Origin: Ginsengibacter hankyongi
Lineage (GTDB): Bacteria; Bacteroidota; Bacteroidia; Chitinophagales; Chitinophagaceae
Direction: 5' to 3'
Length of the DNA stretch: 64,000 bases
NCBI RefSeq assembly: GCF_008710285.1
Contig: NZ_VYQF01000004.1
Coordinates: forward strand, 62,001-126,000
The notes below the pieces were generated by a model. The model was not told where the DNA came from. It worked only from the letters and a program-made list of their open reading frames with translations, and did not search any database. The position numbers were made by a program, and so were the translations under genes. This document shows positions 1 through 64,000 of this stretch, in pieces. Every line of letters starts with the position of its first letter. Position 1 is the stretch's first letter.

Positions 1-228
1 TCCCATGATAGCGGGGAACGGATTATCTTCTACAAGCGTTTGGAATGCTTCAAAATAATTGCCAGCCTGTGCATGAGCCATCCATGCCTGTATATTTTCT
101 CCCGCGGGGCACGCACTGTTGCAAGGGGGCATAAAATCAAAGTATACCGGACGCTGAGATCGTTTGGGGCCGGTACCTTCAGCATGAATGGTGAGATCAA
201 CCGGTTTAGTAATATCAAACATATGCAT
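1..228 (-). CDS. GltD-like NAD(P)/FAD oxidoreductase, N-terminal fragment
   Basis: This is the first 76 codons of a gene that runs off the left edge, read in a different frame from the longer overlapping open frames. The visible residues include CNSACPAGENIQAWM and then LVEDNPFPA, the N-terminal cysteine-rich iron-sulfur signature of glutamate-synthase small-subunit-like flavoproteins. Those proteins pass electrons from NAD(P)H through FAD and 4Fe-4S clusters. The ATG at 228 or the one at 222 could be the start. The flavin domains lie outside the window, so the exact partner cannot be named. The gene is divergent from the nitrosative-stress cluster, with an FNR-like palindrome between them, so an anaerobic or nitrogen-oxide role is plausible but inferred. 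Confidence 0.75.
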   Translation of the reverse strand, partial: MHMFDITKPVDLTIHAEGTGPKRSQRPVYFDFMPPCNSACPAGENIQAWMAHAQAGNYFEAFQTLVEDNPFPAIMG

Positions 229-646
229 GATAATTTTGACAGAGTGAGTTTACAGTTATAACTGGTTATTAAAACTTTAGCAAAGTAGAAATTAGCTCTG
301 CCACAAAAGATGATATTCTTCAATATAAAATATGATTCGTATCATGATAATTTTCTTGAAGTTTTTAGTAGTTAGAAAGGCCGATTGAATAAAAATGAAT
401 AAAAAAGAGACAAATGATATTTTTCTCAGATCGATTTATAATAAAGAGTTTTGCTATTAGAAGATAAAAGGCCAGGTATTAAAATCATTTGATAATCTTC
501 TTACCTATATTTCAATAAAGCGATAATGAAGCAGGAACTAAAGAAACCGCCTCTTAATAAATTAATAATGAATTAAATTCTGGCAATGGTTAATTTTATA
601 AGAAGAAGTGTCAGATGAACTTTCTATAAAATCCAAACCGATTTAG
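229..646. other. Divergent intergenic region without a gene
   Basis: This 418-base stretch is AT-rich and separates the leftward GltD-like gene from the rightward DUF488 gene. No reading frame in it has credible protein character. It holds one clear dyad at 332-345 and otherwise no strong promoter match on either strand. Confidence 0.6.
332..345. promoter_or_regulatory. Candidate FNR/CRP-family operator
   Basis: The sequence ATGAT-TCGT-ATCAT is a 5-4-5 inverted repeat. It differs from the FNR-type consensus TTGAT-N4-ATCAA by one symmetrical base in each arm. Its centre is about 110 bases upstream of the start of the GltD-like gene. The position between a redox flavoprotein and a nitric-oxide-response cluster fits a redox regulator. 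No regulator of this family is in the window. Confidence 0.3.
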
Positions 647-1006
647 ATGACTGAGATTTACATCAAAAGGGTTTACGAACCAACTGGAAATAACGATGGA
701 TTTCGCATTCTTGTAGATCGCCTGTGGCCACGTGGAATAAATAAAGAGAAAGCAAATATAGATGCATGGCTAAAAGAAGTTGCTCCTTCTGCAGCATTGC
801 GCAAATGGTTTAATCATGAACCTGCGAAATGGAAAAGTTTTGTTGAGAAATATACCGACGAATTGAAGAAATCAGAAGCAGTGAATGAATTACAAAATTT
901 TATAAAAAAGCATAAAATAATTACACTGCTTTATGCAGTGCATGATGAACAGCATAATAATGCAGTAGTGCTTCAAAACTTTATGCAGACGAATTTAGAT
1001 AATTAA
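647..1006 (+). CDS. DUF488 (YeaO-like) family protein
   Basis: The 119-residue product has the family hallmarks: IYIKRVYEP at the N-terminus, then RILVDRLWPRGINKEKA, a central LRKWFNHEP, and a C-terminal ITLLYAVHDEQHNNA. Length matches the small DUF488 proteins of the YeaO group. The biochemical role of the family is not settled. The gene is followed after 15 bases by a hemerythrin gene, and these small proteins often sit near nitrosative or oxidative stress genes. Family assignment is firm; function is unknown. Confidence 0.88.
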   Translation: MTEIYIKRVYEPTGNNDGFRILVDRLWPRGINKEKANIDAWLKEVAPSAALRKWFNHEPAKWKSFVEKYTDELKKSEAVNELQNFIKKHKIITLLYAVHDEQHNNAVVLQNFMQTNLDN

Positions 1007-1021
1007 GTATTAAAAAGAATT

Positions 1022-1504
1022 ATGGAAACAAAACCTATTAAGCGTAGTGAACACATGCTGAAGCTTTCGAAAGAGCATCATTCCGGTTTATTATTTTGCT
1101 GGAAAATACGACAAGGATTAAAACGTGGAGTAACCACGGAACGCATTATAAAATACACACAATATTTTTGGAGCCATCATTTAGATGAACATTTTCGCGA
1201 AGAAGAAACCATTTTGTTTTCTCCATTGAAAGATGAATTGGTGCAGAGGGCAATTGAACATCATAAACAAATAAAACATACACTGGGTGCCTTGCAGGGA
1301 AGTTCAGCAGATGATGCAAAACAGAAATTAGCCCAACTCGCTAATCTTGTGGATGATCATATAAGATATGAAGAGCGCAAACTCTTTCCCCATCTTGAGA
1401 AAACGTTAAGCGATGAGCAACTTAATAAAATAGGACAACAATTGGCTGCGCTACAACCATCTCCATCGACTGATGATTTTGAAGACCAGTTTTGGGTAAA
1501 ATAA
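1022..1504 (+). CDS. Hemerythrin HHE domain protein
   Basis: The 160-residue protein carries the spaced His/Glu ligands of a di-iron hemerythrin fold: KEHHSG near residue 18, HHLDEHFREEE near 52-62, EHHKQIKHT near 80 and DDHIRYEERKLFPH near 110-123. Such four-helix proteins bind O2 or NO or take part in iron handling in the cytoplasm. There is no signal peptide. It lies 15 bases after the DUF488 gene, so the two are probably co-transcribed. The next gene encodes a second hemerythrin-type protein (RIC), which supports a role in NO defence. Confidence 0.9.
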   Translation: METKPIKRSEHMLKLSKEHHSGLLFCWKIRQGLKRGVTTERIIKYTQYFWSHHLDEHFREEETILFSPLKDELVQRAIEHHKQIKHTLGALQGSSADDAKQKLAQLANLVDDHIRYEERKLFPHLEKTLSDEQLNKIGQQLAALQPSPSTDDFEDQFWVK

Positions 1505-1595
1505 AATTTATCCCCGAGTAAATGGGAAGATATAAAATGATTGATTACCTGCATTTAAAACTGGCACTGAAGGTAGTAATTAAAATAAATTAAGA

Positions 1596-1619
1596 ATAAA
1601 AGTACTTTTATACTTTTAT
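1596..1619. promoter_or_regulatory. Candidate Rrf2-family operator (palindrome plus third half-site)
   Basis: Positions 1596-1611 read ATAAAAGTACTTTTAT, a perfect 16-base palindrome. The half-site ACTTTTAT is repeated directly at 1612-1619. The element ends 15 bases before the TACCTTTG box at 1634 and so covers the expected -33 region of the ric promoter, the normal place for a repressor. An Rrf2 regulator with three cysteines is encoded at the end of the same cluster. Binding by that protein is inference. Confidence 0.5.
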
Positions 1620-1633
1620 TATAAAAAATTGTC

Positions 1634-1641
1634 TACCTTTG
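1634..1641 (+). promoter_or_regulatory. Bacteroidota -7 box of the ric promoter
   Basis: TACCTTTG matches the TAnnTTTG consensus exactly and lies 30 bases before the ric start codon. No clear TTG -33 element is seen; the palindrome at 1596-1619 occupies that position. Confidence 0.55.
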
Positions 1642-1671
1642 TATCCAATTAACTTTTAAAACTTATAAAAA

Positions 1672-2631
1672 ATGGAAACTTTATTAGAACAAGAGAATGT
1701 ACTTAATGTAACGCAGATAGAACCCAGGCTAAAACATCCTACGATTTTTATCAGGTTTGATGAATTAGAGCCGGGAGAAAGCTTAACCATTCATAATGAC
1801 CATGATCCTAAGCCGCTTTACTATCAATTATTAGGAGAAAGAGGAAACATTTTTGAATGGGAATATCTCGAGCAGGGGCCACAATTGTGGAGGGTAAAAA
1901 TTGCTAAAAAACTTTTGGGCGAAGAAGATGAGACTTTAGGCGAAATAGCTGCCAAAGATTTACGTAAGGCAGAAGTATTTAAAAAATATGGACTTGATTT
2001 TTGTTGTGGCGGCAAGAAAACAGTTAAGGAAGCCTGCGCAGAAAAAGGATTAGATGTGACCAAAGTTGAACAGGAATTACAGACCGCAGATAAAAATATT
2101 TCTACAGCACGGCCATTACCTTATAATGACTGGAATATTGATTTTCTTGCAGATTATATTATAAACACGCATCATAGTTATGTGAAAAAGACTCTACCGG
2201 ATTTACGTTCTTTTGCATCTAAGGTTGCCAGTGTACATGGAGATCGGCATCCTGAATTATTCCCCATCAGCCAATTGGTAGATGAAGTTTACGAAGAATT
2301 GACGTCACACATGATCAAGGAAGAAACCATTTTATTTCCGTATGTAAAACAATTGGTAGCTTCTAAGCATAATGGAAATCTTTTGCCAGGTAAAAGTTTT
2401 AATACCATAAAATCTCCTATAAGCATTATGGAGCAAGAGCATGAGGTAGTAGGAAATAAATTGGATCAGATAAGAAAACTCAGCAATAACTTTTCGTTAC
2501 CTGAAGACGCCTGTGCCAGCTATTCTTATTTGTACAAAACACTTGAAGAGTTCGAAAATGATTTACATATTCATGTGCATTTGGAAAATAATATTTTATT
2601 TCCGAAAGCATTAGAATTGGAAAAGAAATAA
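1672..2631 (+). CDS. ric: DUF2249-RIC iron-sulfur cluster repair di-iron protein
   Basis: The 319-residue protein has three parts. Residues about 15-80 form a DUF2249 domain. Residues about 85-140 are the ScdA N-terminal domain with the paired cysteines in LDFCCGGKK (C111, C112). Residues about 150-315 are a hemerythrin-like di-iron domain with HHSYVK, HGDRHPE, EEETILFPY, EQEHEVVG and HVHLENNILFP ligand motifs. ScdA/YtfE/RIC proteins repair iron-sulfur clusters damaged by nitric oxide or peroxide. The canonical family is about 220 residues, so the N-terminal DUF2249 is an added domain. A matched promoter and palindromic operator precede the gene, which suggests induction by NO. Confidence 0.9.
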   Translation: METLLEQENVLNVTQIEPRLKHPTIFIRFDELEPGESLTIHNDHDPKPLYYQLLGERGNIFEWEYLEQGPQLWRVKIAKKLLGEEDETLGEIAAKDLRKAEVFKKYGLDFCCGGKKTVKEACAEKGLDVTKVEQELQTADKNISTARPLPYNDWNIDFLADYIINTHHSYVKKTLPDLRSFASKVASVHGDRHPELFPISQLVDEVYEELTSHMIKEETILFPYVKQLVASKHNGNLLPGKSFNTIKSPISIMEQEHEVVGNKLDQIRKLSNNFSLPEDACASYSYLYKTLEEFENDLHIHVHLENNILFPKALELEKK

Positions 2632-2662
2632 AATTAAAAAGCCAATTATATGCTGCATAGCT

Positions 2663-2735
2663 ACAGGTCCTGCTTTATAAGTTTATTTAAAAAGAAATGA
2701 AAATAATGAAGGCTTGAAAATAGAGCAGGATCTGT
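2663..2735. repeat. Long-loop inverted repeat between ric and the lipoprotein gene
   Basis: The arms ACAGGTCCTGCT (2663-2674) and AGCAGGATCTGT (2724-2735) are complementary at 11 of 12 positions, separated by 49 bases. The pair could fold in RNA after the ric stop codon or mark a small element. There is no T-run typical of a terminator. Confidence 0.35.
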
Positions 2736-2807
2736 AATCTTATAATTGAATGGAAATCGTATACAAGAATTAAAAAGAAAAACTCCATTTTAAAATTGAT
2801 GATCATT

Positions 2808-3257
2808 ATGAAAAAATCAATAGTGTTATTTATATGCATGGCATTTCTGTTTGCATGTAATCAAAGTTCAGATAAAGTTGAAGCTAATGAACAGCATAGC
2901 CACGACCAGGCACAAACCACAGAACTTTCGTTGAATAACGGAGCTAAATGGAAAGCAGATTCCATCACTAATATTAATGTATTAAACTTGCGCACCATTG
3001 CCGATAATTTCAGGATAATATCATCTCCATCAGCCAATGATTATCAAATATTAAGCAGTGATTTAAACAATGCATTAAATAAAATGATTCAGCAATGTAA
3101 AATGACCGGACCCGATCATGAAGCGCTTCATCATTGGCTGGAACCGGTTTTGAAAGAAACCAATGAATTGAAAAATATAACCGACACCGCTAGTGCAAGA
3201 ACAACTTTTAAATCTATTGACAAACGTTTAGATGACTATCATAATTATTTTGAATAA
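2808..3257 (+). CDS. Small hypothetical lipoprotein
   Basis: The start at 2808 (MKKSIVLF) is preferred to the in-frame ATG at 2796 because it gives a normal SPII signal. A hydrophobic segment ends in the lipobox-like FLFAC, so the mature protein should be lipid-anchored. The rest is helical and hydrophilic, with a short His-containing stretch (EQHSHDQ). It matches no family I recognise. It ends two bases before the DUF1858/DUF2249 gene and is probably co-transcribed with the downstream genes, which places it in the NO-response group by context only. Confidence 0.75.
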   Translation: MKKSIVLFICMAFLFACNQSSDKVEANEQHSHDQAQTTELSLNNGAKWKADSITNINVLNLRTIADNFRIISSPSANDYQILSSDLNNALNKMIQQCKMTGPDHEALHHWLEPVLKETNELKNITDTASARTTFKSIDKRLDDYHNYFE

Positions 3258-3259
3258 AC

Positions 3260-4072
3260 ATGAACATGACTATTAATGCCGATACGAAAATTGCTGCGAT
3301 TTTAAAAGCAAACTTCGCCGCTTTAGAAGCCATTATAAGCATAACACCAAAGTTTGAAAAATTAAGAAATCCACTTTTAAGAAAATTAATGGCCGGCCGC
3401 ACCAGTATTGGTATGGCATCTAAAATCAGCGGATGCAACATCAATGATTTTTTTGAAAAATTAGGACCCCTTGGTTTTGATATTGATAAAACCGCACCGC
3501 AGGTTACAAATAAAGAGAAGCAACCTCTTCCTGCTTTTTTTAATTTGCTGAAACCTGGCCAGATCATTGACTTTGATGTGCGACCGATAATTGATGCTAA
3601 TGAAGATCCGTTATCTTTAATCGTAAAAAAAGTAAAAAGTATTCAGCCTGGACAAGCACTTAAAATTGTAAACAGTTTTGAGCCTACACCTTTAATTTTA
3701 TTATTAAAAAAGCAAGGGTTTGAGTCTTATGTTGATGTAATAAATGACCAACTTGTGGAAACTTATTTTTATAAAACAGGTGATAACGCCATTGAGATCG
3801 ATGTAACAGAAAACACTACTGAAGGTTGGGATTATTATATTCAAAAATTTAATGATAAAATTCAAACAATTGATGTGAGAGAATTTGAGATGCCAAAGCC
3901 GATGTTAACCATTCTTGATGCGCTCGAAAAATTACCTTCTGAAACCGCATTGTTTGTATATCACAAAAGAATACCTGTTTTTTTATTACCCGAATTAAAA
4001 GAAAGAAATTTTGATTACCGTATAAAAGAAATCGGCGATAACGAAGTGCATCTCTTAATATTTAAAGACTGA
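3260..4072 (+). CDS. DUF1858/DUF2249 domain protein
   Basis: The 270-residue protein starts with a helical DUF1858-like segment (about residues 5-75, ADTKIAAILKANFAALEAI). Two DUF2249-like domains follow, about 90-165 (PGQIIDFDVRPI, then PGQALKIVNSFEPTPL) and about 190-270 (IQTIDVREFEMPKPM). DUF2249 is also fused to RIC in the same cluster, so three copies lie within 2.5 kb. The domain has no agreed function but recurs with NO reductases and hemerythrins. The protein is cytoplasmic by sequence. The gene ends one base before the membrane-protein gene, which indicates tight coupling. Confidence 0.7.
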   Translation: MNMTINADTKIAAILKANFAALEAIISITPKFEKLRNPLLRKLMAGRTSIGMASKISGCNINDFFEKLGPLGFDIDKTAPQVTNKEKQPLPAFFNLLKPGQIIDFDVRPIIDANEDPLSLIVKKVKSIQPGQALKIVNSFEPTPLILLLKKQGFESYVDVINDQLVETYFYKTGDNAIEIDVTENTTEGWDYYIQKFNDKIQTIDVREFEMPKPMLTILDALEKLPSETALFVYHKRIPVFLLPELKERNFDYRIKEIGDNEVHLLIFKD

Positions 4073-4073
4073 T

Positions 4074-5366
4074 ATGTTTCCATCTTCTCCCGATATGGGC
4101 GGCCTGGCAAAAAACACTTCTTATAAGGTGGTATTGCCTTTTTACATATATGCAGCCTTGTCTTTTTTGGTGGCAACATTTCTTTTATTTTTTTCTTCAT
4201 CAGCTTTTGTGCAGAACTATTTTCATCCTCAAACTCTTGCCATTACTCATGTTATGGCGTTGGGCTGGGGAACTATGATCATACTCGGAGCAAGCCACCA
4301 ATTAGTTCCTGTATTAATTGAAAGTAAATTATACAGCAATACCCTGGCGTATCTTTCGTTTGTATTAGCTGCAATAGGAATTCCATTTTTAGTTTGCAGT
4401 TTTTATACTTTTTATTTTGGATGGCAAGCCCAATTGGGTGCAATTTTAATTAATGCCGCAGTAATATTTTATTTAATAAATATTGCCATAAGCATGGTAA
4501 AGAGTAAGAAAGAAAATGTACATGCCGTGTTTGTTTTTACAGCTACTCTTTGGTTATTGATCACTACTATTGTGGGACTGTGTCTCATATTTAATTTTAC
4601 TCATAATCTTTTATCACAGGATTCTTTGGCCTATCTGCCATTGCATGCACACCTGGGAATTATTGGATGGTTTCTCTTATTGGTAATTGGAGTTGGTTCC
4701 AGGCTTATTCCATTATTTCTTATTTCAAAATACGACAATAAAAACCTTCTCTGGTGGATTTACATCTTGATAAATATTGGACTGATATTTTTTCTTGTTA
4801 ATTTTTTATATATCAAAATTGATTGGCTTTATTTTTTGCCTGTTGTTGCAATTTTTATATCCTTGTTGATGTTTGGATTTTATTGTTATAAAGCTTACCG
4901 GGATCGCCTTAGAAAAAAGGTAGATGATCAATTAAAGATTTCATTGCTTTCAATCCTAATGATGTTATTGCCATTAAGTTCTTTGCTAATTATAATTTTA
5001 TTGTTATTGTTTTCAATAGATGATAGCAGTTTAATATTAACCTATGGCTTCTGTATTTTCTTTGGATGGATAACTGCAATTATTTTAGGAATGACTTTTA
5101 AAACACTGCCTTTTATATTGTGGAACAAAACATATCATAGCAAAGCGGGTCTGGGTAAAACTCCTAATCCAAGAGAATTATTCAGTAATAAAATATTTAA
5201 GTTGATGGCTGTAATCTATCTCGCCGGATTTATTTTATTTGGTTCGGGTATTCTGCTAACAAATCAACTTCTTTTAAAAATTTCAGCTTTATTGCTGTTC
5301 ATTTCTGCCATACTATACAATGGGAATGTATTTAAAATGGCACTGCATAAACCAAAAGAAGTATGA
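4074..5366 (+). CDS. NnrS / oxidase-subunit-I-like haem membrane protein
   Basis: The 430-residue product has about twelve hydrophobic segments and no soluble domain. Conserved-looking histidines lie in membrane segments: THVMALGWG near residue 59, GASHQLVPV near 75 and LHAHLGIIGW near 191. This pattern is typical of NnrS-like and haem-copper-oxidase subunit-I-like proteins found with nitric-oxide genes in Bacteroidota. NnrS proteins protect against NO-derived stress; a reductase activity cannot be claimed from sequence alone. The last four bases overlap the start of the SufT-like gene. Confidence 0.7.
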   Translation: MFPSSPDMGGLAKNTSYKVVLPFYIYAALSFLVATFLLFFSSSAFVQNYFHPQTLAITHVMALGWGTMIILGASHQLVPVLIESKLYSNTLAYLSFVLAAIGIPFLVCSFYTFYFGWQAQLGAILINAAVIFYLINIAISMVKSKKENVHAVFVFTATLWLLITTIVGLCLIFNFTHNLLSQDSLAYLPLHAHLGIIGWFLLLVIGVGSRLIPLFLISKYDNKNLLWWIYILINIGLIFFLVNFLYIKIDWLYFLPVVAIFISLLMFGFYCYKAYRDRLRKKVDDQLKISLLSILMMLLPLSSLLIIILLLLFSIDDSSLILTYGFCIFFGWITAIILGMTFKTLPFILWNKTYHSKAGLGKTPNPRELFSNKIFKLMAVIYLAGFILFGSGILLTNQLLLKISALLLFISAILYNGNVFKMALHKPKEV

Positions 5367-5686
5367 ATATAATTACCAATGATAATGAAAAGAACAATCA
5401 GGCGTTAGATGCATTAAAAAATGTAATTGATCCTGAAATCGGGTTAAATGTTGTAGATCTCGGTTTAATATATCAAATTGATTTTGATGAAGCCGGAAAA
5501 AAAGTTTATTGCTCCATGACTCTTACCACGCGGTTTTGCCCCATGGGAGAATCTATATCGACGGGCGTAACCAATGCTCTTAATCAAACCTTTCTTGGTT
5601 TTGACGTAGAGGTAAAAGTTATATTTGATCCGCCCTGGAATTCAAAAAGGATAACTGATAAAGGGCGTGAAATTTTAAACCAATAA
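5363..5686 (+). CDS. SufT/PaaD-like metal-sulfur cluster assembly factor (MIP18 family)
   Basis: The 107-residue protein has the family core: ALKNVIDPEIGLNVVDLGLI, then MTLTTRFCPMG with the conserved cysteine, and FDPPWN near the end. MIP18/SufT-like proteins help mature iron-sulfur proteins. Its start codon overlaps the stop of the membrane-protein gene (ATGA), so translation is probably coupled. Beside RIC and an Rrf2 sensor it fits repair of iron-sulfur clusters under NO stress. Confidence 0.88.
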   Translation: MNIITNDNEKNNQALDALKNVIDPEIGLNVVDLGLIYQIDFDEAGKKVYCSMTLTTRFCPMGESISTGVTNALNQTFLGFDVEVKVIFDPPWNSKRITDKGREILNQ

Positions 5687-5688
5687 TT

Positions 5689-6120
5689 ATGTTGAGTAAT
5701 ACCTGCAAAACCGCTATAAAAGCTGTAATTTATCTTAGCTCCAAATTCGACACGGAAGAAAATGCCGGGATAAAAGAGATATCGGAATTGATAAATGCGA
5801 GTGAACATACGGTGGGGAAAATATTACAAACCCTCGTAAAACAAAATATAATTAATAGTGTGAAAGGCCCTTCAGGTGGTTTTTACATTTCCAAAGAACA
5901 ACAAAAACAACCCATTATTAATATTATAGAAGCCATCGATGGAAAACAAGTTTTTAAAAGCTGCGGATTAGGTTTAAGTAAATGTTCATCCACTCATCCT
6001 TGTCCCATACATGATGAGTATAAAGAAGCTAGGGATATTATCGAAAAATTATTCAGGCAAAAAAGGGTAATGGATTTATGTGAACCTGTTACGAAGGGGT
6101 TGGCTTATTTGATGGGGTAA
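5689..6120 (+). CDS. Rrf2-family transcriptional regulator, NsrR/IscR-like
   Basis: The 143-residue protein has the Rrf2 winged helix: TCKTAIKAVIYLSS, a recognition region near EHTVGKILQTLVK, and the wing VKGPSGGFYISK. Three cysteines follow in a C-x6-C-x5-C arrangement (CGLGLSKCSSTHPC, about residues 97-110), the position where NsrR and IscR bind an iron-sulfur cluster. It begins two bases after the SufT-like gene and is probably the sensor for this cluster. The palindrome upstream of ric is its likely target. Whether it senses NO or cluster status is inference. Confidence 0.88.
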   Translation: MLSNTCKTAIKAVIYLSSKFDTEENAGIKEISELINASEHTVGKILQTLVKQNIINSVKGPSGGFYISKEQQKQPIINIIEAIDGKQVFKSCGLGLSKCSSTHPCPIHDEYKEARDIIEKLFRQKRVMDLCEPVTKGLAYLMG

Positions 6121-6232
6121 TAGAATATAGCATCGATGATCGCCAGGATTTAAACCTCGAAATTTCGAGCGAGAATGATACTCCTACTTCCATTTCATTC
6201 TGGTATTTATAAATAACAGTAAGATTATTTAG

Positions 6233-6305
6233 TGACCCCGCAGAGGCTCGAACTCTGGACCCACAGATTAAGAGTCTGTTGCTCTACCAACTGAGCTACG
6301 GAGTC
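6233..6305 (-). tRNA. tRNA-Lys (anticodon CTT)
   Basis: The minus strand folds into a full cloverleaf. The acceptor GACTCCG pairs with CGGGGTC, with one T-G pair. The D-stem is GCTC/GAGC, the anticodon stem ACAGA/TCTGT with loop CTCTTAA, and the T-stem CAGAG/CTCTG with TTCGAGC. The central triplet CTT is the lysine anticodon. The discriminator base is A, and no CCA end is encoded. Confidence 0.97.
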
Positions 6306-6312
6306 ATTTTTG

Positions 6313-6320
6313 CAAATATA
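6313..6320 (-). promoter_or_regulatory. -7 box of the tRNA-Lys promoter
   Basis: On the minus strand the bases read TATATTTG, an exact TAnnTTTG match, ending seven bases before the tRNA 5' end. That spacing places the transcript start at or very near the mature end. Confidence 0.5.
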
Positions 6321-6510
6321 ATTAATGATCGATAGAGTTCAGTTTATCGATATAAGGGTTACAAAAATTATTTTCTAATAACTTAACTTGTTATTTTTTA
6401 TTTGATGATTGTAAAATTTCATGTTAATACATAAAATAAATTTCAAAAATTATCGCATAAGTTTTACATTCACGCTCTCTTAATTTATCTTCTGAACTCT
6501 TTACATTATT

Positions 6511-8250
6511 ATGGGAAATTTCCAGATTAAAATCCAACCCAAAAAATACGATGCCATTATTGTGGGTTCCGGTGCCGGGGGTGGAATGGCTACGTATGTT
6601 CTTGCGAACGCAGGTTTAAAAGTTTGTCTTATTGAAGCCGGTCCTATGTATGACCCTGCCAAAGACTCTAATCAGTTAAAAAATCCATGGGAATCGCCAC
6701 GAAGAGGCGCAAGCACTAAGTATCGTCCCTTTGGAGATTTTGATGGATGTTATTGGGGATGGGAAATTGACGGTGAACCCTACACGCAGGCGGAAGGAAC
6801 CAAATGGGAATGGTGGCGGGCACGCATGTTGGGCGGACGCACCAATCACTGGGGAAGAATATCGTTACGTTTTGGACCGAAAGATTTTAAGCACAAAAGT
6901 GTAGATGGCCTTGGAGACGACTGGCCAATAAGTTATGATGATGTAAAACCATATTACGATAAGATTGATAAGTTATTGGGTGTGTTTGGAACTAATGAAG
7001 GTTTGGTAGATGCTCCTGATGGTTTTTTTCTTCCACCGCCAAAGCCGCGTTTGCATGAGTTATTTATTAAAAATGCTGCAACTAATATTGGTATTCCCGT
7101 AATTCCTTCACGGCTTTCCATTCTTACCAAATCAATTAATAAAGATCGTGGTGAATGTTTTTATTGCGCTCAATGTGGCCGTAGTTGTAAAATATATGCA
7201 GATTTTTCTTCTTCATCTGCTTTAATAATTCCTGCATTAAGAACTGGTAATGTTGATTTGATTACTGACTCAATGGTGCGTGAAGTATTGGTAAATAAAG
7301 AAGGACTTGCCACAGGTGTATCTTATGTACATAAGCCTGATATGCAGGAATATCAGGTTACGGGAAGAACAGTTATTCTTGCCGCAAGCGCCTGTGAATC
7401 TGCAAGATTATTGCTAAATTCAAAATCACCACAACATCCTAACGGTCTCGCCAACTCGAGTAATGTAGTTGGTAAATATTTACATGATTCTACCGGTGCT
7501 GATATGGGTGGTATTATTCCTGAATTATTTGATCGCAAACGCTATAACGAAGATGGAGTAGGAGGGATGCATGTGTATACGCCGTGGTGGTTGGATAATA
7601 AAAAGCTTGACTTTCCACGTGGTTATCATATTGAATACGGCGGAGGATTTGGAATGCCGCTATATGGATTTAACTGGGGTATTGAAAATTTAAATGGAAC
7701 CTATAAAATTAAAGGAAAGCAAAAAGAAGCAGGAGGTTATGGTGCTTCATTGAAAGAAGATTACCGGTACTTCTTTGGCGCTCACGTGGGCATGGCCGGT
7801 CGGGGCGAAGCTATTGCGAGAGAAGATAGTTATTGTGAAATTGATCCGAATGTGGTTGATAAATATGGCATACCTGTATTACGTTTTCATACAACTTATA
7901 CTGATTATGAAATTAAGCAGGCCAAGCACATGAAAGAAACATTTTCAGAAATCCTGCATTCAATGGGGGCTGTAATAACTTGGGGCGGCGATGATGGACC
8001 GGAAAATAATTACGGCCTGCATGCTCCTGGAAATATTATTCATGAAGCAGGCACTGTCCGCATGGGTGACGATCCTAAAAAGGCTCCGTTAAACAAATGG
8101 GCGCAGGCACATGAATGCAAAAATTTATTTAATGTGGATGGAGGCATGTTTGTGTCCCAGGGTGATAAAAATATCACGTGGACTATTCTTGCTTTATCAA
8201 TGCGTACGTCAGAATATATTGTTGACCAGTTAAAGAAAAATCAAATTTAA
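6511..8250 (+). CDS. GMC-family FAD oxidoreductase
   Basis: The 579-residue enzyme has the FAD-binding loop AIIVGSGAGGG (about 15-25), the GMC signature region LGGRTNHWGR, and the C-terminal GMC domain with HEAGTVRMG and NLFNVDGGMF. It should oxidise a sugar or polyol hydroxyl. Four cysteines (C216, C219, C222, C226, in CFYCAQCGRSC) lie near where FAD-dependent glucose dehydrogenases bind an iron-sulfur cluster, so electron transfer to a partner is likely. No signal peptide is seen. The next gene encodes a subunit with a Tat-like leader, so export as a folded complex is plausible. Confidence 0.9.
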   Translation: MGNFQIKIQPKKYDAIIVGSGAGGGMATYVLANAGLKVCLIEAGPMYDPAKDSNQLKNPWESPRRGASTKYRPFGDFDGCYWGWEIDGEPYTQAEGTKWEWWRARMLGGRTNHWGRISLRFGPKDFKHKSVDGLGDDWPISYDDVKPYYDKIDKLLGVFGTNEGLVDAPDGFFLPPPKPRLHELFIKNAATNIGIPVIPSRLSILTKSINKDRGECFYCAQCGRSCKIYADFSSSSALIIPALRTGNVDLITDSMVREVLVNKEGLATGVSYVHKPDMQEYQVTGRTVILAASACESARLLLNSKSPQHPNGLANSSNVVGKYLHDSTGADMGGIIPELFDRKRYNEDGVGGMHVYTPWWLDNKKLDFPRGYHIEYGGGFGMPLYGFNWGIENLNGTYKIKGKQKEAGGYGASLKEDYRYFFGAHVGMAGRGEAIAREDSYCEIDPNVVDKYGIPVLRFHTTYTDYEIKQAKHMKETFSEILHSMGAVITWGGDDGPENNYGLHAPGNIIHEAGTVRMGDDPKKAPLNKWAQAHECKNLFNVDGGMFVSQGDKNITWTILALSMRTSEYIVDQLKKNQI

Positions 8251-8314
8251 AATGTATGACGTGGTTGCAAAAAGTATTCATTAAAAAACTAATAAACTAA
8301 TAAACCAAACATCC

Positions 8315-8992
8315 ATGGATAGACGCAAATCATTAAAAGCAATTGCATTAGGCACCGTATCAACCGGGATGTTGCTGGATGCCTGCAAACTTGCCGATAA
8401 AAAGGAAGCAGATAATAAAGTTGTTGCCAAAGACAATAATGATGGCAATCCCACTGGAATCAACCGGATGAAGGAAGAAGCCGAACATTATAAAGAAGTA
8501 ACATCCACCACTTTTTTTACTCCCGAGGAAATGGCGACAATTACGGTACTCGGTGATATTATTATTCCGAAAGATGATGTTAGCGGAAGCGCTTCTGATG
8601 CGAAAGTGCCCGAATTTATTGAGTTTATTGTGAAAGATAAACCTGAGCACCAGGTCCCTATGCGTGGAGGACTGCGCTGGCTGGATCTGCAATGCTATAA
8701 CCGGTATCAAAATTCTTTTAAAGATTGTAACAAGCAACAGCAAATAGAAATGGTGGATGAAATTGCTTTTCCAAAGAAAGCTAAGCCCGAGATGAAACAA
8801 GGGGTTGCTTTTTTTAACCTGATGCGTAATTTAACTGCTACTGGTTTTTATACATCTGAAATTGGAGGTAAAGATGTTGGGTATATGGGAAATACTCCTA
8901 ATCAATGGAATGGCGTACCAGCAGATGTTTTAAAGCAATATAATCTTGCTTATACTGACAAGGAATTGAAAGAGTGTATTAGTTTTTCTTAG
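8315..8992 (+). CDS. Gluconate 2-dehydrogenase subunit 3 family protein (Tat/lipoprotein leader)
   Basis: The 225-residue protein begins MDRRKSLKAIALGTV and then LLDAC, which combines a twin-arginine-like motif with a lipobox. Motifs such as FFTPEEMATITVLGDIIIP and the C-terminal GYMGNTPNQWNGVP are typical of the gamma subunit of FAD-linked sugar dehydrogenases. In that family this subunit carries the export signal for the leaderless flavoprotein. It lies 64 bases after the GMC gene and is almost certainly its partner. A cytochrome c subunit is not present nearby. Confidence 0.88.
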   Translation: MDRRKSLKAIALGTVSTGMLLDACKLADKKEADNKVVAKDNNDGNPTGINRMKEEAEHYKEVTSTTFFTPEEMATITVLGDIIIPKDDVSGSASDAKVPEFIEFIVKDKPEHQVPMRGGLRWLDLQCYNRYQNSFKDCNKQQQIEMVDEIAFPKKAKPEMKQGVAFFNLMRNLTATGFYTSEIGGKDVGYMGNTPNQWNGVPADVLKQYNLAYTDKELKECISFS

Positions 8993-9083
8993 TTGATTTT
9001 GCGATTGCTTGATTTTTGCAGTTATTCATTTGCTTTACGATTGAAAAAATAAATATTAATTACATAACCTCCTCTACTTCATT

Positions 9084-9863
9084 ATGAAAAAAAAATTGGT
9101 TTTTATCCCGGCATTTTTATTGGTACTGGTTGCTTCAGTTAATGCACAACAAGCCATGAAACATGAAGACACTGAATTATACACCCCGGTTCCACCGGTA
9201 GTTACTTCTGGCAAATCCTGTGGTGATGCACCTTCCGATGCGATCATTTTATTTGACGGAAAAAGTCTGGACAAATGGGTTTTGGCAGATGACACAACAA
9301 AAGCGGCGGACTGGATTGTAAATAAAGGAATTGTTACCGTTAAAAAAACTTCCGGAAATATCCAAACAAAGCAATCTTTTATGGACTACCAGTTGCATAT
9401 TGAATGGCGCATTCCAAAAGACATCGAAGGTTCCGACCAGGCTCGCGGAAACAGCGGTTTATTTCTTGCATCAATAGGCAAAGGGGATGCCGGATACGAA
9501 ATGCAAATACTGGATAATTATAACAATAAAACCTACACTAACGGACAAGCCGGCAGCATTTACAAACAAAATGCACCGCTAGTAAATCCTAATCGTCCGC
9601 CGGGCGAATGGCAATATTATGATGTAATATGGACTGCGCCGCGTTTTAATGACGATGGTTCTTTAAAAAGCCCGGCAAGAGTAACTGCTTTTTTTAATGG
9701 CATTTTAGTTCAGAATAATTTTGAATTAAAAGGTCCTACCCGTTTTATAGGTCTTCCAACGTACGAAGGTTCTGCACATGGAGCTGCTCCAATAAAATTG
9801 CAGGCACATGGAGATAAGAGTAAACCTATCAGCTTTAGAAATATTTGGGTGAGGCCTCTCTAA
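9084..9863 (+). CDS. DUF1080 (3-keto-disaccharide hydrolase-type) protein, single domain
   Basis: The 259-residue protein starts with a clear signal peptide (MKKKLVFIPAFLLVLVASVNA) and has one DUF1080 domain: AIILFDGKSLDKWV, then NSGLFLASIG, EMQILDNYNN and PISFRNIWVRPL at the C-terminus. Pfam names this family 3-keto-disaccharide hydrolase. With the GMC dehydrogenase and its subunit upstream it could form a periplasmic route in which a sugar is oxidised and the keto-glycoside then cleaved. The substrate is unknown. A strong terminator follows the stop codon. Confidence 0.88.
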   Translation: MKKKLVFIPAFLLVLVASVNAQQAMKHEDTELYTPVPPVVTSGKSCGDAPSDAIILFDGKSLDKWVLADDTTKAADWIVNKGIVTVKKTSGNIQTKQSFMDYQLHIEWRIPKDIEGSDQARGNSGLFLASIGKGDAGYEMQILDNYNNKTYTNGQAGSIYKQNAPLVNPNRPPGEWQYYDVIWTAPRFNDDGSLKSPARVTAFFNGILVQNNFELKGPTRFIGLPTYEGSAHGAAPIKLQAHGDKSKPISFRNIWVRPL

Positions 9864-9876
9864 CGAAGGTTGACAC

Positions 9877-9925
9877 AAAATGCCAATGATCAACATTATA
9901 ATAGAATGTTGATCATTGGCATTTT
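9877..9925. terminator. Bidirectional terminator between DUF1080 and RND genes
   Basis: Two 21-base arms (9877-9897 and 9905-9925) are perfectly complementary around a 7-base loop. A-runs and T-runs flank the arms on both sides, so the hairpin can end the plus-strand DUF1080 transcript and the minus-strand efflux operon. It lies 13 bases after one stop codon and 6 bases before the other. Confidence 0.85.
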
Positions 9926-9931
9926 ACTTTC

Positions 9932-12900
9932 TTAATCTGCTTCAATATCCTTATGTTCTTCAGGGTTATAATTGGCCTGTAATTCTGCCAGTTTTTTCTT
10001 CCCGTAAGATATACGTGTGATTAATACAAATAATACCGGAACGATAAATATTGCCAGTGTAGTGGCTGACAGCATTCCTCCAAATACAGTCCAGCCAATA
10101 GTTTTACGGGATTCAGCGGCAGCCCCGCTGGCAAATGCCAGTGGAAGTACACCAAAAATAAATGCAAGCGACGTCATAACTATTGGGCGTAAACGAAGTT
10201 TTACAGCAGCTAAGGTTGCCTTTATTACATCCATGCCCACATCCACTCTCTCTTTAGCAAATTCTACTATCAAAATAGCATTTTTTGCAGCAAGACCAAT
10301 GAGGGTGATCAAGCCTATCTGTGCATAGATATTATTAGTGAGGTTTGGCAGGAACGTAAGGGTAATTATTGATCCTAATGCGCCGATAGGAACTGCAAAA
10401 AGCACCGAAAATGGAATGGACCAGCTTTCGTACAATGCCGCAAGAAAAAGAAATACAAACACTATAGAAATCGCAAATATTGTTGTACGACTGTTTCCAG
10501 CCTTAATCTCTTCAGTACTCATTCCTGAAAATTCATAGCCATATCCCACAGGCAAAGCTTTTGCAGCTGTTTCTTTTAAAGCATCTATAGCCTGGCCGCT
10601 ACTGTATCCTGCTTTAGCATTGCCATTAATTTCTATTGACCGGTAAATATTGTAATGCGATACTAAAGAAGGGCTTTCAATTACTTTGGCAGTAACTAAT
10701 GAGCCTAGCGGAATCATGTTGCCCTGGCTGTTACGCACATAATAATTTTCAAGATCGGCAAGTGAAGAACGATAATTGCTATCAGCCTGAGCTACGACCC
10801 TGAAATTTCTGCCATATAAATTGAAATCATTAATATAGCTGCTCCCTAATAGAGTTGACATAGTTGCGTATACATCTGCAATTGATACCCCTAATTGTTT
10901 CGCTTTCTCACGGTCCACATCTATCTGGTAGCCGGGCGTATGTGAACTGAAAAATGTATAGGCCATTCCTATTTCAGGTCTTTTATTTAAAGCAGCTAAA
11001 AAATTTCTGGCTACTTTCTCAAACTCCTGGATACTATCTGTGCTTGTTGTTTGTTGAAGTTCAAATGTAAAACCTGATGTTTGTCCTAATCCCGGAATTG
11101 CTGGCGGAGAAATTGCCAGAATCCTCGCTTCTTTTATGTCGCCCGTCACCTGCTGTATTTTTTTGATCACACTTTGTGCATTGTGCTCATTACCTTTCCT
11201 GTCGTCCCATGGTTGTAATAAAACGAAAATTGTTCCCACATTAGATTTATTGGAGAAACTGATGATGTTTAATCCTGCTATTCCACCGACCACTCTTACT
11301 TCCGGGATAGTTAATATTTTTGCCTGAATTTGTTTTAGCATGTCAATACTGCGATTGGTAGAAGCTGCCTCAGGAAGCTCATAAGTAACGTAAAGACGGC
11401 CTTCATCTTCGGATGGTATAAAACCAGTCGGTTTATTTTTGAAAAGAAAAAATAAACCAACGAAAATAACAATCAGTAAAATTAAAACATAAGGCGTTTT
11501 TTTAATCCATTTGGAAACCCCTCTTGCATATGATGCATTTACTTTGCCAAATCCTTTATTGAATGATGCATGAAATTTTTCAAGCCAATTCTTTTTGGCA
11601 TCTTTATCTTTTGATGGCTTAAGCATTATTGAACACAATGCCGGCGTTAATGATAAAGCGACAAAAGCTGATATAATTACTGATACAGCAATTGTAATAG
11701 CAAACTGCTGGTAAAGCCGGCCTACGATACCTGGGATGAAACCCACAGGAACAAACACTGCTGCCAATATTAAGGCAATTGCAATTACAGGCCCTGAGAT
11801 ATCTTTCATTGCTTTTTTTGTGGCATCCTTCGGGGAGAGATTGTTGTAATCAATGTTATGCTGAACAGCTTCAACAACCACAATTGCATCATCCACCACG
11901 ATACCAATTGCCAGTACGAATGCAAAAAGGGTAAGTGTGTTAATAGTGAAACCGAAAGGGATAAATAATATAAAGGTTCCGATGAGGGAAACAGGTATAG
12001 CCAGTATAGGTATTAAGGTTGCTCGCCAACTTTGGAGAAATAGAAATACCACAATTGTTACTAACGCCAGTGCTTCTAAAAGAGTATATAAAACTTCCTT
12101 CATTGAAGTTTTTACAACAGAGACTGTTTCCAATGGAATCAGGTAGTCTATATCGTTAGGAAATGTTTTTTTTAACTCTGCAAGTGTTTTTGTTATCCCG
12201 TCATACGTTTCCAAGGCGTTAGCGCCAGGTGCCTGGTATATTAATAAAAACGTGGCAGGCTTCCCATTTACAAGGGCATTGTTTCCATAATCAAATTTCC
12301 CCAATTCTATTCTTGCTATATCTTTTAAGTAAATGATATTTCCTGTGGCAGGATTAGAGCGAACAATAATATTACTGAATTGATCTACCGTATTGATTCT
12401 GCTGTTGGTTAACACGCTATATTCGAAACTTTGATTGCCGGGTTGTGGGTTGCCGCCAACAGTTCCTGCTGCAATTTCCAGGTTTTGTTCGTTGATAGAA
12501 GCCGTTACATCAGAAGGGCTAACGCCAAGCGCAGCAAGCTTTCGGGGATCCAGCCAGATGCGCATTCCAAAATCATCACCTCTTGATAAAATATCGCCTA
12601 CACCTTTTACCCGCTGCAAAGCATCCTTCATATAGATGTTTACATAGTTGCCAATAAATTTGGAATCGTGTGTTCCGTGGGGAGAATAAAATGCGAGAGC
12701 AACCATGATACTCGGATTGCGCTTTCTTACAGTAACGCCTAAACGCTTTACGGCATCAGGCAATGTAGGCAATGCAACATTCACCCTGTTTTGCAGGTCA
12801 AGTGCCGCAATATCCACGTTAGTTCCTACATCAAAAACTGCACTTATACCACTTTGGCCGCTTGCAGTGCTGTTACTTGAAATGTACGACATACCTGGGG

Positions 12901-13117
12901 TACCATTAATTTGCGTTTCTATTGGTGTGGTGGTTGTTTGTTCCACGGTTCTTGCATCAGCGCCTGTAAAAGTCCCCCCAATATTTACGGTGGGTGGTAT
13001 AATATCAGGATACTGCGCAATGGGTAAAGACGAAAACGAAATAATACCAACCAGGACTATCACAATAGAAATAACAATTGCAGTAATAGGTCGTCGTATA
13101 AAAGTTTCAGCGATCAT
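9932..13117 (-). CDS. RND efflux pump inner-membrane transporter (HAE1 type)
   Basis: The 1061-residue protein has the AcrB-like layout: a first membrane helix at once (FIRRPITAIVISIVIVLVG), a large periplasmic porter domain, a helix bundle with the proton-relay motif GIVVDDAIVVVE near residue 405, and a second duplicated half ending in helices (AAKNAILIVEFAKE). Length and motifs match hydrophobe/amphiphile efflux pumps. It is the last gene of a tolC-adaptor-RND operon and overlaps the adaptor by four bases. Typical cargo would be toxic organic compounds; the substrate cannot be read from sequence. Confidence 0.95.
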   Translation of the reverse strand: MIAETFIRRPITAIVISIVIVLVGIISFSSLPIAQYPDIIPPTVNIGGTFTGADARTVEQTTTTPIETQINGTPGMSYISSNSTASGQSGISAVFDVGTNVDIAALDLQNRVNVALPTLPDAVKRLGVTVRKRNPSIMVALAFYSPHGTHDSKFIGNYVNIYMKDALQRVKGVGDILSRGDDFGMRIWLDPRKLAALGVSPSDVTASINEQNLEIAAGTVGGNPQPGNQSFEYSVLTNSRINTVDQFSNIIVRSNPATGNIIYLKDIARIELGKFDYGNNALVNGKPATFLLIYQAPGANALETYDGITKTLAELKKTFPNDIDYLIPLETVSVVKTSMKEVLYTLLEALALVTIVVFLFLQSWRATLIPILAIPVSLIGTFILFIPFGFTINTLTLFAFVLAIGIVVDDAIVVVEAVQHNIDYNNLSPKDATKKAMKDISGPVIAIALILAAVFVPVGFIPGIVGRLYQQFAITIAVSVIISAFVALSLTPALCSIMLKPSKDKDAKKNWLEKFHASFNKGFGKVNASYARGVSKWIKKTPYVLILLIVIFVGLFFLFKNKPTGFIPSEDEGRLYVTYELPEAASTNRSIDMLKQIQAKILTIPEVRVVGGIAGLNIISFSNKSNVGTIFVLLQPWDDRKGNEHNAQSVIKKIQQVTGDIKEARILAISPPAIPGLGQTSGFTFELQQTTSTDSIQEFEKVARNFLAALNKRPEIGMAYTFFSSHTPGYQIDVDREKAKQLGVSIADVYATMSTLLGSSYINDFNLYGRNFRVVAQADSNYRSSLADLENYYVRNSQGNMIPLGSLVTAKVIESPSLVSHYNIYRSIEINGNAKAGYSSGQAIDALKETAAKALPVGYGYEFSGMSTEEIKAGNSRTTIFAISIVFVFLFLAALYESWSIPFSVLFAVPIGALGSIITLTFLPNLTNNIYAQIGLITLIGLAAKNAILIVEFAKERVDVGMDVIKATLAAVKLRLRPIVMTSLAFIFGVLPLAFASGAAAESRKTIGWTVFGGMLSATTLAIFIVPVLFVLITRISYGKKKLAELQANYNPEEHKDIEAD

Positions 13118-14298
13118 TTTTTAATTTCTTTTTTATCAGATGTATTCATAGTTTTCTGGTTCTTATTTTCGGGTGACGCAGGAGGAGCAGTAATCACCAC
13201 TGATCCCTGGTGCAGGTTCTGCACTCCCTGCACAACAATTTTTTGCTCTTCACTCAATCCGGTTTTAATGATAACCTCACTTCCTATTTGTTTTCCCAGC
13301 TGTACTTTTTGCTGAGAAACCTTGTTACTATCGCCCACCACATACACGAAGAATTCTCCTAATTGTTCGGTCACTGCCTTATAAGGAATAATCGTTGATT
13401 TTAAAGACGAACTGTTTTTAACCCTTACTGTTGCGTTCATGCCCGGTTTAAGCATTCCTTTTTCATTGGGGAAAACAAGTCTTGTTTTTATAGTTCCTGT
13501 TTGAGGATCAACCGCACGATCTATTAAACTTATTTTCCCCGGGTAGGGGTAAACGTTATCTCCAAATGCTATTGTAAAAATTGAATCTTTTATATTCGAC
13601 CCGGTTTGTTGAAGTTGAATGAAACGGTAAATATCTTTTTGGTCCACCGTAAAATCGACTGCAATGGGTGTGTTGGTTGAAACGGTATTTAAAACGGTTT
13701 GTCCGGCAACTACCGCCGTTCCTACCTTTACCTGTGAAATTCCAATTGTGCCTGTAAAAGGTGCACTTATAGTCGCAAATCTGATATTGGATCTCACGGC
13801 CGCCACATTTGCCTTTGAAGCGGCTACCTGTTTTTTAGCGGCTTCCAGCGCTGCATCAGCATAGTCTACCTGTTGTTTTGCTACTGCATCGTGTTTGTCG
13901 AGCTCATGATAACGATCTGCATCTTTTTGTGCCTTTAATAAATTTGATTCCTGCACCTGCAGATTAGCAACGCTTTGTTCATAATTGGCCCTGTACACTT
14001 CAGCATCTATGGAATATAATTTTTGGCCCTTTTGCACCTTACTGCCATCTTTAAAATAAATACCGGTAACATAGCCACTAACCTGCGCCGTTAGTTTTAT
14101 TTCGTCCAATGCTGCAATGGTAGCGGGATACTCATCATAATATACCGCATCACTCGATTTTACTTCCTGTATGGTTACGGGTATTGCAGCCTGCGGCTGC
14201 TGTTGTTGCATAGTTTCACTTTTTTTATCTCCGCCACATGAGGCCATAATTATTGCGCACATAACAGGGAGAAATAAATAAAGTCTTTTATAATTCAT
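13114..14298 (-). CDS. RND periplasmic adaptor (membrane fusion lipoprotein)
   Basis: The start at 14298 (MNYKRLYLFLP) is preferred to 14319. It gives a normal SPII signal ending in IIMASC and avoids overlap with the tolC stop. The mature part has a biotinyl-lipoyl-like half (LTAQVSGYVTGIYFKDGSKVQ begins it), a coiled-coil hairpin rich in Ala/Gln near residues 95-165, a second lipoyl half (FATISAPFTGTIGI), and beta-barrel and membrane-proximal domains. It links the RND transporter to the outer-membrane channel. Its stop overlaps the RND start. Confidence 0.94.
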   Translation of the reverse strand: MNYKRLYLFLPVMCAIIMASCGGDKKSETMQQQQPQAAIPVTIQEVKSSDAVYYDEYPATIAALDEIKLTAQVSGYVTGIYFKDGSKVQKGQKLYSIDAEVYRANYEQSVANLQVQESNLLKAQKDADRYHELDKHDAVAKQQVDYADAALEAAKKQVAASKANVAAVRSNIRFATISAPFTGTIGISQVKVGTAVVAGQTVLNTVSTNTPIAVDFTVDQKDIYRFIQLQQTGSNIKDSIFTIAFGDNVYPYPGKISLIDRAVDPQTGTIKTRLVFPNEKGMLKPGMNATVRVKNSSSLKSTIIPYKAVTEQLGEFFVYVVGDSNKVSQQKVQLGKQIGSEVIIKTGLSEEQKIVVQGVQNLHQGSVVITAPPASPENKNQKTMNTSDKKEIKK

Positions 14299-14308
14299 AC
14301 TATTTATT

Positions 14309-15658
14309 TTAATATACAATATTGCCTAATGCCTGCTGAACATCTACTTTACTTGAAAGCAACTGGTACATGGCATTATAAAAATTTATTTGAGCTGTTC
14401 GTAAATCAGTTTCTGCATTGATAACTTCGAGATAGGATTTAACACCCGACCTGTATTGTAATCTTATTACATCATACACTTCATTTGCCAACGACAAATT
14501 TTCTTTCAGGCTGTTATAATTGTAAAGGTTGCTTTTATAAGTGGCCATCGCCTTCGTATATTGGGTATTAATATTATTTTGAATGCTCGTGATGGTATTA
14601 TCAACCTGAGTCATCTGCAACTCTGCCTGTTTTATTTGCTGTAATCTTTTGCCGCCCTGGAAGATAGGTATCGATAATAAAATACCTGCATAAGAATTGG
14701 GATAGCTTTGTCCATATAATTTGCTAAACCTGTTGTTAAGAAAATTAAGATTATAATTTCCGAATGCAGAAACTTCAGGAAGAAAACTCCATTTATAATA
14801 TTGCAGATTGTATTGCTGTAATTTCTTTTGTGTTTCCAATAACTGAATTTCAATCCTGTTGGAATAGTTTATGTTTTCTAAAGTATCCAACAAAATTTCA
14901 TTCGCCATTTGAGCAGAATCATATACCAGCTCAAAATTTTCTGTAGCCGGATAGCCCATCAATTCCTTTAAATAAATATATTTTGCTTGTGCCGATTCTT
15001 CTCCAAACTTCTTCTGCGCTTTTGCATTGTTTAATGAAATAGTTGCCCTTTTGTAATCCGTTTTATCTACAATTCCGCTCTGGTATTGATAATATGCGTC
15101 TTTTAAGCTCACCTCTATCCGGGCAATATCCTGTTCTGTTACATCCAGTTGTTGCTTGGTAAGCAACACATCGTAAAAAGCCTTGCTTACCATAACGGCA
15201 AGATTTATATTTTGCTCTTTCGTATTTTGTTTTGATTGAAGACGGACATCTCTTGAACTTCTTGAAGCAAGAAGCAAATCCCTGTTGAAAATATTTTGTG
15301 TTGCACCGAATTGTAAGGCGGATGTATTTTTAGATCCGATACTAACTATGTTTCCATTAAAATTTGAAGAGGGTAATTTAAAATTAGTTTGAAAGTTGTA
15401 ATTAAAATTAACCTGCGGATACCATTCTGATAATTTGCTTTTAATGGTCGTTTCGGTTATTGCTTCATCAAGTTTAGCGTTTTTAATATCAGGGTTATGA
15501 TTGATTGCATAATGAATACAGTTAGTAAGAGTAGCCTGGTCAATCACACTGTCCGTTACATTTTGCTGTGCATTTACAATGTATGGGAAAAACAAAACCG
15601 TGATTAATTTCCAAGTTTTACCCCATGAAAATCTGCTAATCAAATTCCAATTGTTCAT
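14309..15658 (-). CDS. TolC-family outer-membrane efflux protein
   Basis: The 449-residue product has a signal peptide (cleavage near FPYIVNAQQ) and two repeated OEP domains made of long amphipathic helices. The repeats are marked by LTNCIHYAINHNPDIKNAK in the first half and by YKSNLYNYNSLKENLSLA and QYRSGVKSYLEVINAETDL in the second. Such trimers form the exit duct of tripartite pumps. It is the first gene of the efflux operon, 79 bases downstream of the repaired end of tetR, so readthrough from tetR is possible. Confidence 0.94.
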   Translation of the reverse strand: MNNWNLISRFSWGKTWKLITVLFFPYIVNAQQNVTDSVIDQATLTNCIHYAINHNPDIKNAKLDEAITETTIKSKLSEWYPQVNFNYNFQTNFKLPSSNFNGNIVSIGSKNTSALQFGATQNIFNRDLLLASRSSRDVRLQSKQNTKEQNINLAVMVSKAFYDVLLTKQQLDVTEQDIARIEVSLKDAYYQYQSGIVDKTDYKRATISLNNAKAQKKFGEESAQAKYIYLKELMGYPATENFELVYDSAQMANEILLDTLENINYSNRIEIQLLETQKKLQQYNLQYYKWSFLPEVSAFGNYNLNFLNNRFSKLYGQSYPNSYAGILLSIPIFQGGKRLQQIKQAELQMTQVDNTITSIQNNINTQYTKAMATYKSNLYNYNSLKENLSLANEVYDVIRLQYRSGVKSYLEVINAETDLRTAQINFYNAMYQLLSSKVDVQQALGNIVY

Positions 15659-15737
15659 ATACCTTTTTTAATTTCCATTTTATTTTGCATATAATTTTCT
15701 GCTGCAATTTTTATTGCACCCCGCACCAATCAATCGT

Positions 15738-16323
15738 TTAATCACCTGATTTTATACCGTCCCAAATAATGTTGGCCATCTTACAAAGATCGGCATCCTT
15801 AAAGCCGAACCGGCCGGTTACATGATATTTTGCAGTAGCTCTTATACAACCAAACACCGCGGAAGCGATCAACAAATATTCCATTTTTTTTTAGATACCC
15901 TTTATCCATTCCATATTGAAAAAATTCATTAAACCTGCTTACCGATCCCTTCGCATCTTTTTTTGAAAGAGTTTTTATATACGGTGAACTGGTAAATTGT
16001 TCATTAAAAAATAATGCGCTTGGGTTATTAATAAAATATTTACAAAGATTTATCCAGCCGTCGAAAAATTGTTGTTTATAAGACTTGCTGCTGTTTGTTT
16101 TACTAAACATTGCATTCACCATCTCTGTTTTTATCCGCTGGTGAAGTTCAACGATAATTGCGTCTTTGCTGGGAAAATAATGATAAATGGTTCCTGAAGC
16201 CACGCCTGCATGTTTGGCGATCATACTAATGGGTGTACCATGAAACCCATTATCTTTTATTAATTCAAGAGTACTTCTTAAAATAGCTTCTTTCTTATCT
16301 GCTATGTCCGATTGAACGATCAT
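15738..16323 (-). pseudogene. TetR-family regulator, frameshifted in an A9 run
   Basis: The first 146 codons encode a normal TetR protein with helix-turn-helix MIAKHAGVASGTIYHYFPSK. At a run of nine T on the plus strand (15884-15892) the frame changes, and the read frame ends early at 15799 with an unlike tail (KSYCKISCNRPVRL). Removing one base restores a sensible C-terminus with EYLLIASAVFGCIRATAKYH, then FKDADLCKMANIIWDGIK, ending at 15738. The repaired protein is about 194 residues, the usual size. It may be a sequencing error, a true mutation or slippage-controlled expression. Its likely target is the adjacent efflux operon. Confidence 0.85.
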
Positions 16324-16488
16324 TCGGGCGGTAAATTAAAACTTTATCACCATTAATTTTTTTTTTAATTCTGATGATTTCGCTTATGTAGTATATGATT
16401 GTTTTGTGACAAGGACTTCGATTTTAAAAATCTTATTTTCTTGGTGCTGATTAAAAAACCACACATTGTCTTGCTATAATTATATATA

Positions 16489-17985
16489 TCAGCTACTTAT
16501 TTTATGGAGGTCGTGCATATATTTTTTTAAAGAAGGATAAAGATTTTTATAAACAGTATAATAATGTTTATAAACCGAAACATTCTTTCTGTCAGGTCTT
16601 ATAGTAATATCATCTTCCTGGTGGAGCGAACTGTAGTTATTAATAACTTTTAATGCTTTCATGCCCATTAACGCAGCCCCTATGGAGGATGCATCTTCAG
16701 TTTGCACAAGGCAAAGTTTTTTATCCGTTATATCCGCTAATATCTGCATCCATGTTTTGGAGTGTACAAAACCGCCGCTCACATTCAGTTGCGTTATGGA
16801 TGTTGTGGACGATTCTATTATTTCGAGAATACTTTTTAACGAAAAGCAAATTCCTTCGACTGCCGCTCTTACAAAATGGACATTGGTATGAAATGATTTT
16901 ATACCCAAAAAAACCCCGGTGGCTTTCTCATCCCAGATAGGTGCTCTTTCTCCGTACAGATAAGGTAAAAAAATGAGTCCTTCGCAACCTGCGGAAATTG
17001 ATTCGATAGATTTGAAAACGTTTTTATAATCAATTTGAGAAGGGGTATCATTATTTAAAAATGTTTTAAATAGCCACTTCATAACGTTGCCGCCATTATT
17101 TAGCGGACCGCCGCTTATAAAAGCTTTTTCGTCTAAAACATAATTAAAAATCATAGCATGATAATTAATTAGCGGCTTGGTGCCGGCAATTCTTACAGCT
17201 CCACTGGTGCCAATGGTAAGTGCTGCAATGCCCCGCCTAATGGCGTTGCTTCCAATATTGGCAAGGCAGCCGTCACTCGCGCCAATGCAAAAATTTACAT
17301 TGGAGGGAATATTCAATTTTTTTGCAACAGAACTATTCACCATGTTCCTTGTAAAATTTGTTGCAACCGGTTTGGAAAGCTGGCTTGCTGTAACGCCGCA
17401 AAACTCCAATGAAGGCTGGTTCCAGTCTTTATTTTCAATATTGAATAAGCCGGTAGCCGATGCAATTGAATAATCTATTTCATAAGTATTAAATAAACGA
17501 TGCCAGATAAATTCTTTAATGGAAATGAATTTACCTGCTGCTTTAAAAATTTGTGATTCATTTTCTTTCAGCCATTTTATTTTACACAATGGCGACATAG
17601 AATGAACCGGGGTGCCTGTTGATTTATAGATTTCTTCCGCCGCTAAAGAATTTCTCAAGTCGCCGGCAATTTTTTCGCTTCTTGTATCTTCCCACGTAAT
17701 TAAAGCAGTGATGGGAATATTTTTATCATCAACAACCAGCAGGCTATGCATCGCACTGCTAAGACTAACGCATAAGGGTACATGTTTTGTTTTCAACATG
17801 ATTTGCTGTATGCATTTAACAAATGCTTTCCATATAATTTCGGGATTTTGTTCGGAGTAGCCAGGTTGAGAACTGCTGGTTTTATAATACATCTGTGAAG
17901 CCGCAACGGGCTTTCCTGCAATGTTTACCGCCACTGCTTTTGCGCTCCCGGTTCCAATATCAACACCAATAACATATTGCTCCAT
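16489..17985 (-). CDS. FGGY-family carbohydrate kinase, probably gluconokinase
   Basis: The 498-residue protein begins with the phosphate-binding motif YVIGVDIGTGSAKAVAVN and has the later ALTIGTSGAVR and NVSGGFVHSKTWMQILADI motifs of the FGGY fold. The N-terminal PGYSEQNPEIIW and the spacing best resemble gluconokinase and xylulokinase subgroups. Phosphorylation of gluconate would suit the sugar-acid genes in this window, but xylulose cannot be excluded. It is transcribed leftward, 67 bases after an FMN reductase gene. Confidence 0.82.
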   Translation of the reverse strand: MEQYVIGVDIGTGSAKAVAVNIAGKPVAASQMYYKTSSSQPGYSEQNPEIIWKAFVKCIQQIMLKTKHVPLCVSLSSAMHSLLVVDDKNIPITALITWEDTRSEKIAGDLRNSLAAEEIYKSTGTPVHSMSPLCKIKWLKENESQIFKAAGKFISIKEFIWHRLFNTYEIDYSIASATGLFNIENKDWNQPSLEFCGVTASQLSKPVATNFTRNMVNSSVAKKLNIPSNVNFCIGASDGCLANIGSNAIRRGIAALTIGTSGAVRIAGTKPLINYHAMIFNYVLDEKAFISGGPLNNGGNVMKWLFKTFLNNDTPSQIDYKNVFKSIESISAGCEGLIFLPYLYGERAPIWDEKATGVFLGIKSFHTNVHFVRAAVEGICFSLKSILEIIESSTTSITQLNVSGGFVHSKTWMQILADITDKKLCLVQTEDASSIGAALMGMKALKVINNYSSLHQEDDITIRPDRKNVSVYKHYYTVYKNLYPSLKKYMHDLHKISS

Positions 17986-18052
17986 TATTTTATTTTTAAA
18001 TCAATTTTAAAATTATCGTTTTAAAATTGATTCATAATTAAATCCGGAGCAG

Positions 18053-18619
18053 TTACTTGTTTTCTTTTATAATTTTCATACCCTTTGTCCATCTCGCTAG
18101 TTCATTCAGTAACATTCCTGCAGATTTTTCAATTACATTATTCGGTTCCAATTTATCATCTTTTATAAATTGTGTAAAAAAAGGAATGTGAACGCCTGTT
18201 CCTAATGGTGCCATGTTAAACGAGGAAAGGTCTGATTTCAAACTATTGAAAGCCCTTGTGCCGGCAGAGACGCCTCCATAGCTTACAATTCCCGCTGCCT
18301 TATAGCCCCACTCATGGTATAAAAATTCCAACGCATTTCTTAACGGTGCCGGGTAATTGAAATCATACTCCGCAGTTACAAAAATAAATGCGTCGGATTC
18401 TTCAATTGTAGCGCTCCATTGTTTCGTATGTTCATGTTCATACTTTTTCAGCGCCGGATGATTGGGTTCATCCATTAAAGGAAGATTTATTTCTTTAAGA
18501 TCTAATACTTCCACATTAAAATTTCCATGGAGCCTTGCTTTGCCGGCAATCCATTCCGTAACGATTGGCCCTTTTCTTCCTGGCCTTACGCTGGCGGTAA
18601 TGACTTTTAAATTATACAT
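18053..18619 (-). CDS. NAD(P)H-dependent FMN reductase (flavodoxin-like)
   Basis: The 188-residue protein has the family phosphate loop VITASVRPGRKGPIV near residue 6, the central FVTAEYDFNYPAPLRNALEFL and the glycine loop AAGIVSYGGVSAGTRA. These define the NADPH-dependent FMN reductase family (quinone or azo-compound reduction, cytoplasmic). It is divergent from the GH89 gene and precedes the FGGY kinase gene. No specific substrate is indicated. Confidence 0.9.
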   Translation of the reverse strand: MYNLKVITASVRPGRKGPIVTEWIAGKARLHGNFNVEVLDLKEINLPLMDEPNHPALKKYEHEHTKQWSATIEESDAFIFVTAEYDFNYPAPLRNALEFLYHEWGYKAAGIVSYGGVSAGTRAFNSLKSDLSSFNMAPLGTGVHIPFFTQFIKDDKLEPNNVIEKSAGMLLNELARWTKGMKIIKENK

Positions 18620-18800
18620 AGTTTCTTAATTACGGATTTTTAGAATCAAAAATAGAGCCTTTAATTATGCACAGACATTTTTGCAGGAAGAATTGATGAT
18701 ATGTACACCAAATTTGTTTTTTTATACATACACTTTCACTTTAATTTTCGTTCTGCCAAATTTTAGTACTTTGTATAAATTAATTTTTAAAATTTGCTTC

Positions 18801-21017
18801 ATGAGATATACTTTTTTTGTCTTTATCTTTTTCCTGGCCACAATTGTTTCAGCTCAAACAGAAAATATTACTGCTGCGAAAGAATTAGCACAAAGAGTGA
18901 TTCCCACTTATGCTAATAAAATTAAATTTGAAAATATTTCCGCTTCTTCAGAGAAAGATGTGTTTGAAATTGAATCAGCAAATAAAAACATAGTTATTAA
19001 AGGCAACAGTGTAAATGCAATGGCGGTGGGGCTCAATTATTACCTCCGCAATTATTGTCATACAGATATATCCTGGTATAGAAATGAAAAGCCTGTTTTA
19101 CCATTAACCGTGCCCGTTATACAAGGTAAGATAAGAAAAGAGTCCCGTTGTTCTGAGCGGTTTTTTTTAAATTATTGCACCTTTGGCTATACGATGACGT
19201 GGTGGCAATGGAGCGATTGGCAATGGTTCATTGATTGGATGGCATTAAATGGCATCAATATGCCGCTGGCTATAACCGGCCAGGAAGCAATCTGGTACAA
19301 GGTTTGGAAAAAATTTGGATTAACTGATGACCAGATAAGAAGTTATTTTACCGGCCCTGCTTATCTTCCATGGCACAGAATGTCCAACATCGATCATTGG
19401 GATGGTCCGTTACCTCATTCGTGGCTGAACAATCAACTTGAACTACAGAAAAAAATAGTCCGGCGCGAAAGAGAATTGGGAATGAAGCCAGTATTACCTG
19501 CATTTGCGGGCCATGTTCCTGAACTATTAAAGACTAAATATCCCAATGCTAAGATCACCTCGTTAGGGGATTGGAGCGGTTTCAGCAACAAGTATGATAG
19601 TTATTTCCTGGATCCTTTTGATTCATTATTTAAGCCTATACAAAGAGCGTTTTTGGACGAACAAACTAAAGCATTCGGCACAAATCATATTTATGGGACA
19701 GATCCATTTAATGAAGTAACTCCGCCAAGTTGGGAACCATCTTACCTTGCTGACGTATCTAAAATCATTTATAGTTCTATGACCGAAACTGACCCTGCTG
19801 CTGAATGGTTGCAGATGGGCTGGATATTTTATAATCAAAAAGATCATTGGACCAATGAAAGAATAAAAGCGTATCTAGATGCGGTGCCCCAGGGAAAGAT
19901 GTCTATACTCGATTATTTCTGTGATAATACTGAAGTATGGAAGTTAACCGATTCATTTTATGGGCAACCTTACATTTGGTGCTACCTCGGCAATTTCGGG
20001 GGAAACACTATGATGTCGGGAAATTTGAAAGAGGTTGAAAGAAGAATGGAAAATACTTTTGTAAATGGCGGTAATAATATGAAAGGCGTCGGCTCAACCA
20101 CTGAGGGTTTTGGGGTTAATCCTATTATGTACGAATATGTATTTGATAAAGCATGGAGTCATGGGCCTGTTGATGTAGAAAAATGGGTTAGCAGCTGGTC
20201 GGAAAGAAGATATGGAAGAAAGAATGATACAGTAAGCAAGGCATGGGATATTTTATTGAATACAACCTATTCTGGTTCAGCAGGCCTTGGGCGGGCCACA
20301 TTAACCAATGCCCGTCCTGGCCTTGCAGGGCACAACAGCTGGACTACTAATCCAGCAATTAATTATGACAATAAAGATTTATTGAAAGCCTGGCAATTGC
20401 TGTCTGAAATAAAAGGGAGCCCCCCTTCCGTGTATTATTATGATGTGGTAGATGTAGGCCGGCAGGTATTAGGTAATTATTTTTCTGTATTGAGAGATCG
20501 ATTTACTGGATGCTATAATAAAAAAGATTTGGCAGGTTTAAAACGAAATGGCGATGCAATGCTTGCGCTGCTAAATGATATGGACCGGTTGCTCGCCACC
20601 AACCAAAATTGTTTATTGGGAGATTGGATAGAAACCGCAAGGGAATTAGGGGTAAACGAAAAGGAAAAAAATTATTACGAAGAAGACGCAAGAAAAATAA
20701 TCACTGTTTGGGGTGAGCCGGGAAGGCATCTAACGGATTACGCTAATCGAAGTTTGGCAGGACTTACCAAAACCTATTATCGTGGCAGATGGAAATTATT
20801 TGTTGATGATGTGGAAAAATCTTTGCAGGATAGCCGTGCATTTAATGATTCAGCTTTTGCAAAAAAACTTACAGATTTTGAAGATCAATGGACGAAAGGA
20901 AAAGAAAAATATGCTTCAAAACCTTTAGGGGATTGTATGGTGATAAGCAGAATGCTGATAAATAAATATGCCACAGAAATTGAAAATGGGAAACAGCCGG
21001 TTGTACCGGGAAACTAA
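18801..21017 (+). CDS. Alpha-N-acetylglucosaminidase (GH89, NAGLU-like)
   Basis: The start at 18801 (MRYTFFVFIFFLATIVSAQ) gives a clean signal peptide; the longer open frame upstream is not needed. The 738-residue protein has an N-terminal alpha/beta domain, then the NAGLU core with YTMTWWQWSDWQWFIDWMAL, GQEAIWYKVWKKFG, LPWHRMSNIDHWDGPLPHSW and YGTDPFNEVTPP, and a helical C-terminal domain. GH89 removes terminal alpha-N-acetylglucosamine. It is exported and lies beside a double DUF1080 gene. Its fit with pectin is not obvious; it may serve a different glycan. Confidence 0.93.
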   Translation: MRYTFFVFIFFLATIVSAQTENITAAKELAQRVIPTYANKIKFENISASSEKDVFEIESANKNIVIKGNSVNAMAVGLNYYLRNYCHTDISWYRNEKPVLPLTVPVIQGKIRKESRCSERFFLNYCTFGYTMTWWQWSDWQWFIDWMALNGINMPLAITGQEAIWYKVWKKFGLTDDQIRSYFTGPAYLPWHRMSNIDHWDGPLPHSWLNNQLELQKKIVRRERELGMKPVLPAFAGHVPELLKTKYPNAKITSLGDWSGFSNKYDSYFLDPFDSLFKPIQRAFLDEQTKAFGTNHIYGTDPFNEVTPPSWEPSYLADVSKIIYSSMTETDPAAEWLQMGWIFYNQKDHWTNERIKAYLDAVPQGKMSILDYFCDNTEVWKLTDSFYGQPYIWCYLGNFGGNTMMSGNLKEVERRMENTFVNGGNNMKGVGSTTEGFGVNPIMYEYVFDKAWSHGPVDVEKWVSSWSERRYGRKNDTVSKAWDILLNTTYSGSAGLGRATLTNARPGLAGHNSWTTNPAINYDNKDLLKAWQLLSEIKGSPPSVYYYDVVDVGRQVLGNYFSVLRDRFTGCYNKKDLAGLKRNGDAMLALLNDMDRLLATNQNCLLGDWIETARELGVNEKEKNYYEEDARKIITVWGEPGRHLTDYANRSLAGLTKTYYRGRWKLFVDDVEKSLQDSRAFNDSAFAKKLTDFEDQWTKGKEKYASKPLGDCMVISRMLINKYATEIENGKQPVVPGN

Positions 21018-21233
21018 TTTCTGTCGTTTTAATTTTTAAGTTGTAACCCATATTAATCATGTTTAGAAAGGTAATTGAGGATAAAATGGAGGCAATAACG
21101 ATTTTAGGTTCAGCTTTGAAAAATTTATATTTATTATTTTTTTGATCGGCTCAACGTTCTCATTTTATCTTAGCTTCATGAATAAATTAAAAAGAAAATT
21201 ATTTGCTTAATAATAACTCTTAAAACACATAAC

Positions 21234-22601
21234 ATGAACAAACTTGTTTTATTCTTACTTGTTTCAATGATCAATATTTCATCTTCCAAAGCGCAAACTA
21301 ACGGTTGGATAAATTTGTTTGATGGTAAGACACTCAATGGCTGGAAAACACTTGCCGGTACAGCTAAGTATTCGGTCGAAAATGGAACGATCGTAGGCAC
21401 GACGGTTGCCAATTCGGGTAATACATTTCTTGCAACTGAAAAGGAATATGGAAATTTTATTTTGGAACTGGATATAAAAATAGAAAGCCCGAATGGTAAC
21501 TCAGGGGTACAAACAAGAAGTCATTACAACCCTGCAGGCCATGATGGCAAAGGGTTAGTATATGGAAGGCAGGTTGAAGTTGATCCATCCGATCGCAAAT
21601 GGAGCGGCGGTATTTATGATGAAGGAAGAAGGCAATGGCTTTATCCTTTAACGTTAAATACAAAAGCCCGGGACGCATTCAAAGCAAATGAATTCAATCA
21701 CTATAAAATTGAATGCATAGGTAATGAAATGAAAACATGGTTAAACGGTGTTCCTGTTGCTTACCTGGTGGATACGATAGACGAAAAAGGATTTATTGCA
21801 TTACAGGTTCACCAGGTTAAGAATGCTGATGAAGCTGGAAAGAAAATTTATTTCAAAAACATCAGGATAAAAACTTCGGGATTAAAATCAACTCCTTTTT
21901 CTCCCGGAATTTTTGTGGTGGATTATGTTCCTAATCACCTGACGAATTACGAAAAGCAAAGCGGCTGGAAATTATTATTTGATGGCAAAACTTCAAATGG
22001 CTGGAGAGGCGCTTATTTGAAAACTTTTCCTAAAAAAGATTGGGTAGTAAGAAATGGTACTATAACGGTTCTCCAATCAGAAGGCAAAGAAGGCGGAGAA
22101 GGAGGCGATATTGTAACAGATGCGGAATATAAAGCCTTTGATTTTTCTTTTGAATTCAGGCTAACACCAGGAGCTAACAGCGGTGTAAAATATTTTGTTA
22201 CACTGGATGAACATAATACCGGCTCGGCAATAGGCCTGGAGTACCAGGTGTTGGACGATTCTTTACATCCTGATGCAAAGCTGGGAAGAGACGGCGACCG
22301 AACACTGGCATCATTGTATGATTTAATTCCTTCCAACAAACCAAAATCAACCATACGGCCTATTGGCGAATGGAATACAGGAAGAATAATTGTATATACC
22401 AATAACCATGTGGAACACTACCTGAATGGTATTAAAGTTTTGGAGTATGAAAGAGGCTCGAAGGCATTTAAGGATCTTGTTGCAATAAGCAAGTATGTGA
22501 AATGGAAGAATTTCGGCGAGGCGCCACAAGGACATATTCTTCTCCAGGATCATGGCAATACAGTAAGTTTCAGGAGTATAAAAATAAAATCGCTGGAATA
22601 G
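21234..22601 (+). CDS. Double DUF1080 (3-keto-disaccharide hydrolase-type) protein
   Basis: After a signal peptide (cleavage near SSSKAQTNG) the 455-residue protein contains two DUF1080 domains. The first spans about 24-215 (WINLFDGKTLNGWKTL, NSGVQTRSHYN). The second spans about 235-455 (WKLLFDGKTSNGWRGA, NSGVKYFVTLDE, SFRSIKIKSLE). The repeated FDGKT-NGW start shows internal duplication. These beta-sandwich proteins are linked to hydrolysis of 3-keto-sugars or act as carbohydrate-binding modules. It lies 216 bases after the GH89 gene. Confidence 0.9.
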   Translation: MNKLVLFLLVSMINISSSKAQTNGWINLFDGKTLNGWKTLAGTAKYSVENGTIVGTTVANSGNTFLATEKEYGNFILELDIKIESPNGNSGVQTRSHYNPAGHDGKGLVYGRQVEVDPSDRKWSGGIYDEGRRQWLYPLTLNTKARDAFKANEFNHYKIECIGNEMKTWLNGVPVAYLVDTIDEKGFIALQVHQVKNADEAGKKIYFKNIRIKTSGLKSTPFSPGIFVVDYVPNHLTNYEKQSGWKLLFDGKTSNGWRGAYLKTFPKKDWVVRNGTITVLQSEGKEGGEGGDIVTDAEYKAFDFSFEFRLTPGANSGVKYFVTLDEHNTGSAIGLEYQVLDDSLHPDAKLGRDGDRTLASLYDLIPSNKPKSTIRPIGEWNTGRIIVYTNNHVEHYLNGIKVLEYERGSKAFKDLVAISKYVKWKNFGEAPQGHILLQDHGNTVSFRSIKIKSLE

Positions 22602-22686
22602 CGCAGGCCGGAATTTTAGCATCATGTAATCTTTACCGTTAGTACTGGTAATTGTTTGTTAATGGTTGTTCTGCATTAAAATTTCG

Positions 22687-22703
22687 CGGGAACGATTACG
22701 TAA
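22687..22703 (+). promoter_or_regulatory. LacI-type operator-like site upstream of GH28
   Basis: CGGGAACGATTACGTAA matches the sites at 25588-25604 and 47009-47025 (consensus CGGKAACGWTTRCGYAA). Here only the right arm AACGATTAC is strong; the left arm is degenerate. It lies 30 bases before the TAATTTTG box at 22733. Confidence 0.5.
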
Positions 22704-22732
22704 CTATTTTCGTCATGAATAAAGTGTTACAT

Positions 22733-22740
22733 TAATTTTG
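22733..22740 (+). promoter_or_regulatory. -7 box upstream of GH28
   Basis: TAATTTTG fits TAnnTTTG and lies 31 bases before the start codon of the polygalacturonase gene at 22772. Confidence 0.4.
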
Positions 22741-22771
22741 GTTTGTTCTGTAACATTTTAATCTGAAACGA

Positions 22772-24406
22772 ATGTCATCAATCTCTTTTAAAAAATATCC
22801 GGTATTAATTTTTTTTGCGATACTCATTAATGGTTCTGTAAATGCACAGGAAAAAGATGCAGCCTGGTATATAAAAAATGCTCCTTTTAAAATGCAGGAA
22901 GTAACGCTCCCTGTTTTTGCCGCTCATTCATTTTCAATAAAAGACTACGGCGGAGTTGGCGATGGCCAGGTATTGAACACCAATGCATTTAAAAAAACGA
23001 TAGATGCATGCGTTGCTGCGGGCGGTGGCAGAGTAACTGTTCCTGCTGGCATTTGGCTTACCGGGCCTATTGAATTAAAAAGTAATATCGATTTGCACGT
23101 TGAGCGAGGAGCATTAATACTTTTTACAAAAGATCATTCCCAATACCCGATGATTCACCCTTCTTTCAAAAGTTCAAACTATGTTACGGCATCGCCAATT
23201 TATGGATACGATTTAAAAAATATCGCTATCACAGGGGAAGGAATAATAGATGGCGCTGGCGAAAGCTGGCGTCCTGTAAAAAAAGAAAAATCAACTGCGG
23301 GCCAGTGGAAAGATTTTACATCTTCGGGTGGTGTTGTAAGTACTAGCGGTTCTATATGGTGGCCCACAAAAGAAGCGATGGATGGCGAGCAACATTTAAA
23401 AGATTTGAAAAAGAAGAATGGTAAATTAACGGCGGAAGATTATGTACCGGCCAGGGATTATTTAAGGCCTTACATGTTATATCTTATCAACTGTCAAAAC
23501 ATTTTACTCGAAAATATTACTATCAGGAATTCACCCAAATTTGTTTTTTATCCAAATAGCTGCACGAATCTTACGATGAATCATGTAAATATTTTTAATG
23601 AATGGTGGACGCAAAACGGGGATGGCATTGATATAAGCCGTTGCAAAAATGTTCTAATTTATGATTGCACAGTAAGCGTCGGCGATGATGGCATTTGTAT
23701 GAAATCGAGTGGCGCAAAAAGCGATGATAACAGCGCCGGCCTTGAAAATGTCGTGATAGCAAAATGTGTGGTGTATCACGCTCACGGCGGATTTGTAATT
23801 GGCAGCAACACCGATGGCGGAACGCAAAATATTTTTGTGACTGATTGTAATTTTATAGGCACTGACATTGGTGTGAGAGTGAAAAGCAACACAGGGCGGG
23901 GCGGGCTGGTTAAAAACATTTTTATCAGCAATATTTTTATGAAGGATATTGTGCATGACGCAATTTCTTTCAATACCTATTATGAAGATATGCCGGCGGG
24001 CAAAGTAAAAAGCAATACTGTAAATGTATTAAAAGACAAGACGCCCAACTTTACTGATTTTTATTTTGATAACATTTATTGTAATGGCGCCAAAGACGCC
24101 GTTAGCATAACCGGTTTACCCGAAATGCCTGTGAGCAATATTCATTTTAAAAATATGATAATATCGGCTGGTAAAGGATTTATAGCAACAGATGCAGCCG
24201 ACCTGGAATTAAATAATGTAAAAATCATTTCACAAAAAGATCCGGTGTTCGTTCTTAACAATGTAAGAAATATCAATATTAACCAAGGATATTTTCCCGA
24301 AGATGCGCAAACTTTTATTAAGGCAGATGCTACTACTAGAGGAATAAATGTTACATCAACAGATTTAAGAAATAATAAGAACGCAATAGTGGTATCAAAA
24401 GAATAA
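22772..24406 (+). CDS. Exported GH28 polygalacturonase-type hydrolase
   Basis: The 544-residue protein has a signal peptide (MSSISFKKYPVLIFFAILI, cleavage near SVNAQ) and a right-handed beta-helix of the GH28 type. Catalytic motifs are visible in order: NGDGIDISRCKNV, VGDDGICMKSSG, AHGGFVIGSNTDGG and IGVRVKS. The N-terminal FSIKDYGGVGDGQVLNT is typical. It should cut galacturonan or rhamnogalacturonan backbones or remove terminal galacturonate in the periplasm. It is convergent with lacI, and an operator-like site lies upstream. Confidence 0.93.
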   Translation: MSSISFKKYPVLIFFAILINGSVNAQEKDAAWYIKNAPFKMQEVTLPVFAAHSFSIKDYGGVGDGQVLNTNAFKKTIDACVAAGGGRVTVPAGIWLTGPIELKSNIDLHVERGALILFTKDHSQYPMIHPSFKSSNYVTASPIYGYDLKNIAITGEGIIDGAGESWRPVKKEKSTAGQWKDFTSSGGVVSTSGSIWWPTKEAMDGEQHLKDLKKKNGKLTAEDYVPARDYLRPYMLYLINCQNILLENITIRNSPKFVFYPNSCTNLTMNHVNIFNEWWTQNGDGIDISRCKNVLIYDCTVSVGDDGICMKSSGAKSDDNSAGLENVVIAKCVVYHAHGGFVIGSNTDGGTQNIFVTDCNFIGTDIGVRVKSNTGRGGLVKNIFISNIFMKDIVHDAISFNTYYEDMPAGKVKSNTVNVLKDKTPNFTDFYFDNIYCNGAKDAVSITGLPEMPVSNIHFKNMIISAGKGFIATDAADLELNNVKIISQKDPVFVLNNVRNININQGYFPEDAQTFIKADATTRGINVTSTDLRNNKNAIVVSKE

Positions 24407-24439
24407 AACTAACAAGTGAAAATTATGATTGGAAAGATA

Positions 24440-25474
24440 TTAAGCTTCCACTTTTCTTAAGGAAGATTCTCTTATAATTAATTCTGTGTCCAAAATTCTT
24501 GTTTCAAAGTCTACAACCGGCCGTTTGCTTTCAATCATTTGAATTAATAATTCTGTCGCCGTTTGGCCTATTTCAAATGCAGGTTGTTTTACAACGGTTA
24601 AAGGTGGATTAAAAAGTTCTCCTACTTTGGTATTGGTAAACCCGGCAAACCCCAACTCTTTTTTTGTCTTCATCTTTTTCAGCACACCAAAACAAAGCGT
24701 GGTGATCCGGTCGCTGGCTGTAAAAATTGCATCCGGTTTTATTTTTTCTTTATACAATTCTTCAATAGCTTCTTCTATTTCTTCTAATATCATTCCTCCG
24801 TGAACGCAATATTTTACAAATGAATCGTTGAAAGGAATATTATGTTTTTCAAGCGCAGCTTTGTAGCCATTTAATCTTTCTTTGGCAATCGACAACAAAG
24901 GCGAACTTGTTATGTGTGCGATCTTTTTATAGCCCTGGAAGATTAAATGTTCTGTAGCGTGCATAGCACCGAGATAATTGTTGGCAGTCACTTTATGCGT
25001 ATCTATTTCATCAGTTATCCGGTCGAAGAAAACGATAGGCATGCCTTTTTCATTTAATTCCTTTATGTAATTAAGATCAACAGTTTCACTCGATAAAGAA
25101 ATTAACAGTCCATCTACTGATCTCGAAGCATGGTGTTCCACATTTACTTTTTCCCTGGCTGCCGATTCATGGCTTTGCGTTATGATAACGTGGTATCCGC
25201 GGTTGTATGCAATTGATTCAATTCCATTTATAGCTTCCGAAAAAAAGTTATTGGATATTTCACTCACCACCACTCCTATGGCCCGGCTTCTTCTTTCCTT
25301 TAAACTTAATGCTATCGGGTTGGGGCGATAATTTATTTTCTCGGCATATTCAAGTACGAGCTTTTTTGTCTCTGCGCTTATTTCATAACTTCCTCTTAAT
25401 GCCCTGGAAACTGTTGACGTGGAAAAGTTTAATGCTTTTGCAATATCTTTTATGGTTACTGTATCAAATTTCAT
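24440..25474 (-). CDS. LacI-family transcriptional regulator of the pectin locus
   Basis: The start at 25474 (MKFDTVTIKDIAKALN) is chosen because the LacI helix-turn-helix begins there; the extra 30 codons upstream look non-coding. The N-terminal DNA-binding domain (DIAKALNFSTSTVSRAL) and hinge (NYRPNPIALSLK) lead to a periplasmic-binding-protein-like effector domain (IGVVVSEISNNFFSEAINGI, IFTASDRIT, LTVVKQPAFEIGQTA). It is divergent from kduD with an operator-like dyad between them. Its effector is probably a hexuronate or keto-deoxy sugar; that is inference. Confidence 0.93.
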   Translation of the reverse strand: MKFDTVTIKDIAKALNFSTSTVSRALRGSYEISAETKKLVLEYAEKINYRPNPIALSLKERRSRAIGVVVSEISNNFFSEAINGIESIAYNRGYHVIITQSHESAAREKVNVEHHASRSVDGLLISLSSETVDLNYIKELNEKGMPIVFFDRITDEIDTHKVTANNYLGAMHATEHLIFQGYKKIAHITSSPLLSIAKERLNGYKAALEKHNIPFNDSFVKYCVHGGMILEEIEEAIEELYKEKIKPDAIFTASDRITTLCFGVLKKMKTKKELGFAGFTNTKVGELFNPPLTVVKQPAFEIGQTATELLIQMIESKRPVVDFETRILDTELIIRESSLRKVEA

Positions 25475-25576
25475 TATAGAATTTAGCTGCTCTTTATAAT
25501 AATTTCGGAGAAGTTCATTTGCAGATACTTTATAAAAGTAACCATTTTTTAATAAGCCCGGCATTAGTGAAAAATT

Positions 25577-25604
25577 GCAAACGTTGTCGGGAACGATTGC
25601 GCAA
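25577..25604. promoter_or_regulatory. LacI-type operator between lacI and kduD
   Basis: GCAAACGTT (25577-25585) and AACGATTGC (25592-25600) form a 9-base inverted repeat with one mismatch and a 6-base spacer. The right part, 25588-25604, is shared with sites before GH28 and GH105. It ends 18 bases before the TATATTTG box, covering the -33 region of kduD. Confidence 0.6.
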
Positions 25605-25622
25605 AAATACTTTCCATGCTTT

Positions 25623-25630
25623 TATATTTG
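25623..25630 (+). promoter_or_regulatory. -7 box of the kduD promoter
   Basis: TATATTTG is an exact TAnnTTTG match, 73 bases before the kduD start, with the operator-like dyad immediately upstream. Confidence 0.5.
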
Positions 25631-25703
25631 TCAGCATTTTATATGTACACTTGCTATCCGAGGCCCTTATATTTTTATTGATTTAAATTGATTGCTCTGA
25701 AAA

Positions 25704-26468
25704 ATGATAATAACCGACTACTTTAATTTGTCAGGAAAAACTGCGTTGGTTACCGGGTGTAGCAGCGGAATTGGCGAAGCGATGGCGATTGGCCTTGCTG
25801 AAGCAGGTGCAGATATTATTGGAGTATCCTCCACCATTGCAAGTGGGAGCAACGTGGAAAACGAAGTGAAAAAACTCGGAAGAAATTTTTCTTCTTATGC
25901 ATTTGATTTGAGTGACCGCTCAAAAATTTATGATGCCATAAAAGGAATTAAGTCAGCACATACCATTGATATTCTAATAAACAATGCAGGCATAATTTTA
26001 AGGGATCCCGCGGTTAACCATACTGATGAAGAATGGGATAAGGTGCTTGCTGTAAATCTTGATGCACCCTTTATTTTAGCCCGTGAATTTGGTAAGGAAA
26101 TGCTGGAAAGAAAATCAGGCAAAATCATTTTCACCTGTTCTCTTCTTTCGTTCCAGGGAGGCATTAATGTGCCCGGTTATGCCGCAAGTAAAGGCGCGGT
26201 TGCAAGCTTGGTAAAGGCATTTGCCAATGAGTGGGCATCAAAAGGAGTTAATGTAAACGGTATTGCTCCGGGGTATATAGCAACCAATAATACGCAGGCA
26301 TTACGTAACGACGCCGACAGAAATAAATCGATATTAGGACGGATACCTGCAGGACGCTGGGGTACGCCCGATGATTTTAAAGGCCCTGTAGTTTTTTTAT
26401 GCTCAGCCGCGTCAGATTATGTTCATGGAGAAATACTCACCGTAGATGGCGGATGGATGGGGCGATAA
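25704..26468 (+). CDS. kduD: 2-dehydro-3-deoxy-D-gluconate 5-dehydrogenase KduD (SDR)
   Basis: The 254-residue short-chain dehydrogenase has the cofactor motif TGCSSGIGEA (about 18-27), NNAGI near 93, the catalytic YAASK near 159 and the C-terminal GGWMGR. The opening FNLSGKTALVTG and LRDPAVNHTDEEWDKVLAVN are characteristic of KduD. It reduces 2,5-diketo-3-deoxygluconate to 2-keto-3-deoxygluconate, the last step after unsaturated galacturonate is isomerised by KduI. The adjacent kduI is only a decayed fragment, so the isomerase must be supplied elsewhere. Confidence 0.93.
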   Translation: MIITDYFNLSGKTALVTGCSSGIGEAMAIGLAEAGADIIGVSSTIASGSNVENEVKKLGRNFSSYAFDLSDRSKIYDAIKGIKSAHTIDILINNAGIILRDPAVNHTDEEWDKVLAVNLDAPFILAREFGKEMLERKSGKIIFTCSLLSFQGGINVPGYAASKGAVASLVKAFANEWASKGVNVNGIAPGYIATNNTQALRNDADRNKSILGRIPAGRWGTPDDFKGPVVFLCSAASDYVHGEILTVDGGWMGR

Positions 26469-26503
26469 AATAAAGTTCATTTTTTAATCTATAAGTATTT
26501 TGA

Positions 26504-26802
26504 TGCTTAACCATTTTAAAAGAGGGCAATGTGTGTAACACTATGCCTGCGCATACGCGTAACCGTAGGATGGAGGTGTATTTATATTTTGACCTCGATG
26601 CCAATCAAAGAGTTTTTCATTTTATGGGGAGCCACAACAAACCAGGCATTTGTTGATGGCTCCAAATGAAGCAGTTATTTCTGCACCGTGGTCTATTCAT
26701 TCCGGGTGTGGTACATCAGCATATTGATTTATCTGGGGAATGGCAGGAGAAAACCAATCCTTTGCCGATATGGATTTTGTGGAGATTAAAAATTTATTAT
26801 AA
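26504..26802 (+). pseudogene. Decayed 3' fragment of kduI
   Basis: Translated across one frameshift the stretch reads [17 protein letters not shown], then [18 protein letters not shown], then [20 protein letters not shown], then WSIHSGCGTSAY and FIWGMAGENQSFADMDF. This is the C-terminal third of 5-keto-4-deoxyuronate isomerase KduI. The 5' two-thirds are missing, one base is lost in the G-run of HFMG-EP (near 26634), and TCA has become TGA in the YSF motif. The remnant sits where kduI would be expected after kduD and ends 33 bases before susC. No full copy is in the window. Confidence 0.9.
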
Positions 26803-26835
26803 ACCAATTCTTGTTCATTTAAATAAAGCTTGTTT

Positions 26836-29800
26836 ATGAAAAGTAAAATTTATTCTTTACTGCTTGTCACCTTCTTTTACACGGCGGCCGTGGCACAGAA
26901 TAAAACGGTTACCGGTACGGTTATGTCCGGCGATGGTGAACCATTATCTGGCGTTACGGTTAACTTAAAAGGAACTAAAATAACTACGGTAACCAATGCC
27001 TCGGGACATTATTCTATAAAAGTTCCCTCCACCGGAAAAGAAATATTGGTATTTAGTTATGTAGGCAGTGATAAAAAAGAAATCACCGTGAGTTCGCGAA
27101 CGGCCATTAATATTTCTATGGTAATTACTTCATCAAAATTAAATGATGTAGTAGTGGTTGGTTACGGTACGGTTAAAAGAAAAGATCTTACAGGATCTGT
27201 TTCCTCTATAAGTTCCAAAGATTTAAAAGATATTCCCATTAATTCTGCAGAAGAAGCACTTGCCGGAAGGTTAGCCGGGGTGCAGGTAACGGGTTCTGAA
27301 GGCTCTCCCGATGCGCAGGTTCAAATTAGAGTAAGAGGTGGCGGTTCCATTACACAGGATAATTCTCCTTTATATGTTGTTGATGGAATAATTATCGATA
27401 ATGCACTTTCTACCTTATCTCCGCAGGATATCGAATCAATTGACGTTTTAAAAGATGCATCAGCTACGGCTATTTATGGTGCACGAGGAGCAAATGGTGT
27501 TGTAATTATTACTACTAAAGGGGGTCATCGCGGAAAAAGTACCGTTAGTTATAACGGGTTTATTGGTTTTCAAAAAATAAGGAAAGAATTAGCTGTTTTA
27601 AGCCCTTATGATTTTGTACTATATCAATATGAAAGAAGCCGCGGCAGTAGCCAGAATGAACAAACTTTTTTAGACACTTACGGTACCTGGAACGATCTTT
27701 CGCTTTACAAGCAGGCACCTTTCGTTGACTGGCAAAACCAGGTTTTTGGCAGAAGTGCCATGCAGCAAACGCATAACATTAGCGTATCTGGCGGCGGCGA
27801 AAAAACACAATTCAATCTTAGCCTTACTTATAATAACAATGATGCCGTAATGCTTAACTCGGACTACAACCGGAAGCTCGTTAATTTCAGGTTAAACCAC
27901 GAAGTGAGCGATAAATTCAAAGTTGGCTTTAATGTTCGTATCGACAACCAGGTTATCAATGGTGCAGGAGCTTCTAACCCTGGAAGCAGCGGCTTAAATT
28001 TTTTAAGACAGGCTGTTCGTTACATTCCTTATTTATCGCCGGGGCAAACGATAGCTAACTATGATCCTGAATTAATAGATCAGACAAGTGGAAATGGACT
28101 TTACATTGTGAATCCTTTATTATTAATAAATAACCAATACAAAAGGCAATACCAAACACTTGCCGGTCTAAGCGGTTATGCTGACTATTCATTAACCCGT
28201 TTTCTTTCATTCAGAACAACGGTTGGTTTCGATTATCATGATTATACAACCAACAGTTATGACGATAGCTTAAGTTCCAACTCTATATCGAATGGTTCGG
28301 GTATGCCTATTGCTACTGTGCAAACCAGTAACACGCAGTCATTTGATAATTCAAATGTATTCACTTTTACCAACCGGCACTTTGCAGGCGATTTTAATAA
28401 GAACAATACATTTGACCTCATAGCAGGGCAGGAAACTTATGAAGTAAGAAGTAAAAGCAATACACTTATACAACGATATTTCCCTTTAGGAACAAGCGCC
28501 GAAAAAGCGCTGGGTAATTTAAACCTTGCTAGCCCGCCAACCGGAATCCTTGAACCTGCACCAACCAGTAACCAGGATGTTCAAAGAATTTCTTCATTTT
28601 TTTCGAGGCTGAATTATAGTTATAAAGACGAATTTCTTGCATCTCTGAGTGTACGTGCAGACGGCTCTTCCGTTTTTGCGCCCGGCCGTCAATGGGGCTA
28701 TTTCCCTGCCGGATCTTTTGCATGGAAAGTGTCTAACGAAAAATTTATGCAAAGCTTAGAACCATTTATTTCCAATGTTAAACTCAGGTTGAACTATGGT
28801 GAGGCAGGAAACAATCGCATCCAGTCATTTCTTTTTCTAACGCAATTTAATACCAGTCAAAATTATTATGGCCTGCAGAACCAACTGGTGACTGTATTTG
28901 GGTCAGCTGCACTAGCCAATTCATTATTAACATGGGAGTCGAATATTTCCCGTAACGTGGGACTTGATTTTTCTTTATTTAATAACCACGTACAAATAAG
29001 CGCAGATTATTATAGGAATAAAACAAAAGATTTATTGGTGGCAGTTCCGGTGCCAACTACTTCTGGCTATACCACTCAAATTCAAAACGTAGGTTCTACT
29101 TCCAACAATGGTTTTGAACTCCAATTGAATTCTTCGATTGTAGAAAAAAAGGATTTTACCTGGAATGCAAGTTTCAATATTTCATTTAATCAAAATAAAA
29201 TACTGAGTCTTGGACGACAGAAATCATATCTCCAGAGTTCCAGTTGGGCAGGTGCTGCTAATCCCGCTGATTATATCGTAAAAGTGGGGTCACCGGTGGG
29301 GAGTATGTATGGATTGGTAAATGATGGTTTCTACACTGTGGATGATTTTAATTATGATCCCAATACACAAACCTATGCACTTAAGGCTGGTGTAGCAAAC
29401 GATATTAGTGTTACCGGCCTCACACCGCAGCCTGGTATAATTAAGTATAAAGATTTAAATGGCGACAGCATTGTAAATTATAATGATGATGCAACGATTA
29501 TCGGTAATGCCAATCCGAAATTCTTTGGCGGCTTAAACCAACAGTTTACTTACAAGAATTTTGATTTGAGTGTGTTTGTAAATTTCCAATATGGAAATGA
29601 TATTTATAATGATAATAAGATTGAATTTGGAAGCGGCTATACACCAAACGCTAACCTGTTAGCCAGCGAAAAAAACAGGTGGCGCACAGTTGATGCTAAC
29701 GGCAATGTAGTTACTGATCCTAAAGCACTGGCAGATCTAAATAAAAACGCAACGTTATGGCGCCCGATTACTACGGGAAGTGCCTTTTACCCTCAGTCCT

Positions 29801-30060
29801 ATGCAGTGGAGGATGGATCATTCCTCCGTCTCAACAATATTACTTTAGGTTATACTTTGCCTCAATCATTAACTCAAAAGATAAAGATTCAAAGATTCAG
29901 GGCTTATGTTACTTTAAATAACCTGGCAGTACTTACTAATTATTCCGGTTATGATCCTGAAGTAAATACCCGGCGTTCAACACCGGTAACTTCCGGGATA
30001 GATTTTTCAGCTTATCCCCGTAGTTCCTCTTATATATTTGGTGTAAATGCTACTTTTTAA
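26836..30060 (+). CDS. SusC/RagA-family TonB-dependent outer-membrane transporter
   Basis: The ATG at 26836 (MKSKIYSLLLVTFFYTAAVAQ) gives a signal peptide; a TTG six bases upstream is less likely. The 1074-residue product has the SusC N-terminal carboxypeptidase-like domain (VTGTVMSGDGEPLSGVTV), then DVVVVGYGTVKRKDLTGSV, the plug with SPLYVVDGIIID and DVLKDASATAIYGARGANG, and a long beta-barrel ending in an aromatic residue (IFGVNATF). It imports oligogalacturonides across the outer membrane with the SusD partner. No sigma/anti-sigma pair is next to it. Confidence 0.96.
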   Translation: MKSKIYSLLLVTFFYTAAVAQNKTVTGTVMSGDGEPLSGVTVNLKGTKITTVTNASGHYSIKVPSTGKEILVFSYVGSDKKEITVSSRTAINISMVITSSKLNDVVVVGYGTVKRKDLTGSVSSISSKDLKDIPINSAEEALAGRLAGVQVTGSEGSPDAQVQIRVRGGGSITQDNSPLYVVDGIIIDNALSTLSPQDIESIDVLKDASATAIYGARGANGVVIITTKGGHRGKSTVSYNGFIGFQKIRKELAVLSPYDFVLYQYERSRGSSQNEQTFLDTYGTWNDLSLYKQAPFVDWQNQVFGRSAMQQTHNISVSGGGEKTQFNLSLTYNNNDAVMLNSDYNRKLVNFRLNHEVSDKFKVGFNVRIDNQVINGAGASNPGSSGLNFLRQAVRYIPYLSPGQTIANYDPELIDQTSGNGLYIVNPLLLINNQYKRQYQTLAGLSGYADYSLTRFLSFRTTVGFDYHDYTTNSYDDSLSSNSISNGSGMPIATVQTSNTQSFDNSNVFTFTNRHFAGDFNKNNTFDLIAGQETYEVRSKSNTLIQRYFPLGTSAEKALGNLNLASPPTGILEPAPTSNQDVQRISSFFSRLNYSYKDEFLASLSVRADGSSVFAPGRQWGYFPAGSFAWKVSNEKFMQSLEPFISNVKLRLNYGEAGNNRIQSFLFLTQFNTSQNYYGLQNQLVTVFGSAALANSLLTWESNISRNVGLDFSLFNNHVQISADYYRNKTKDLLVAVPVPTTSGYTTQIQNVGSTSNNGFELQLNSSIVEKKDFTWNASFNISFNQNKILSLGRQKSYLQSSSWAGAANPADYIVKVGSPVGSMYGLVNDGFYTVDDFNYDPNTQTYALKAGVANDISVTGLTPQPGIIKYKDLNGDSIVNYNDDATIIGNANPKFFGGLNQQFTYKNFDLSVFVNFQYGNDIYNDNKIEFGSGYTPNANLLASEKNRWRTVDANGNVVTDPKALADLNKNATLWRPITTGSAFYPQSYAVEDGSFLRLNNITLGYTLPQSLTQKIKIQRFRAYVTLNNLAVLTNYSGYDPEVNTRRSTPVTSGIDFSAYPRSSSYIFGVNATF

Positions 30061-30078
30061 AATTGAAAATTCTTGATT

Positions 30079-31848
30079 ATGAAAATAAAATCATTCTATC
30101 ACTTACTAATTGTAACGGCAGGTTTAATAGCCGGTGTACAATTAAGTTCGTGTAAAAAATATTTGGATTTACAGCCTGTATCTTCTTTCGGCCCGGAAAC
30201 TGTTTTTGGTACAGTTGCTAATGCGCAAAAAGCGGTATTAGGCGCCTACCAGGAAATGACCGGCGACCAAGGTTATGGGATTCGCGTAAGTATGTATTTT
30301 CCTTATGATAATGATGAAATGATGGGCGCGGGAGGCCATGGTGATAATGACAGAAGGGATATAGGAAGGTATAATCTTACTGCGGGGAATGCACAATTGG
30401 CTAAACCATTTAACCAAATGTACCAGGGCATTGAAAGAGCTAACCAATGTATAAAATATATTCCTCAAATGGATTTGTATAACAATGGCGCGGCATCTGA
30501 TAAAGCAGAATTAAGAAGGTTATATGGAGAAGCATTAACCTTAAGAGCGCAATATTATTTTGAACTGGTGAGAAACTGGGGTGATGTGCCTGCTCAATGG
30601 AAACCCTCGGCAGATCAGCCTGATTTATTTTTGGCAAAGACCGATCGGGATAGTATTTACGATCATATTTTAAATGATTTAAAAACCGCCGAAGATTTGG
30701 TTCCCTGGCCGTCGGGCCTAGCTGCGCTTGGCGATCCAAAAGATGAAAGAATTACTAAGGGAGCGGTGAAAGGATTACGGGCACGTCTTGCTTTGTTCAG
30801 GGGTGGTTATTCGTTAAGAAGAGATAATAAAATGGAACGTGGCAGCAACTATCTCGACTATTATAAAATTGCTGATGATGAATGTTTATCCATTATACAA
30901 TCGGGCGAATATGCTTTAGATCCAAGCTACCGCGATCTTTGGCAAAATAATCTGGATGCTCATAAGATTGATCCTTTTGGTGAAATTATGTTCCAGGTGG
31001 CAATGGCGGGCGGTACTTCAGCAACTGACAGTAAGTTGGGGAAGTATAATGGCCCCAACGGAAGTCTCGTTATTTTACCAACCTATTTTTATCAATTTGA
31101 TTCCGTTGATACGCGTCGCGATGTAACTATTGCTCCATTTAAAATAAACAGTGATAATTCACTTTCAGCAGCTGCCATCACAGGATTATATGATGGAAAG
31201 TTTCGTCGCAACTGGATCACCAATCCTGATATTGATATCAGTAATCAAGCTCAAAACTTCAGCCTCAACTGGCCACTGCTAAGGTATTCAGATGTTTTAT
31301 TAATGTATGCTGAAGCAGAAAACGAAATTAATAACGGACCCACTCCAGGCGCGATTGATGCGTTACAACAAATAAGGAAAAGAGCGTTTGCAGGAAATGA
31401 ATCTGCAATTGGAACTCCGCCATCAAACAAGGACGGATTTTTTAAAGCTATTGCGCAGGAAAGAGCATTAGAATTTGGAAGTGAGGGAATTCGTAAATAT
31501 GATTTAATAAGATGGAATTTATTGGGACAAAAGTTGGCAGAGACTAAACAAGCTTTGGCAAATATGGCGGCTATGGTACCTCCTTATGATACGTTACCAA
31601 CAGCAATGTATTTTATAAAAACTACCGATCCAAAAAACTACATCGATTGGGTGACATCTTTTTATCATCCGGCTCCTGCATCAGACCCGGCAGGCGCTAC
31701 AAAAGTTACCTGGATCAGCAGTTCAGTAAATAAAGGGAATTTTTCCTACTATACTGAAGGCTTTAAATCGAATCACAGTGAGTTATTCCCAATACCTCAA
31801 CAATCAATAGATGCGAATCCTAACCTTACGCAGGATTATGGATACTAA
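30079..31848 (+). CDS. SusD/RagB-family surface glycan-binding lipoprotein
   Basis: Start 30079 (MKIKSFYHLLIV) is chosen over a TTG six bases upstream. The lipobox VQLSSCKKYLDLQP is typical of SusD proteins. The 590-residue protein has the TPR-like N-terminal part (FNQMYQGIERANQCIKYIP, LRAQYYFELVRNWGDVP) and the family end (RALEFGSEGIRKYDLIRWN, then LFPIPQQSIDANPNLTQDYGY). It caps the SusC channel and binds pectin oligosaccharides. It follows SusC by 18 bases. Confidence 0.96.
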   Translation: MKIKSFYHLLIVTAGLIAGVQLSSCKKYLDLQPVSSFGPETVFGTVANAQKAVLGAYQEMTGDQGYGIRVSMYFPYDNDEMMGAGGHGDNDRRDIGRYNLTAGNAQLAKPFNQMYQGIERANQCIKYIPQMDLYNNGAASDKAELRRLYGEALTLRAQYYFELVRNWGDVPAQWKPSADQPDLFLAKTDRDSIYDHILNDLKTAEDLVPWPSGLAALGDPKDERITKGAVKGLRARLALFRGGYSLRRDNKMERGSNYLDYYKIADDECLSIIQSGEYALDPSYRDLWQNNLDAHKIDPFGEIMFQVAMAGGTSATDSKLGKYNGPNGSLVILPTYFYQFDSVDTRRDVTIAPFKINSDNSLSAAAITGLYDGKFRRNWITNPDIDISNQAQNFSLNWPLLRYSDVLLMYAEAENEINNGPTPGAIDALQQIRKRAFAGNESAIGTPPSNKDGFFKAIAQERALEFGSEGIRKYDLIRWNLLGQKLAETKQALANMAAMVPPYDTLPTAMYFIKTTDPKNYIDWVTSFYHPAPASDPAGATKVTWISSSVNKGNFSYYTEGFKSNHSELFPIPQQSIDANPNLTQDYGY

Positions 31849-31879
31849 TTTATTTTTAAAAAATTATAAAGAGATAATT

Positions 31880-33448
31880 ATGAAAAAATTAAGATATCAG
31901 ATAATTGTCCCGGTTGTGCTGGCAATTGTAATATTTTCCTGTGAGAAAAAACCCATAGAAAAATTTGTTCCGGACAGGATGTTTACGCCAACGGGTGTTA
32001 CCATCGCAGGTGGAGATACTTCTATAACTATTAGCTGGCCTTCTTCTCTTTTTTCGCAGGGAAGCGGCGTAAATTATACATTGGAAATTTCAAAAGATTC
32101 TTTGTTCCAGGCTGCGCCGGACTTGTCTCTTGTTGTAGACACCACTTTCAGAACAATAACAGATGACACGCTTAGAGATCGCACTCCTTATTTTGCCCGG
32201 GTAAAAGCAAATGCCACTAGCGCTTCTACAGAATCCGGTTGGGTAATGGGAAATATGCATTTCACATTGATAGGAGTACAAATTTTTAAACCTATACAAA
32301 GCACTGATATTATCGATAATGCAGTTATCTTAAACTGGATAATGACGCCTGGTGTAACCGAAATTATATTAACTGCACATAATGGAGATACAACACAGGT
32401 GCCGATCTCCTCAGCTGATAATACTGCAGGGCAAAAATTAATTACAGGATTAACTTCCAATACTGCATATACTGCGGAAATTTTTGCGGGCACAAGAAGT
32501 AAAGGCCTTATAGGCTTCTCTACTAAAGCTCCTGTAGTTGGCAATAATGTAATTGACCTGAGAGGAATAGAAAACCGGCCACAGGTTTTATTTGATACTT
32601 TATCACAAATTTCTGATGGTGCAATCGTGCTTTTAGCAAGAGGCGGATCCTATACGATTCCGTCTGCATATACATTTGATAAATCCGTTTCAATTATGAG
32701 TGGGCTTGGATTTGGCGATCCTGCGAGGCTAATGTTGGCTAATAATTTTGATGCAACCGGAAACATTGATTCTTTAAAATTTTCTGATCTTTCTATTGCG
32801 CAGGATGGTGCCAGTTATTTTATGAATATAGGCCATGCTACGGTTATTGGCAAAGTCAACGTTGAAAATTGCACCACCGAAGGTGTATTCAACAACTCAT
32901 TTATCCGCTTAAAGCAGGCAGGCGCCGAAATCACTAACCTGGATATTAATAACTGTATCATTGACAGTTTTGGTATTGCTGCCAAGTATGCTGTTATCTA
33001 TGCAAATGCCAGTTCCAGTGCTTTGATCGATAATATAGAAATTGATAACAGTACTTTTTATTCATTCTATTATTTTATAAGGCAGGATGGTATTACAGGC
33101 ATTTCGCTTAACATTAATAATTGCACATTTAATGATATGATTAATAACAGTGGATATTTTATTAATTACTCAGGTACTTTCCCCACCGTATTTAATATAA
33201 CCCATACAATTTTTGGCAGCACGATAGATCCTACAAAAGCCAATGGTATTAAATCATCTGGTAATGCGGCGTTGTCCAATTGTTATATAACGTCTGATTG
33301 TGTATTCAGTGCAAATCCTATAAGCGGGGCAACCGCGTATGCGGGAACTGCTTCGGATTTGTTTACTGCGCCGGCAAATGGAGACTTCACTATAAAGGAT
33401 AATTCGTTCGCAGGCAAAAGTACCGCCGGTGATCCACGTTGGCGGTAA
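31880..33448 (+). CDS. DUF5123/DUF4957-like surface lipoprotein of the SusCD locus
   Basis: The start 31880 (MKKLRYQIIVPVVLAIVIFS) ends in the lipobox IFSCEKK. A fibronectin-III-like part follows (GDTSITISWPSS, YTLEISKDS), then a region with repeated asparagine- and beta-rich turns (LDINNCIIDSF, IEIDNSTFYSF, LNINNCTFNDM), which looks like a small beta-helix of the DUF5123 type. Such proteins follow SusD in pectin loci and probably bind or display polysaccharide at the cell surface. No catalytic residues are recognised. Confidence 0.8.
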   Translation: MKKLRYQIIVPVVLAIVIFSCEKKPIEKFVPDRMFTPTGVTIAGGDTSITISWPSSLFSQGSGVNYTLEISKDSLFQAAPDLSLVVDTTFRTITDDTLRDRTPYFARVKANATSASTESGWVMGNMHFTLIGVQIFKPIQSTDIIDNAVILNWIMTPGVTEIILTAHNGDTTQVPISSADNTAGQKLITGLTSNTAYTAEIFAGTRSKGLIGFSTKAPVVGNNVIDLRGIENRPQVLFDTLSQISDGAIVLLARGGSYTIPSAYTFDKSVSIMSGLGFGDPARLMLANNFDATGNIDSLKFSDLSIAQDGASYFMNIGHATVIGKVNVENCTTEGVFNNSFIRLKQAGAEITNLDINNCIIDSFGIAAKYAVIYANASSSALIDNIEIDNSTFYSFYYFIRQDGITGISLNINNCTFNDMINNSGYFINYSGTFPTVFNITHTIFGSTIDPTKANGIKSSGNAALSNCYITSDCVFSANPISGATAYAGTASDLFTAPANGDFTIKDNSFAGKSTAGDPRWR

Positions 33449-33527
33449 TTTATGTTCCCGTAATAATTGAAGCGTAAATATGGGTTAATTAAAACTGGAT
33501 GATCTTTTTGAAATTATAAATTGATGA

Positions 33528-34304
33528 ATGGTTACAAACACCGATAAAGTTCGCTGGAAAAAGGGATTAGCAATTGTATTTCTGCTGATGTCATTTGAAT
33601 TGCCACAAAAAAATAAGATCACCGTATATCTTATTGGCGATTCCACAATGGCTGATAAAGAAGTGAAAGCTTATCCTGAAACAGGCTGGGGCATGCCCTT
33701 TCACTATTTTTTTGATTCAACCGTTACCGTTGAGAACCGTGCAAAAAACGGAAGAAGCACAAGATCGTTTATTGCAGAAGGCAGGTGGCAGCCGGTTGTT
33801 GATAATCTCCACGAAGGCGATTATGTGCTGATACAATTTGGACATAACGATGAAGTACCCACGAAGAGAAGCTACACCACCCCGGGTGACTTTATAGCTA
33901 ATCTTGAAAAATTTGTAAATGAATCAAGAAGTAAAAAAGCAATTCCTGTTTTAATAACCCCGGTTGCCCGCCGTAAATTCGATTCGACAGGTAAGATTGA
34001 AGAAACACATGCCGCATACACGCAGTTAGTAAAAAATGTTGCAAAAAAGTTGGATGTTCCATTAATTGACTTAGATGAAGAAAGCCAGCAATTGGTTCAG
34101 CAATTTGGCTCCGAAACATCTAAATATTTATATAATTATTTATCTCCTGGTGAAAATCCCCATTACCCGGAAGGTAGATCGGATGACACGCATTTCAGTG
34201 AATTGGGTGCCAGGAAAATGGCGGAGATTGTTTTACATAATATCAAAAATTTGCAGTTTGAATTAGCTGAACGTATTCGTGTAGTTAAAGAAAAAGAAAA
34301 GTGA
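33528..34304 (+). CDS. Rhamnogalacturonan acetylesterase (CE12, SGNH), first copy
   Basis: The 258-residue protein has the SGNH blocks YLIGDSTMADKE (nucleophile Ser), TVENRAKNGRSTRSFI (Gly), LIQFGHNDEVP (Asn) and DDTHFSELGARKMAE (Asp/His). A hydrophobic N-terminal segment (LAIVFLLMSFELP) suggests export. CE12 enzymes remove acetyl groups from rhamnogalacturonan. A close paralogue follows directly, separated by a G-rich hairpin repeat. Confidence 0.92.
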   Translation: MVTNTDKVRWKKGLAIVFLLMSFELPQKNKITVYLIGDSTMADKEVKAYPETGWGMPFHYFFDSTVTVENRAKNGRSTRSFIAEGRWQPVVDNLHEGDYVLIQFGHNDEVPTKRSYTTPGDFIANLEKFVNESRSKKAIPVLITPVARRKFDSTGKIEETHAAYTQLVKNVAKKLDVPLIDLDEESQQLVQQFGSETSKYLYNYLSPGENPHYPEGRSDDTHFSELGARKMAEIVLHNIKNLQFELAERIRVVKEKEK

Positions 34305-34315
34305 TAGGCTTCACG

Positions 34316-34350
34316 CCCCTCTCCTTTAGGAGAGGGGTTGGGGTGAGGCT
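34316..34350 (+). repeat. C/G-rich hairpin repeat, copy 1
   Basis: CCCCTCTCCTTTAGGAGAGG begins the unit, followed by GGTTGGGGTGAGGCT. The CCCCTCTCC/GGAGAGGGG arms pair perfectly. It ends 13 bases before the next start codon. Copies 2-4 are at 36620, 38555 and 45829. Confidence 0.85.
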
Positions 34351-34363
34351 CTAAATATATCTT

Positions 34364-35134
34364 ATGTGTAAAAAAGTTTTTATAAAGATAAGTCTGGTAA
34401 GCCTGGCTGCATTTTTATCCTTCATTCCTCCCATCAAAAAAAAGACTACCATCTGGATGATCGGCGATTCAACCATGTGTTTGTATGATTCTTCCTGTTA
34501 CCCGCTAACCGGTTGGGGAATGCCGTTTGCTGAATATTTTGATTCAACGGTAACCATTGAAAACAAGGCAAAGGGAGGGCGAAGCACACGCACGTTTATT
34601 GCTGAAAATCGCTGGCAACCTATTGTGGATAATTTGTCAAATGGCGATTATGTTTTCATTCAATTCGGGCATAATGATGAAGCCAAAAATTATCCGGACC
34701 GTTATACTACCCCGGAAGATTACCGGGCGAACTTAATTAAATTTATTACTGAGTCCAGGGCTAAAAAAGCAATGCCTATTTTAATAACTCCGGTGAGCAG
34801 GAGAAAATTTGATGCAAAAGGTCAAGCATTGGAAACGCATGCCACTTATTCAAAAATAGTTCATGAAGTAGCGCAACAATATAAAGTTCTGCTCATTGAT
34901 CTGGATCAAATGAGCCTGGAACTAATACAACAGTATGGACCGGAAAATTCACCGCTTTTATTTATGCAACTGGAAGCAGGGAAAGATCCTAGCTATCCGC
35001 TAGGCATACACGATAATACTCATTTTAATAATTATGGGGCGAGGCACATTGCTGAATTAGTAATAAAAGGAATAAACAATTTGCAACTTGAATTATCAGG
35101 TCACATTAGCAAAGGAAAATTTAAAGCAAAATAA
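34364..35134 (+). CDS. Rhamnogalacturonan acetylesterase (CE12, SGNH), second copy
   Basis: The 256-residue protein repeats the SGNH layout of the preceding gene: WMIGDSTMCLYDSSCYPLTG, TIENKAKGGRSTRTFI, FIQFGHNDEAKN and DNTHFNNYGARHIAE. It has a signal-like N-terminus (FIKISLVSLAAFLSFIPP). The two products share order and many blocks, so a tandem duplication followed by divergence is likely. It ends three bases before the GH28 gene and is probably co-translated. Confidence 0.92.
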   Translation: MCKKVFIKISLVSLAAFLSFIPPIKKKTTIWMIGDSTMCLYDSSCYPLTGWGMPFAEYFDSTVTIENKAKGGRSTRTFIAENRWQPIVDNLSNGDYVFIQFGHNDEAKNYPDRYTTPEDYRANLIKFITESRAKKAMPILITPVSRRKFDAKGQALETHATYSKIVHEVAQQYKVLLIDLDQMSLELIQQYGPENSPLLFMQLEAGKDPSYPLGIHDNTHFNNYGARHIAELVIKGINNLQLELSGHISKGKFKAK

Positions 35135-35137
35135 AAG

Positions 35138-36616
35138 ATGAAGATATTTTCGTTTAACCCAAAGCGTTATAAACTAATTCTTACCATGAAACCACAAACC
35201 TTATTTAGATTAAAATTTTGCTGTATAATTCTTTCTTTTATAACAGTAAACTTCGCATGTTCTGCCCAGCAGGGAGAACAGGAAGGCTGGAATAATCTGT
35301 CAGCTATTATGAAAAAAATTGTTCCGCCAACTTTTGCCAGTCATGATTATTCAATTGTGAATTACGGCGCAAAAGCGGATGGAACAACAGATTGCCTTCC
35401 TGCAATAAAGAATGCTATTGCCGAATGCAACAAAGCAGGTGGAGGACGGGTTCTTGTTCCCGCCGGAACCTGGTTTGTAAAAGGCCCGATTCATTTATTA
35501 AGTAATGTAGATCTTCATTTAGAAGCCAATGCAGTTGTAAAATTCAGCACCGATGCGGATGATTATTTGCCGGCAGTTCTTACTCGTTTTGAAGGTGTGG
35601 AACTCATGAATTATTCGCCGCTTATTTATGCGTATAATCAAAAAAATATTGCGGTTACCGGTAAAGGAACATTCGATGGGCAGGCGGATAATGATCATTG
35701 GTGGAACTGGACTGGCTCGAAAAGATTTGGCTGGAGAGAAGGCATGCCTTCTCAACATGATAAAGAAAATGAACCGGCAATGATGCAAATGGCAGCGAAA
35801 GGAATTCCCGCGAAAGATCGTTTGTTTGGCAAAGGACATTATATGCGGCCAACGTTCGTGGAATTTTATAGTTGTAAAAATATTTTGATACAGGGTGTAA
35901 CCATAATAAATTCGCCGTTCTGGCTCTTACATCCAACGTTGAGCAAAAACATTACGGTTGATGGCGTAACTACAAACAGCCTTGGTCCTAATAACGATGG
36001 TTGCGATCCTGAATCATGCACTGATGTTGTAATTAAAAATTGTTCTTTCACTGATGGTGATGATTGCATTGCTATTAAAAGTGGCCGTGATGCCGATGGA
36101 AGAAGAATTAATGTTCCTTCGAAAAATATTATTGTGCAGGATTGCCAGATGAAAGACGGGCATGGTGGAATAGTTATCGGCAGCGAAACTTCCGGCGGAG
36201 TTGAAAATATATATGGACAGAATTGTGTGATGAGCAGCAAGAATCTAGAGCGTGCCATACGAATTAAATCGAATGCGTGCCGCGGCGGTGTATTGAAAAA
36301 TTTTTATTTCCGGAATTTAAAGGTGGGCCAGGTTCATGAAGCAGTGGTAAAAATTAATATGCATTATGCCAATGAAAAAGGCGCCGATTGTAATTATCCT
36401 CCTACGCTGAGCGGTGTTTACGTTAATAATATTGTAAGCCAGGAAAGTGAATATGCAATTTATATTGAAGGTTTAGATGATAAACCGGTAACTAATATCA
36501 ACTTTAGTAACTGCAACTTCAATAACGTGGAAAAAGAAAATTTTATAAAAGATGCAAAAGACCTTCATGTCACAAAGACAACGGTTAATGGAAAGGTAGC
36601 CAACATAAATAAGTAA
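35138..36616 (+). CDS. Exported GH28 polygalacturonase, second copy
   Basis: The 492-residue protein has the GH28 catalytic set SLGPNNDGCDPESC, TDGDDCIAIKSGRD, GHGGIVIGSETSGG and RAIRIKSNACRGG. A second in-frame ATG at 35186 gives a shorter leader ending in NFACSAQ and could be the real start. The N-terminal DYSIVNYGAKADGTTDCLPA is typical of pectin enzymes. It lies inside the enzyme operon between an acetylesterase and a pectate lyase. Confidence 0.93.
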   Translation: MKIFSFNPKRYKLILTMKPQTLFRLKFCCIILSFITVNFACSAQQGEQEGWNNLSAIMKKIVPPTFASHDYSIVNYGAKADGTTDCLPAIKNAIAECNKAGGGRVLVPAGTWFVKGPIHLLSNVDLHLEANAVVKFSTDADDYLPAVLTRFEGVELMNYSPLIYAYNQKNIAVTGKGTFDGQADNDHWWNWTGSKRFGWREGMPSQHDKENEPAMMQMAAKGIPAKDRLFGKGHYMRPTFVEFYSCKNILIQGVTIINSPFWLLHPTLSKNITVDGVTTNSLGPNNDGCDPESCTDVVIKNCSFTDGDDCIAIKSGRDADGRRINVPSKNIIVQDCQMKDGHGGIVIGSETSGGVENIYGQNCVMSSKNLERAIRIKSNACRGGVLKNFYFRNLKVGQVHEAVVKINMHYANEKGADCNYPPTLSGVYVNNIVSQESEYAIYIEGLDDKPVTNINFSNCNFNNVEKENFIKDAKDLHVTKTTVNGKVANINK

Positions 36617-36619
36617 AAA

Positions 36620-36660
36620 CCCTTGCCCCTCTCCCCCGGGAGAGGGGCAAGGGTGAGGCT
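36620..36660 (+). repeat. C/G-rich hairpin repeat, copy 2
   Basis: A 16-base left arm (36620-36635) pairs perfectly with 36638-36653 around a two-base centre, followed by TGAGGCT. It lies three bases after the GH28 stop and 16 bases before the pectate lyase start. Confidence 0.85.
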
Positions 36661-36676
36661 TAATTAAAACAATAAA

Positions 36677-37858
36677 ATGAAACTTATCAATTGCTGTTCA
36701 AAAATCTTTATCATCAGCTTTTTGCTGATCGATACTTTCGCCCCTCTTCATGCCCAAGAAAACCTAAACATTAAAGACGTGTCCGGCTTTGGGGACAGCA
36801 AGCATCACTGGATGGATATTACGGATCATGAGCAGGTTATAGTTCCCTCAAAAGACCAGGAAAGTTATCAACCCGCGAATGTTCGTGAAATTGCTAATAA
36901 CATTTTGTTATATCAGCAGCCTAATGGCGGCTGGCCGAAGAATTATGATATGCTTGCAGTTCTTACTGATGAGCAGAAAAAAATGCTGGCGGAGCATAAA
37001 GATTCGAACCATACCACATTTGATAACGGTGCCACCTACACGCAGATTGAATACTTAGCAAAAGCTTATTCAATACTTAAAGATGAAAGATATAAGGACG
37101 CAGCAGTGAAAGGAATTCGTTTTATGCTGCAAGCTCAATATAATAATGGCGGCTGGCCACAGTTTTATCCTGACCTAAGCGGCTACCGTAAATACATTAC
37201 GTTTAATGACGGAGCGATGGTAGGAGTGATGAGCGTGCTGCAACATATCTTGCAGGGCTCGTCTTACTATTCTTTTATTGATGATGATTTAGGAAAAAAA
37301 GCTGCGGAGGCTTATCAAAAAGGGCTTGATTGTATTTTGAAATGCCAGATCAGGGAGAAGGGAACGCTCACGGTTTGGTGCCAGCAACATGATAACATCA
37401 CTCTTAAGCCAACCGGTGCAAGGGCATTTGAATTAGCATCAAAAGGAAGTGCAGAGAGCGCCGAAATTGTGGAATTACTCATGAAAATTGATAATCCGGA
37501 TAAGAAAATAATTGATGCGGTGAACAGTGCCGTTGCCTGGTTTAAAAAAGTTGAGATTAAAGGCATTCGTGTAAAAACAATTCCTGCAAAAGAAGTAATT
37601 TATAAATATCATGATGCAAAAGATGATAAGATAGTAGTAGAGGATCCCTCAGCGCCGCCTATTTGGACGCGCTATTACGAACTGGAAACTGACCGCCCGT
37701 TTTTCGCCAACCGCGATGGTAAAGCGGTTTATAAATTATCCGATGTATCAAGAGAACGTAGAACAGGGTATGGATGGTACGGCTATTCCCCGGCTAAAGT
37801 GATAAATATCGAGTATCCTAAATGGTTAGAAAGGATCGCAAATAAAAATAATCAGTAA
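36677..37858 (+). CDS. Pectate lyase (PL10)
   Basis: The 393-residue protein has a signal peptide (cleavage near PLHAQ) and PL10 hallmarks: NNILLYQQPNGGWPKNYDM, TTFDNGATYTQIEYLAKAY, MLQAQYNNGGWPQFYPD and the C-terminal RTGYGWYGYSPAKV. It cuts de-esterified polygalacturonan by beta-elimination and yields unsaturated uronides. Those products need KduI, of which only a fragment is present, or the GH105 enzyme. The stop shares one base with the next start. Confidence 0.92.
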   Translation: MKLINCCSKIFIISFLLIDTFAPLHAQENLNIKDVSGFGDSKHHWMDITDHEQVIVPSKDQESYQPANVREIANNILLYQQPNGGWPKNYDMLAVLTDEQKKMLAEHKDSNHTTFDNGATYTQIEYLAKAYSILKDERYKDAAVKGIRFMLQAQYNNGGWPQFYPDLSGYRKYITFNDGAMVGVMSVLQHILQGSSYYSFIDDDLGKKAAEAYQKGLDCILKCQIREKGTLTVWCQQHDNITLKPTGARAFELASKGSAESAEIVELLMKIDNPDKKIIDAVNSAVAWFKKVEIKGIRVKTIPAKEVIYKYHDAKDDKIVVEDPSAPPIWTRYYELETDRPFFANRDGKAVYKLSDVSRERRTGYGWYGYSPAKVINIEYPKWLERIANKNNQ

Positions 37859-38504
37859 TGCTTAAAAAAATTATTGAAATAGCTGCTGTTGCTTTTTCGA
37901 CTGCAATTGTGGTTATGGGCTTTAGAAGTATTCATGGGCTAGTGGTTTGCTTCGGTGATTCAATCACTTATGGTGCGAAGGTTGATGGAAAAAGCTGGGC
38001 CTATTTTCTTTCGCAGGATCACCCGGGTGTAAATTTTATTAATGCAGGCAGAAGCGGCAGAAAGACTTCAGACAAGCAAGAATTGCTGCCGGTTGTGAAG
38101 CAATATTCCAACGCGGAATATTATCTTATTTTTCTTGGGTAAACGATCTTAGAGACGGAAATGATTCAATGGTTGAAAGTTGCGTTACCAACATGAAATG
38201 GATGATAACCGCGATAAGGAAAGCAGATGCTAAAGCAAAAATCGTAATACTTGCTCCTTCTGATATTAATCTCGTTACGATGGATAACATCAACGTAAGG
38301 AAGAAGTACAACGAGAACACCAAACATTCATTATACGAACTGGAAGTGAAATATAAGCAGTTGGCAAAAGAAGAACATATTCATTTTATTTCTCTGCTCC
38401 ACGCTGTATTAAAGCAAAATTACGCAGATGGTTTACATCCAAATTTTGATGGTCAAAAAGAAATAGCAAACGTTGTTTGGAAAGGATTAAATAAGTTTTT
38501 TTAA
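37858..38504 (+). pseudogene. SGNH/GDSL hydrolase, frameshifted
   Basis: The first frame runs from 37858 to 38142 with a hydrophobic leader and the block GLVVCFGDSITYGAKV (nucleophile Ser), then NAGRSGRK. It stops just after YYLIFLG. Adding one G to the GGG at 38137-38139 continues it as VNDLRDGNDSMVESCVTNMK and on to the C-terminal block YADGLHPNFDGQ at about 38440, ending at 38504. All four SGNH blocks are thus present but in two frames. A sequencing error or a recent mutation would explain it equally well. An acyl or acetyl esterase on pectin is the likely original role. Confidence 0.85.
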
Positions 38505-38515
38505 AAATGTAACAA

Positions 38516-39538
38516 ATGAAATCTCGGACATTTAAGGTTCCCAGATGTTTAGTTCCCTCGCCTTTGGAGAGGAGTTGGGGTGAGGTTTTTGTATGTTGTT
38601 TGCTCTTACTTTCCTTCACTTTCCCAAAACAAAAGATTACTGGAACATACGACTACATCGTAGCAAAAGATGGCTCCGGAAATTTTATAACCATTCAATC
38701 TGCCATTGAAGCAAGCAAATCTTTTCCCTACCAGCGAATAAGAATTTTTATTAAGAAAGGGATATATCATGAGAAAGTGTTTATTCCCTCATGGAACACA
38801 AAAATTTCACTGATAGGCGAAAGTGAAGATAGCACCGTTATTACTTTTGATGATTACTTTAAGAAGATAAACAAAGGCCCAAACAGTACTTTTTACACGG
38901 CAACCGTTGCAGTGGAGGGCAACGATTTTCATGCGGAAAATTTAACGATAGAGAACAGTGCAGGTCCGGTTGGGCAAGCCCTTGCATTATCGATAGAAGC
39001 CGACCGTTGCTCGTTTACAAAGTGTAAATTGCTCGGCAACCAGGATACTTTATATGTGGCCGGTGATCATGCCAGGCAATATTTCAGCAATTGCTATATA
39101 GAAGGAACAACAGATTTTATTTTTGGTGAAGCAACTGCTTTGTTTGAAAAATGTGTTATTAAATGTAAAGCTAATTCTTACATTACCGCCGCTTCAACTC
39201 ACCAAGATGCTTCGTACGGGTTTGTTTTTAAAAACTGCGTTCTAACGGCGGTGTCGGGAATTGATAAAGTTTTCCTCGGGAGGCCCTGGCGTAGATATGC
39301 AAAAACTGTTTTTATAGATTGTAATATGGGTGCTTTTATTCAACCGGGCGGATGGTCTAACTGGGCAAACACTGATAATTTTAAAACCGTTTTTTATGCT
39401 GAATATAATAGCAGTGGCGAAGGAGCAGATACAAAAAAAAGGGTAGCATGGTCTCACCAGCTGAGTAAAAAGGAAGACGCAAAATATACTATTAAAAATA
39501 TTTTCTCCGGTACGGAAAATTGGGTTCCATTAAAATAA
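38516..39538 (+). CDS. Pectinesterase (CE8), first copy
   Basis: The 340-residue open frame has the CE8 motifs GQALALSIEADRCSFTKCK, GNQDTLYVAGDHARQYFSNC, GTTDFIFGEATALF and LGRPWRRYAK. It removes methyl groups from homogalacturonan. The first 28 codons are odd: MKSRTFKVPRCLVPSPLERS is largely the translation of a G-rich hairpin repeat (38555-38585), and the hydrophobic leader VCCLLLLSFTF follows it. No ATG lies between, so the repeat seems to be inside the coding sequence, or a non-ATG start is used after it. Confidence 0.9.
   Translation: MKSRTFKVPRCLVPSPLERSWGEVFVCCLLLLSFTFPKQKITGTYDYIVAKDGSGNFITIQSAIEASKSFPYQRIRIFIKKGIYHEKVFIPSWNTKISLIGESEDSTVITFDDYFKKINKGPNSTFYTATVAVEGNDFHAENLTIENSAGPVGQALALSIEADRCSFTKCKLLGNQDTLYVAGDHARQYFSNCYIEGTTDFIFGEATALFEKCVIKCKANSYITAASTHQDASYGFVFKNCVLTAVSGIDKVFLGRPWRRYAKTVFIDCNMGAFIQPGGWSNWANTDNFKTVFYAEYNSSGEGADTKKRVAWSHQLSKKEDAKYTIKNIFSGTENWVPLK
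38555..38585 (+). repeat. C/G-rich hairpin repeat, copy 3, inside the CE8 reading frame
   Basis: CCCTCGCCTTTGGAGAGG then AGTTGGGGTGAGG. It has two arm mismatches relative to copy 1 and is read in frame as PSPLERSWGEV. It has the same orientation as the other copies. Confidence 0.75.
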
Positions 39539-39546
39539 AATGATTA

Positions 39547-40479
39547 ATGATAATGATGTTACGTGTAATCTTAAACGTTAGTGTTCTGTTACTATTTACG
39601 TGCGGTGCAAGGGCACAGGATTTTATTCCGTTATGGCCTGTAGGGAAGATGCCCGATTCAAAAGGATTACATTTAAAAGACAGTATTGTAAATGAACGGG
39701 CATACCAGGTCGGCGTTCCCGGTATGTATGCATTCTTTCCTTCGAAAGATGATAATTGTGGCGCCGCAGTGGTGATTTATCCCGGTGGCGGCTACTCACA
39801 TATTGCTTTAAATCTCGGTGGCTTTCAATTGGCTAAATGGTTCAACACGCTTGGCATAAGCGCATTTGTTGTGAAATACCGTCTGCCTAATTCTCCTGAT
39901 GCGGTTAAAAGTGAGCTGGCGCCTTTGCAGGATGGCCAAAGAGCTTTGCAAATTGTAAGAGCCAATGCAAAGACGTGGAACATTCAAAAAAATAAAATTG
40001 GTGCGATGGGAACTTCAGCAGGGGGACACCTGGCAGCGTGGGTAGGCACTGCCGAAGAAGACATTACGTCTTTAAAAGATAGCATTGATGAAAATTCATT
40101 CGAGCCAAATTTTATGATATTGGTTTCGCCTGTGATTGATATGGGCGAGTTTGCACACAAAGGGAGCCGCGAAAGTCTTCTTGGAAAAAATCCTTCAGAT
40201 GAGTTGATAAAAAAGTATTCTCCGCAAAACAATGTTACCGATAAAGCGCCACCCTGTTTTATTGCAGATGCATTTAACGATAAAACGGTGCAGCCAATAA
40301 ATAGTTTGTTGTTTTACCAGGCGTTGCTTCAGCATAAAATTTCAACAAGCTTTCATGTTTTTCCGCAGGGCGGGCATGCCATCAATGTCAACAATACACC
40401 GGGATCTACCTCTTTCTGGAAAGAACTTTGCGAAGAATGGTTGAAGGAAATGGGTTTTATTTCTTTCGAAAAAAAATAA
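39547..40479 (+). CDS. Exported alpha/beta-hydrolase, acetyl-esterase-like
   Basis: The 310-residue protein has a signal peptide ending near GARAQ and the hydrolase motifs VVIYPGGGYSHIA (oxyanion), GAMGTSAGGHLAAWVG (nucleophile Ser), FIADAFNDKTV (Asp) and FPQGGHAINV (His). The opening IPLWPVGKMPDSKG is typical of acetyl-xylan-type esterases of Bacteroidota. It lies between two pectinesterase genes with spacings of 8 and 4 bases, so deacetylation of pectin or hemicellulose is likely. Confidence 0.88.
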   Translation: MIMMLRVILNVSVLLLFTCGARAQDFIPLWPVGKMPDSKGLHLKDSIVNERAYQVGVPGMYAFFPSKDDNCGAAVVIYPGGGYSHIALNLGGFQLAKWFNTLGISAFVVKYRLPNSPDAVKSELAPLQDGQRALQIVRANAKTWNIQKNKIGAMGTSAGGHLAAWVGTAEEDITSLKDSIDENSFEPNFMILVSPVIDMGEFAHKGSRESLLGKNPSDELIKKYSPQNNVTDKAPPCFIADAFNDKTVQPINSLLFYQALLQHKISTSFHVFPQGGHAINVNNTPGSTSFWKELCEEWLKEMGFISFEKK

Positions 40480-40483
40480 CCAA

Positions 40484-41449
40484 ATGAAAAGTACTCTTTT
40501 AGCCGCTTGTTTAATAATATTTTTCAATAGTGTGAATGCGCAAAAGGAGATCATCGTATCGATCGACGGTTCGGGACAATACAAAACTGTGCAGGAGGCA
40601 TTTGATGCGATTCCCTTGCATAATAAGAGGCCAATAAGCATCATCATTAAAAATGGAATATATAAAGAGAAGTTACATCTTGACTCCACAAAAAATTTTG
40701 TAACCATTATCGGTGAAGATAAATTTAAGACCATTCTTACCTACGATGACCATACGGGAAAGGTTACACGAAAAGGAGATACTATCAACACCAGAACTTC
40801 AGCAAGTTTTTTGATCCTGGCAAATAGTTTTACCGCAAAAAATATTACGATTCAAAACGATGCAGGCTTTACTGCAGGGCAGGCCGTAGCATTGGAATCG
40901 GATGGCGATAAAGCGCAATTTTATAATTGCCGGTTTGTTGGTTACCAGGATGTTTTGTTTACTAATAGTGAGCAAAGCAGGCAATATTATAAAGATTGTT
41001 ATATAGAAGGAACCACTGACTTCATTTTTGGCTCCGCCACTGTTTGGTTTGAGCATTGCCATATTCACAGCAAAAAGAATTCACACGTAACCGCTGCGTC
41101 TACTCCGCAGAATCATCCTTATGGTTATGTTTTTAACGATTGCGTACTTACGGGAGATACAAGCCTGCTCAATGTTTCGTTAGGCAGGCCGTGGCGGCCT
41201 TATGCAAGCGTAACCTATATGTGCTGTTATATAGGCGAACACATAAAGCCGGAAGGCTGGAGCAACTGGAACAAAACAGAAAATTACAAAACAACACGAT
41301 ATTCAGAGTATGAAAATTATGGCCCCGGCTCTGTAACATCATCAAGAGTGCCGTGGTCAAAACAGTTAACTGGCGGAGAAGCAAAAAAGATAACAATCAA
41401 AAATATTTTCAACGGATGGGAGCCGAAAGACTGTAACTTTAAAATGTAA
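40484..41449 (+). CDS. Pectinesterase (CE8), second copy
   Basis: The 321-residue protein has a signal peptide (MKSTLLAACLIIFFNSVNAQ) and the complete CE8 set: GQAVALESDGDKAQFYNCR, GYQDVLFTNSEQSRQYYKDC, GTTDFIFGSATVWF and LGRPWRPYAS. Nucleophile, acid/base and arginine are all present. It lies four bases after the esterase gene and 29 bases before the acetate permease gene, in the same operon. Confidence 0.94.
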   Translation: MKSTLLAACLIIFFNSVNAQKEIIVSIDGSGQYKTVQEAFDAIPLHNKRPISIIIKNGIYKEKLHLDSTKNFVTIIGEDKFKTILTYDDHTGKVTRKGDTINTRTSASFLILANSFTAKNITIQNDAGFTAGQAVALESDGDKAQFYNCRFVGYQDVLFTNSEQSRQYYKDCYIEGTTDFIFGSATVWFEHCHIHSKKNSHVTAASTPQNHPYGYVFNDCVLTGDTSLLNVSLGRPWRPYASVTYMCCYIGEHIKPEGWSNWNKTENYKTTRYSEYENYGPGSVTSSRVPWSKQLTGGEAKKITIKNIFNGWEPKDCNFKM

Positions 41450-41478
41450 AAATCTTTAACTAAACAAACATTCATTTT

Positions 41479-42072
41479 ATGGAACCATCAACGATTGCTA
41501 TTAAGGATACAACTGCGAATCCTGCTCCTTTGGGATTATTGGCTTTTGGAACAACCACTGTTTTACTCAACCTGCACAATGCAGGAATTTTTGAAATGAA
41601 CTCAATGATACTTGCCATGGGAATATTTTATGGTGGCCTTGCCCAGGTGATCGCAGGAATTATGGAAGGAAAAAAAAATAACACCTTCGGATTAACTGCG
41701 TTTACTTCTTACGGGTTTTTCTGGCTCACGCTGGTAGGCCTGATCGTTATGCCAAAGCTTGGATGGATTCCGGCGGCTTCAGAAGATGCCATGATTGCAT
41801 ATCTCATCATTTGGGGAATTTTCACAGGCTGCCTTTTCTTTGGAACGCTAAGAATAAGCAGGGCGCTGCAGTTTGTATTTGCCACATTAACCATTTTATT
41901 CTTTTTACTGGCTGCAGGCGATGCAACTGGCAATGCATCTTTAAAAACTTTTACAGGATACGAGGGTATTCTTTGCGGGGCATCTGCCATTTATACAGGC
42001 GTGGGAGCGTTACTGAATGAGATGTATGGTAGAACTGTGTTGCCGTTGGGATTAGTTAATAGAACTTCATAG
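41479..42072 (+). CDS. satP: Acetate/succinate uptake permease (GPR1/FUN34/YaaH family)
   Basis: The 197-residue protein has six hydrophobic segments and the family signature [20 protein letters not shown], then [20 protein letters not shown]. YaaH/SatP proteins take up acetate. In a cluster with at least four acetyl or acyl esterases this is a logical partner, recovering the acetate set free from pectin. No signal peptide is needed. Confidence 0.92.
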
Positions 42073-42096
42073 TATATTATTAATTTGAAAAAGCAA

Positions 42097-44103
42097 ATGC
42101 AATTTTATTCGCCACATCGCAAAAGCATGCTATTTGTGATTGTGGCGATATTTTTTTACACAAATTCCATTAGTCAAAAGCTATACGATTGCCTCGACTG
42201 GAAAACCAACGTTACCGTAAACACTTTTCTCGTGCAAAAAATGCACGGCCAGTATAACGAAAGAAGAAAAATATTCGCCAAAGCAATTACGTCAAAAAAA
42301 TTAACGGAAGAATACATCCAAAGCGTTCAAAGGAAGTTTAAAAAGATGTTGGGGGATTTTCCTATAAAAACTTCATTGAATCCTATAACTACAGGTACGC
42401 TACACCGGGATGGTTACAAGATTGAAAAGATTATCTACGAAAGTTTTCCAAATCATCATGTAACAGCTAACCTGTACATTCCAGATGGCAAAGGAAAATT
42501 CCCTGCAGCATTATTATTTTGTGGTCATGAGAATGAATCGAAGGCAACTGTTTCTTATCAAAAGACTGCAATTCTTTTTGCAAAAAATGGTTTCGTTGTT
42601 TTTGTTATCGATCCCATATCCCAAAGCGAAAGATTTCAATTAACCGATAATACCGGGGACCCGTTAGCAAGGGGTGGAACAACAGAACATACTTTATTGA
42701 ATGAGGGATCCAGCCTTCTTGGTACTTCTTCACCGGCGGATGAATTGTGGGATAATATACGCGGCCTGGATTACCTGGAAACAAGGCCGGAAGTGGATAC
42801 AGCGAGGATTGGCTGCCTCGGCAATTCCGGCGGCGGAATGCAAACCATATATTTCGCCGGTTATGAAAAAAGGATAAAAGTATTTGCCCCATGTAGCTAT
42901 CTTGCAAACAGGGAAAGGACTTTAGAAATATCCGGACCTGCAGATGGATGTGCGCAAATACCCGGCGAGGGCATGCAGCATCTGGAACTGGACGATTATT
43001 TAATTGCTTCAGCACCAAAGCCTCTCCTTATACTTGCCGGCAGATATGATTTTATCGATTACACGGGCACGTTAGTTGCTTATAATGAGCTTAAAAAAAT
43101 CTATACTTCTTTGCAACAGCCTCACAAGTTGACGTTATTTACTTATGATGATGGACATGGAATTTCTAAGCCCAAGAGAGAAGCGGCTGTTACCTGGTTC
43201 AGAAAATGGCTGTGCAACGATTCAACAAAAATTACAGAAGGAGATTTAGAAACAATTCCTGAGCATGACCTGTTATGTACGAAAAGTGGCCAGATAAATT
43301 CAGCATTTGCAGACGAAGTAGCAATACCGCAAAGAAATCTAATGTTGTTTGATAGCTTAAAATTAAGCCGCGATAAATTTTTGAAGCAGCAGCATGGTCT
43401 TGTCAAACAAAAGGTTGCCCAAATGCTTGCCCTCGATTTGAAAAATAAAAAAATAAATGTTGAGCATAAAGGAGAAGTAAAGAATGACGATCTCATTTTT
43501 GAAAAACTCATTATTCGCAAGAACGATCAAATCCCCTTACCTGTTTTAGAAATAAGTTCATCAAATAAAAGGCCTGAGAAAATAATTGTGTGGTTCAACG
43601 AAAAAGGAAAAGATGAAATCGCAGATAGTGCATCTCTCATAAAATCATACCTGGATAAGAATTATGCTGTGATCCTGTGTGATGTAAGCGGAACAGGGGA
43701 AACAACCGATAATCCTCAATTCAATGATAAAAAATATTATAATAAAGAATATCGCAATGCTATGCTCGCTTTGCATATCGGCGCGCCAATGGTTGGGATA
43801 AGAACGGCAGGCGTTCTTACGCTGATGGATTATATTGAGTCTATTCCTGAATATAAAGATGTTCCAATTGAAATTGATGCCACCGGCATTTCAACCATTG
43901 CTGCCATGCATGCAGCATTGTTTTGCGATCAAATCACTCAATTGAACTTGTATGGTGGTATTAAAACTTATAAAACGATTTTAGAAAATCCAATTGAGAA
44001 GAACTGGTATTCTTATGCAATAAATGAGGTATTGAAATATTATGATTTGCCCGACCTGGTTCAATTGATTGGAAAGGATAAATTTCATTTTATAAATAAT
44101 TAG
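42097..44103 (+). CDS. Two-domain alpha/beta-hydrolase, acetyl-xylan-esterase-like
   Basis: The start at 42097 (MQFYSPHRKSMLFVIV) is chosen over a TTG 12 bases upstream. It gives a hydrophobic leader ending near SISQK. The N-terminal half has the serine hydrolase triad: GCLGNSGGGMQT, LILAGRYDFID and FTYDDGHGISKPKR. The C-terminal half (about residues 400-668) repeats a hydrolase-like fold with a weak elbow (DATGISTIAAMHAAL) and no clear Asp or His, so it is probably non-catalytic. The role is likely deacetylation of a plant polysaccharide. Confidence 0.85.
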   Translation: MQFYSPHRKSMLFVIVAIFFYTNSISQKLYDCLDWKTNVTVNTFLVQKMHGQYNERRKIFAKAITSKKLTEEYIQSVQRKFKKMLGDFPIKTSLNPITTGTLHRDGYKIEKIIYESFPNHHVTANLYIPDGKGKFPAALLFCGHENESKATVSYQKTAILFAKNGFVVFVIDPISQSERFQLTDNTGDPLARGGTTEHTLLNEGSSLLGTSSPADELWDNIRGLDYLETRPEVDTARIGCLGNSGGGMQTIYFAGYEKRIKVFAPCSYLANRERTLEISGPADGCAQIPGEGMQHLELDDYLIASAPKPLLILAGRYDFIDYTGTLVAYNELKKIYTSLQQPHKLTLFTYDDGHGISKPKREAAVTWFRKWLCNDSTKITEGDLETIPEHDLLCTKSGQINSAFADEVAIPQRNLMLFDSLKLSRDKFLKQQHGLVKQKVAQMLALDLKNKKINVEHKGEVKNDDLIFEKLIIRKNDQIPLPVLEISSSNKRPEKIIVWFNEKGKDEIADSASLIKSYLDKNYAVILCDVSGTGETTDNPQFNDKKYYNKEYRNAMLALHIGAPMVGIRTAGVLTLMDYIESIPEYKDVPIEIDATGISTIAAMHAALFCDQITQLNLYGGIKTYKTILENPIEKNWYSYAINEVLKYYDLPDLVQLIGKDKFHFINN

Positions 44104-44116
44104 TCAGTTTGAAAAA

Positions 44117-45769
44117 ATGATAAAAATGTTTTTTAAGAGGGCTGCGTTTCTTATTTCAATGAATACATTTTGTATTTTATCGTATGCTCAGCATGATCAC
44201 GTGAATCAAAATTATGTTTCTAAAGTTTGGGTTGCAGATAATGGCGATGGCACTTACAAAAATCCTGTGTTAAATGCCGATTATTCTGATCCCGATGTGA
44301 TAAGGGTTGATAATGATTTTTATTTGGTCTCGTCAAGCTTTGAGGATATTCCGGGTCTGCCCATTTTGCATTCAAAAGATTTGGTGAATTGGACGATCAT
44401 TGGTCATGCATTAATGCGTCAACCGCCTTTTGGTCATTTCGATATTCCCCGACACGGTGATGGCGTTTGGGCGCCTTCCATCAGTTATCATAACGGTGAA
44501 TTTTATATTTATTATCCTGATCCTGATTATGGAATTTATGTCGTTAAGTCAAAAAAAGCAGGAGGGCCATGGAGCGAACCGGTTCTTGTTCAGGGTGGAA
44601 AAGGATTGATTGATCCGTGCCCTTTATGGGATGATGATGGACAATTATATTTAGTCAACGCATTTGCGGGTAGCCGTGCCGGTATTAAAAGTGTTATTGT
44701 AATAAAAAAATTAAATAAAGAAGGAACGAAAGTTATAGATGAAGGCAAACTGGTTTATGACGGCCACGAAAAAGATCCAACAATTGAAGGGCCGAAGATT
44801 TATAAACGTAATAGCTTTTATTACATCTTTGCTCCCGCGGGTGGCGTCTCTACAGGATGGCAATTGGTATTGCGCTCAAAAAATATTTATGGGCCTTATG
44901 AACGAAAAGTTGTGATGGATCAGGGGACTACTAAAATTAATGGGCCACACCAGGGCGCATGGGTTACTACACAAACAGGTGAAGATTGGTTTTTGCATTT
45001 CCAGGATAAAGGCGTTTACGGACGAGTGGTTCGCCTGGAACCTCTGAAGTGGATGAATAATTGGCCGGTAATTGGCATCGATAAAAATGGTGATGGAACC
45101 GGCGAACCAGTATCGATTTACAGAAAGCCAAATGTGGGAAAAAAGTTTGCAATTACTACTCCGGTTGAAAGTGATGAGTTCAATTCAAATGCCTTAGGCT
45201 TGCAATGGCAATGGATGGCAAACCCCCAACCGTATTGGTATTTCATGGATCCGGCAAAAGGTAAATTGCGGTTGTTTTCTGCTAAAGAACCCGATAACGC
45301 TCATAATTTATGGGAAGTACCTAATGTATTATTGCAAAAATTTCCTGCAGATGAATTCATGATTACAACGAAGTTGTCTTTTTATCCCAATCAAAAATTA
45401 GAAAATGAAGAAACAGGTTTAGCGATTATGGGTCTCCGCTATGCTACGTTAAAATTAGTAAGCAAACATGATGGACTATATCTGGTGTATGCTGTTTGTG
45501 ATAATGCAGAAAAAGGAGAGGCGGAAAAAAGCGAGGTGATCAAAAAAGTTGAAGATGGTACTATTTATTTAACAGCTAAAATTAGCAAGGGCGGCATATG
45601 CAATTTTAGTTATAGCCTTGATGGAAGTAATTTTGTGAAAGCGGGGGATGAGTTCCGTGCACAGGAAGGAAGATGGATTGGTGCAAAAGCCGGAATATTT
45701 TGCACAAGAAATAGTCAAACTAACGATTCCGGCTATGCGGACTTTGATTGGTTTAGAATTGAAAAATGA
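44117..45769 (+). CDS. GH43-family glycosidase with C-terminal beta-sandwich
   Basis: The 550-residue protein has a leader ending near LSYAQHDH. The five-bladed propeller motifs are YSDPDVIRVDNDFYLVSSSF (base Asp), GLIDPCPLWDDDGQLYLV (pKa modulator) and TIEGPKIYKRNSFYYIF (acid Glu). The C-terminal 200 residues form the usual beta-sandwich (LQWQWMANPQPYW). GH43 enzymes release arabinose, xylose or galactose side chains; exo-acting side-chain removal from rhamnogalacturonan is likely here. Confidence 0.93.
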   Translation: MIKMFFKRAAFLISMNTFCILSYAQHDHVNQNYVSKVWVADNGDGTYKNPVLNADYSDPDVIRVDNDFYLVSSSFEDIPGLPILHSKDLVNWTIIGHALMRQPPFGHFDIPRHGDGVWAPSISYHNGEFYIYYPDPDYGIYVVKSKKAGGPWSEPVLVQGGKGLIDPCPLWDDDGQLYLVNAFAGSRAGIKSVIVIKKLNKEGTKVIDEGKLVYDGHEKDPTIEGPKIYKRNSFYYIFAPAGGVSTGWQLVLRSKNIYGPYERKVVMDQGTTKINGPHQGAWVTTQTGEDWFLHFQDKGVYGRVVRLEPLKWMNNWPVIGIDKNGDGTGEPVSIYRKPNVGKKFAITTPVESDEFNSNALGLQWQWMANPQPYWYFMDPAKGKLRLFSAKEPDNAHNLWEVPNVLLQKFPADEFMITTKLSFYPNQKLENEETGLAIMGLRYATLKLVSKHDGLYLVYAVCDNAEKGEAEKSEVIKKVEDGTIYLTAKISKGGICNFSYSLDGSNFVKAGDEFRAQEGRWIGAKAGIFCTRNSQTNDSGYADFDWFRIEK

Positions 45770-45828
45770 CAACTGAATAATTATTATCCGACCGGGATAA
45801 CTATTTAATAAATAATATAATTCAGCCT

Positions 45829-45859
45829 TCCTCTCCCTTTGGGGAGGGGTTGGGGTGAG
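45829..45859 (+). repeat. C/G-rich hairpin repeat, copy 4
   Basis: CCTCTCCCTTTGGGGAGGGG then TTGGGGTGAG. It ends 15 bases before the start of the oxidoreductase gene, at the same distance and orientation as copies 1 and 2. Confidence 0.8.
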
Positions 45860-45874
45860 TTCTAAATTTTTTTT

Positions 45875-46918
45875 ATGAAACCAATAAATACTGCGTTATG
45901 TTCTTTCGGTATGAGCGGATGGGTTTTTCATGCTCCATTTTTACAAATAAATCCCAGCTTTAATTTTTATGGCGTTTGGGAACGTTCCAAAAATCTCGCA
46001 GAACAAAAATATTCCGGGGTAAAAACATTCAGGACACTCGAAGATATGCTGGCAGAAGATGCCATAGAACTGGTGGTTGTTAACACGCCAAACTATACGC
46101 ATTACGAATACGCGAAGAAAGCGCTCGAAGCTGGCAAACACGTAGTTGTTGAAAAACCATTTACTGTTACAGTGAATGAGGGAAATGAATTAATTGAACT
46201 AGCGGGAAAACAAAACAAAAAATTATCTGTCTATCAAAACCGGCGCTACGATAGTGATTATAAAACAATAAAAAAAGTGTTAAGTCAAAATATTCTTGGT
46301 GATATTGTGGAAGCAGAATTACATTTTGATCGCTTTAAAGAAGAACTGAGCCCGAAGTTGCATAAAGAAAAACCCGGCCCCGGCTCTGGATCTTTATACG
46401 ATTTAGGCTCACATTTAATTGACCAGGCGTTGCAACTATTCGGAATGCCTGAAACGATGTTTGCGGACATCGCGTCGTTTCGTCCTCGTTCCAAAGTGCC
46501 TGATTATTTTGAAATAATTTTTTTCTATCATGATAAAAGGGTTCGGGTTAAATCAAGTTATATTGTACGTGAAGCTTTGCCTGGTTATGTCTTCCATGGT
46601 TTAAAAGGTTCTTTTATCAAACCGAAAACGAATGTGCAGGAAGAAATGCTACAAGCAGGAGAGATTCCCGATACGCCTGATTGGGGCACAGAGCCCGAGT
46701 CAGAAAGAGGTTTGCTGCATGCTGAAATAAACGGCAAAGAAGTAAGAGAATATATCGAATCAGAAAAAGGAAATTATAATGAATACTATGATGGCATTTA
46801 TGAAGCCATCCGGAATAATAAACCCGTGCCGGTTACAGCAGACGATGGACTGAAAGTTATTAAGATTATTGAAGCAGCTTACAAGAGCAATGAAACAAAA
46901 AAGGTTGTCGATTTATAG
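45875..46918 (+). CDS. Gfo/Idh/MocA-family oxidoreductase
   Basis: The 347-residue cytoplasmic protein has the Rossmann opening INTALCSFGMSGWVFHAPFL, the cofactor-site motif GKHVVVEKPFTVTVNEG and the substrate-domain motif LYDLGSHLIDQALQLFG. These define NAD(P)-dependent sugar oxidoreductases related to inositol dehydrogenases. No signal peptide is present. The preferred sugar cannot be predicted, but the locus suggests a galactose or galacturonate derivative. Confidence 0.92.
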   Translation: MKPINTALCSFGMSGWVFHAPFLQINPSFNFYGVWERSKNLAEQKYSGVKTFRTLEDMLAEDAIELVVVNTPNYTHYEYAKKALEAGKHVVVEKPFTVTVNEGNELIELAGKQNKKLSVYQNRRYDSDYKTIKKVLSQNILGDIVEAELHFDRFKEELSPKLHKEKPGPGSGSLYDLGSHLIDQALQLFGMPETMFADIASFRPRSKVPDYFEIIFFYHDKRVRVKSSYIVREALPGYVFHGLKGSFIKPKTNVQEEMLQAGEIPDTPDWGTEPESERGLLHAEINGKEVREYIESEKGNYNEYYDGIYEAIRNNKPVPVTADDGLKVIKIIEAAYKSNETKKVVDL

Positions 46919-46997
46919 CCAGATGTATTACAGAAACACTTTAGTTTTCTTTGACATTTTCTCTCAAAAAACTAAAAATATTACCGACAGAACTTCC

Positions 46998-47025
46998 GGC
47001 ATCGTTTTCGGTAACGTTTGCGTAA
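46998..47025 (+). promoter_or_regulatory. LacI-type operator-like site upstream of GH105
   Basis: GGCATCGTT and AACGTTTGC form an imperfect dyad (6 of 9) around TTCGGT. The right part, 47009-47025, shares the consensus CGGKAACGWTTRCGYAA with the sites before GH28 and kduD. It lies 142 bases before the start at 47167. Confidence 0.5.
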
Positions 47026-47166
47026 ATAAATATTTCAAATGGGTTTGCAATTAGCGATATTGGGGTTACACTTGTTAGTTAAGAATACTTTATAATTCAG
47101 ATTAATTCCGCATTAAAGGTCTATAAATTTTTTTGAGACGATAAAAAATAAAAATTGCATGATAAA

Positions 47167-49071
47167 ATGAGAGCATCGATAAGTTTTTTGCTGTTAATTA
47201 TTATTCCCTTTTTTGCTAAAGCACAAAAGAGTATTTCTTACGCAAAAGAAATAGGGAATACCATTATGAATATGTGGAAAGATTCGCTTTCATCAGGTAA
47301 CAAGCCTGCTAAATGGAGATACGACCAGGATGTTATTTTGCAGGGAATGCAGGGCTTATGGAAAGCAACGGGCACTGGGAGATATTTTTCTTACATCCAA
47401 AAAAGCATAGATCGCTTCCTGGATGAGGATGGCAACATCAGCACCTATACATTCGATAATCTTACCCTTGACAATATTGCCCCGGGCAGAGATATTTTGT
47501 TATTATATAATGTGACCGGCAAAAAGAAATATTTAAATGCGGTAAATCTTTTGCGTAAGCAATTAAACTCACAGCCACGGACACACGAAGGAGGTTTCTG
47601 GCATAAGAAAATCTATCCAAACCAAATGTGGCTGGATGGTTTATTTATGGCGGAGCCCTTCTATACTGAATATGCCAATACTTTTCATGAAGATTCTGAT
47701 TACAGCGATATAGCGAAGCAGTTTATATTAATGGAGAGGAATGCCCGAGATATTAAAACGGGTTTGTTATATCATGGTTATGATGCTTCGAAGCAGGAGA
47801 AATGGGCCAATAAGCAAACAGGTCTTTCATCCAATTTTTGGGCAAGGGCAATGGGCTGGTATGGAATGGGCCTGGTAGATGTGCTGGAAGATTTCCCCCA
47901 AAATGTGCCTGAAAGGAAAGATTTGATTGGTATTTTAAATCGCTTTGCAGTGGCAATAGCAAAAGTACAGGATAAAAAAACGGGCTTGTGGTGGGATGTT
48001 TTAGATAAGCCCGGAAAAGAAAAAAATTATCCTGAAGCTTCAGCCTCCTGTATGTTCGTGTATGTGTTGGCGAAAGGCGTTAGATTGGGCTATTTACCGC
48101 CCTCGTATCTTACCGTTGCCAAAAAAGGGTACAACGGAATTATAAAGAACTTTATTAAAAGAGATGCCAACGGCCAACTGAATTTAAATGGCACCGTAAG
48201 CGTTTCGGGCCTTGGAGGACATCTGTATCGTGATGGAAGCTATGATTATTACACCAGTGAGAAGATTGCTGCAAACGATCCGAAAGGTGTGGGAGCATTT
48301 TTGCTGGCGTCTAACGAAATTGAAATGTTGCCCACGCTTGCTTTAGGCAAAGGCAATGCTGTATTGCTCGATAATTATTTCAATCATGAAACAAAAAAAG
48401 ATATAACCGGTAAAACTGTGCAGTGGCATTATGTGTGGAATGAAATGGATAATGGCGGCTATTCAATGTTTGGTAATATATTTCATAAATATGGCGTTCG
48501 CACGAAAAGCATTCCTGTTGCGCCCACTTCAAATAATTTAAAGAATAGTAACATATATATTATTGTAGATCCCGATACAGATAAGGAAAACGAACGTCCA
48601 AATTATATAGAGAATAATGATATCAATGCAATTTATAATTGGGTAAAAGCAGGCGGCGTTCTTTTATTATTCAGTAACGATTCGGGCAATGCCGAGTTTG
48701 CGCATCTCAACAGGCTTGCTGCAAAATTTGGTATCCAATTTAACTATGATAGCAAGAACAAAGAAACCGGTACTAATTTCGAAATGGCTGCAGTTAATAT
48801 TCCAGCTGGCAACACCATTTTCAAAGATGTAAAAAAAGTTTACATAAAGGAATATTCATCACTGTCAGTTAAAGCTCCCGCGGCTGTTATGTTAAAGCAG
48901 GATGAGAACAATGTAATTGCAGTGGCCAAAGTTGGCAAGGGCACTGTGTTTGCAATAGGCGATCCATGGTTTTATAATGAATATGAGGACGGAAGAAAAA
49001 TTCCGATGGATTTTGAAAATTATAAAGCTTCGGAAGATTTGGTGAAGTGGGTTATAGCGCAAACGAAATAA
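47167..49071 (+). CDS. GH105 unsaturated rhamnogalacturonyl hydrolase with C-terminal extension
   Basis: The start at 47167 (MRASISFLLLIIIPFFAKAQ) gives a signal peptide; a TTG 12 bases upstream is less likely. Residues about 25-400 are the GH105 (alpha/alpha)6 barrel with WRYDQDVILQGM, NQMWLDGLFMAEPFYTEYA, ARAMGWYGMGLVDVLEDFP and GLWWDVLDKPGKEKNYPEAS. The last 235 residues are an extra domain (YSMFGNIFHKYGVRTKS, WVKAGGVLLLFSNDSGN, KVGKGTVFAIGDPWFYNEY) with a GATase-like or DUF4350-like look. The enzyme frees unsaturated galacturonate from lyase products. Confidence 0.9.
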   Translation: MRASISFLLLIIIPFFAKAQKSISYAKEIGNTIMNMWKDSLSSGNKPAKWRYDQDVILQGMQGLWKATGTGRYFSYIQKSIDRFLDEDGNISTYTFDNLTLDNIAPGRDILLLYNVTGKKKYLNAVNLLRKQLNSQPRTHEGGFWHKKIYPNQMWLDGLFMAEPFYTEYANTFHEDSDYSDIAKQFILMERNARDIKTGLLYHGYDASKQEKWANKQTGLSSNFWARAMGWYGMGLVDVLEDFPQNVPERKDLIGILNRFAVAIAKVQDKKTGLWWDVLDKPGKEKNYPEASASCMFVYVLAKGVRLGYLPPSYLTVAKKGYNGIIKNFIKRDANGQLNLNGTVSVSGLGGHLYRDGSYDYYTSEKIAANDPKGVGAFLLASNEIEMLPTLALGKGNAVLLDNYFNHETKKDITGKTVQWHYVWNEMDNGGYSMFGNIFHKYGVRTKSIPVAPTSNNLKNSNIYIIVDPDTDKENERPNYIENNDINAIYNWVKAGGVLLLFSNDSGNAEFAHLNRLAAKFGIQFNYDSKNKETGTNFEMAAVNIPAGNTIFKDVKKVYIKEYSSLSVKAPAAVMLKQDENNVIAVAKVGKGTVFAIGDPWFYNEYEDGRKIPMDFENYKASEDLVKWVIAQTK

Positions 49072-49100
49072 TATTTAAAAGCAAGCTTTAATAGATTATT

Positions 49101-50162
49101 ATGGTACTGGTAAAAAAAATGAAGATTAAAATTAACCATAGTATAATTGCAATTATATCACTACTAACGGTGTTTACGTTAGCATATACGCAGTTGCATG
49201 CGCTTGGTAAAACCCCGGTAAAAATTATTGTCGATAAAAACGGGAAAGAAGGTTTTAAATCAATTCAGGATGCAATTAACAGCCTTCCCGATTCTTCTTT
49301 GCAGCCAAGAATTATTTTTATAAAAAGAGGTATTTATGCTGAAAAAATATTTATAAAAAAAAGCAATATAATTATTGAAGGAGAAAATGAAGAAAATACA
49401 ATCATCACTCAATCAATTGCGCGGGACGAATGGAGATGCGATCACCGCGATGATTGGGGAGTTGCCACTATGAACATTGATGGCAACGATATAACATTAA
49501 CAGATATTACCATTGTGAATAATTATGGTTTTGAGCATAACGGAAACCGGGTAATTGCGTGTGCGGCTGATTCAATAACGCATAAGAAAATTATTACTCC
49601 ATACGGGCATCAAATGGCGTTACGAACAGCAAAGGCTACACGCTTAAAGGCGGTCAATGTGCATTTCAAATCTTTTGCCGGCGATACCGTAAGCCCGTGG
49701 AATGTAGACGATGGAATGTTTTATTTTAAAAATTGTACAATGGAAGGCGGTGTAGATTTTTATTGCCCGCGTGGATGGGCGTATGCAGAAAATTGTACCT
49801 TCTTTGCAAACACAGGGCCAGCCAGTATCTGGCACGATGGATCTAAAAATGAAGATGAAAAAACAGTTTTAAAAAATTGTTCTTTCGATGGATATAAAGG
49901 ATTTAAATTAGGCCGGTACCACAAGGATGCACAGTTTTATTTAATCGATTGTACTTTTTCAAAAAATATGGCAGATCAGGATATCTACCTGGTTCCAACA
50001 GCTAACGTTATAAAATGGGGGAGACGAATTTACTATTTTAATTGCCATAGGAAAGGCGGGGATTACGGCTGGTTTAAAAATAATCTTAGTGAGGCACAGG
50101 GAAATCCTAGCGCAGATTCAATTAATATTTCGTGGGTATTTAAAGGAAGATGGAATCCGTAA
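49101..50162 (+). CDS. Divergent pectinesterase-like protein (CE8), third copy
   Basis: The 353-residue protein has a leader (MKIKINHSIIAIISLL, possible start at 49119) and the CE8 beta-helix order. The oxyanion glutamine is kept in YGHQMALRTAKA, and an Asp is kept in EGGVDFYCPRG where other copies have DFIFG. The GxQDTL block is replaced by AGDTVSPWN and LGRPW by LGRYHKD. The active site is therefore changed, and the enzyme may be weak or use another ester. Confidence 0.8.
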   Translation: MVLVKKMKIKINHSIIAIISLLTVFTLAYTQLHALGKTPVKIIVDKNGKEGFKSIQDAINSLPDSSLQPRIIFIKRGIYAEKIFIKKSNIIIEGENEENTIITQSIARDEWRCDHRDDWGVATMNIDGNDITLTDITIVNNYGFEHNGNRVIACAADSITHKKIITPYGHQMALRTAKATRLKAVNVHFKSFAGDTVSPWNVDDGMFYFKNCTMEGGVDFYCPRGWAYAENCTFFANTGPASIWHDGSKNEDEKTVLKNCSFDGYKGFKLGRYHKDAQFYLIDCTFSKNMADQDIYLVPTANVIKWGRRIYYFNCHRKGGDYGWFKNNLSEAQGNPSADSINISWVFKGRWNP

Positions 50163-50211
50163 AACAATAAACTAAACATAGAATTAAATCGAGGAGACAA
50201 ATAAAAGTAAT

Positions 50212-51729
50212 ATGAAATTATCAGCATATACATTAAAGAACATAACGTCCGAAAGAGTTGATGTGCCGGAAGAAAGCATATTGGAACTGCCCGAAAAAGT
50301 TTTGCAATTTGGTACCGGCGTTTTATTACGGGGCCTGCCTGATTATTTTATTGATAAGGCAAACAGGATGGGCATTTTTAATGGAAGAATTGTTATTGTA
50401 AAAACAACCAACCGCGGTGATACTGCTGATTTCGGGAAGCAGGATGGCCTCTATACGCTGTGTGTACGCGGTATACAGGATGGACAAAAGATTGAAGAAA
50501 ATATAATTAATTCATCTATCAGCCGGGTATTAAGTGCAAGCCATGAGTGGGAACAGATTTTAGAATGTGCGCACAACCAAAGTTTGCAGGTAATTATTTC
50601 CAATACAACCGAAGTCGGTATAAAACTCGTGAATGACGATATACGCCGTCATCCGCCTGTTTCTTATCCCGGTAAATTGCTTGCATTTTTGTTTGAAAGA
50701 TTTACCGCATTTGGCGGAAGTGAAAAAAGCGGATTTGTGATTGTTCCTACTGAGCTCATTCCTGACAACGGAAAAAAATTGGAATCCATAGTTCTTGAAC
50801 TGGCACATCTAAATGGATTACAGGATGATTTTATAGAATGGCTTGAGCATTGTAATTACTTTTGTAATTCTTTAGTTGATAGAATTGTTACTGGCATGCC
50901 GGATGAAGAAATAAAAATTGAAATAGAAAAAGAGCTGGGATATACTGACCAGTTGCTTACCGTATGCGAGGTGTACCGCTTATGGGCAATTGAAGGAAAT
51001 GAGCATGTAAAAAAGATATTGTCATTCGCCGGCGCAGATGAAGGCGTGGTAATAGAACCTGATATTGATTTGTACCGCGAGCTAAAATTGCGTTTACTGA
51101 ATGGAACGCATACATTAAGTTGTGGCATTGCATTTCTTGCAGGAGTAGATACTGTTAAACAGGGAATGGACGATCCCATGATTGAAAAATATATCGCTGA
51201 TGTAATGCAAAATGAAATAGGGCCTTCCATACCTTATGAAATAGATGCGCAAACGGTGGAGGCCTTTACTGCAAAAGTGCTCGACAGGTTTAGAAATCCT
51301 CATATTAATCATTTCTGGAAAAGCATAACCCTTAATTATACGCAGAAACTGAAAATGAGATGTATTCCTTTACTTTTGAATTATTATAAAAAAAATAACC
51401 TGGTTCCGGAATTATTTGCATTGGGTTTTGCAGCTTATATTTATTTTATGAAGCCAGTAAAACGTAATGGCGATGAATTCTTTGGGGAATTTAAAGTCAA
51501 GCCTTATTTAATTGAGGATGAAGTGGCAGAAAAATTTTATAAACTTTGGCAAAAATTCGCCCCACATGAAATTGTAAATGAGGTATTGAAAGACGTGGCT
51601 TTGTGGGGTAAAGATTTGAGTATTCTTCCAGGCTTTGAACAGTCTGTAAAAGATAAGCTGGATAGCATAATTAATAATGGAATGCGGGCTACAATTGAAT
51701 CCGCTCAATCCAAAAAAATGGTGATATAA
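50212..51729 (+). CDS. uxaB: Tagaturonate reductase UxaB
   Basis: The 505-residue protein belongs to the long-chain mannitol dehydrogenase family: VLQFGTGVLLRGLPDYFID at the cofactor site, LLNGTHTLSCGIAFLAGVD, and KSITLNYTQKLKMRCIPLL near the end. Next to UxaA and UxaC it reduces tagaturonate to altronate with NADH in the cytoplasm. Its stop overlaps the uxaA start by one base (TAATG). The purine-rich GAGGAGA about 15 bases upstream may be its ribosome site. Confidence 0.92.
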   Translation: MKLSAYTLKNITSERVDVPEESILELPEKVLQFGTGVLLRGLPDYFIDKANRMGIFNGRIVIVKTTNRGDTADFGKQDGLYTLCVRGIQDGQKIEENIINSSISRVLSASHEWEQILECAHNQSLQVIISNTTEVGIKLVNDDIRRHPPVSYPGKLLAFLFERFTAFGGSEKSGFVIVPTELIPDNGKKLESIVLELAHLNGLQDDFIEWLEHCNYFCNSLVDRIVTGMPDEEIKIEIEKELGYTDQLLTVCEVYRLWAIEGNEHVKKILSFAGADEGVVIEPDIDLYRELKLRLLNGTHTLSCGIAFLAGVDTVKQGMDDPMIEKYIADVMQNEIGPSIPYEIDAQTVEAFTAKVLDRFRNPHINHFWKSITLNYTQKLKMRCIPLLLNYYKKNNLVPELFALGFAAYIYFMKPVKRNGDEFFGEFKVKPYLIEDEVAEKFYKLWQKFAPHEIVNEVLKDVALWGKDLSILPGFEQSVKDKLDSIINNGMRATIESAQSKKMVI

Positions 51730-53381
51730 TGAATCATACAGTTACAAAAGTACATCCGGATGATAATGTATTGGTTGCTTTAACTAATCTTGAAGACGGG
51801 AATAAAGTAAGTTATAACGGCGAGGAATATACGATAATTGGGAAAGTACCTGCGAAACATAAATTTGTAACCAGGGATTTACTGCCAGGAGACGAACTAT
51901 TTATGTATGGTGTTTTAGTGGGCAAGGCGCAAAGTTTTATTCCCCGTGGATCTGCAATCACCACTGCTAATGTAAAGCACGCTGCCAATAGCTTTGAAGT
52001 AGGGGAACGAAAATTAGACTGGCAAAAGCCGGATGTTTCTAAATTTACTAATAAAACATTTTTAGGATTTCACCGTGCGGATGGTAAAGTAGGAACTGCT
52101 AATTACTGGCTGGTTATACCATTGGTTTTTTGTGAAAACAGGAACATTGAGGTATTACACGAAGCGCTGGTAAATGAATTGGGATATGGAAGAAATCAAA
52201 ATAAAAAAGTAGAGGTTTCAAGACTTATAGACATTTACAAAAAAGGCAAAAACATAACGGAGATATTAAACGCAGATATTTCTGTAGAAGGCGAAGAAGC
52301 AAAAAAACAACGCCTTTTTCCTAATGTTGACGGAATAAAATTTTTAACTCATGAAGGCGGATGCGGTGGTACCAGGCAGGATGCACAGGCATTGTGTGGA
52401 TTACTTGCAGGATATATTACGCATTCAAATGTGGCTGGGGCAACCATATTAAGTCTGGGCTGCCAAAATGCCCAGGTAGAAATTTTACAGGAAGAAATAA
52501 AGAAAAGAGATAATAATTTTTCAAAGCCTTTGTATATCCTGGAACAGCAAAAAATTGGAAAAGAAACGGATTTAATATCGCAGGCAATAAAACAAACATT
52601 CGCCGGGCTGGTGTATGCAAACTCTCTTGAAAGAAAACCAGCGCCATTAAATAAGATATGTATTGGTTTGGAATGCGGCGGCTCTGATGGGTTTAGCGGC
52701 ATCTCAGCAAATCCTGCCATTGGATACACTTCTGATTTATTAGTAGCTCTGGGGGGTTCTGTTATACTGGCTGAATTTCCTGAGTTGTGCGGGGTAGAAC
52801 AAAATTTAAGTGATCGTTGTATTACAACGGATACGGCTAAACGCTTTGGAAATTTGATGCATGCTTATAACGAAAAAGCCAAAGCAGTAGGATCCGGATT
52901 TGATATGAATCCCTCTCCGGGCAATATTAAAGATGGTTTAATAACAGACGCAATAAAATCTGCAGGAGCAGCAAAAAAAGGAGGCACCTCACCTGTAACT
53001 GATGTGCTGGATTATCCTGAAATGGTTACCAGGCCAGGCTTAAATTTACTTTGTACACCCGGTAATGATGTAGAAAGTACAACAGCTGAAGTTGGTTCTG
53101 GAGCCAACATTGTTTTGTTTACAACGGGGCTGGGCACGCCTACCGGAAACCCCATTACGCCGGTAATAAAGATTTCGAGTAATACCATTTTATATAATAA
53201 AATGCATGATATTATCGATATTAATACAGGAACTATTATAGAAGGTACCGAAACAATTGAGCAGGCAGGTGAAAGAATTTTAGATTACATTATTAAGGTG
53301 GCCAGTGGAGAAATTGAAGTGAGTGCAGTAAGGCATCTACAAAATGACTTTATACCATGGAAGCGCGGTGTAAGCCTTTAA
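51729..53381 (+). CDS. uxaA: Altronate dehydratase UxaA
   Basis: The 550-residue protein has both halves of the family: the SAF-like N-terminal domain (residues about 5-95, HPDDNVLVALTNLEDG) and the large C-terminal dehydratase domain with THEGGCGGTRQDAQALCGLL, IGLECGGSDGFSGISANPA and FTTGLGTPTGNPITPVIKIS. It converts altronate to 2-keto-3-deoxygluconate. It is coupled to uxaB by overlapping stop and start codons. Confidence 0.95.
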   Translation: MNHTVTKVHPDDNVLVALTNLEDGNKVSYNGEEYTIIGKVPAKHKFVTRDLLPGDELFMYGVLVGKAQSFIPRGSAITTANVKHAANSFEVGERKLDWQKPDVSKFTNKTFLGFHRADGKVGTANYWLVIPLVFCENRNIEVLHEALVNELGYGRNQNKKVEVSRLIDIYKKGKNITEILNADISVEGEEAKKQRLFPNVDGIKFLTHEGGCGGTRQDAQALCGLLAGYITHSNVAGATILSLGCQNAQVEILQEEIKKRDNNFSKPLYILEQQKIGKETDLISQAIKQTFAGLVYANSLERKPAPLNKICIGLECGGSDGFSGISANPAIGYTSDLLVALGGSVILAEFPELCGVEQNLSDRCITTDTAKRFGNLMHAYNEKAKAVGSGFDMNPSPGNIKDGLITDAIKSAGAAKKGGTSPVTDVLDYPEMVTRPGLNLLCTPGNDVESTTAEVGSGANIVLFTTGLGTPTGNPITPVIKISSNTILYNKMHDIIDINTGTIIEGTETIEQAGERILDYIIKVASGEIEVSAVRHLQNDFIPWKRGVSL

Positions 53382-53445
53382 TGATTTTTTTCCCTCTCAT
53401 TATAATAATTAAAATAATTTAAACATAAATCAACGAGGATTTAGT

Positions 53446-54846
53446 ATGAAAAGCTTTTTGGATGAAGATTTTTTGTTGCAAACTGAAACTGCAAAAAAAT
53501 TATATCACGATTTCGCAAAACAAATGCCTGTTATAGATTATCACTGTCATTTACCTGTGCAACAAATTGCTGATGATATTAATTTTGAAAATCTTACACA
53601 AATATGGTTATATGGTGATCATTATAAATGGCGTGCGATGCGTACTAGCGGTGTTGATGAAAGTTTTATAACCGGTAATAAATCTGATTTTGAAAAATTT
53701 GAAAAGTGGGCGGCTACTGTTCCCTATACTTTGAGAAATCCCTTGTATCATTGGACACACCTTGAATTACAGCGATATTTTAATGTGCATGAATTATTAA
53801 AGCCTGGTAGTGCAAAAGAAATTTATGATGATTGCACACAAAAACTACAGTCCAAAGAATATTCAGTAAGAAATTTACTTCGTAAAATGAATGTTGCCGT
53901 GGTTTGTACCACAGACGACCCTACTGATACCCTTGAATATCATCAAAAAATAAAGGCCGATGGATTTGAAATAAAAGTGCTTCCTGCCTTCAGGCCGGAT
54001 AAAGCGATGGACGTGGATGATGTAAATGAATTTAATTTATACATAAAAAAATTAGAAGCTGTAAGCGGCATAAATGTCACTTCTTATCAAACTTATTTAG
54101 ATGCTTTAAAACAACGTCATGATTTTTTTGCAACGATAGGTTGCTCGCTTTCAGATCATGGCCTCGAATATATATTTACGGAGGAATACTCAGATGATGA
54201 AATTATTGCGACATTTAATAAAATCCGCAATGGGAGAGAACTTTCATTGGAAGAAAGAGCGAAATTTAAAACTGCGATGCTGTATGTTTTTGCAATATGG
54301 GATCACGAAAAGAACTGGGTGCAACAATATCATTTGGGTGCGTTGAGAAATAATAATATACGAATGCTCGAAGTTTCAGGTCCTGATACTGGTTGGGACT
54401 CTATCGGAGATTTTCACCAGGGGAAAAAACTTGCTACGTTTCTTGGCAGGCTCGATTCATCCAATCAACTGGCAAAGACAATTCTGTATAATGTAAATCC
54501 TGCAGATAATGAATTGATGGCAACTATGATTGGAAATTTTAATGACGGAAGTATCAAGGGTAAAATTCAATTTGGTTCAGCATGGTGGTTTTTAGATCAG
54601 AAAGATGGAATGACCAAACAGATGAACGCCTTGTCCAATATGGGTTTAATTAGCCGCTTTGTAGGTATGATTACTGATTCACGAAGTTTTCTTTCTTATC
54701 CACGACATGAATATTTCAGGAGAGTTTTATGCAATTTATTCGGCGATGAAATTGAAAATGGCGAGTTACCCAATGACCTGGAATGGACGGGGAAAATTAT
54801 TAAAGATATATGCTACTATAATGCAGAGAATTATTTTGCCTGGTAA
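53446..54846 (+). CDS. uxaC: Uronate isomerase UxaC
   Basis: The 466-residue enzyme has the amidohydrolase-like metal motif VIDYHCHLPVQQIADD near the N-terminus, then YHWTHLELQRYFNV, VCTTDDPTDTLEYH, and MITDSRSFLSYPRHEYFRR at the end. It isomerises galacturonate to tagaturonate, the first cytosolic step of the pathway. Purine-rich ACGAGGA precedes the start. The genes are in the order uxaB-uxaA-uxaC. Confidence 0.95.
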   Translation: MKSFLDEDFLLQTETAKKLYHDFAKQMPVIDYHCHLPVQQIADDINFENLTQIWLYGDHYKWRAMRTSGVDESFITGNKSDFEKFEKWAATVPYTLRNPLYHWTHLELQRYFNVHELLKPGSAKEIYDDCTQKLQSKEYSVRNLLRKMNVAVVCTTDDPTDTLEYHQKIKADGFEIKVLPAFRPDKAMDVDDVNEFNLYIKKLEAVSGINVTSYQTYLDALKQRHDFFATIGCSLSDHGLEYIFTEEYSDDEIIATFNKIRNGRELSLEERAKFKTAMLYVFAIWDHEKNWVQQYHLGALRNNNIRMLEVSGPDTGWDSIGDFHQGKKLATFLGRLDSSNQLAKTILYNVNPADNELMATMIGNFNDGSIKGKIQFGSAWWFLDQKDGMTKQMNALSNMGLISRFVGMITDSRSFLSYPRHEYFRRVLCNLFGDEIENGELPNDLEWTGKIIKDICYYNAENYFAW

Positions 54847-54859
54847 GCCTTTTATTATT

Positions 54860-54933
54860 ATCACGCAAAAACTTGATATTTTAAATTATCACGTATATGC
54901 GTGATATTTTTGTTTATCACGTTTAAACGTGAT
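54860..54933. repeat. Three phased ATCACG-N6-CGTGAT palindromes upstream of satD
   Basis: Copies lie at 54860-54877, 54888-54905 and 54916-54933, with starts exactly 28 bases apart and AT-only or nearly AT-only 10-base spacers. The third is perfect and extends to a 22-base palindrome (54914-54935). The first has one changed base in its right arm (CTTGAT). They end 26 bases before the satD start, the usual place for an operator array. Confidence 0.8.
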
Positions 54934-54959
54934 AATTTTATAGAAAGTATATTGTTCCA

Positions 54960-55571
54960 ATGATTGCCGTTATTACAGGAGATATTACCGATTCAAAAAA
55001 AATTGATCCAAAGATCTGGCTAAAGCCTTTAAAGAAAGAATTAGATACTATCGGCAGCAGCCCGAAATTTTGGGAAATATACCGTGGGGACAGCTTTCAA
55101 ATAATTATCAGCAAGCCGGAAGACGCTTTAAGAACAGCGATAAAAATTAAGGCTACTTTAAAATCGATCCAGGACATGGATGTGCGTATGGCAATAGGCA
55201 TTGGAACCAGGACACACAATGCTCCGAAGGTTACAGAATCTAACGGTACCGCGTTTATTCATTCCGGTGAAAAATTTGAATTGCTTAAAAAAGAAAAACA
55301 AAATCTTGCTGTAAAAAGTGACTGGCCCGGGTTTGATAAAGAAATGAATCTTTTTCTAAAACTGGCTTTAATTGCTATGGATAACTGGACGGTAAATGCT
55401 GCTGAAATAGTAAAAACAACCATGGAAAATCCAGATAAGCTGCAGGAAGAATTAGGACAAATAGTTGGCATAAAACAAAATGCAATTAGTAACAGGCTTA
55501 AGCGGGCTTACTACGATGAAATAATGGAAGTAAATGAGATGTACCTGTCAAAATTAAAAACATTGAAATGA
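54960..55571 (+). CDS. SatD-family protein with C-terminal DNA-binding-like region
   Basis: The 203-residue protein has the SatD opening AVITGDITDSKKIDPKIW, a central YRGDSFQIIISKPEDALRTA and RMAIGIGTRTHNAP, and a C-terminal segment (LQEELGQIVGIKQNAISNRL, about 155-180) that looks like a helix-turn-helix. The family has no established biochemistry. It overlaps the DUF3307 gene by four bases. The HTH and the flanking palindromes together suggest self-regulation, which is inference. Confidence 0.82.
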   Translation: MIAVITGDITDSKKIDPKIWLKPLKKELDTIGSSPKFWEIYRGDSFQIIISKPEDALRTAIKIKATLKSIQDMDVRMAIGIGTRTHNAPKVTESNGTAFIHSGEKFELLKKEKQNLAVKSDWPGFDKEMNLFLKLALIAMDNWTVNAAEIVKTTMENPDKLQEELGQIVGIKQNAISNRLKRAYYDEIMEVNEMYLSKLKTLK

Positions 55572-56293
55572 TTGTTTTGCTGAAATTATTTATAGCTCAT
55601 CTAACCGGCGATTTTTTGTTGCAGCCTGAAAAATGGGTTAGAGCAAAAGAAGAAAAAAAGTTGGGCGCATGGCAATTGTACTGCCACTCGTTGTTGCATG
55701 GCGTATTGGTTTTATTGCTCATGTGGGATACCAGCTTTTGGATGTGGGCATTGCTCATCGCGTTTGTTCATTTGGTAATTGATTCATTTAAATTACTGGT
55801 TCAAAAAAATAATACAAAGCGGGCACTTTTTTTTATAGATCAGCTACTTCATTTTATTTCCATTTATGCAATATGGTTATTGTATGAAGGGAAATACTTT
55901 TCATTTTCATTTTTGAAAAATGCCAATTTATTGTTGTTGATCGTGCTGATAATTTTTCTAACCAGGCCTGTATCATTTGCCGTAAAAATATTTATTTCAA
56001 AGTGGACGCCGGATACTGAAGCGGGTGATGATGTAGTATCGCTGCAAAGTGCGGGAATGAATATTGGCATTTTAGAAAGATTGCTGGTATTTGTATTTAT
56101 GATTAACAACGAGTGGCAGGCCGTGGGGTTTCTTCTTGCCGCAAAATCAGTTTTCAGGTTTGGAAATTTGCAGGAAGCGAAAGACCGGAAACTTACAGAA
56201 TATATTTTAATAGGAACCTTGCTAAGCTTTGGTATTGCTGTTCTTACAGGAATGGGATACCAATACGTGATCGCCCTAAAGCTGGGTTATTGA
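55568..56293 (+). CDS. DUF3307 membrane protein, partner of SatD
   Basis: The 241-residue protein has about seven hydrophobic segments and the family N-terminus LLKLFIAHLTGDFLLQPEKW, then HSLLHGVLVLLLMW and AFVHLVIDSFKLLVQKNN. Conserved His/Asp residues near membrane faces (HLTGDF, CHSLLHG, HLVIDS) hint at metal or small-molecule chemistry, but no activity is known. Its start overlaps the satD stop (ATGA), and two more copies of the palindrome follow its stop codon. Confidence 0.82.
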   Translation: MIVLLKLFIAHLTGDFLLQPEKWVRAKEEKKLGAWQLYCHSLLHGVLVLLLMWDTSFWMWALLIAFVHLVIDSFKLLVQKNNTKRALFFIDQLLHFISIYAIWLLYEGKYFSFSFLKNANLLLLIVLIIFLTRPVSFAVKIFISKWTPDTEAGDDVVSLQSAGMNIGILERLLVFVFMINNEWQAVGFLLAAKSVFRFGNLQEAKDRKLTEYILIGTLLSFGIAVLTGMGYQYVIALKLGY

Positions 56294-56312
56294 ATTTTTC
56301 CTGGTAATTAAT

Positions 56313-56358
56313 ATCACGTAAAAGCGTGATAAATTGAATTATCACGTAAATGCATGAT
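56313..56358. repeat. Two phased ATCACG-type palindromes downstream of DUF3307
   Basis: Copies lie at 56313-56330 (ATCACGTAAAAGCGTGAT) and 56341-56358 (ATCACGTAAATGCATGAT), again with starts 28 bases apart. They lie between convergent genes, so a promoter role is less obvious here. A role as flanking repeats or RNA hairpins is possible. Confidence 0.75.
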
Positions 56359-56381
56359 AATTAATTCGCCTCTAAAATTAA

Positions 56382-56834
56382 TTATATTTTCACTTTTATT
56401 ACCATCTTCTTAATAGCCCCATCGCCAATCATTGGAGCATGCACATCGCCTGGGAAAAAGATGGCAAATTGATTATTGGTTAATTGAAAGAACATATCGG
56501 GTGCATCATTAAAAAACAGCACATCCTTTTCAGGATTATATTCTCCTTTCTGCTGAAGGCAGTTCTTTCTTGGCTTCCAGCCTATTTTCTCTGTTCCATT
56601 TATGCAAAGCTGTATGTCAATGTGCTTATCATGGCATTCAAATTTTGCTACAGATTCTTCTATTGTCATTCCTGGTTTGTCAGAAACGATGGCTTTCAAG
56701 AGGTCGGTATCAATTTCATACCTGCCAGGTTCAATTGTATCCAGCTTTTGCGAGTTAACATATTCAAACGCTTTTTTAAATTGGGGATGAACACAAAAAT
56801 ACTTTTCTGCATTTGATAATGTATCTATAATCAT
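56382..56834 (-). CDS. YhcH/YjgK/YiaL family (DUF386) protein
   Basis: The 150-residue cupin-like protein has family motifs: GRYEIDTDLLKAIVSD, ECHDKHIDIQLCINGTEKIG, and NQFAIFFPGDVHAPMIGDG with likely metal-binding His residues. Members are associated with sialic acid and sugar-acid catabolism; an anomerase or isomerase role is proposed for some. Here it follows the hexuronate-type transporter gene on the same strand by 76 bases. Confidence 0.9.
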   Translation of the reverse strand: MIIDTLSNAEKYFCVHPQFKKAFEYVNSQKLDTIEPGRYEIDTDLLKAIVSDKPGMTIEESVAKFECHDKHIDIQLCINGTEKIGWKPRKNCLQQKGEYNPEKDVLFFNDAPDMFFQLTNNQFAIFFPGDVHAPMIGDGAIKKMVIKVKI

Positions 56835-56910
56835 ATTCTGTTTTTATAAATGAAGTTATTCGGTTTTTATTATTTTAAATAAACTAACTGTATAGCATAC
56901 CTGTAATTTT

Positions 56911-58221
56911 TTACAAGGCTGTTGCAGGTGAAATTACAGTTTTATCAGGCACATCGATTCCCGGTTCTTTTAAAATTTGCCGGTTGTCTTTTACTGCGAT
57001 CATAGTTATAATTGCTGACAGTAAAAGTGCTACTGACATAAAGATATAAGAAGCGTCAAAATTGGTAGTTGCTCCATTTAAGTAACCTACAATATATGCG
57101 CCGATAAAAGATCCCAGGGCTCCAAGACTATTAATTAATGCAATAGCACCGCCTGAAACATTTTGGGGTAAAATTTCTGTGATGATTGCAAAGAATGGCC
57201 CGTAAGGCGCATACATAGCGCCGCCCGCAATTACAAGCAATACAAATGATAACCAAAAATTACTGGTTCCCACCAGGTAAGAGCTATAAAACGCAACGGA
57301 GCCGATCAATAAAAAAGGCCAAACAAAAGCTTTTCTGTTTAATGTTTTATCAGAGAAATAGGAAACCGTAAGCATGGCTATAATTGCAAGCAAATATGGA
57401 ACAGAAGATAGCCAGCCCGTTTTAATGATATTCATATCGGGGGCCGAATTTAAGATTGATGGCAGCCACATTACAAAGCCATATACACCAATACTCCATA
57501 AAGCATATTGCAGGCAAAGAAGAATTACTACTTTAGATTTAAATGCTTGCGCATAATTCTTTACCGGCTTTATAATTTGTTGTTCTTCGTGAAGTTTTTG
57601 TTCAAGATTTATTTTCTCAGTATCAGTTAGCCATTTTGCATTTTTTGGCTTGTCTTCAACAAGATACCACCAAAAGAAAGCCCAGACGATGGCGGGCAAA
57701 CCTTCAAAAATAAACATATAACGCCACCCAACCGATTTCACCAGGTAGCCTGATAGGATAGACATCCAGAGAATAGTTGCAGGGTTGCCAAGAATTAAAA
57801 ATGTGTTTGCCCTTGATCGTTCAGATTTTGTAAACCACCTGCTTAAAAAAATAAGCATCGAGGGCATAACAGCGCTTTCTACGACACCCAACATAAAACG
57901 AATTGCAATTAAAATATTTATATTGCTTATCATACCTGTTGCCATAGCAAGAAATCCCCATAAAATAAGCGACCAGAAAATTAATTTTTTCGCACTTTTA
58001 TTAGAAGCATACAACGCTCCTGGGATTTGAAAGAAAAAATATCCCAGAAAAAAAAGTGATCCCAGCAAAGAAGACATTGATGCTGTAATATTCAAATCCT
58101 TTGCCATCCCCCCGGCAGCGGCAAAGCCAAAATTGGCCCGGTCAAGATATGCAAGGCTATAGGTTATAAAAGCAATCGGGATAAGGCGATACCAGCGTTG
58201 TTTAGCAATCGTTTGATTCAT
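56911..58221 (-). CDS. MFS hexuronate transporter (ACS family, ExuT-like)
   Basis: The 436-residue protein has twelve hydrophobic segments and the anion:cation symporter signature AYLDRANFGFAAAGGMAKDL. RFMLGVVESAVMPSMLIFLS lies in the following helices. ACS members such as ExuT move galacturonate and glucuronate with protons. Its place beside uronate genes supports that substrate. The 257 bases upstream hold no gene. Confidence 0.88.
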   Translation of the reverse strand: MNQTIAKQRWYRLIPIAFITYSLAYLDRANFGFAAAGGMAKDLNITASMSSLLGSLFFLGYFFFQIPGALYASNKSAKKLIFWSLILWGFLAMATGMISNINILIAIRFMLGVVESAVMPSMLIFLSRWFTKSERSRANTFLILGNPATILWMSILSGYLVKSVGWRYMFIFEGLPAIVWAFFWWYLVEDKPKNAKWLTDTEKINLEQKLHEEQQIIKPVKNYAQAFKSKVVILLCLQYALWSIGVYGFVMWLPSILNSAPDMNIIKTGWLSSVPYLLAIIAMLTVSYFSDKTLNRKAFVWPFLLIGSVAFYSSYLVGTSNFWLSFVLLVIAGGAMYAPYGPFFAIITEILPQNVSGGAIALINSLGALGSFIGAYIVGYLNGATTNFDASYIFMSVALLLSAIITMIAVKDNRQILKEPGIDVPDKTVISPATAL

Positions 58222-58478
58222 GATTATTCAATTTAATTTTCGATCCATTTATTAAATACCTTTTTATAATTATATACAAATCAATTCTCATTATTTTGTA
58301 CTCTCACCTTAATAACTATTTTCTTTATTGTATTATAACCGTCAAGCTTAAACGCATGACGATGAATTTCCTTCGGAGAAAAAATAAAGAAGCTTTGCAA
58401 ATTTTTCAAGTTAGAATTTTTTCGGTTAAGCAATGTTGAATTTTATATAACCATTTATTCAATTTATTAAAACTTATT

Positions 58479-60668
58479 TCATTTCAATGTAAACGCAATA
58501 TAGTTGCCGCCCGCCTTTCCGCCTCTTGCACCACCTGCTGCTATTACAATATATTGTTTACCGCCAACTTCATAAGTTATGGGAGTTGCAAATCCTCCGG
58601 CAGGTAATTGATATTCCCAAACAATCTTTCCTGTTTTCCGATCAAAGGCCCGGAACTTCTCATCGGGTGTTGCAGCTATAAACACAAGCCCTCCTGCTGT
58701 TGCCAAAGGACCGCCATAATTTTCAGTTCCTGTAACTGGAATTCCTTTCTTTGTTAACTCAGGATATTCACCCAAAGGTACTTTCCATAAATAGTTTCCT
58801 GTATTTAAATCGATCGCATTGAGTGTGCCCCAGGGTGGTTTAATTGCGGGATAACCATTTTGATCCGTTAATTTTTTCCAAACCTTATTTACATAAGCAG
58901 GCTTAAATCCAAACTCTTTACTTTTCACGTCAGGTATATTTATTGTACTATGCTCACTAAAAACGGGTGATTTAATATTTGAAGGCATATTCAACAAATA
59001 TTGTACGATGGCAGTTCGTTCTTCGTCTGATAAACGTTGAAATGATGGCATTCTCCCGCCTCCTGCTTTTATAATCTTTTGAATTTCGTTTATTGTGCGT
59101 TTCTTTCCAATATTGACTAAGTTAGGAAATTCTGTGCCACTGCCTTTTTTATCCTTTCCATGGCAGGCAGCACAATTCATTAAGTAAAGAATATTACCGC
59201 TTGAGAGCGAAACAAATTCTTTATTTCTTGTCGCAGTATCTATCAATTGTGTTATCCAGGGGTCATCGTTTGAATTTTGATACAATACGCCATCAGCGCT
59301 TATCGCATTGCCGCCCCATTCGGCGCCACCGCTATAACCGAATAGTAAAGTTCCAGTAGTATTTTGAGGAGTAAATTTATTGTCAGTTCTATATTTTTTA
59401 TATTCTTCTAAAACATAGGCATGCGATTCAGATGAAAGATTGGTAATATCTGCTTCAGTGAATATTTGGTGAGAAAAGGGCAGGGGCTTTAGTGGGTACT
59501 TTTGTGTTGGCCATGGATGTTCACCGGGAAGCCCACCGGTTGGTACGGGTCTTTCTTCAACAGGAAATATTGATGTGCCGCTATCGCGATCTAATATATA
59601 AATAACACCATCTTTAGTTGATTGAACTACCACATCCTCTTTCTTCCCATTGTGTGTTACTGTTGTAAGATTAGGGGGACAAGGAATGTCACGATCCCAA
59701 AGGTCATGGTGAATTGTTTGATAATACCATTTCATTTTACCGGTTGCCGCATCGAGGGCCATAATGCAATCTGAAAAAAGATTGGTTCCTTCACGATTAC
59801 CTCCATAAAAATCCGACGAGGGAGAGCCTGTTCCAAAATATACAACTTCTCTTTTTTCATCGAGCGTTAAGCCACTCCAATTGTTGGCTGCACCAATATT
59901 TTTCCATGCATCTTTCGGCCAGGTGTCATGACCAAATTCGCCGGGACGTGGAACAGTGTGAAAAACCCATCTTAATTTTCCTGTTAAAATATCGAAAGCT
60001 CTGACATTCCCAGGCGCAGCATCTCCTGATTCGGGCACTGCCGAACCAATGATTAAAAAATTTTTATAAACAATTCCCGGTGTGTTGGCCGTTACTGAAA
60101 GTTGGCTTACATCATGGTCAGAGTCGGGAGCAAGGCCTTCATGAAGATCAACAACACCATTTTGTCCGAAACCTTTAACCAGTTTTCCGTCATTTGCGTT
60201 CACGCAAAAAAGATTTGATCCTGCACTATACAAAATGCGTTTATCCTCGCCGTTAGTCCAATAAGCAACACCCCTGTTTACATTAATTACATTGTATCTT
60301 TTTCCATCTTTCGAAGGTTCAAATTTCCATAATTGTTTTCCGGTGCCTGCATCGAGTGCAAACAAGTTAAGGTCTGCGGTAGTTCCATATAAAATTCCAT
60401 TAACAACTATTGGCTGACATTGTATCTGTTTCGGCCTGGGAGGTTTTGAATCGTTTGGGTCCGGAACTTCAGCTGCATTGTACATCCAGGCTATTTTTAA
60501 ATTATTTACATTGCCCGCATTTATTTGGTCCAAAGATGAATACCGGTTTCCTGCTTTGTTTCCGCCGTAAACAGGATAGTCTATTCCAACTTGCATGGAA
60601 GTTTCCTTGTGTTTACAACTGATCATCAACAAAAACACCAGAATAAAAAGCAGGAATGTTTTCTTCAC
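58479..60668 (-). CDS. PQQ-dependent dehydrogenase with inserted haem c domain (lipoprotein)
   Basis: The 729-residue protein starts with an SPII signal (LLFILVFLLMISCKHKE). The first part is an eight-bladed quinoprotein propeller (NRYSSLDQINAGNVNNLKIA, LDAGTGKQLWKFEP, FGTGSPSSDFYGG, DRDSGTSIFPVEERPVPTGG). A c-type cytochrome motif CAACHGKDKKGSG (about C498-H502) with a later Met (GGGRMPSFQRLSDEE) is followed by the propeller end (DRKTGKIVWEYQLPAGG). It oxidises a sugar or alcohol at the periplasmic face and passes electrons to the respiratory chain. Confidence 0.92.
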   Translation of the reverse strand: MKKTFLLFILVFLLMISCKHKETSMQVGIDYPVYGGNKAGNRYSSLDQINAGNVNNLKIAWMYNAAEVPDPNDSKPPRPKQIQCQPIVVNGILYGTTADLNLFALDAGTGKQLWKFEPSKDGKRYNVINVNRGVAYWTNGEDKRILYSAGSNLFCVNANDGKLVKGFGQNGVVDLHEGLAPDSDHDVSQLSVTANTPGIVYKNFLIIGSAVPESGDAAPGNVRAFDILTGKLRWVFHTVPRPGEFGHDTWPKDAWKNIGAANNWSGLTLDEKREVVYFGTGSPSSDFYGGNREGTNLFSDCIMALDAATGKMKWYYQTIHHDLWDRDIPCPPNLTTVTHNGKKEDVVVQSTKDGVIYILDRDSGTSIFPVEERPVPTGGLPGEHPWPTQKYPLKPLPFSHQIFTEADITNLSSESHAYVLEEYKKYRTDNKFTPQNTTGTLLFGYSGGAEWGGNAISADGVLYQNSNDDPWITQLIDTATRNKEFVSLSSGNILYLMNCAACHGKDKKGSGTEFPNLVNIGKKRTINEIQKIIKAGGGRMPSFQRLSDEERTAIVQYLLNMPSNIKSPVFSEHSTINIPDVKSKEFGFKPAYVNKVWKKLTDQNGYPAIKPPWGTLNAIDLNTGNYLWKVPLGEYPELTKKGIPVTGTENYGGPLATAGGLVFIAATPDEKFRAFDRKTGKIVWEYQLPAGGFATPITYEVGGKQYIVIAAGGARGGKAGGNYIAFTLK

Positions 60669-60770
60669 TTTTTGATTACCTTATGTTTAATAAATAATAA
60701 CTGCCGATGATTTTCCATGCAGAAGTTTTCGGGGATTTATTAAATAATATTCTTTAAACAAAATATTCGT

Positions 60771-61712
60771 CTATTCGTTGTAGTTATGAGTCTTTAGATA
60801 ATCATTCAATTCTTTTCTCGTCATGGGTAGTTTACTGTCTGGATAATTGTTGATCCAGTTTATAAAATCTTTTTTTATTTCATCGGACCAGCGGCTATCA
60901 ATTTGCCCGGCGAGATATTTCTTTTCCTTCAAACGCTGAAAGCCAAACTGATCGCGTAAGGCCGTAACTTCTGATGATATTACTAATTCTGCTACAAGAT
61001 TAGCCGGTATGAAAATTGTGCCATACTGATTGGCGAGTACGACATCGCCTGGCAACACAATTGCACGCCCAACGCGGATGGGCGCATTAATGGAAGTGAG
61101 CATTTCCTGTTGAAGATAAGAAGGATCATCTCCTCTTATCCACCCGTTAAATCCTTTAATTTCTTTTAACCCGCCAAGGTCTCTAACGGAGGCATCGAAA
61201 ATAACGCCGTTTTGTGAATTGGCATAGATTGCATTTCCAAGATTAGACCCTATCAATGTTCCATCAATAATTCTCCCATAACCATCCGCAACATATACAT
61301 CACCTGGTTGCAAAATATTAATTGGCCATGAATTGGTTCCTCCTGAAGAATCACGGCCTTCGGATATTCCCTGTTGTTTTATAAGCTTTGCAAAGTCGGG
61401 TCTCAATGGCATATATTGTGCGGTTATTACGCGACCCGTCATCACACTATCGGGATTAATAATTTTCCAGTTTCCTTCATATTGGTTTTGATAACCCTGG
61501 CCACGAAGATAACCCCATGCTTCTTCCATGGCAACATTTTTTAATCGTTTCAAAATAGCATCTGAAACTTTAGGCCGGCCATCTGCAAAACGTTCGCCTT
61601 TCCAATCTGCCGTGAGTGATTTAATATACTCTGGTGAAGAACCCACACGTTGGGCAATGGCGTAACATAAGGTAAACACAAATGCTGTGAGTAATATTAA
61701 TTTTTTATTCAT
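60771..61712 (-). CDS. RraA-family protein with signal peptide
   Basis: The 313-residue protein has an export signal (MNKKLILLTAFVFTLCYAIA) and an RraA/HMG-aldolase-like core: YVADGYGRIIDGTLIGSNLG, then FDASVRDLGGL with the conserved RD, and VLANQYGTIFIPANLVAEL. Cytosolic members are aldolases or decarboxylases of keto acids, or RNase E inhibitors. An exported copy beside a PQQ dehydrogenase and a Tat-leader dehydratase suggests work on sugar acids outside the inner membrane. The reaction is not proven. Confidence 0.88.
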   Translation of the reverse strand: MNKKLILLTAFVFTLCYAIAQRVGSSPEYIKSLTADWKGERFADGRPKVSDAILKRLKNVAMEEAWGYLRGQGYQNQYEGNWKIINPDSVMTGRVITAQYMPLRPDFAKLIKQQGISEGRDSSGGTNSWPINILQPGDVYVADGYGRIIDGTLIGSNLGNAIYANSQNGVIFDASVRDLGGLKEIKGFNGWIRGDDPSYLQQEMLTSINAPIRVGRAIVLPGDVVLANQYGTIFIPANLVAELVISSEVTALRDQFGFQRLKEKKYLAGQIDSRWSDEIKKDFINWINNYPDSKLPMTRKELNDYLKTHNYNE

Positions 61713-61769
61713 GATTATTGTTGTTTTTATCCAATAGTTATATTGCCTTTGTCAATCTCTATTAAGCAG

Positions 61770-62948
61770 CTATGCTGGCTTAGCAGTTAAAGTTGTTCCT
61801 CTTGCTGCATCAATAAGTCCTCGTATGTAACCTATAGCAAATAAAGTTCCTATTGTACTGTATCCCGGAAAACTATTACTATCGCCGGCCATCGTAGGCA
61901 CATGATCCGGTCGTATCGGGCCCTTGAAACCATTATCATACAATATGTGCATCAACCTCGCCATATCCATTTGCCCGTTATCTATAAAGGTTTCATGAAA
62001 GTGTTGTTTATAACCAACTACGTTTCTAAAATGAACGAACGTAATCACATTTTTTTTGCAAAAATATTCTATAGCAACAGGCAAGTCTTCCTGCTTACCT
62101 TCATCTCCCATTTCACCAAAAGTTCCATCCCATGTAATACCATTATTTGGACTTGGATAAATATCTATCATTCGTTTAAAGGCAGCAACAGATGTCATTA
62201 TCCGCGGAATCGCCCTGATTGCATCAACGGGAGGATCATCAGGATGCATGGACAACTTTATTCCATATTTTTCTGCCTCGGGAACAACTGCCTTCAAAAA
62301 ATATTCAAGATTTTTCCACATCAAACCATGCGTCAATGTTCCATATTCTGTTATTGGATCGCCTTCCATTTTATCAATATCAAAACCCATTACCAATGCG
62401 TCGCCACGGTCGGGCCTTGCTTTATCGCTACGGGCCCAGCTTATTAACGGCATCCAGTTGTAACACACGGTATCAATCCCCAATTGTGAAATATTTTTCA
62501 TAAACGTAACGAAGTTGGCAATCTCTTCATCTCTTCCCGGAAGGCCCAGTTTAGTTTTGGTATTAAGGGCAGGCGGCCCTTCTATCACAGTTAGTTTTAG
62601 TCCTTCTTTGTCCCATGATTCCTTTACAGCTTTTATTACATCAAATTCCCAACTGTTTGCATTGTCCATTCCAACCATTTTTGGGTTGATTCCTCCAACA
62701 GCACCTAATACACCCATTTGCTTTGCAAGTTCAATTCTTCGTGGTTCCTTGCCTGCAAAATAAGCAAGGCACAATTTCATTCCTGCATCTTTAATATAAT
62801 TTATTTCGGGGTTTTGGTCTTTTAAAGAGTTCCTGTTATTTTCATTTCGTTTATGCCTATCCGTTGCGAATGCGCCCATTGTCCCAAGTGATAAGGATGC
62901 AGCAACCGATGTACTTTTTATAATAAAATCGCGGCGATTGTCTTTCAT
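61770..62948 (-). CDS. Mannonate-dehydratase-like (UxuA-type) TIM-barrel protein with Tat leader
   Basis: The 392-residue protein begins MKDNRRDFIIKSTSVAASLS, a twin-arginine leader. The mature part has UxuA-type motifs: LSMHPDDPPVDAIRAIPRI, NNGITWDGTFGEMGDE, FVHFRNVVGY and RPDHVPTMAGD. UxuA dehydrates mannonate to 2-keto-3-deoxygluconate in the cytosol of known bacteria, so a Tat-exported form is unusual. The gene lies between the RraA-like gene and an enolase-superfamily gene on the same strand. Confidence 0.87.
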   Translation of the reverse strand: MKDNRRDFIIKSTSVAASLSLGTMGAFATDRHKRNENNRNSLKDQNPEINYIKDAGMKLCLAYFAGKEPRRIELAKQMGVLGAVGGINPKMVGMDNANSWEFDVIKAVKESWDKEGLKLTVIEGPPALNTKTKLGLPGRDEEIANFVTFMKNISQLGIDTVCYNWMPLISWARSDKARPDRGDALVMGFDIDKMEGDPITEYGTLTHGLMWKNLEYFLKAVVPEAEKYGIKLSMHPDDPPVDAIRAIPRIMTSVAAFKRMIDIYPSPNNGITWDGTFGEMGDEGKQEDLPVAIEYFCKKNVITFVHFRNVVGYKQHFHETFIDNGQMDMARLMHILYDNGFKGPIRPDHVPTMAGDSNSFPGYSTIGTLFAIGYIRGLIDAARGTTLTAKPA

Positions 62949-63123
62949 GATTATGAATTTTTTGGACTTGAAAAAAAGAACAGATATTGTTTAAAATATA
63001 AATGGAAAATACGCAAAAACGATTTTATTCCACGGCCGGTTTCATGTATTATTCTATCATTTTAAGATATTATTCTATCCTGCCCTGAGTGATTAAAATA
63101 TTGAACATCAATATTAAACTCTT

Positions 63124-64000
63124 TTAACTGAATACCCTGTCGTGTGAACGTATTTCATTCCATTCTGGTGTTGGGGCAAAAAAGCTTTTATCTTTTGCAT
63201 GCAAATGCTTTTTTACTTCTTCTTCATTTAATTCAATGCCCAGACCGGGCGCAGAAAACGGAACGTTAGCAAAGCCTTTTGTTATCAATTGCCTTCCATC
63301 TGTTGTCTTCACTAAACCTTCCCACCATGGCACATCAATATTATGATGTTCACAGGCAAGGAAGTTTTGGGTTGCTGCTGCACAGTGCACATCGGCCATA
63401 AACGAAACGGGTGTACCAGCCTGATGCATCGCCATGGCTACACCGTGTTCTTCAGCATAATCTCCAATTCTCTTCGTTTCTAATAAGCCTCCTGAAGTTG
63501 CGAGATCAGGATGAACGATATCAACCGCATGAATATCTATTAATGGTTTAAAGTTTTTCAGAAGGTAGATATCTTCGCCGGTAAGCAAAGGAGTTTCAAG
63601 TGCATCAGACATTGTTTTCCATTGATCAGTTAATTCCCACGATACAATATCTTCCATCCAAGCAAGCCTGTATTTTTCCAGTGCCTTGCCCAATCTTATA
63701 CCGTTATTCAAATCAAAGTGTCCATAATGATCTGTAGAAAGTGGTATATCATATCCCACCATATTGCGAACCTTCTCTACTATTTTAGTTAATTCATCAA
63801 GGCCTTTATCTGTTATTTGTATTTGAGTAAAAGGATGAAGTGTATTTGCATAAGACATATTATCGCCCTGCCATTGTTTAAGAGAGCCCTGGCTTTCCCA
63901 GAATTTTTGATTAACTAAAGTGCCTGGAATTTTTGTAAGCTCATCAATTGAAACATCCATTTTAAGCCATGTGTATCCCTGGTCTTCGGTGCGGTACTTA
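63124..64000 (-). CDS. Enolase-superfamily acid-sugar dehydratase, C-terminal part
   Basis: The frame stays open to the right edge; the reading continues upstream of the ATG at 63960 as KYRTEDQGYTWLK, so that ATG is internal and the N-terminus is missing. The barrel has metal and catalytic motifs of the mandelate-racemase/glucarate-dehydratase group: LSTDHYGHFDLNNGIRLGKA, AWMEDIVSWE, LLTGEDIYLL, DIVHPDLATSGGL and the His in MAMHQAGTPVSFM. The Asp-x-His at the first ligand resembles mannonate or galactonate dehydratases. Export cannot be judged from this fragment. Confidence 0.88.
   Translation of the reverse strand, partial: KYRTEDQGYTWLKMDVSIDELTKIPGTLVNQKFWESQGSLKQWQGDNMSYANTLHPFTQIQITDKGLDELTKIVEKVRNMVGYDIPLSTDHYGHFDLNNGIRLGKALEKYRLAWMEDIVSWELTDQWKTMSDALETPLLTGEDIYLLKNFKPLIDIHAVDIVHPDLATSGGLLETKRIGDYAEEHGVAMAMHQAGTPVSFMADVHCAAATQNFLACEHHNIDVPWWEGLVKTTDGRQLITKGFANVPFSAPGLGIELNEEEVKKHLHAKDKSFFAPTPEWNEIRSHDRVFS

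Follow-up and report, generated by a model that had tools for sequence, protein, structure and literature searches.

Known systems resembling the satD-DUF3307 locus

The closest described relative of the locus studied here is the sat operon of Streptococcus mutans, the SatD of our locus being in the same Pfam family (PF16264). SatD is named for secretion and acid tolerance, and both this naming and the connection of the sat genes with acid tolerance that has been reported point to a stress-regulated membrane system. Nothing on DNA binding by SatD or on its operators was found in the literature searched, with most subscription journals lying outside that search. Regulators of the PucR/CdaR type likewise join a GGDEF-like domain to a helix-turn-helix (HTH), and 3onq, a regulator of polyketide synthase expression that we take to be of this type, was a weak fold match to SatD (E 0.019). 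In contrast to these regulators, SatD retains the aspartates D8 and D44, and a Pfam scan of the protein to E 1 detected none of the PucR/CdaR domains. Class III nucleotidyl cyclases and GGDEF diguanylate cyclases have the fold predicted for SatD, whose own cyclase activity is putative, but in SatD this domain is fused to a predicted DNA-binding HTH, and the window protein carries RGDSF instead of GG(D/E)EF.

Two further kinds of system share the two-gene layout. Toxin-antitoxin operons likewise consist of two genes, of which the first is an apparent autoregulator, with operators lying over the promoter; SatD-DUF3307 pairs also occur on very small plasmids, and the model of the HipB antitoxin gave a weak match (E 0.079). 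Unlike in those operons, toxicity of DUF3307 is putative and its model has no match among solved structures, and the chromosomal copies examined adjoin housekeeping genes (10 neighbouring proteins at six loci: UxaC, PfkB, RmuC, cytochrome bd, thioesterase, PNPOx-type, and PepSY-like). Pycsar systems likewise place a cyclase-fold protein beside a membrane-type protein, and on a Sphingomonas plasmid the pair adjoins an annotated Pycsar effector and a cyclase-domain gene, whereas SatD differs from Pycsar in its HTH with operator arrays. Searches with the PADLOC models, to E 1, matched neither of the two proteins of our locus, and a known defence system, Pycsar included, was rejected on this ground.

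Organization of the satD locus and its palindrome array

The window, a stretch of 64,000 nucleotides from Ginsengibacter hankyongi, carries satD on the plus strand at 54960–55571, encoding a protein of 203 residues with a predicted cyclase-fold N-terminal domain and C-terminal HTH. The gene overlaps by 4 nt with that of a multi-helix DUF3307 protein of 241 residues (55568–56293, plus strand). A Pfam scan assigned both products to their families, SatD to PF16264 with 31.6 bits (curated cut-off 29) and the DUF3307 protein to PF11750 with 94.4 bits (cut-off 23). The window SatD appears to lie near the edge of the PF16264 model, since a six-frame family search for SatD made no call in this genome. 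A glucuronate isomerase gene precedes satD, while a convergent YhcH-type gene and then an MFS transporter follow the DUF3307 gene.

Three palindromic sites lie upstream of satD and two lie downstream of the DUF3307 gene. The first-pass annotation had listed five copies of ATCACG-N6-CGTGAT, at 54860, 54888, 54916, 56313, and 56341. All five coordinates stand, but exact matches are found only at 54888, 54916, and 56313, while the sites at 54860 (ending in CTTGAT) and 56341 (ending in CATGAT) each carry one mismatch. The 28-base start-to-start pitch, also noted there, is exact within the three upstream sites and within the downstream pair. Read from the sequence as 20-bp palindromes, the candidate operators upstream are palindrome 1, the degenerate TATCACG-N6-CTTGATA (54859–54878), and palindrome 2, which is exact (54887–54906); palindrome 3, also exact and of 20 bp, is the closest to satD (54915–54934). 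Downstream lie palindrome 4, exact (56312–56331), and palindrome 5, with one mismatch (56340–56359), both likewise read from the sequence.

Analysis of the whole genome revealed that the motif is confined to this locus. The remark that it was seen nowhere else in the window holds, with zero further sites at 0 or 1 mismatch, and the three exact matches in the 5.5-Mb genome are all at the satD locus, so that a motif scattered without link to satD is not what the genome contains. With one mismatch allowed, nine places were found, five at the satD locus and four isolated singles; a reversed-pattern control over the whole genome likewise gave 4. We also scanned 461,750 nt of the same genome, made up of twenty 20-kb stretches of one contig and the rest of the window, for tandem palindrome pairs with a pitch of 22–35 and a score of at least 15, and found no other outside the satD locus; the runner-up pair scores 14 (pitch 26) versus 21 for the satD array. 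The palindrome array of the window is not due to chance. A second genome, G028, has its own motif, with three exact matches, all inside its satD array, and two one-mismatch singles elsewhere, where the control gives one. In two genomes, then, the motif is private to the satD locus.

Conservation of the 28/29 pitch among SatD loci

To place the array in its family, we surveyed SatD homologues in four overlapping genome draws. Homologues were present in 96 of 395 genomes of the phylum draw, 55 of 195 of the same family as the source, 110 of 199 in a second family, and 40 of 92 in a third. To the loci from these draws were added 26 named loci from a separate search, with L054 dropped for a match of only 47 residues. 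Genome-draw rows without a locus were fetched in part (100 stretches), with preference given to strong matches, which leaves weak SatD matches under-represented. The collection comprises 254 loci including the window's own, 251 of which match the six SatD queries by tblastn; the other three, L005–L007, are PF16264 members without such a match and stand outside the main counts. After removal of L001–L004 (the window locus and isolated site), L105 (128 residues), duplicates, and one locus with less than 80 nt upstream, 228 unique SatD proteins of 150–270 residues were kept, 227 with enough upstream sequence.

Up to 400 nt upstream of each gene were scanned for two like palindromes at 14 pitches (22–35) and compared with Markov shuffles. 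The best pitch was 28 in 169 of the 227 regions, 29 in 48, and another value in 10, giving 28 or 29 in 217. The 99th percentile of the shuffles was exceeded by 187 regions, every one at 28 (143) or 29 (44), with 40 regions below the threshold. A scan with each locus's own motif found 725 sites in 203 loci and thereby 522 adjacent spacings; 420 of these are 28 (319) or 29 (101), the remaining 102 are scattered, and not one is 27 or 30. Even the divergent L005, L006, and L007 have best pitches of 28, 29, and 28 when 18–49 are tested, each above all 40 shuffles. The search of relatives for the motif near satD, proposed in the earlier annotation, thus showed that tandem palindromes at 28 or 29 are general among SatD loci, in a spelling that differs from locus to locus. 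In L005, a reading frame resembling the end of DUF3307, as judged by eye, follows.

Covariation of the SatD recognition helix with the half-sites

The spelling of the half-sites was compared in 207 of the 227 loci, those scoring below 9 or off the 28/29 pitch being left out. The outer ATA of the 20-bp palindrome (positions 8–10 from the centre) is nearly constant, a conservation that is inflated in appearance because the half-site phase was set by the outer ATA. The inner tetramers (positions 4–7) take 62 distinct forms in these 207 loci. At the variable positions 5, 6, and 7, units inside a locus agree at 0.75, 0.88, and 0.81, and the letters differ between loci.

Covariation between these letters and the SatD protein was measured as mutual information corrected for column background and expressed as z-scores, in 203 loci (effective number 128) after loci with too few units had been left out. 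Of all SatD columns, N178 ranks first at positions 5, 6, and 7 (z 7.6, 7.4, and 9.0), followed by A175 at positions 6 and 7 (z 7.0 and 3.7) and by N174 at position 5 (z 5.1). At the outer positions 9 and 10, which vary little, the strongest column is Q173 (z 5.5 and 4.9), and weaker signal appears in other SatD columns such as E187 (z 3.3) and V169 (z 3.2). In a joint test with 233 DUF3307 columns as control (198 loci), the best column reached z 2.7 versus 9.0, 8.9, and 10.9 for N178. The structural prediction places a HTH at the SatD C-terminus, as first suspected from its sequence, and residues 174, 175, and 178 lie at the start of its predicted recognition helix (residues 173–183, codons 55476–55508, plus strand, located by the predicted structure and covariation).

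Particular residue combinations go with particular bases. At residues 174-175-178, S-S-E accompanies CCG at positions 5–7 in 14 of 15 loci, A-A-R accompanies GTA in 12 of 12, N-T-E accompanies ACG in 7 of 7, and D-A-K accompanies GGA or GGC in 21 of 21. Sorted by residue 178, position 6 is C (28) or A (15) with glutamate, G with lysine (31 of 40), and T with arginine (14 of 16). The window SatD has N-A-N and its positions 5–7 read GTG. Among 12 other loci with N-A-x, those with M or T at 178 also have GTG (L031, L037, L157); N accompanies ATG in both loci, S accompanies ATG, G accompanies ATG once and GGA once, and K accompanies GGA three times and AGA once. The arrays of L037 and L031 are mixed, with TATCAC-type beside TATTCC-type units, which we read as specificity changes in progress, caught part-way.

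The association extends to prediction across distant relatives. When bases 5–7 were predicted by residues 174/175/178 from distant SatDs (below 50% identity over residues 1–159), 84% were correct; this comparison covers the 95 of 203 loci with a same-residue distant partner, as the remaining 108 could not enter. Three hundred entropy-matched random triples outside the HTH reached a mean of 32% and a maximum of 57%. When each of these 95 loci is set beside its closest relatives that differ in the three residues, agreement is 44%, despite a mean identity of 55%. In 88 disjoint nearest pairs, residue change and site change are associated (site kept or changed in 43/16 pairs with the same residues versus 9/20 with different residues; Fisher p 0.0002), and 0 of 2000 random triples match that pair agreement. 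The code is incomplete, as 16 pairs have the same residues with a different triplet and 9 have different residues with the same triplet. Because the helix residues covary with the half-sites and predict them, SatD very probably binds these palindromes as its private operators. In an autoregulated operon the regulator recognizes the operators of its own promoter, and at these loci it is covariation that speaks for such recognition. Helix and half-site covariation over about 200 loci, together with a multi-helix DUF3307 partner, strongly supports the first-pass suggestion of a self-regulated membrane system in which the C-terminus of SatD binds DNA.

Overlap of the palindromes with promoter-like elements

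Bacteroidota promoters carry a −33 TTTG element at a set spacing from the −7 box. At the window locus, a −33-like TTTG lies at 54909–54912 (plus strand) and a putative −7-like box, TAATTTTA, at 54933–54940 (plus strand), which matches TAnnTTTG at 5 of 6 and was assigned from the sequence and the family-wide box position. The 20 nt between the two are taken up by palindrome 3, whose outer TA overlaps the −7-like box. In Flavobacterium psychrophilum, the −7 box of sigma-A promoters reads TAnnTTTG and spans −12 to −5 (PMC9723704). Of 203 loci, 109 have an exact TAnnTTTG no more than 120 nt from the start, and 94 have none there. The TA of the last such box stands at offset 9 from a palindrome centre in 44 loci and at offset 7 in 21, and the other 44 of the 109 boxes stand at other offsets, some of them roughly a full pitch further along. 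At offset 9, the last unit of an array resembles the box scarcely more (3.61 of 6) than the other units do (3.53). On these motif positions the palindromes overlap −7-like promoter boxes, and the natural inference would be that SatD represses its own promoter, although SatD could instead act there as an activator. In 47 of 203 loci the start codon falls 18 or 19 positions from the centre of the last palindrome; in these, the message would start about at the ATG, and the palindromes would therefore lie outside the transcript.

Alternative explanations of the array and of its pitch

Besides binding by SatD, three other origins of the array were weighed. The palindromes could form hairpins in the satD mRNA that serve as attenuators, terminators, or processing sites. 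Terminator-like stem-loops are indeed found, five in the region versus 1.2 expected: they coincide with both exact palindromes upstream and, on the minus strand, span the downstream pair; the only Rfam match over the array is MicA (23.5 bits against a gathering score of 41, E 0.83). RNA pairing alone, however, would not predict that half-site letters covary with SatD helix residues, and the near-leaderless geometry of 47 of 203 loci also speaks against hairpins, though leaderless mRNAs amount to only 5.5% in Flavobacterium psychrophilum (PMC9723704). We rejected the hairpin reading on these two points and regard it as highly improbable. A regulator encoded elsewhere might bind the array while SatD correlates with it through common descent, given that correlation is not contact and that the 16 of 88 nearest pairs above change their site with residues 174/175/178 unchanged. 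Against this, the signal falls on the helix expected to touch DNA, entropy-matched SatD columns and DUF3307 columns are weaker, and the prediction holds between SatDs less than 50% identical, which makes another regulator very unlikely. The earlier annotation also proposed a small module bounded by its own repeats, and a mobile unit of this kind would fit the repeats on both flanks in the window and the satD-DUF3307 pairs found on plasmids. In 201 loci with at least 150 nt past DUF3307, however, exact motif copies beyond that gene occur at one, the window itself; L252 has a lone one-mismatch downstream site, and such sites are as frequent as in the shuffled-motif control. In addition, uxaC is also directly upstream of satD in L029 and L030, two of the closest relatives, so the window copy looks stable. 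Flanking on both sides is thus peculiar to the window locus, the repeat-flanked mobile unit was rejected as a principle, and we give it almost no weight. The downstream pair at 56313 and 56341 may be an auxiliary operator that loops over 1.4 kb, or a relic.

The pitch itself might have a simpler origin than protein contacts. If it reflected only Bacteroidota promoter geometry (TTTG-N20-TAnnTTTG), each repeat would give the next one a promoter element. The TTTG elements in the gaps are mostly in phase and on the sense strand (positions 11–13 in 151 of 170 occurrences, with positions 8–19 counted, and 18 of 32 for the mirror-strand CAAA at the same positions), and the 20 nt between TTTG and TAATTTTA in the window fit such a geometry. 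Pseudomonadota are expected to use promoters unlike those of Bacteroidota, and SatD loci on their plasmids weaken this reading, with 8 of 10 having a best pitch of 28 or 29 when 18–49 were tested: Vibrio lentus, two Salinivibrio, two Pseudoalteromonas, an Enterobacter plasmid, and small E. coli and Klebsiella plasmids. For the small E. coli plasmid, 28 and 29 were tied in one scan. Seven of the eight exceed all 40 shuffles and L286 is equalled by one of 40; the array scores are modest (8 to 19), and several of the eight loci are close relatives. Vibrio and Salinivibrio have the residues A-T-K in common, and the arm GGCTAA occurs in units of both. The 28/29 pitch was not seen at the Pseudomonas fragi and Sphingomonas loci, and in Segatella, of the Bacteroidota, the best pitch is 31, with 28 next. 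Since 8 of the 10 Pseudomonadota plasmid loci share it, the pitch looks intrinsic to SatD. Promoter geometry as its only source is thus rather unlikely, and we infer that the pitch reflects contacts between SatD dimers.

The N-terminal domain of SatD and the DUF3307 partner

The best structural model of SatD has a pLDDT of 92.1, with the other four at 67.9 to 86.9. A Foldseek search with this model matched the GGDEF domain of DosC (E 1.2e-4) and the Ma1120 adenylyl cyclase (E 1.1e-3), at a TM of about 0.4 over the whole chain, probably because the HTH is not covered. By sequence, the best relative among solved structures was an HMG-box protein (E 0.026), taken as chance. The N-terminus of SatD is predicted to have a palm-like fold resembling GGDEF domains and class III cyclases. 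D8 (222 of 228 proteins), G43 (226), and D44 (224) are conserved, and by their position D8 and D44 may correspond to the catalytic metal-binding aspartate pair. The GG(D/E)EF signature is absent from the window SatD, as its RGDSF shows, and three divergent members have LGDEF.

DUF3307 is adjacent to satD in 213 of 228 loci and present in 220. In the same-family draw, DUF3307 was found in 53 of 195 genomes, 50 of them with SatD; the three others comprise a gene at the end of a contig, a short reading frame, and a weak match. Conversely, 5 of 55 SatD genomes of this draw have no DUF3307 match. The pairing is near-obligate. Strong arrays accompany 185 of 219 loci with DUF3307 versus 2 of 8 without (Fisher p 0.0005). 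Comparison of 21 DUF3307 sequences revealed invariant histidine and aspartate pairs (H11/D15, H40/H44, H68/D72, and D91/H95), which suggest a metal site. The DUF3307 model is of moderate confidence (pLDDT 72.3), and a comparison with the PDB returned no relative (best E 1.6).

Proposed mechanism and possible role

Taken together, the comparative sequence data make it highly probable that SatD binds DNA sequence-specifically and regulates its own operon, satD-DUF3307. In the proposed mechanism, the C-terminal HTH of a SatD dimer would read every 20-bp palindrome with its recognition helix, residues 174, 175, and 178 recognizing the three base pairs that vary in each half-site. The conserved Q173 and R182 show weak association with the near-constant outer TA. 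Adjacent dimers would sit 28 or 29 bp apart, a distance presumably kept by SatD-SatD contacts, and bound SatD would block its own promoter, its sites covering the −7 box. The N-terminal cyclase-like domain retains putative metal-site aspartates and is probably a sensor or producer of a nucleotide, which would free SatD from the DNA and so raise the level of DUF3307. With what seems to be a single private target, the helix of SatD and its operators could drift together into a lineage-specific "language". This assignment offers a likely molecular function for an uncharacterised family, with a residue-to-base table that is directly testable, and connects a membrane protein of the DUF class with a defined regulator. 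The loci also form a natural series of co-diverging regulator and operator pairs, useful for studying the evolution of DNA recognition and for orthogonal regulators.

The pair may serve as a stress-regulated membrane system or as a toxin-antitoxin or defence-like module. In a tentative reading, to which we give limited credence, satD-DUF3307 would be a mobile module of toxin-antitoxin-like or antiphage type. The operator array would then be a scaffold on which SatD dimers, fixed at 28/29 bp, hold their cyclase-fold domains next to one another; it would keep a nucleotide-signalling enzyme silent (or ready) and DUF3307 repressed, and once a cue had displaced SatD, the membrane protein would act. 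Hints in its direction are the small plasmids, the Pycsar-type neighbours, the near-obligate pairing, and the essentiality of satD in S. pyogenes. In S. pyogenes, satD is essential yet accessory (178 of 249 genomes; PMC11323703), as expected for a repressor of a harmful partner. Against a toxin-antitoxin or defence role speak the lack of a PADLOC match, the chromosomal neighbours listed above, and a phage collection that, searched with the window proteins, contained no SatD or DUF3307 match. On plasmids of 3.8–4.4 kb, the satD-DUF3307 pair makes up much of the replicon; pEC34A has three further annotated genes, namely a short hypothetical gene, a Rop-type gene, and mobA.

Arrays of SatD-type sites in the window and in related loci

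Two additional SatD-type sites, predicted as 20-bp palindromes of the putative SatD operator, are located at window 56312–56359, between the convergent ends of the DUF3307 and YhcH-type genes; downstream sites of this kind were not seen in the relatives. Analysis of the arrays upstream of satD in two other loci, L037 and L031, revealed TATCAC-type and TATTCC-type units together, as if a switch in SatD specificity had been caught under way. The array upstream of satD in L141 consists of approximately 12 units at a pitch of 29. Upstream of satD in L010, the stronger period is 58 nt, perhaps reflecting two 29-nt units in alternation. In the 461,750-nt background from the genome of the window, the sole other tandem palindrome pair scoring at least 13 is located at approximately 19257 of L269, with a pitch of 26 and GTAGT-type arms.

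SatD loci of unusual form and plasmid-borne pairs

The divergent PF16264 members in L005, L006, and L007 carry LGDEF instead of RGDSF (the counterpart of the GG(D/E)EF signature in the window SatD), and tandem palindromes of 28/29 pitch are also present upstream; a short frame in L005 resembles the end of DUF3307, as judged by eye. The satD genes of L102, L103, and L106 have neither a DUF3307 match nor a repeat array, and a ferritin-like reading frame, also judged by eye, lies nearby.

The SatD-DUF3307 pair accounts for much of very small Enterobacteriaceae plasmids, namely pEC34A (L288, 3.8 kb) and a Klebsiella plasmid (L282, 4.4 kb), with five further Klebsiella records of 3,770 bases among the matches listed. 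On a Sphingomonas plasmid (L291), in the region at approximately 11.7–16.4 kb, the pair adjoins a cyclase-domain gene and the genes for a Cys-rich protein and for a protein annotated as a Pycsar effector; TIR and ImmA/IrrE genes are close by.
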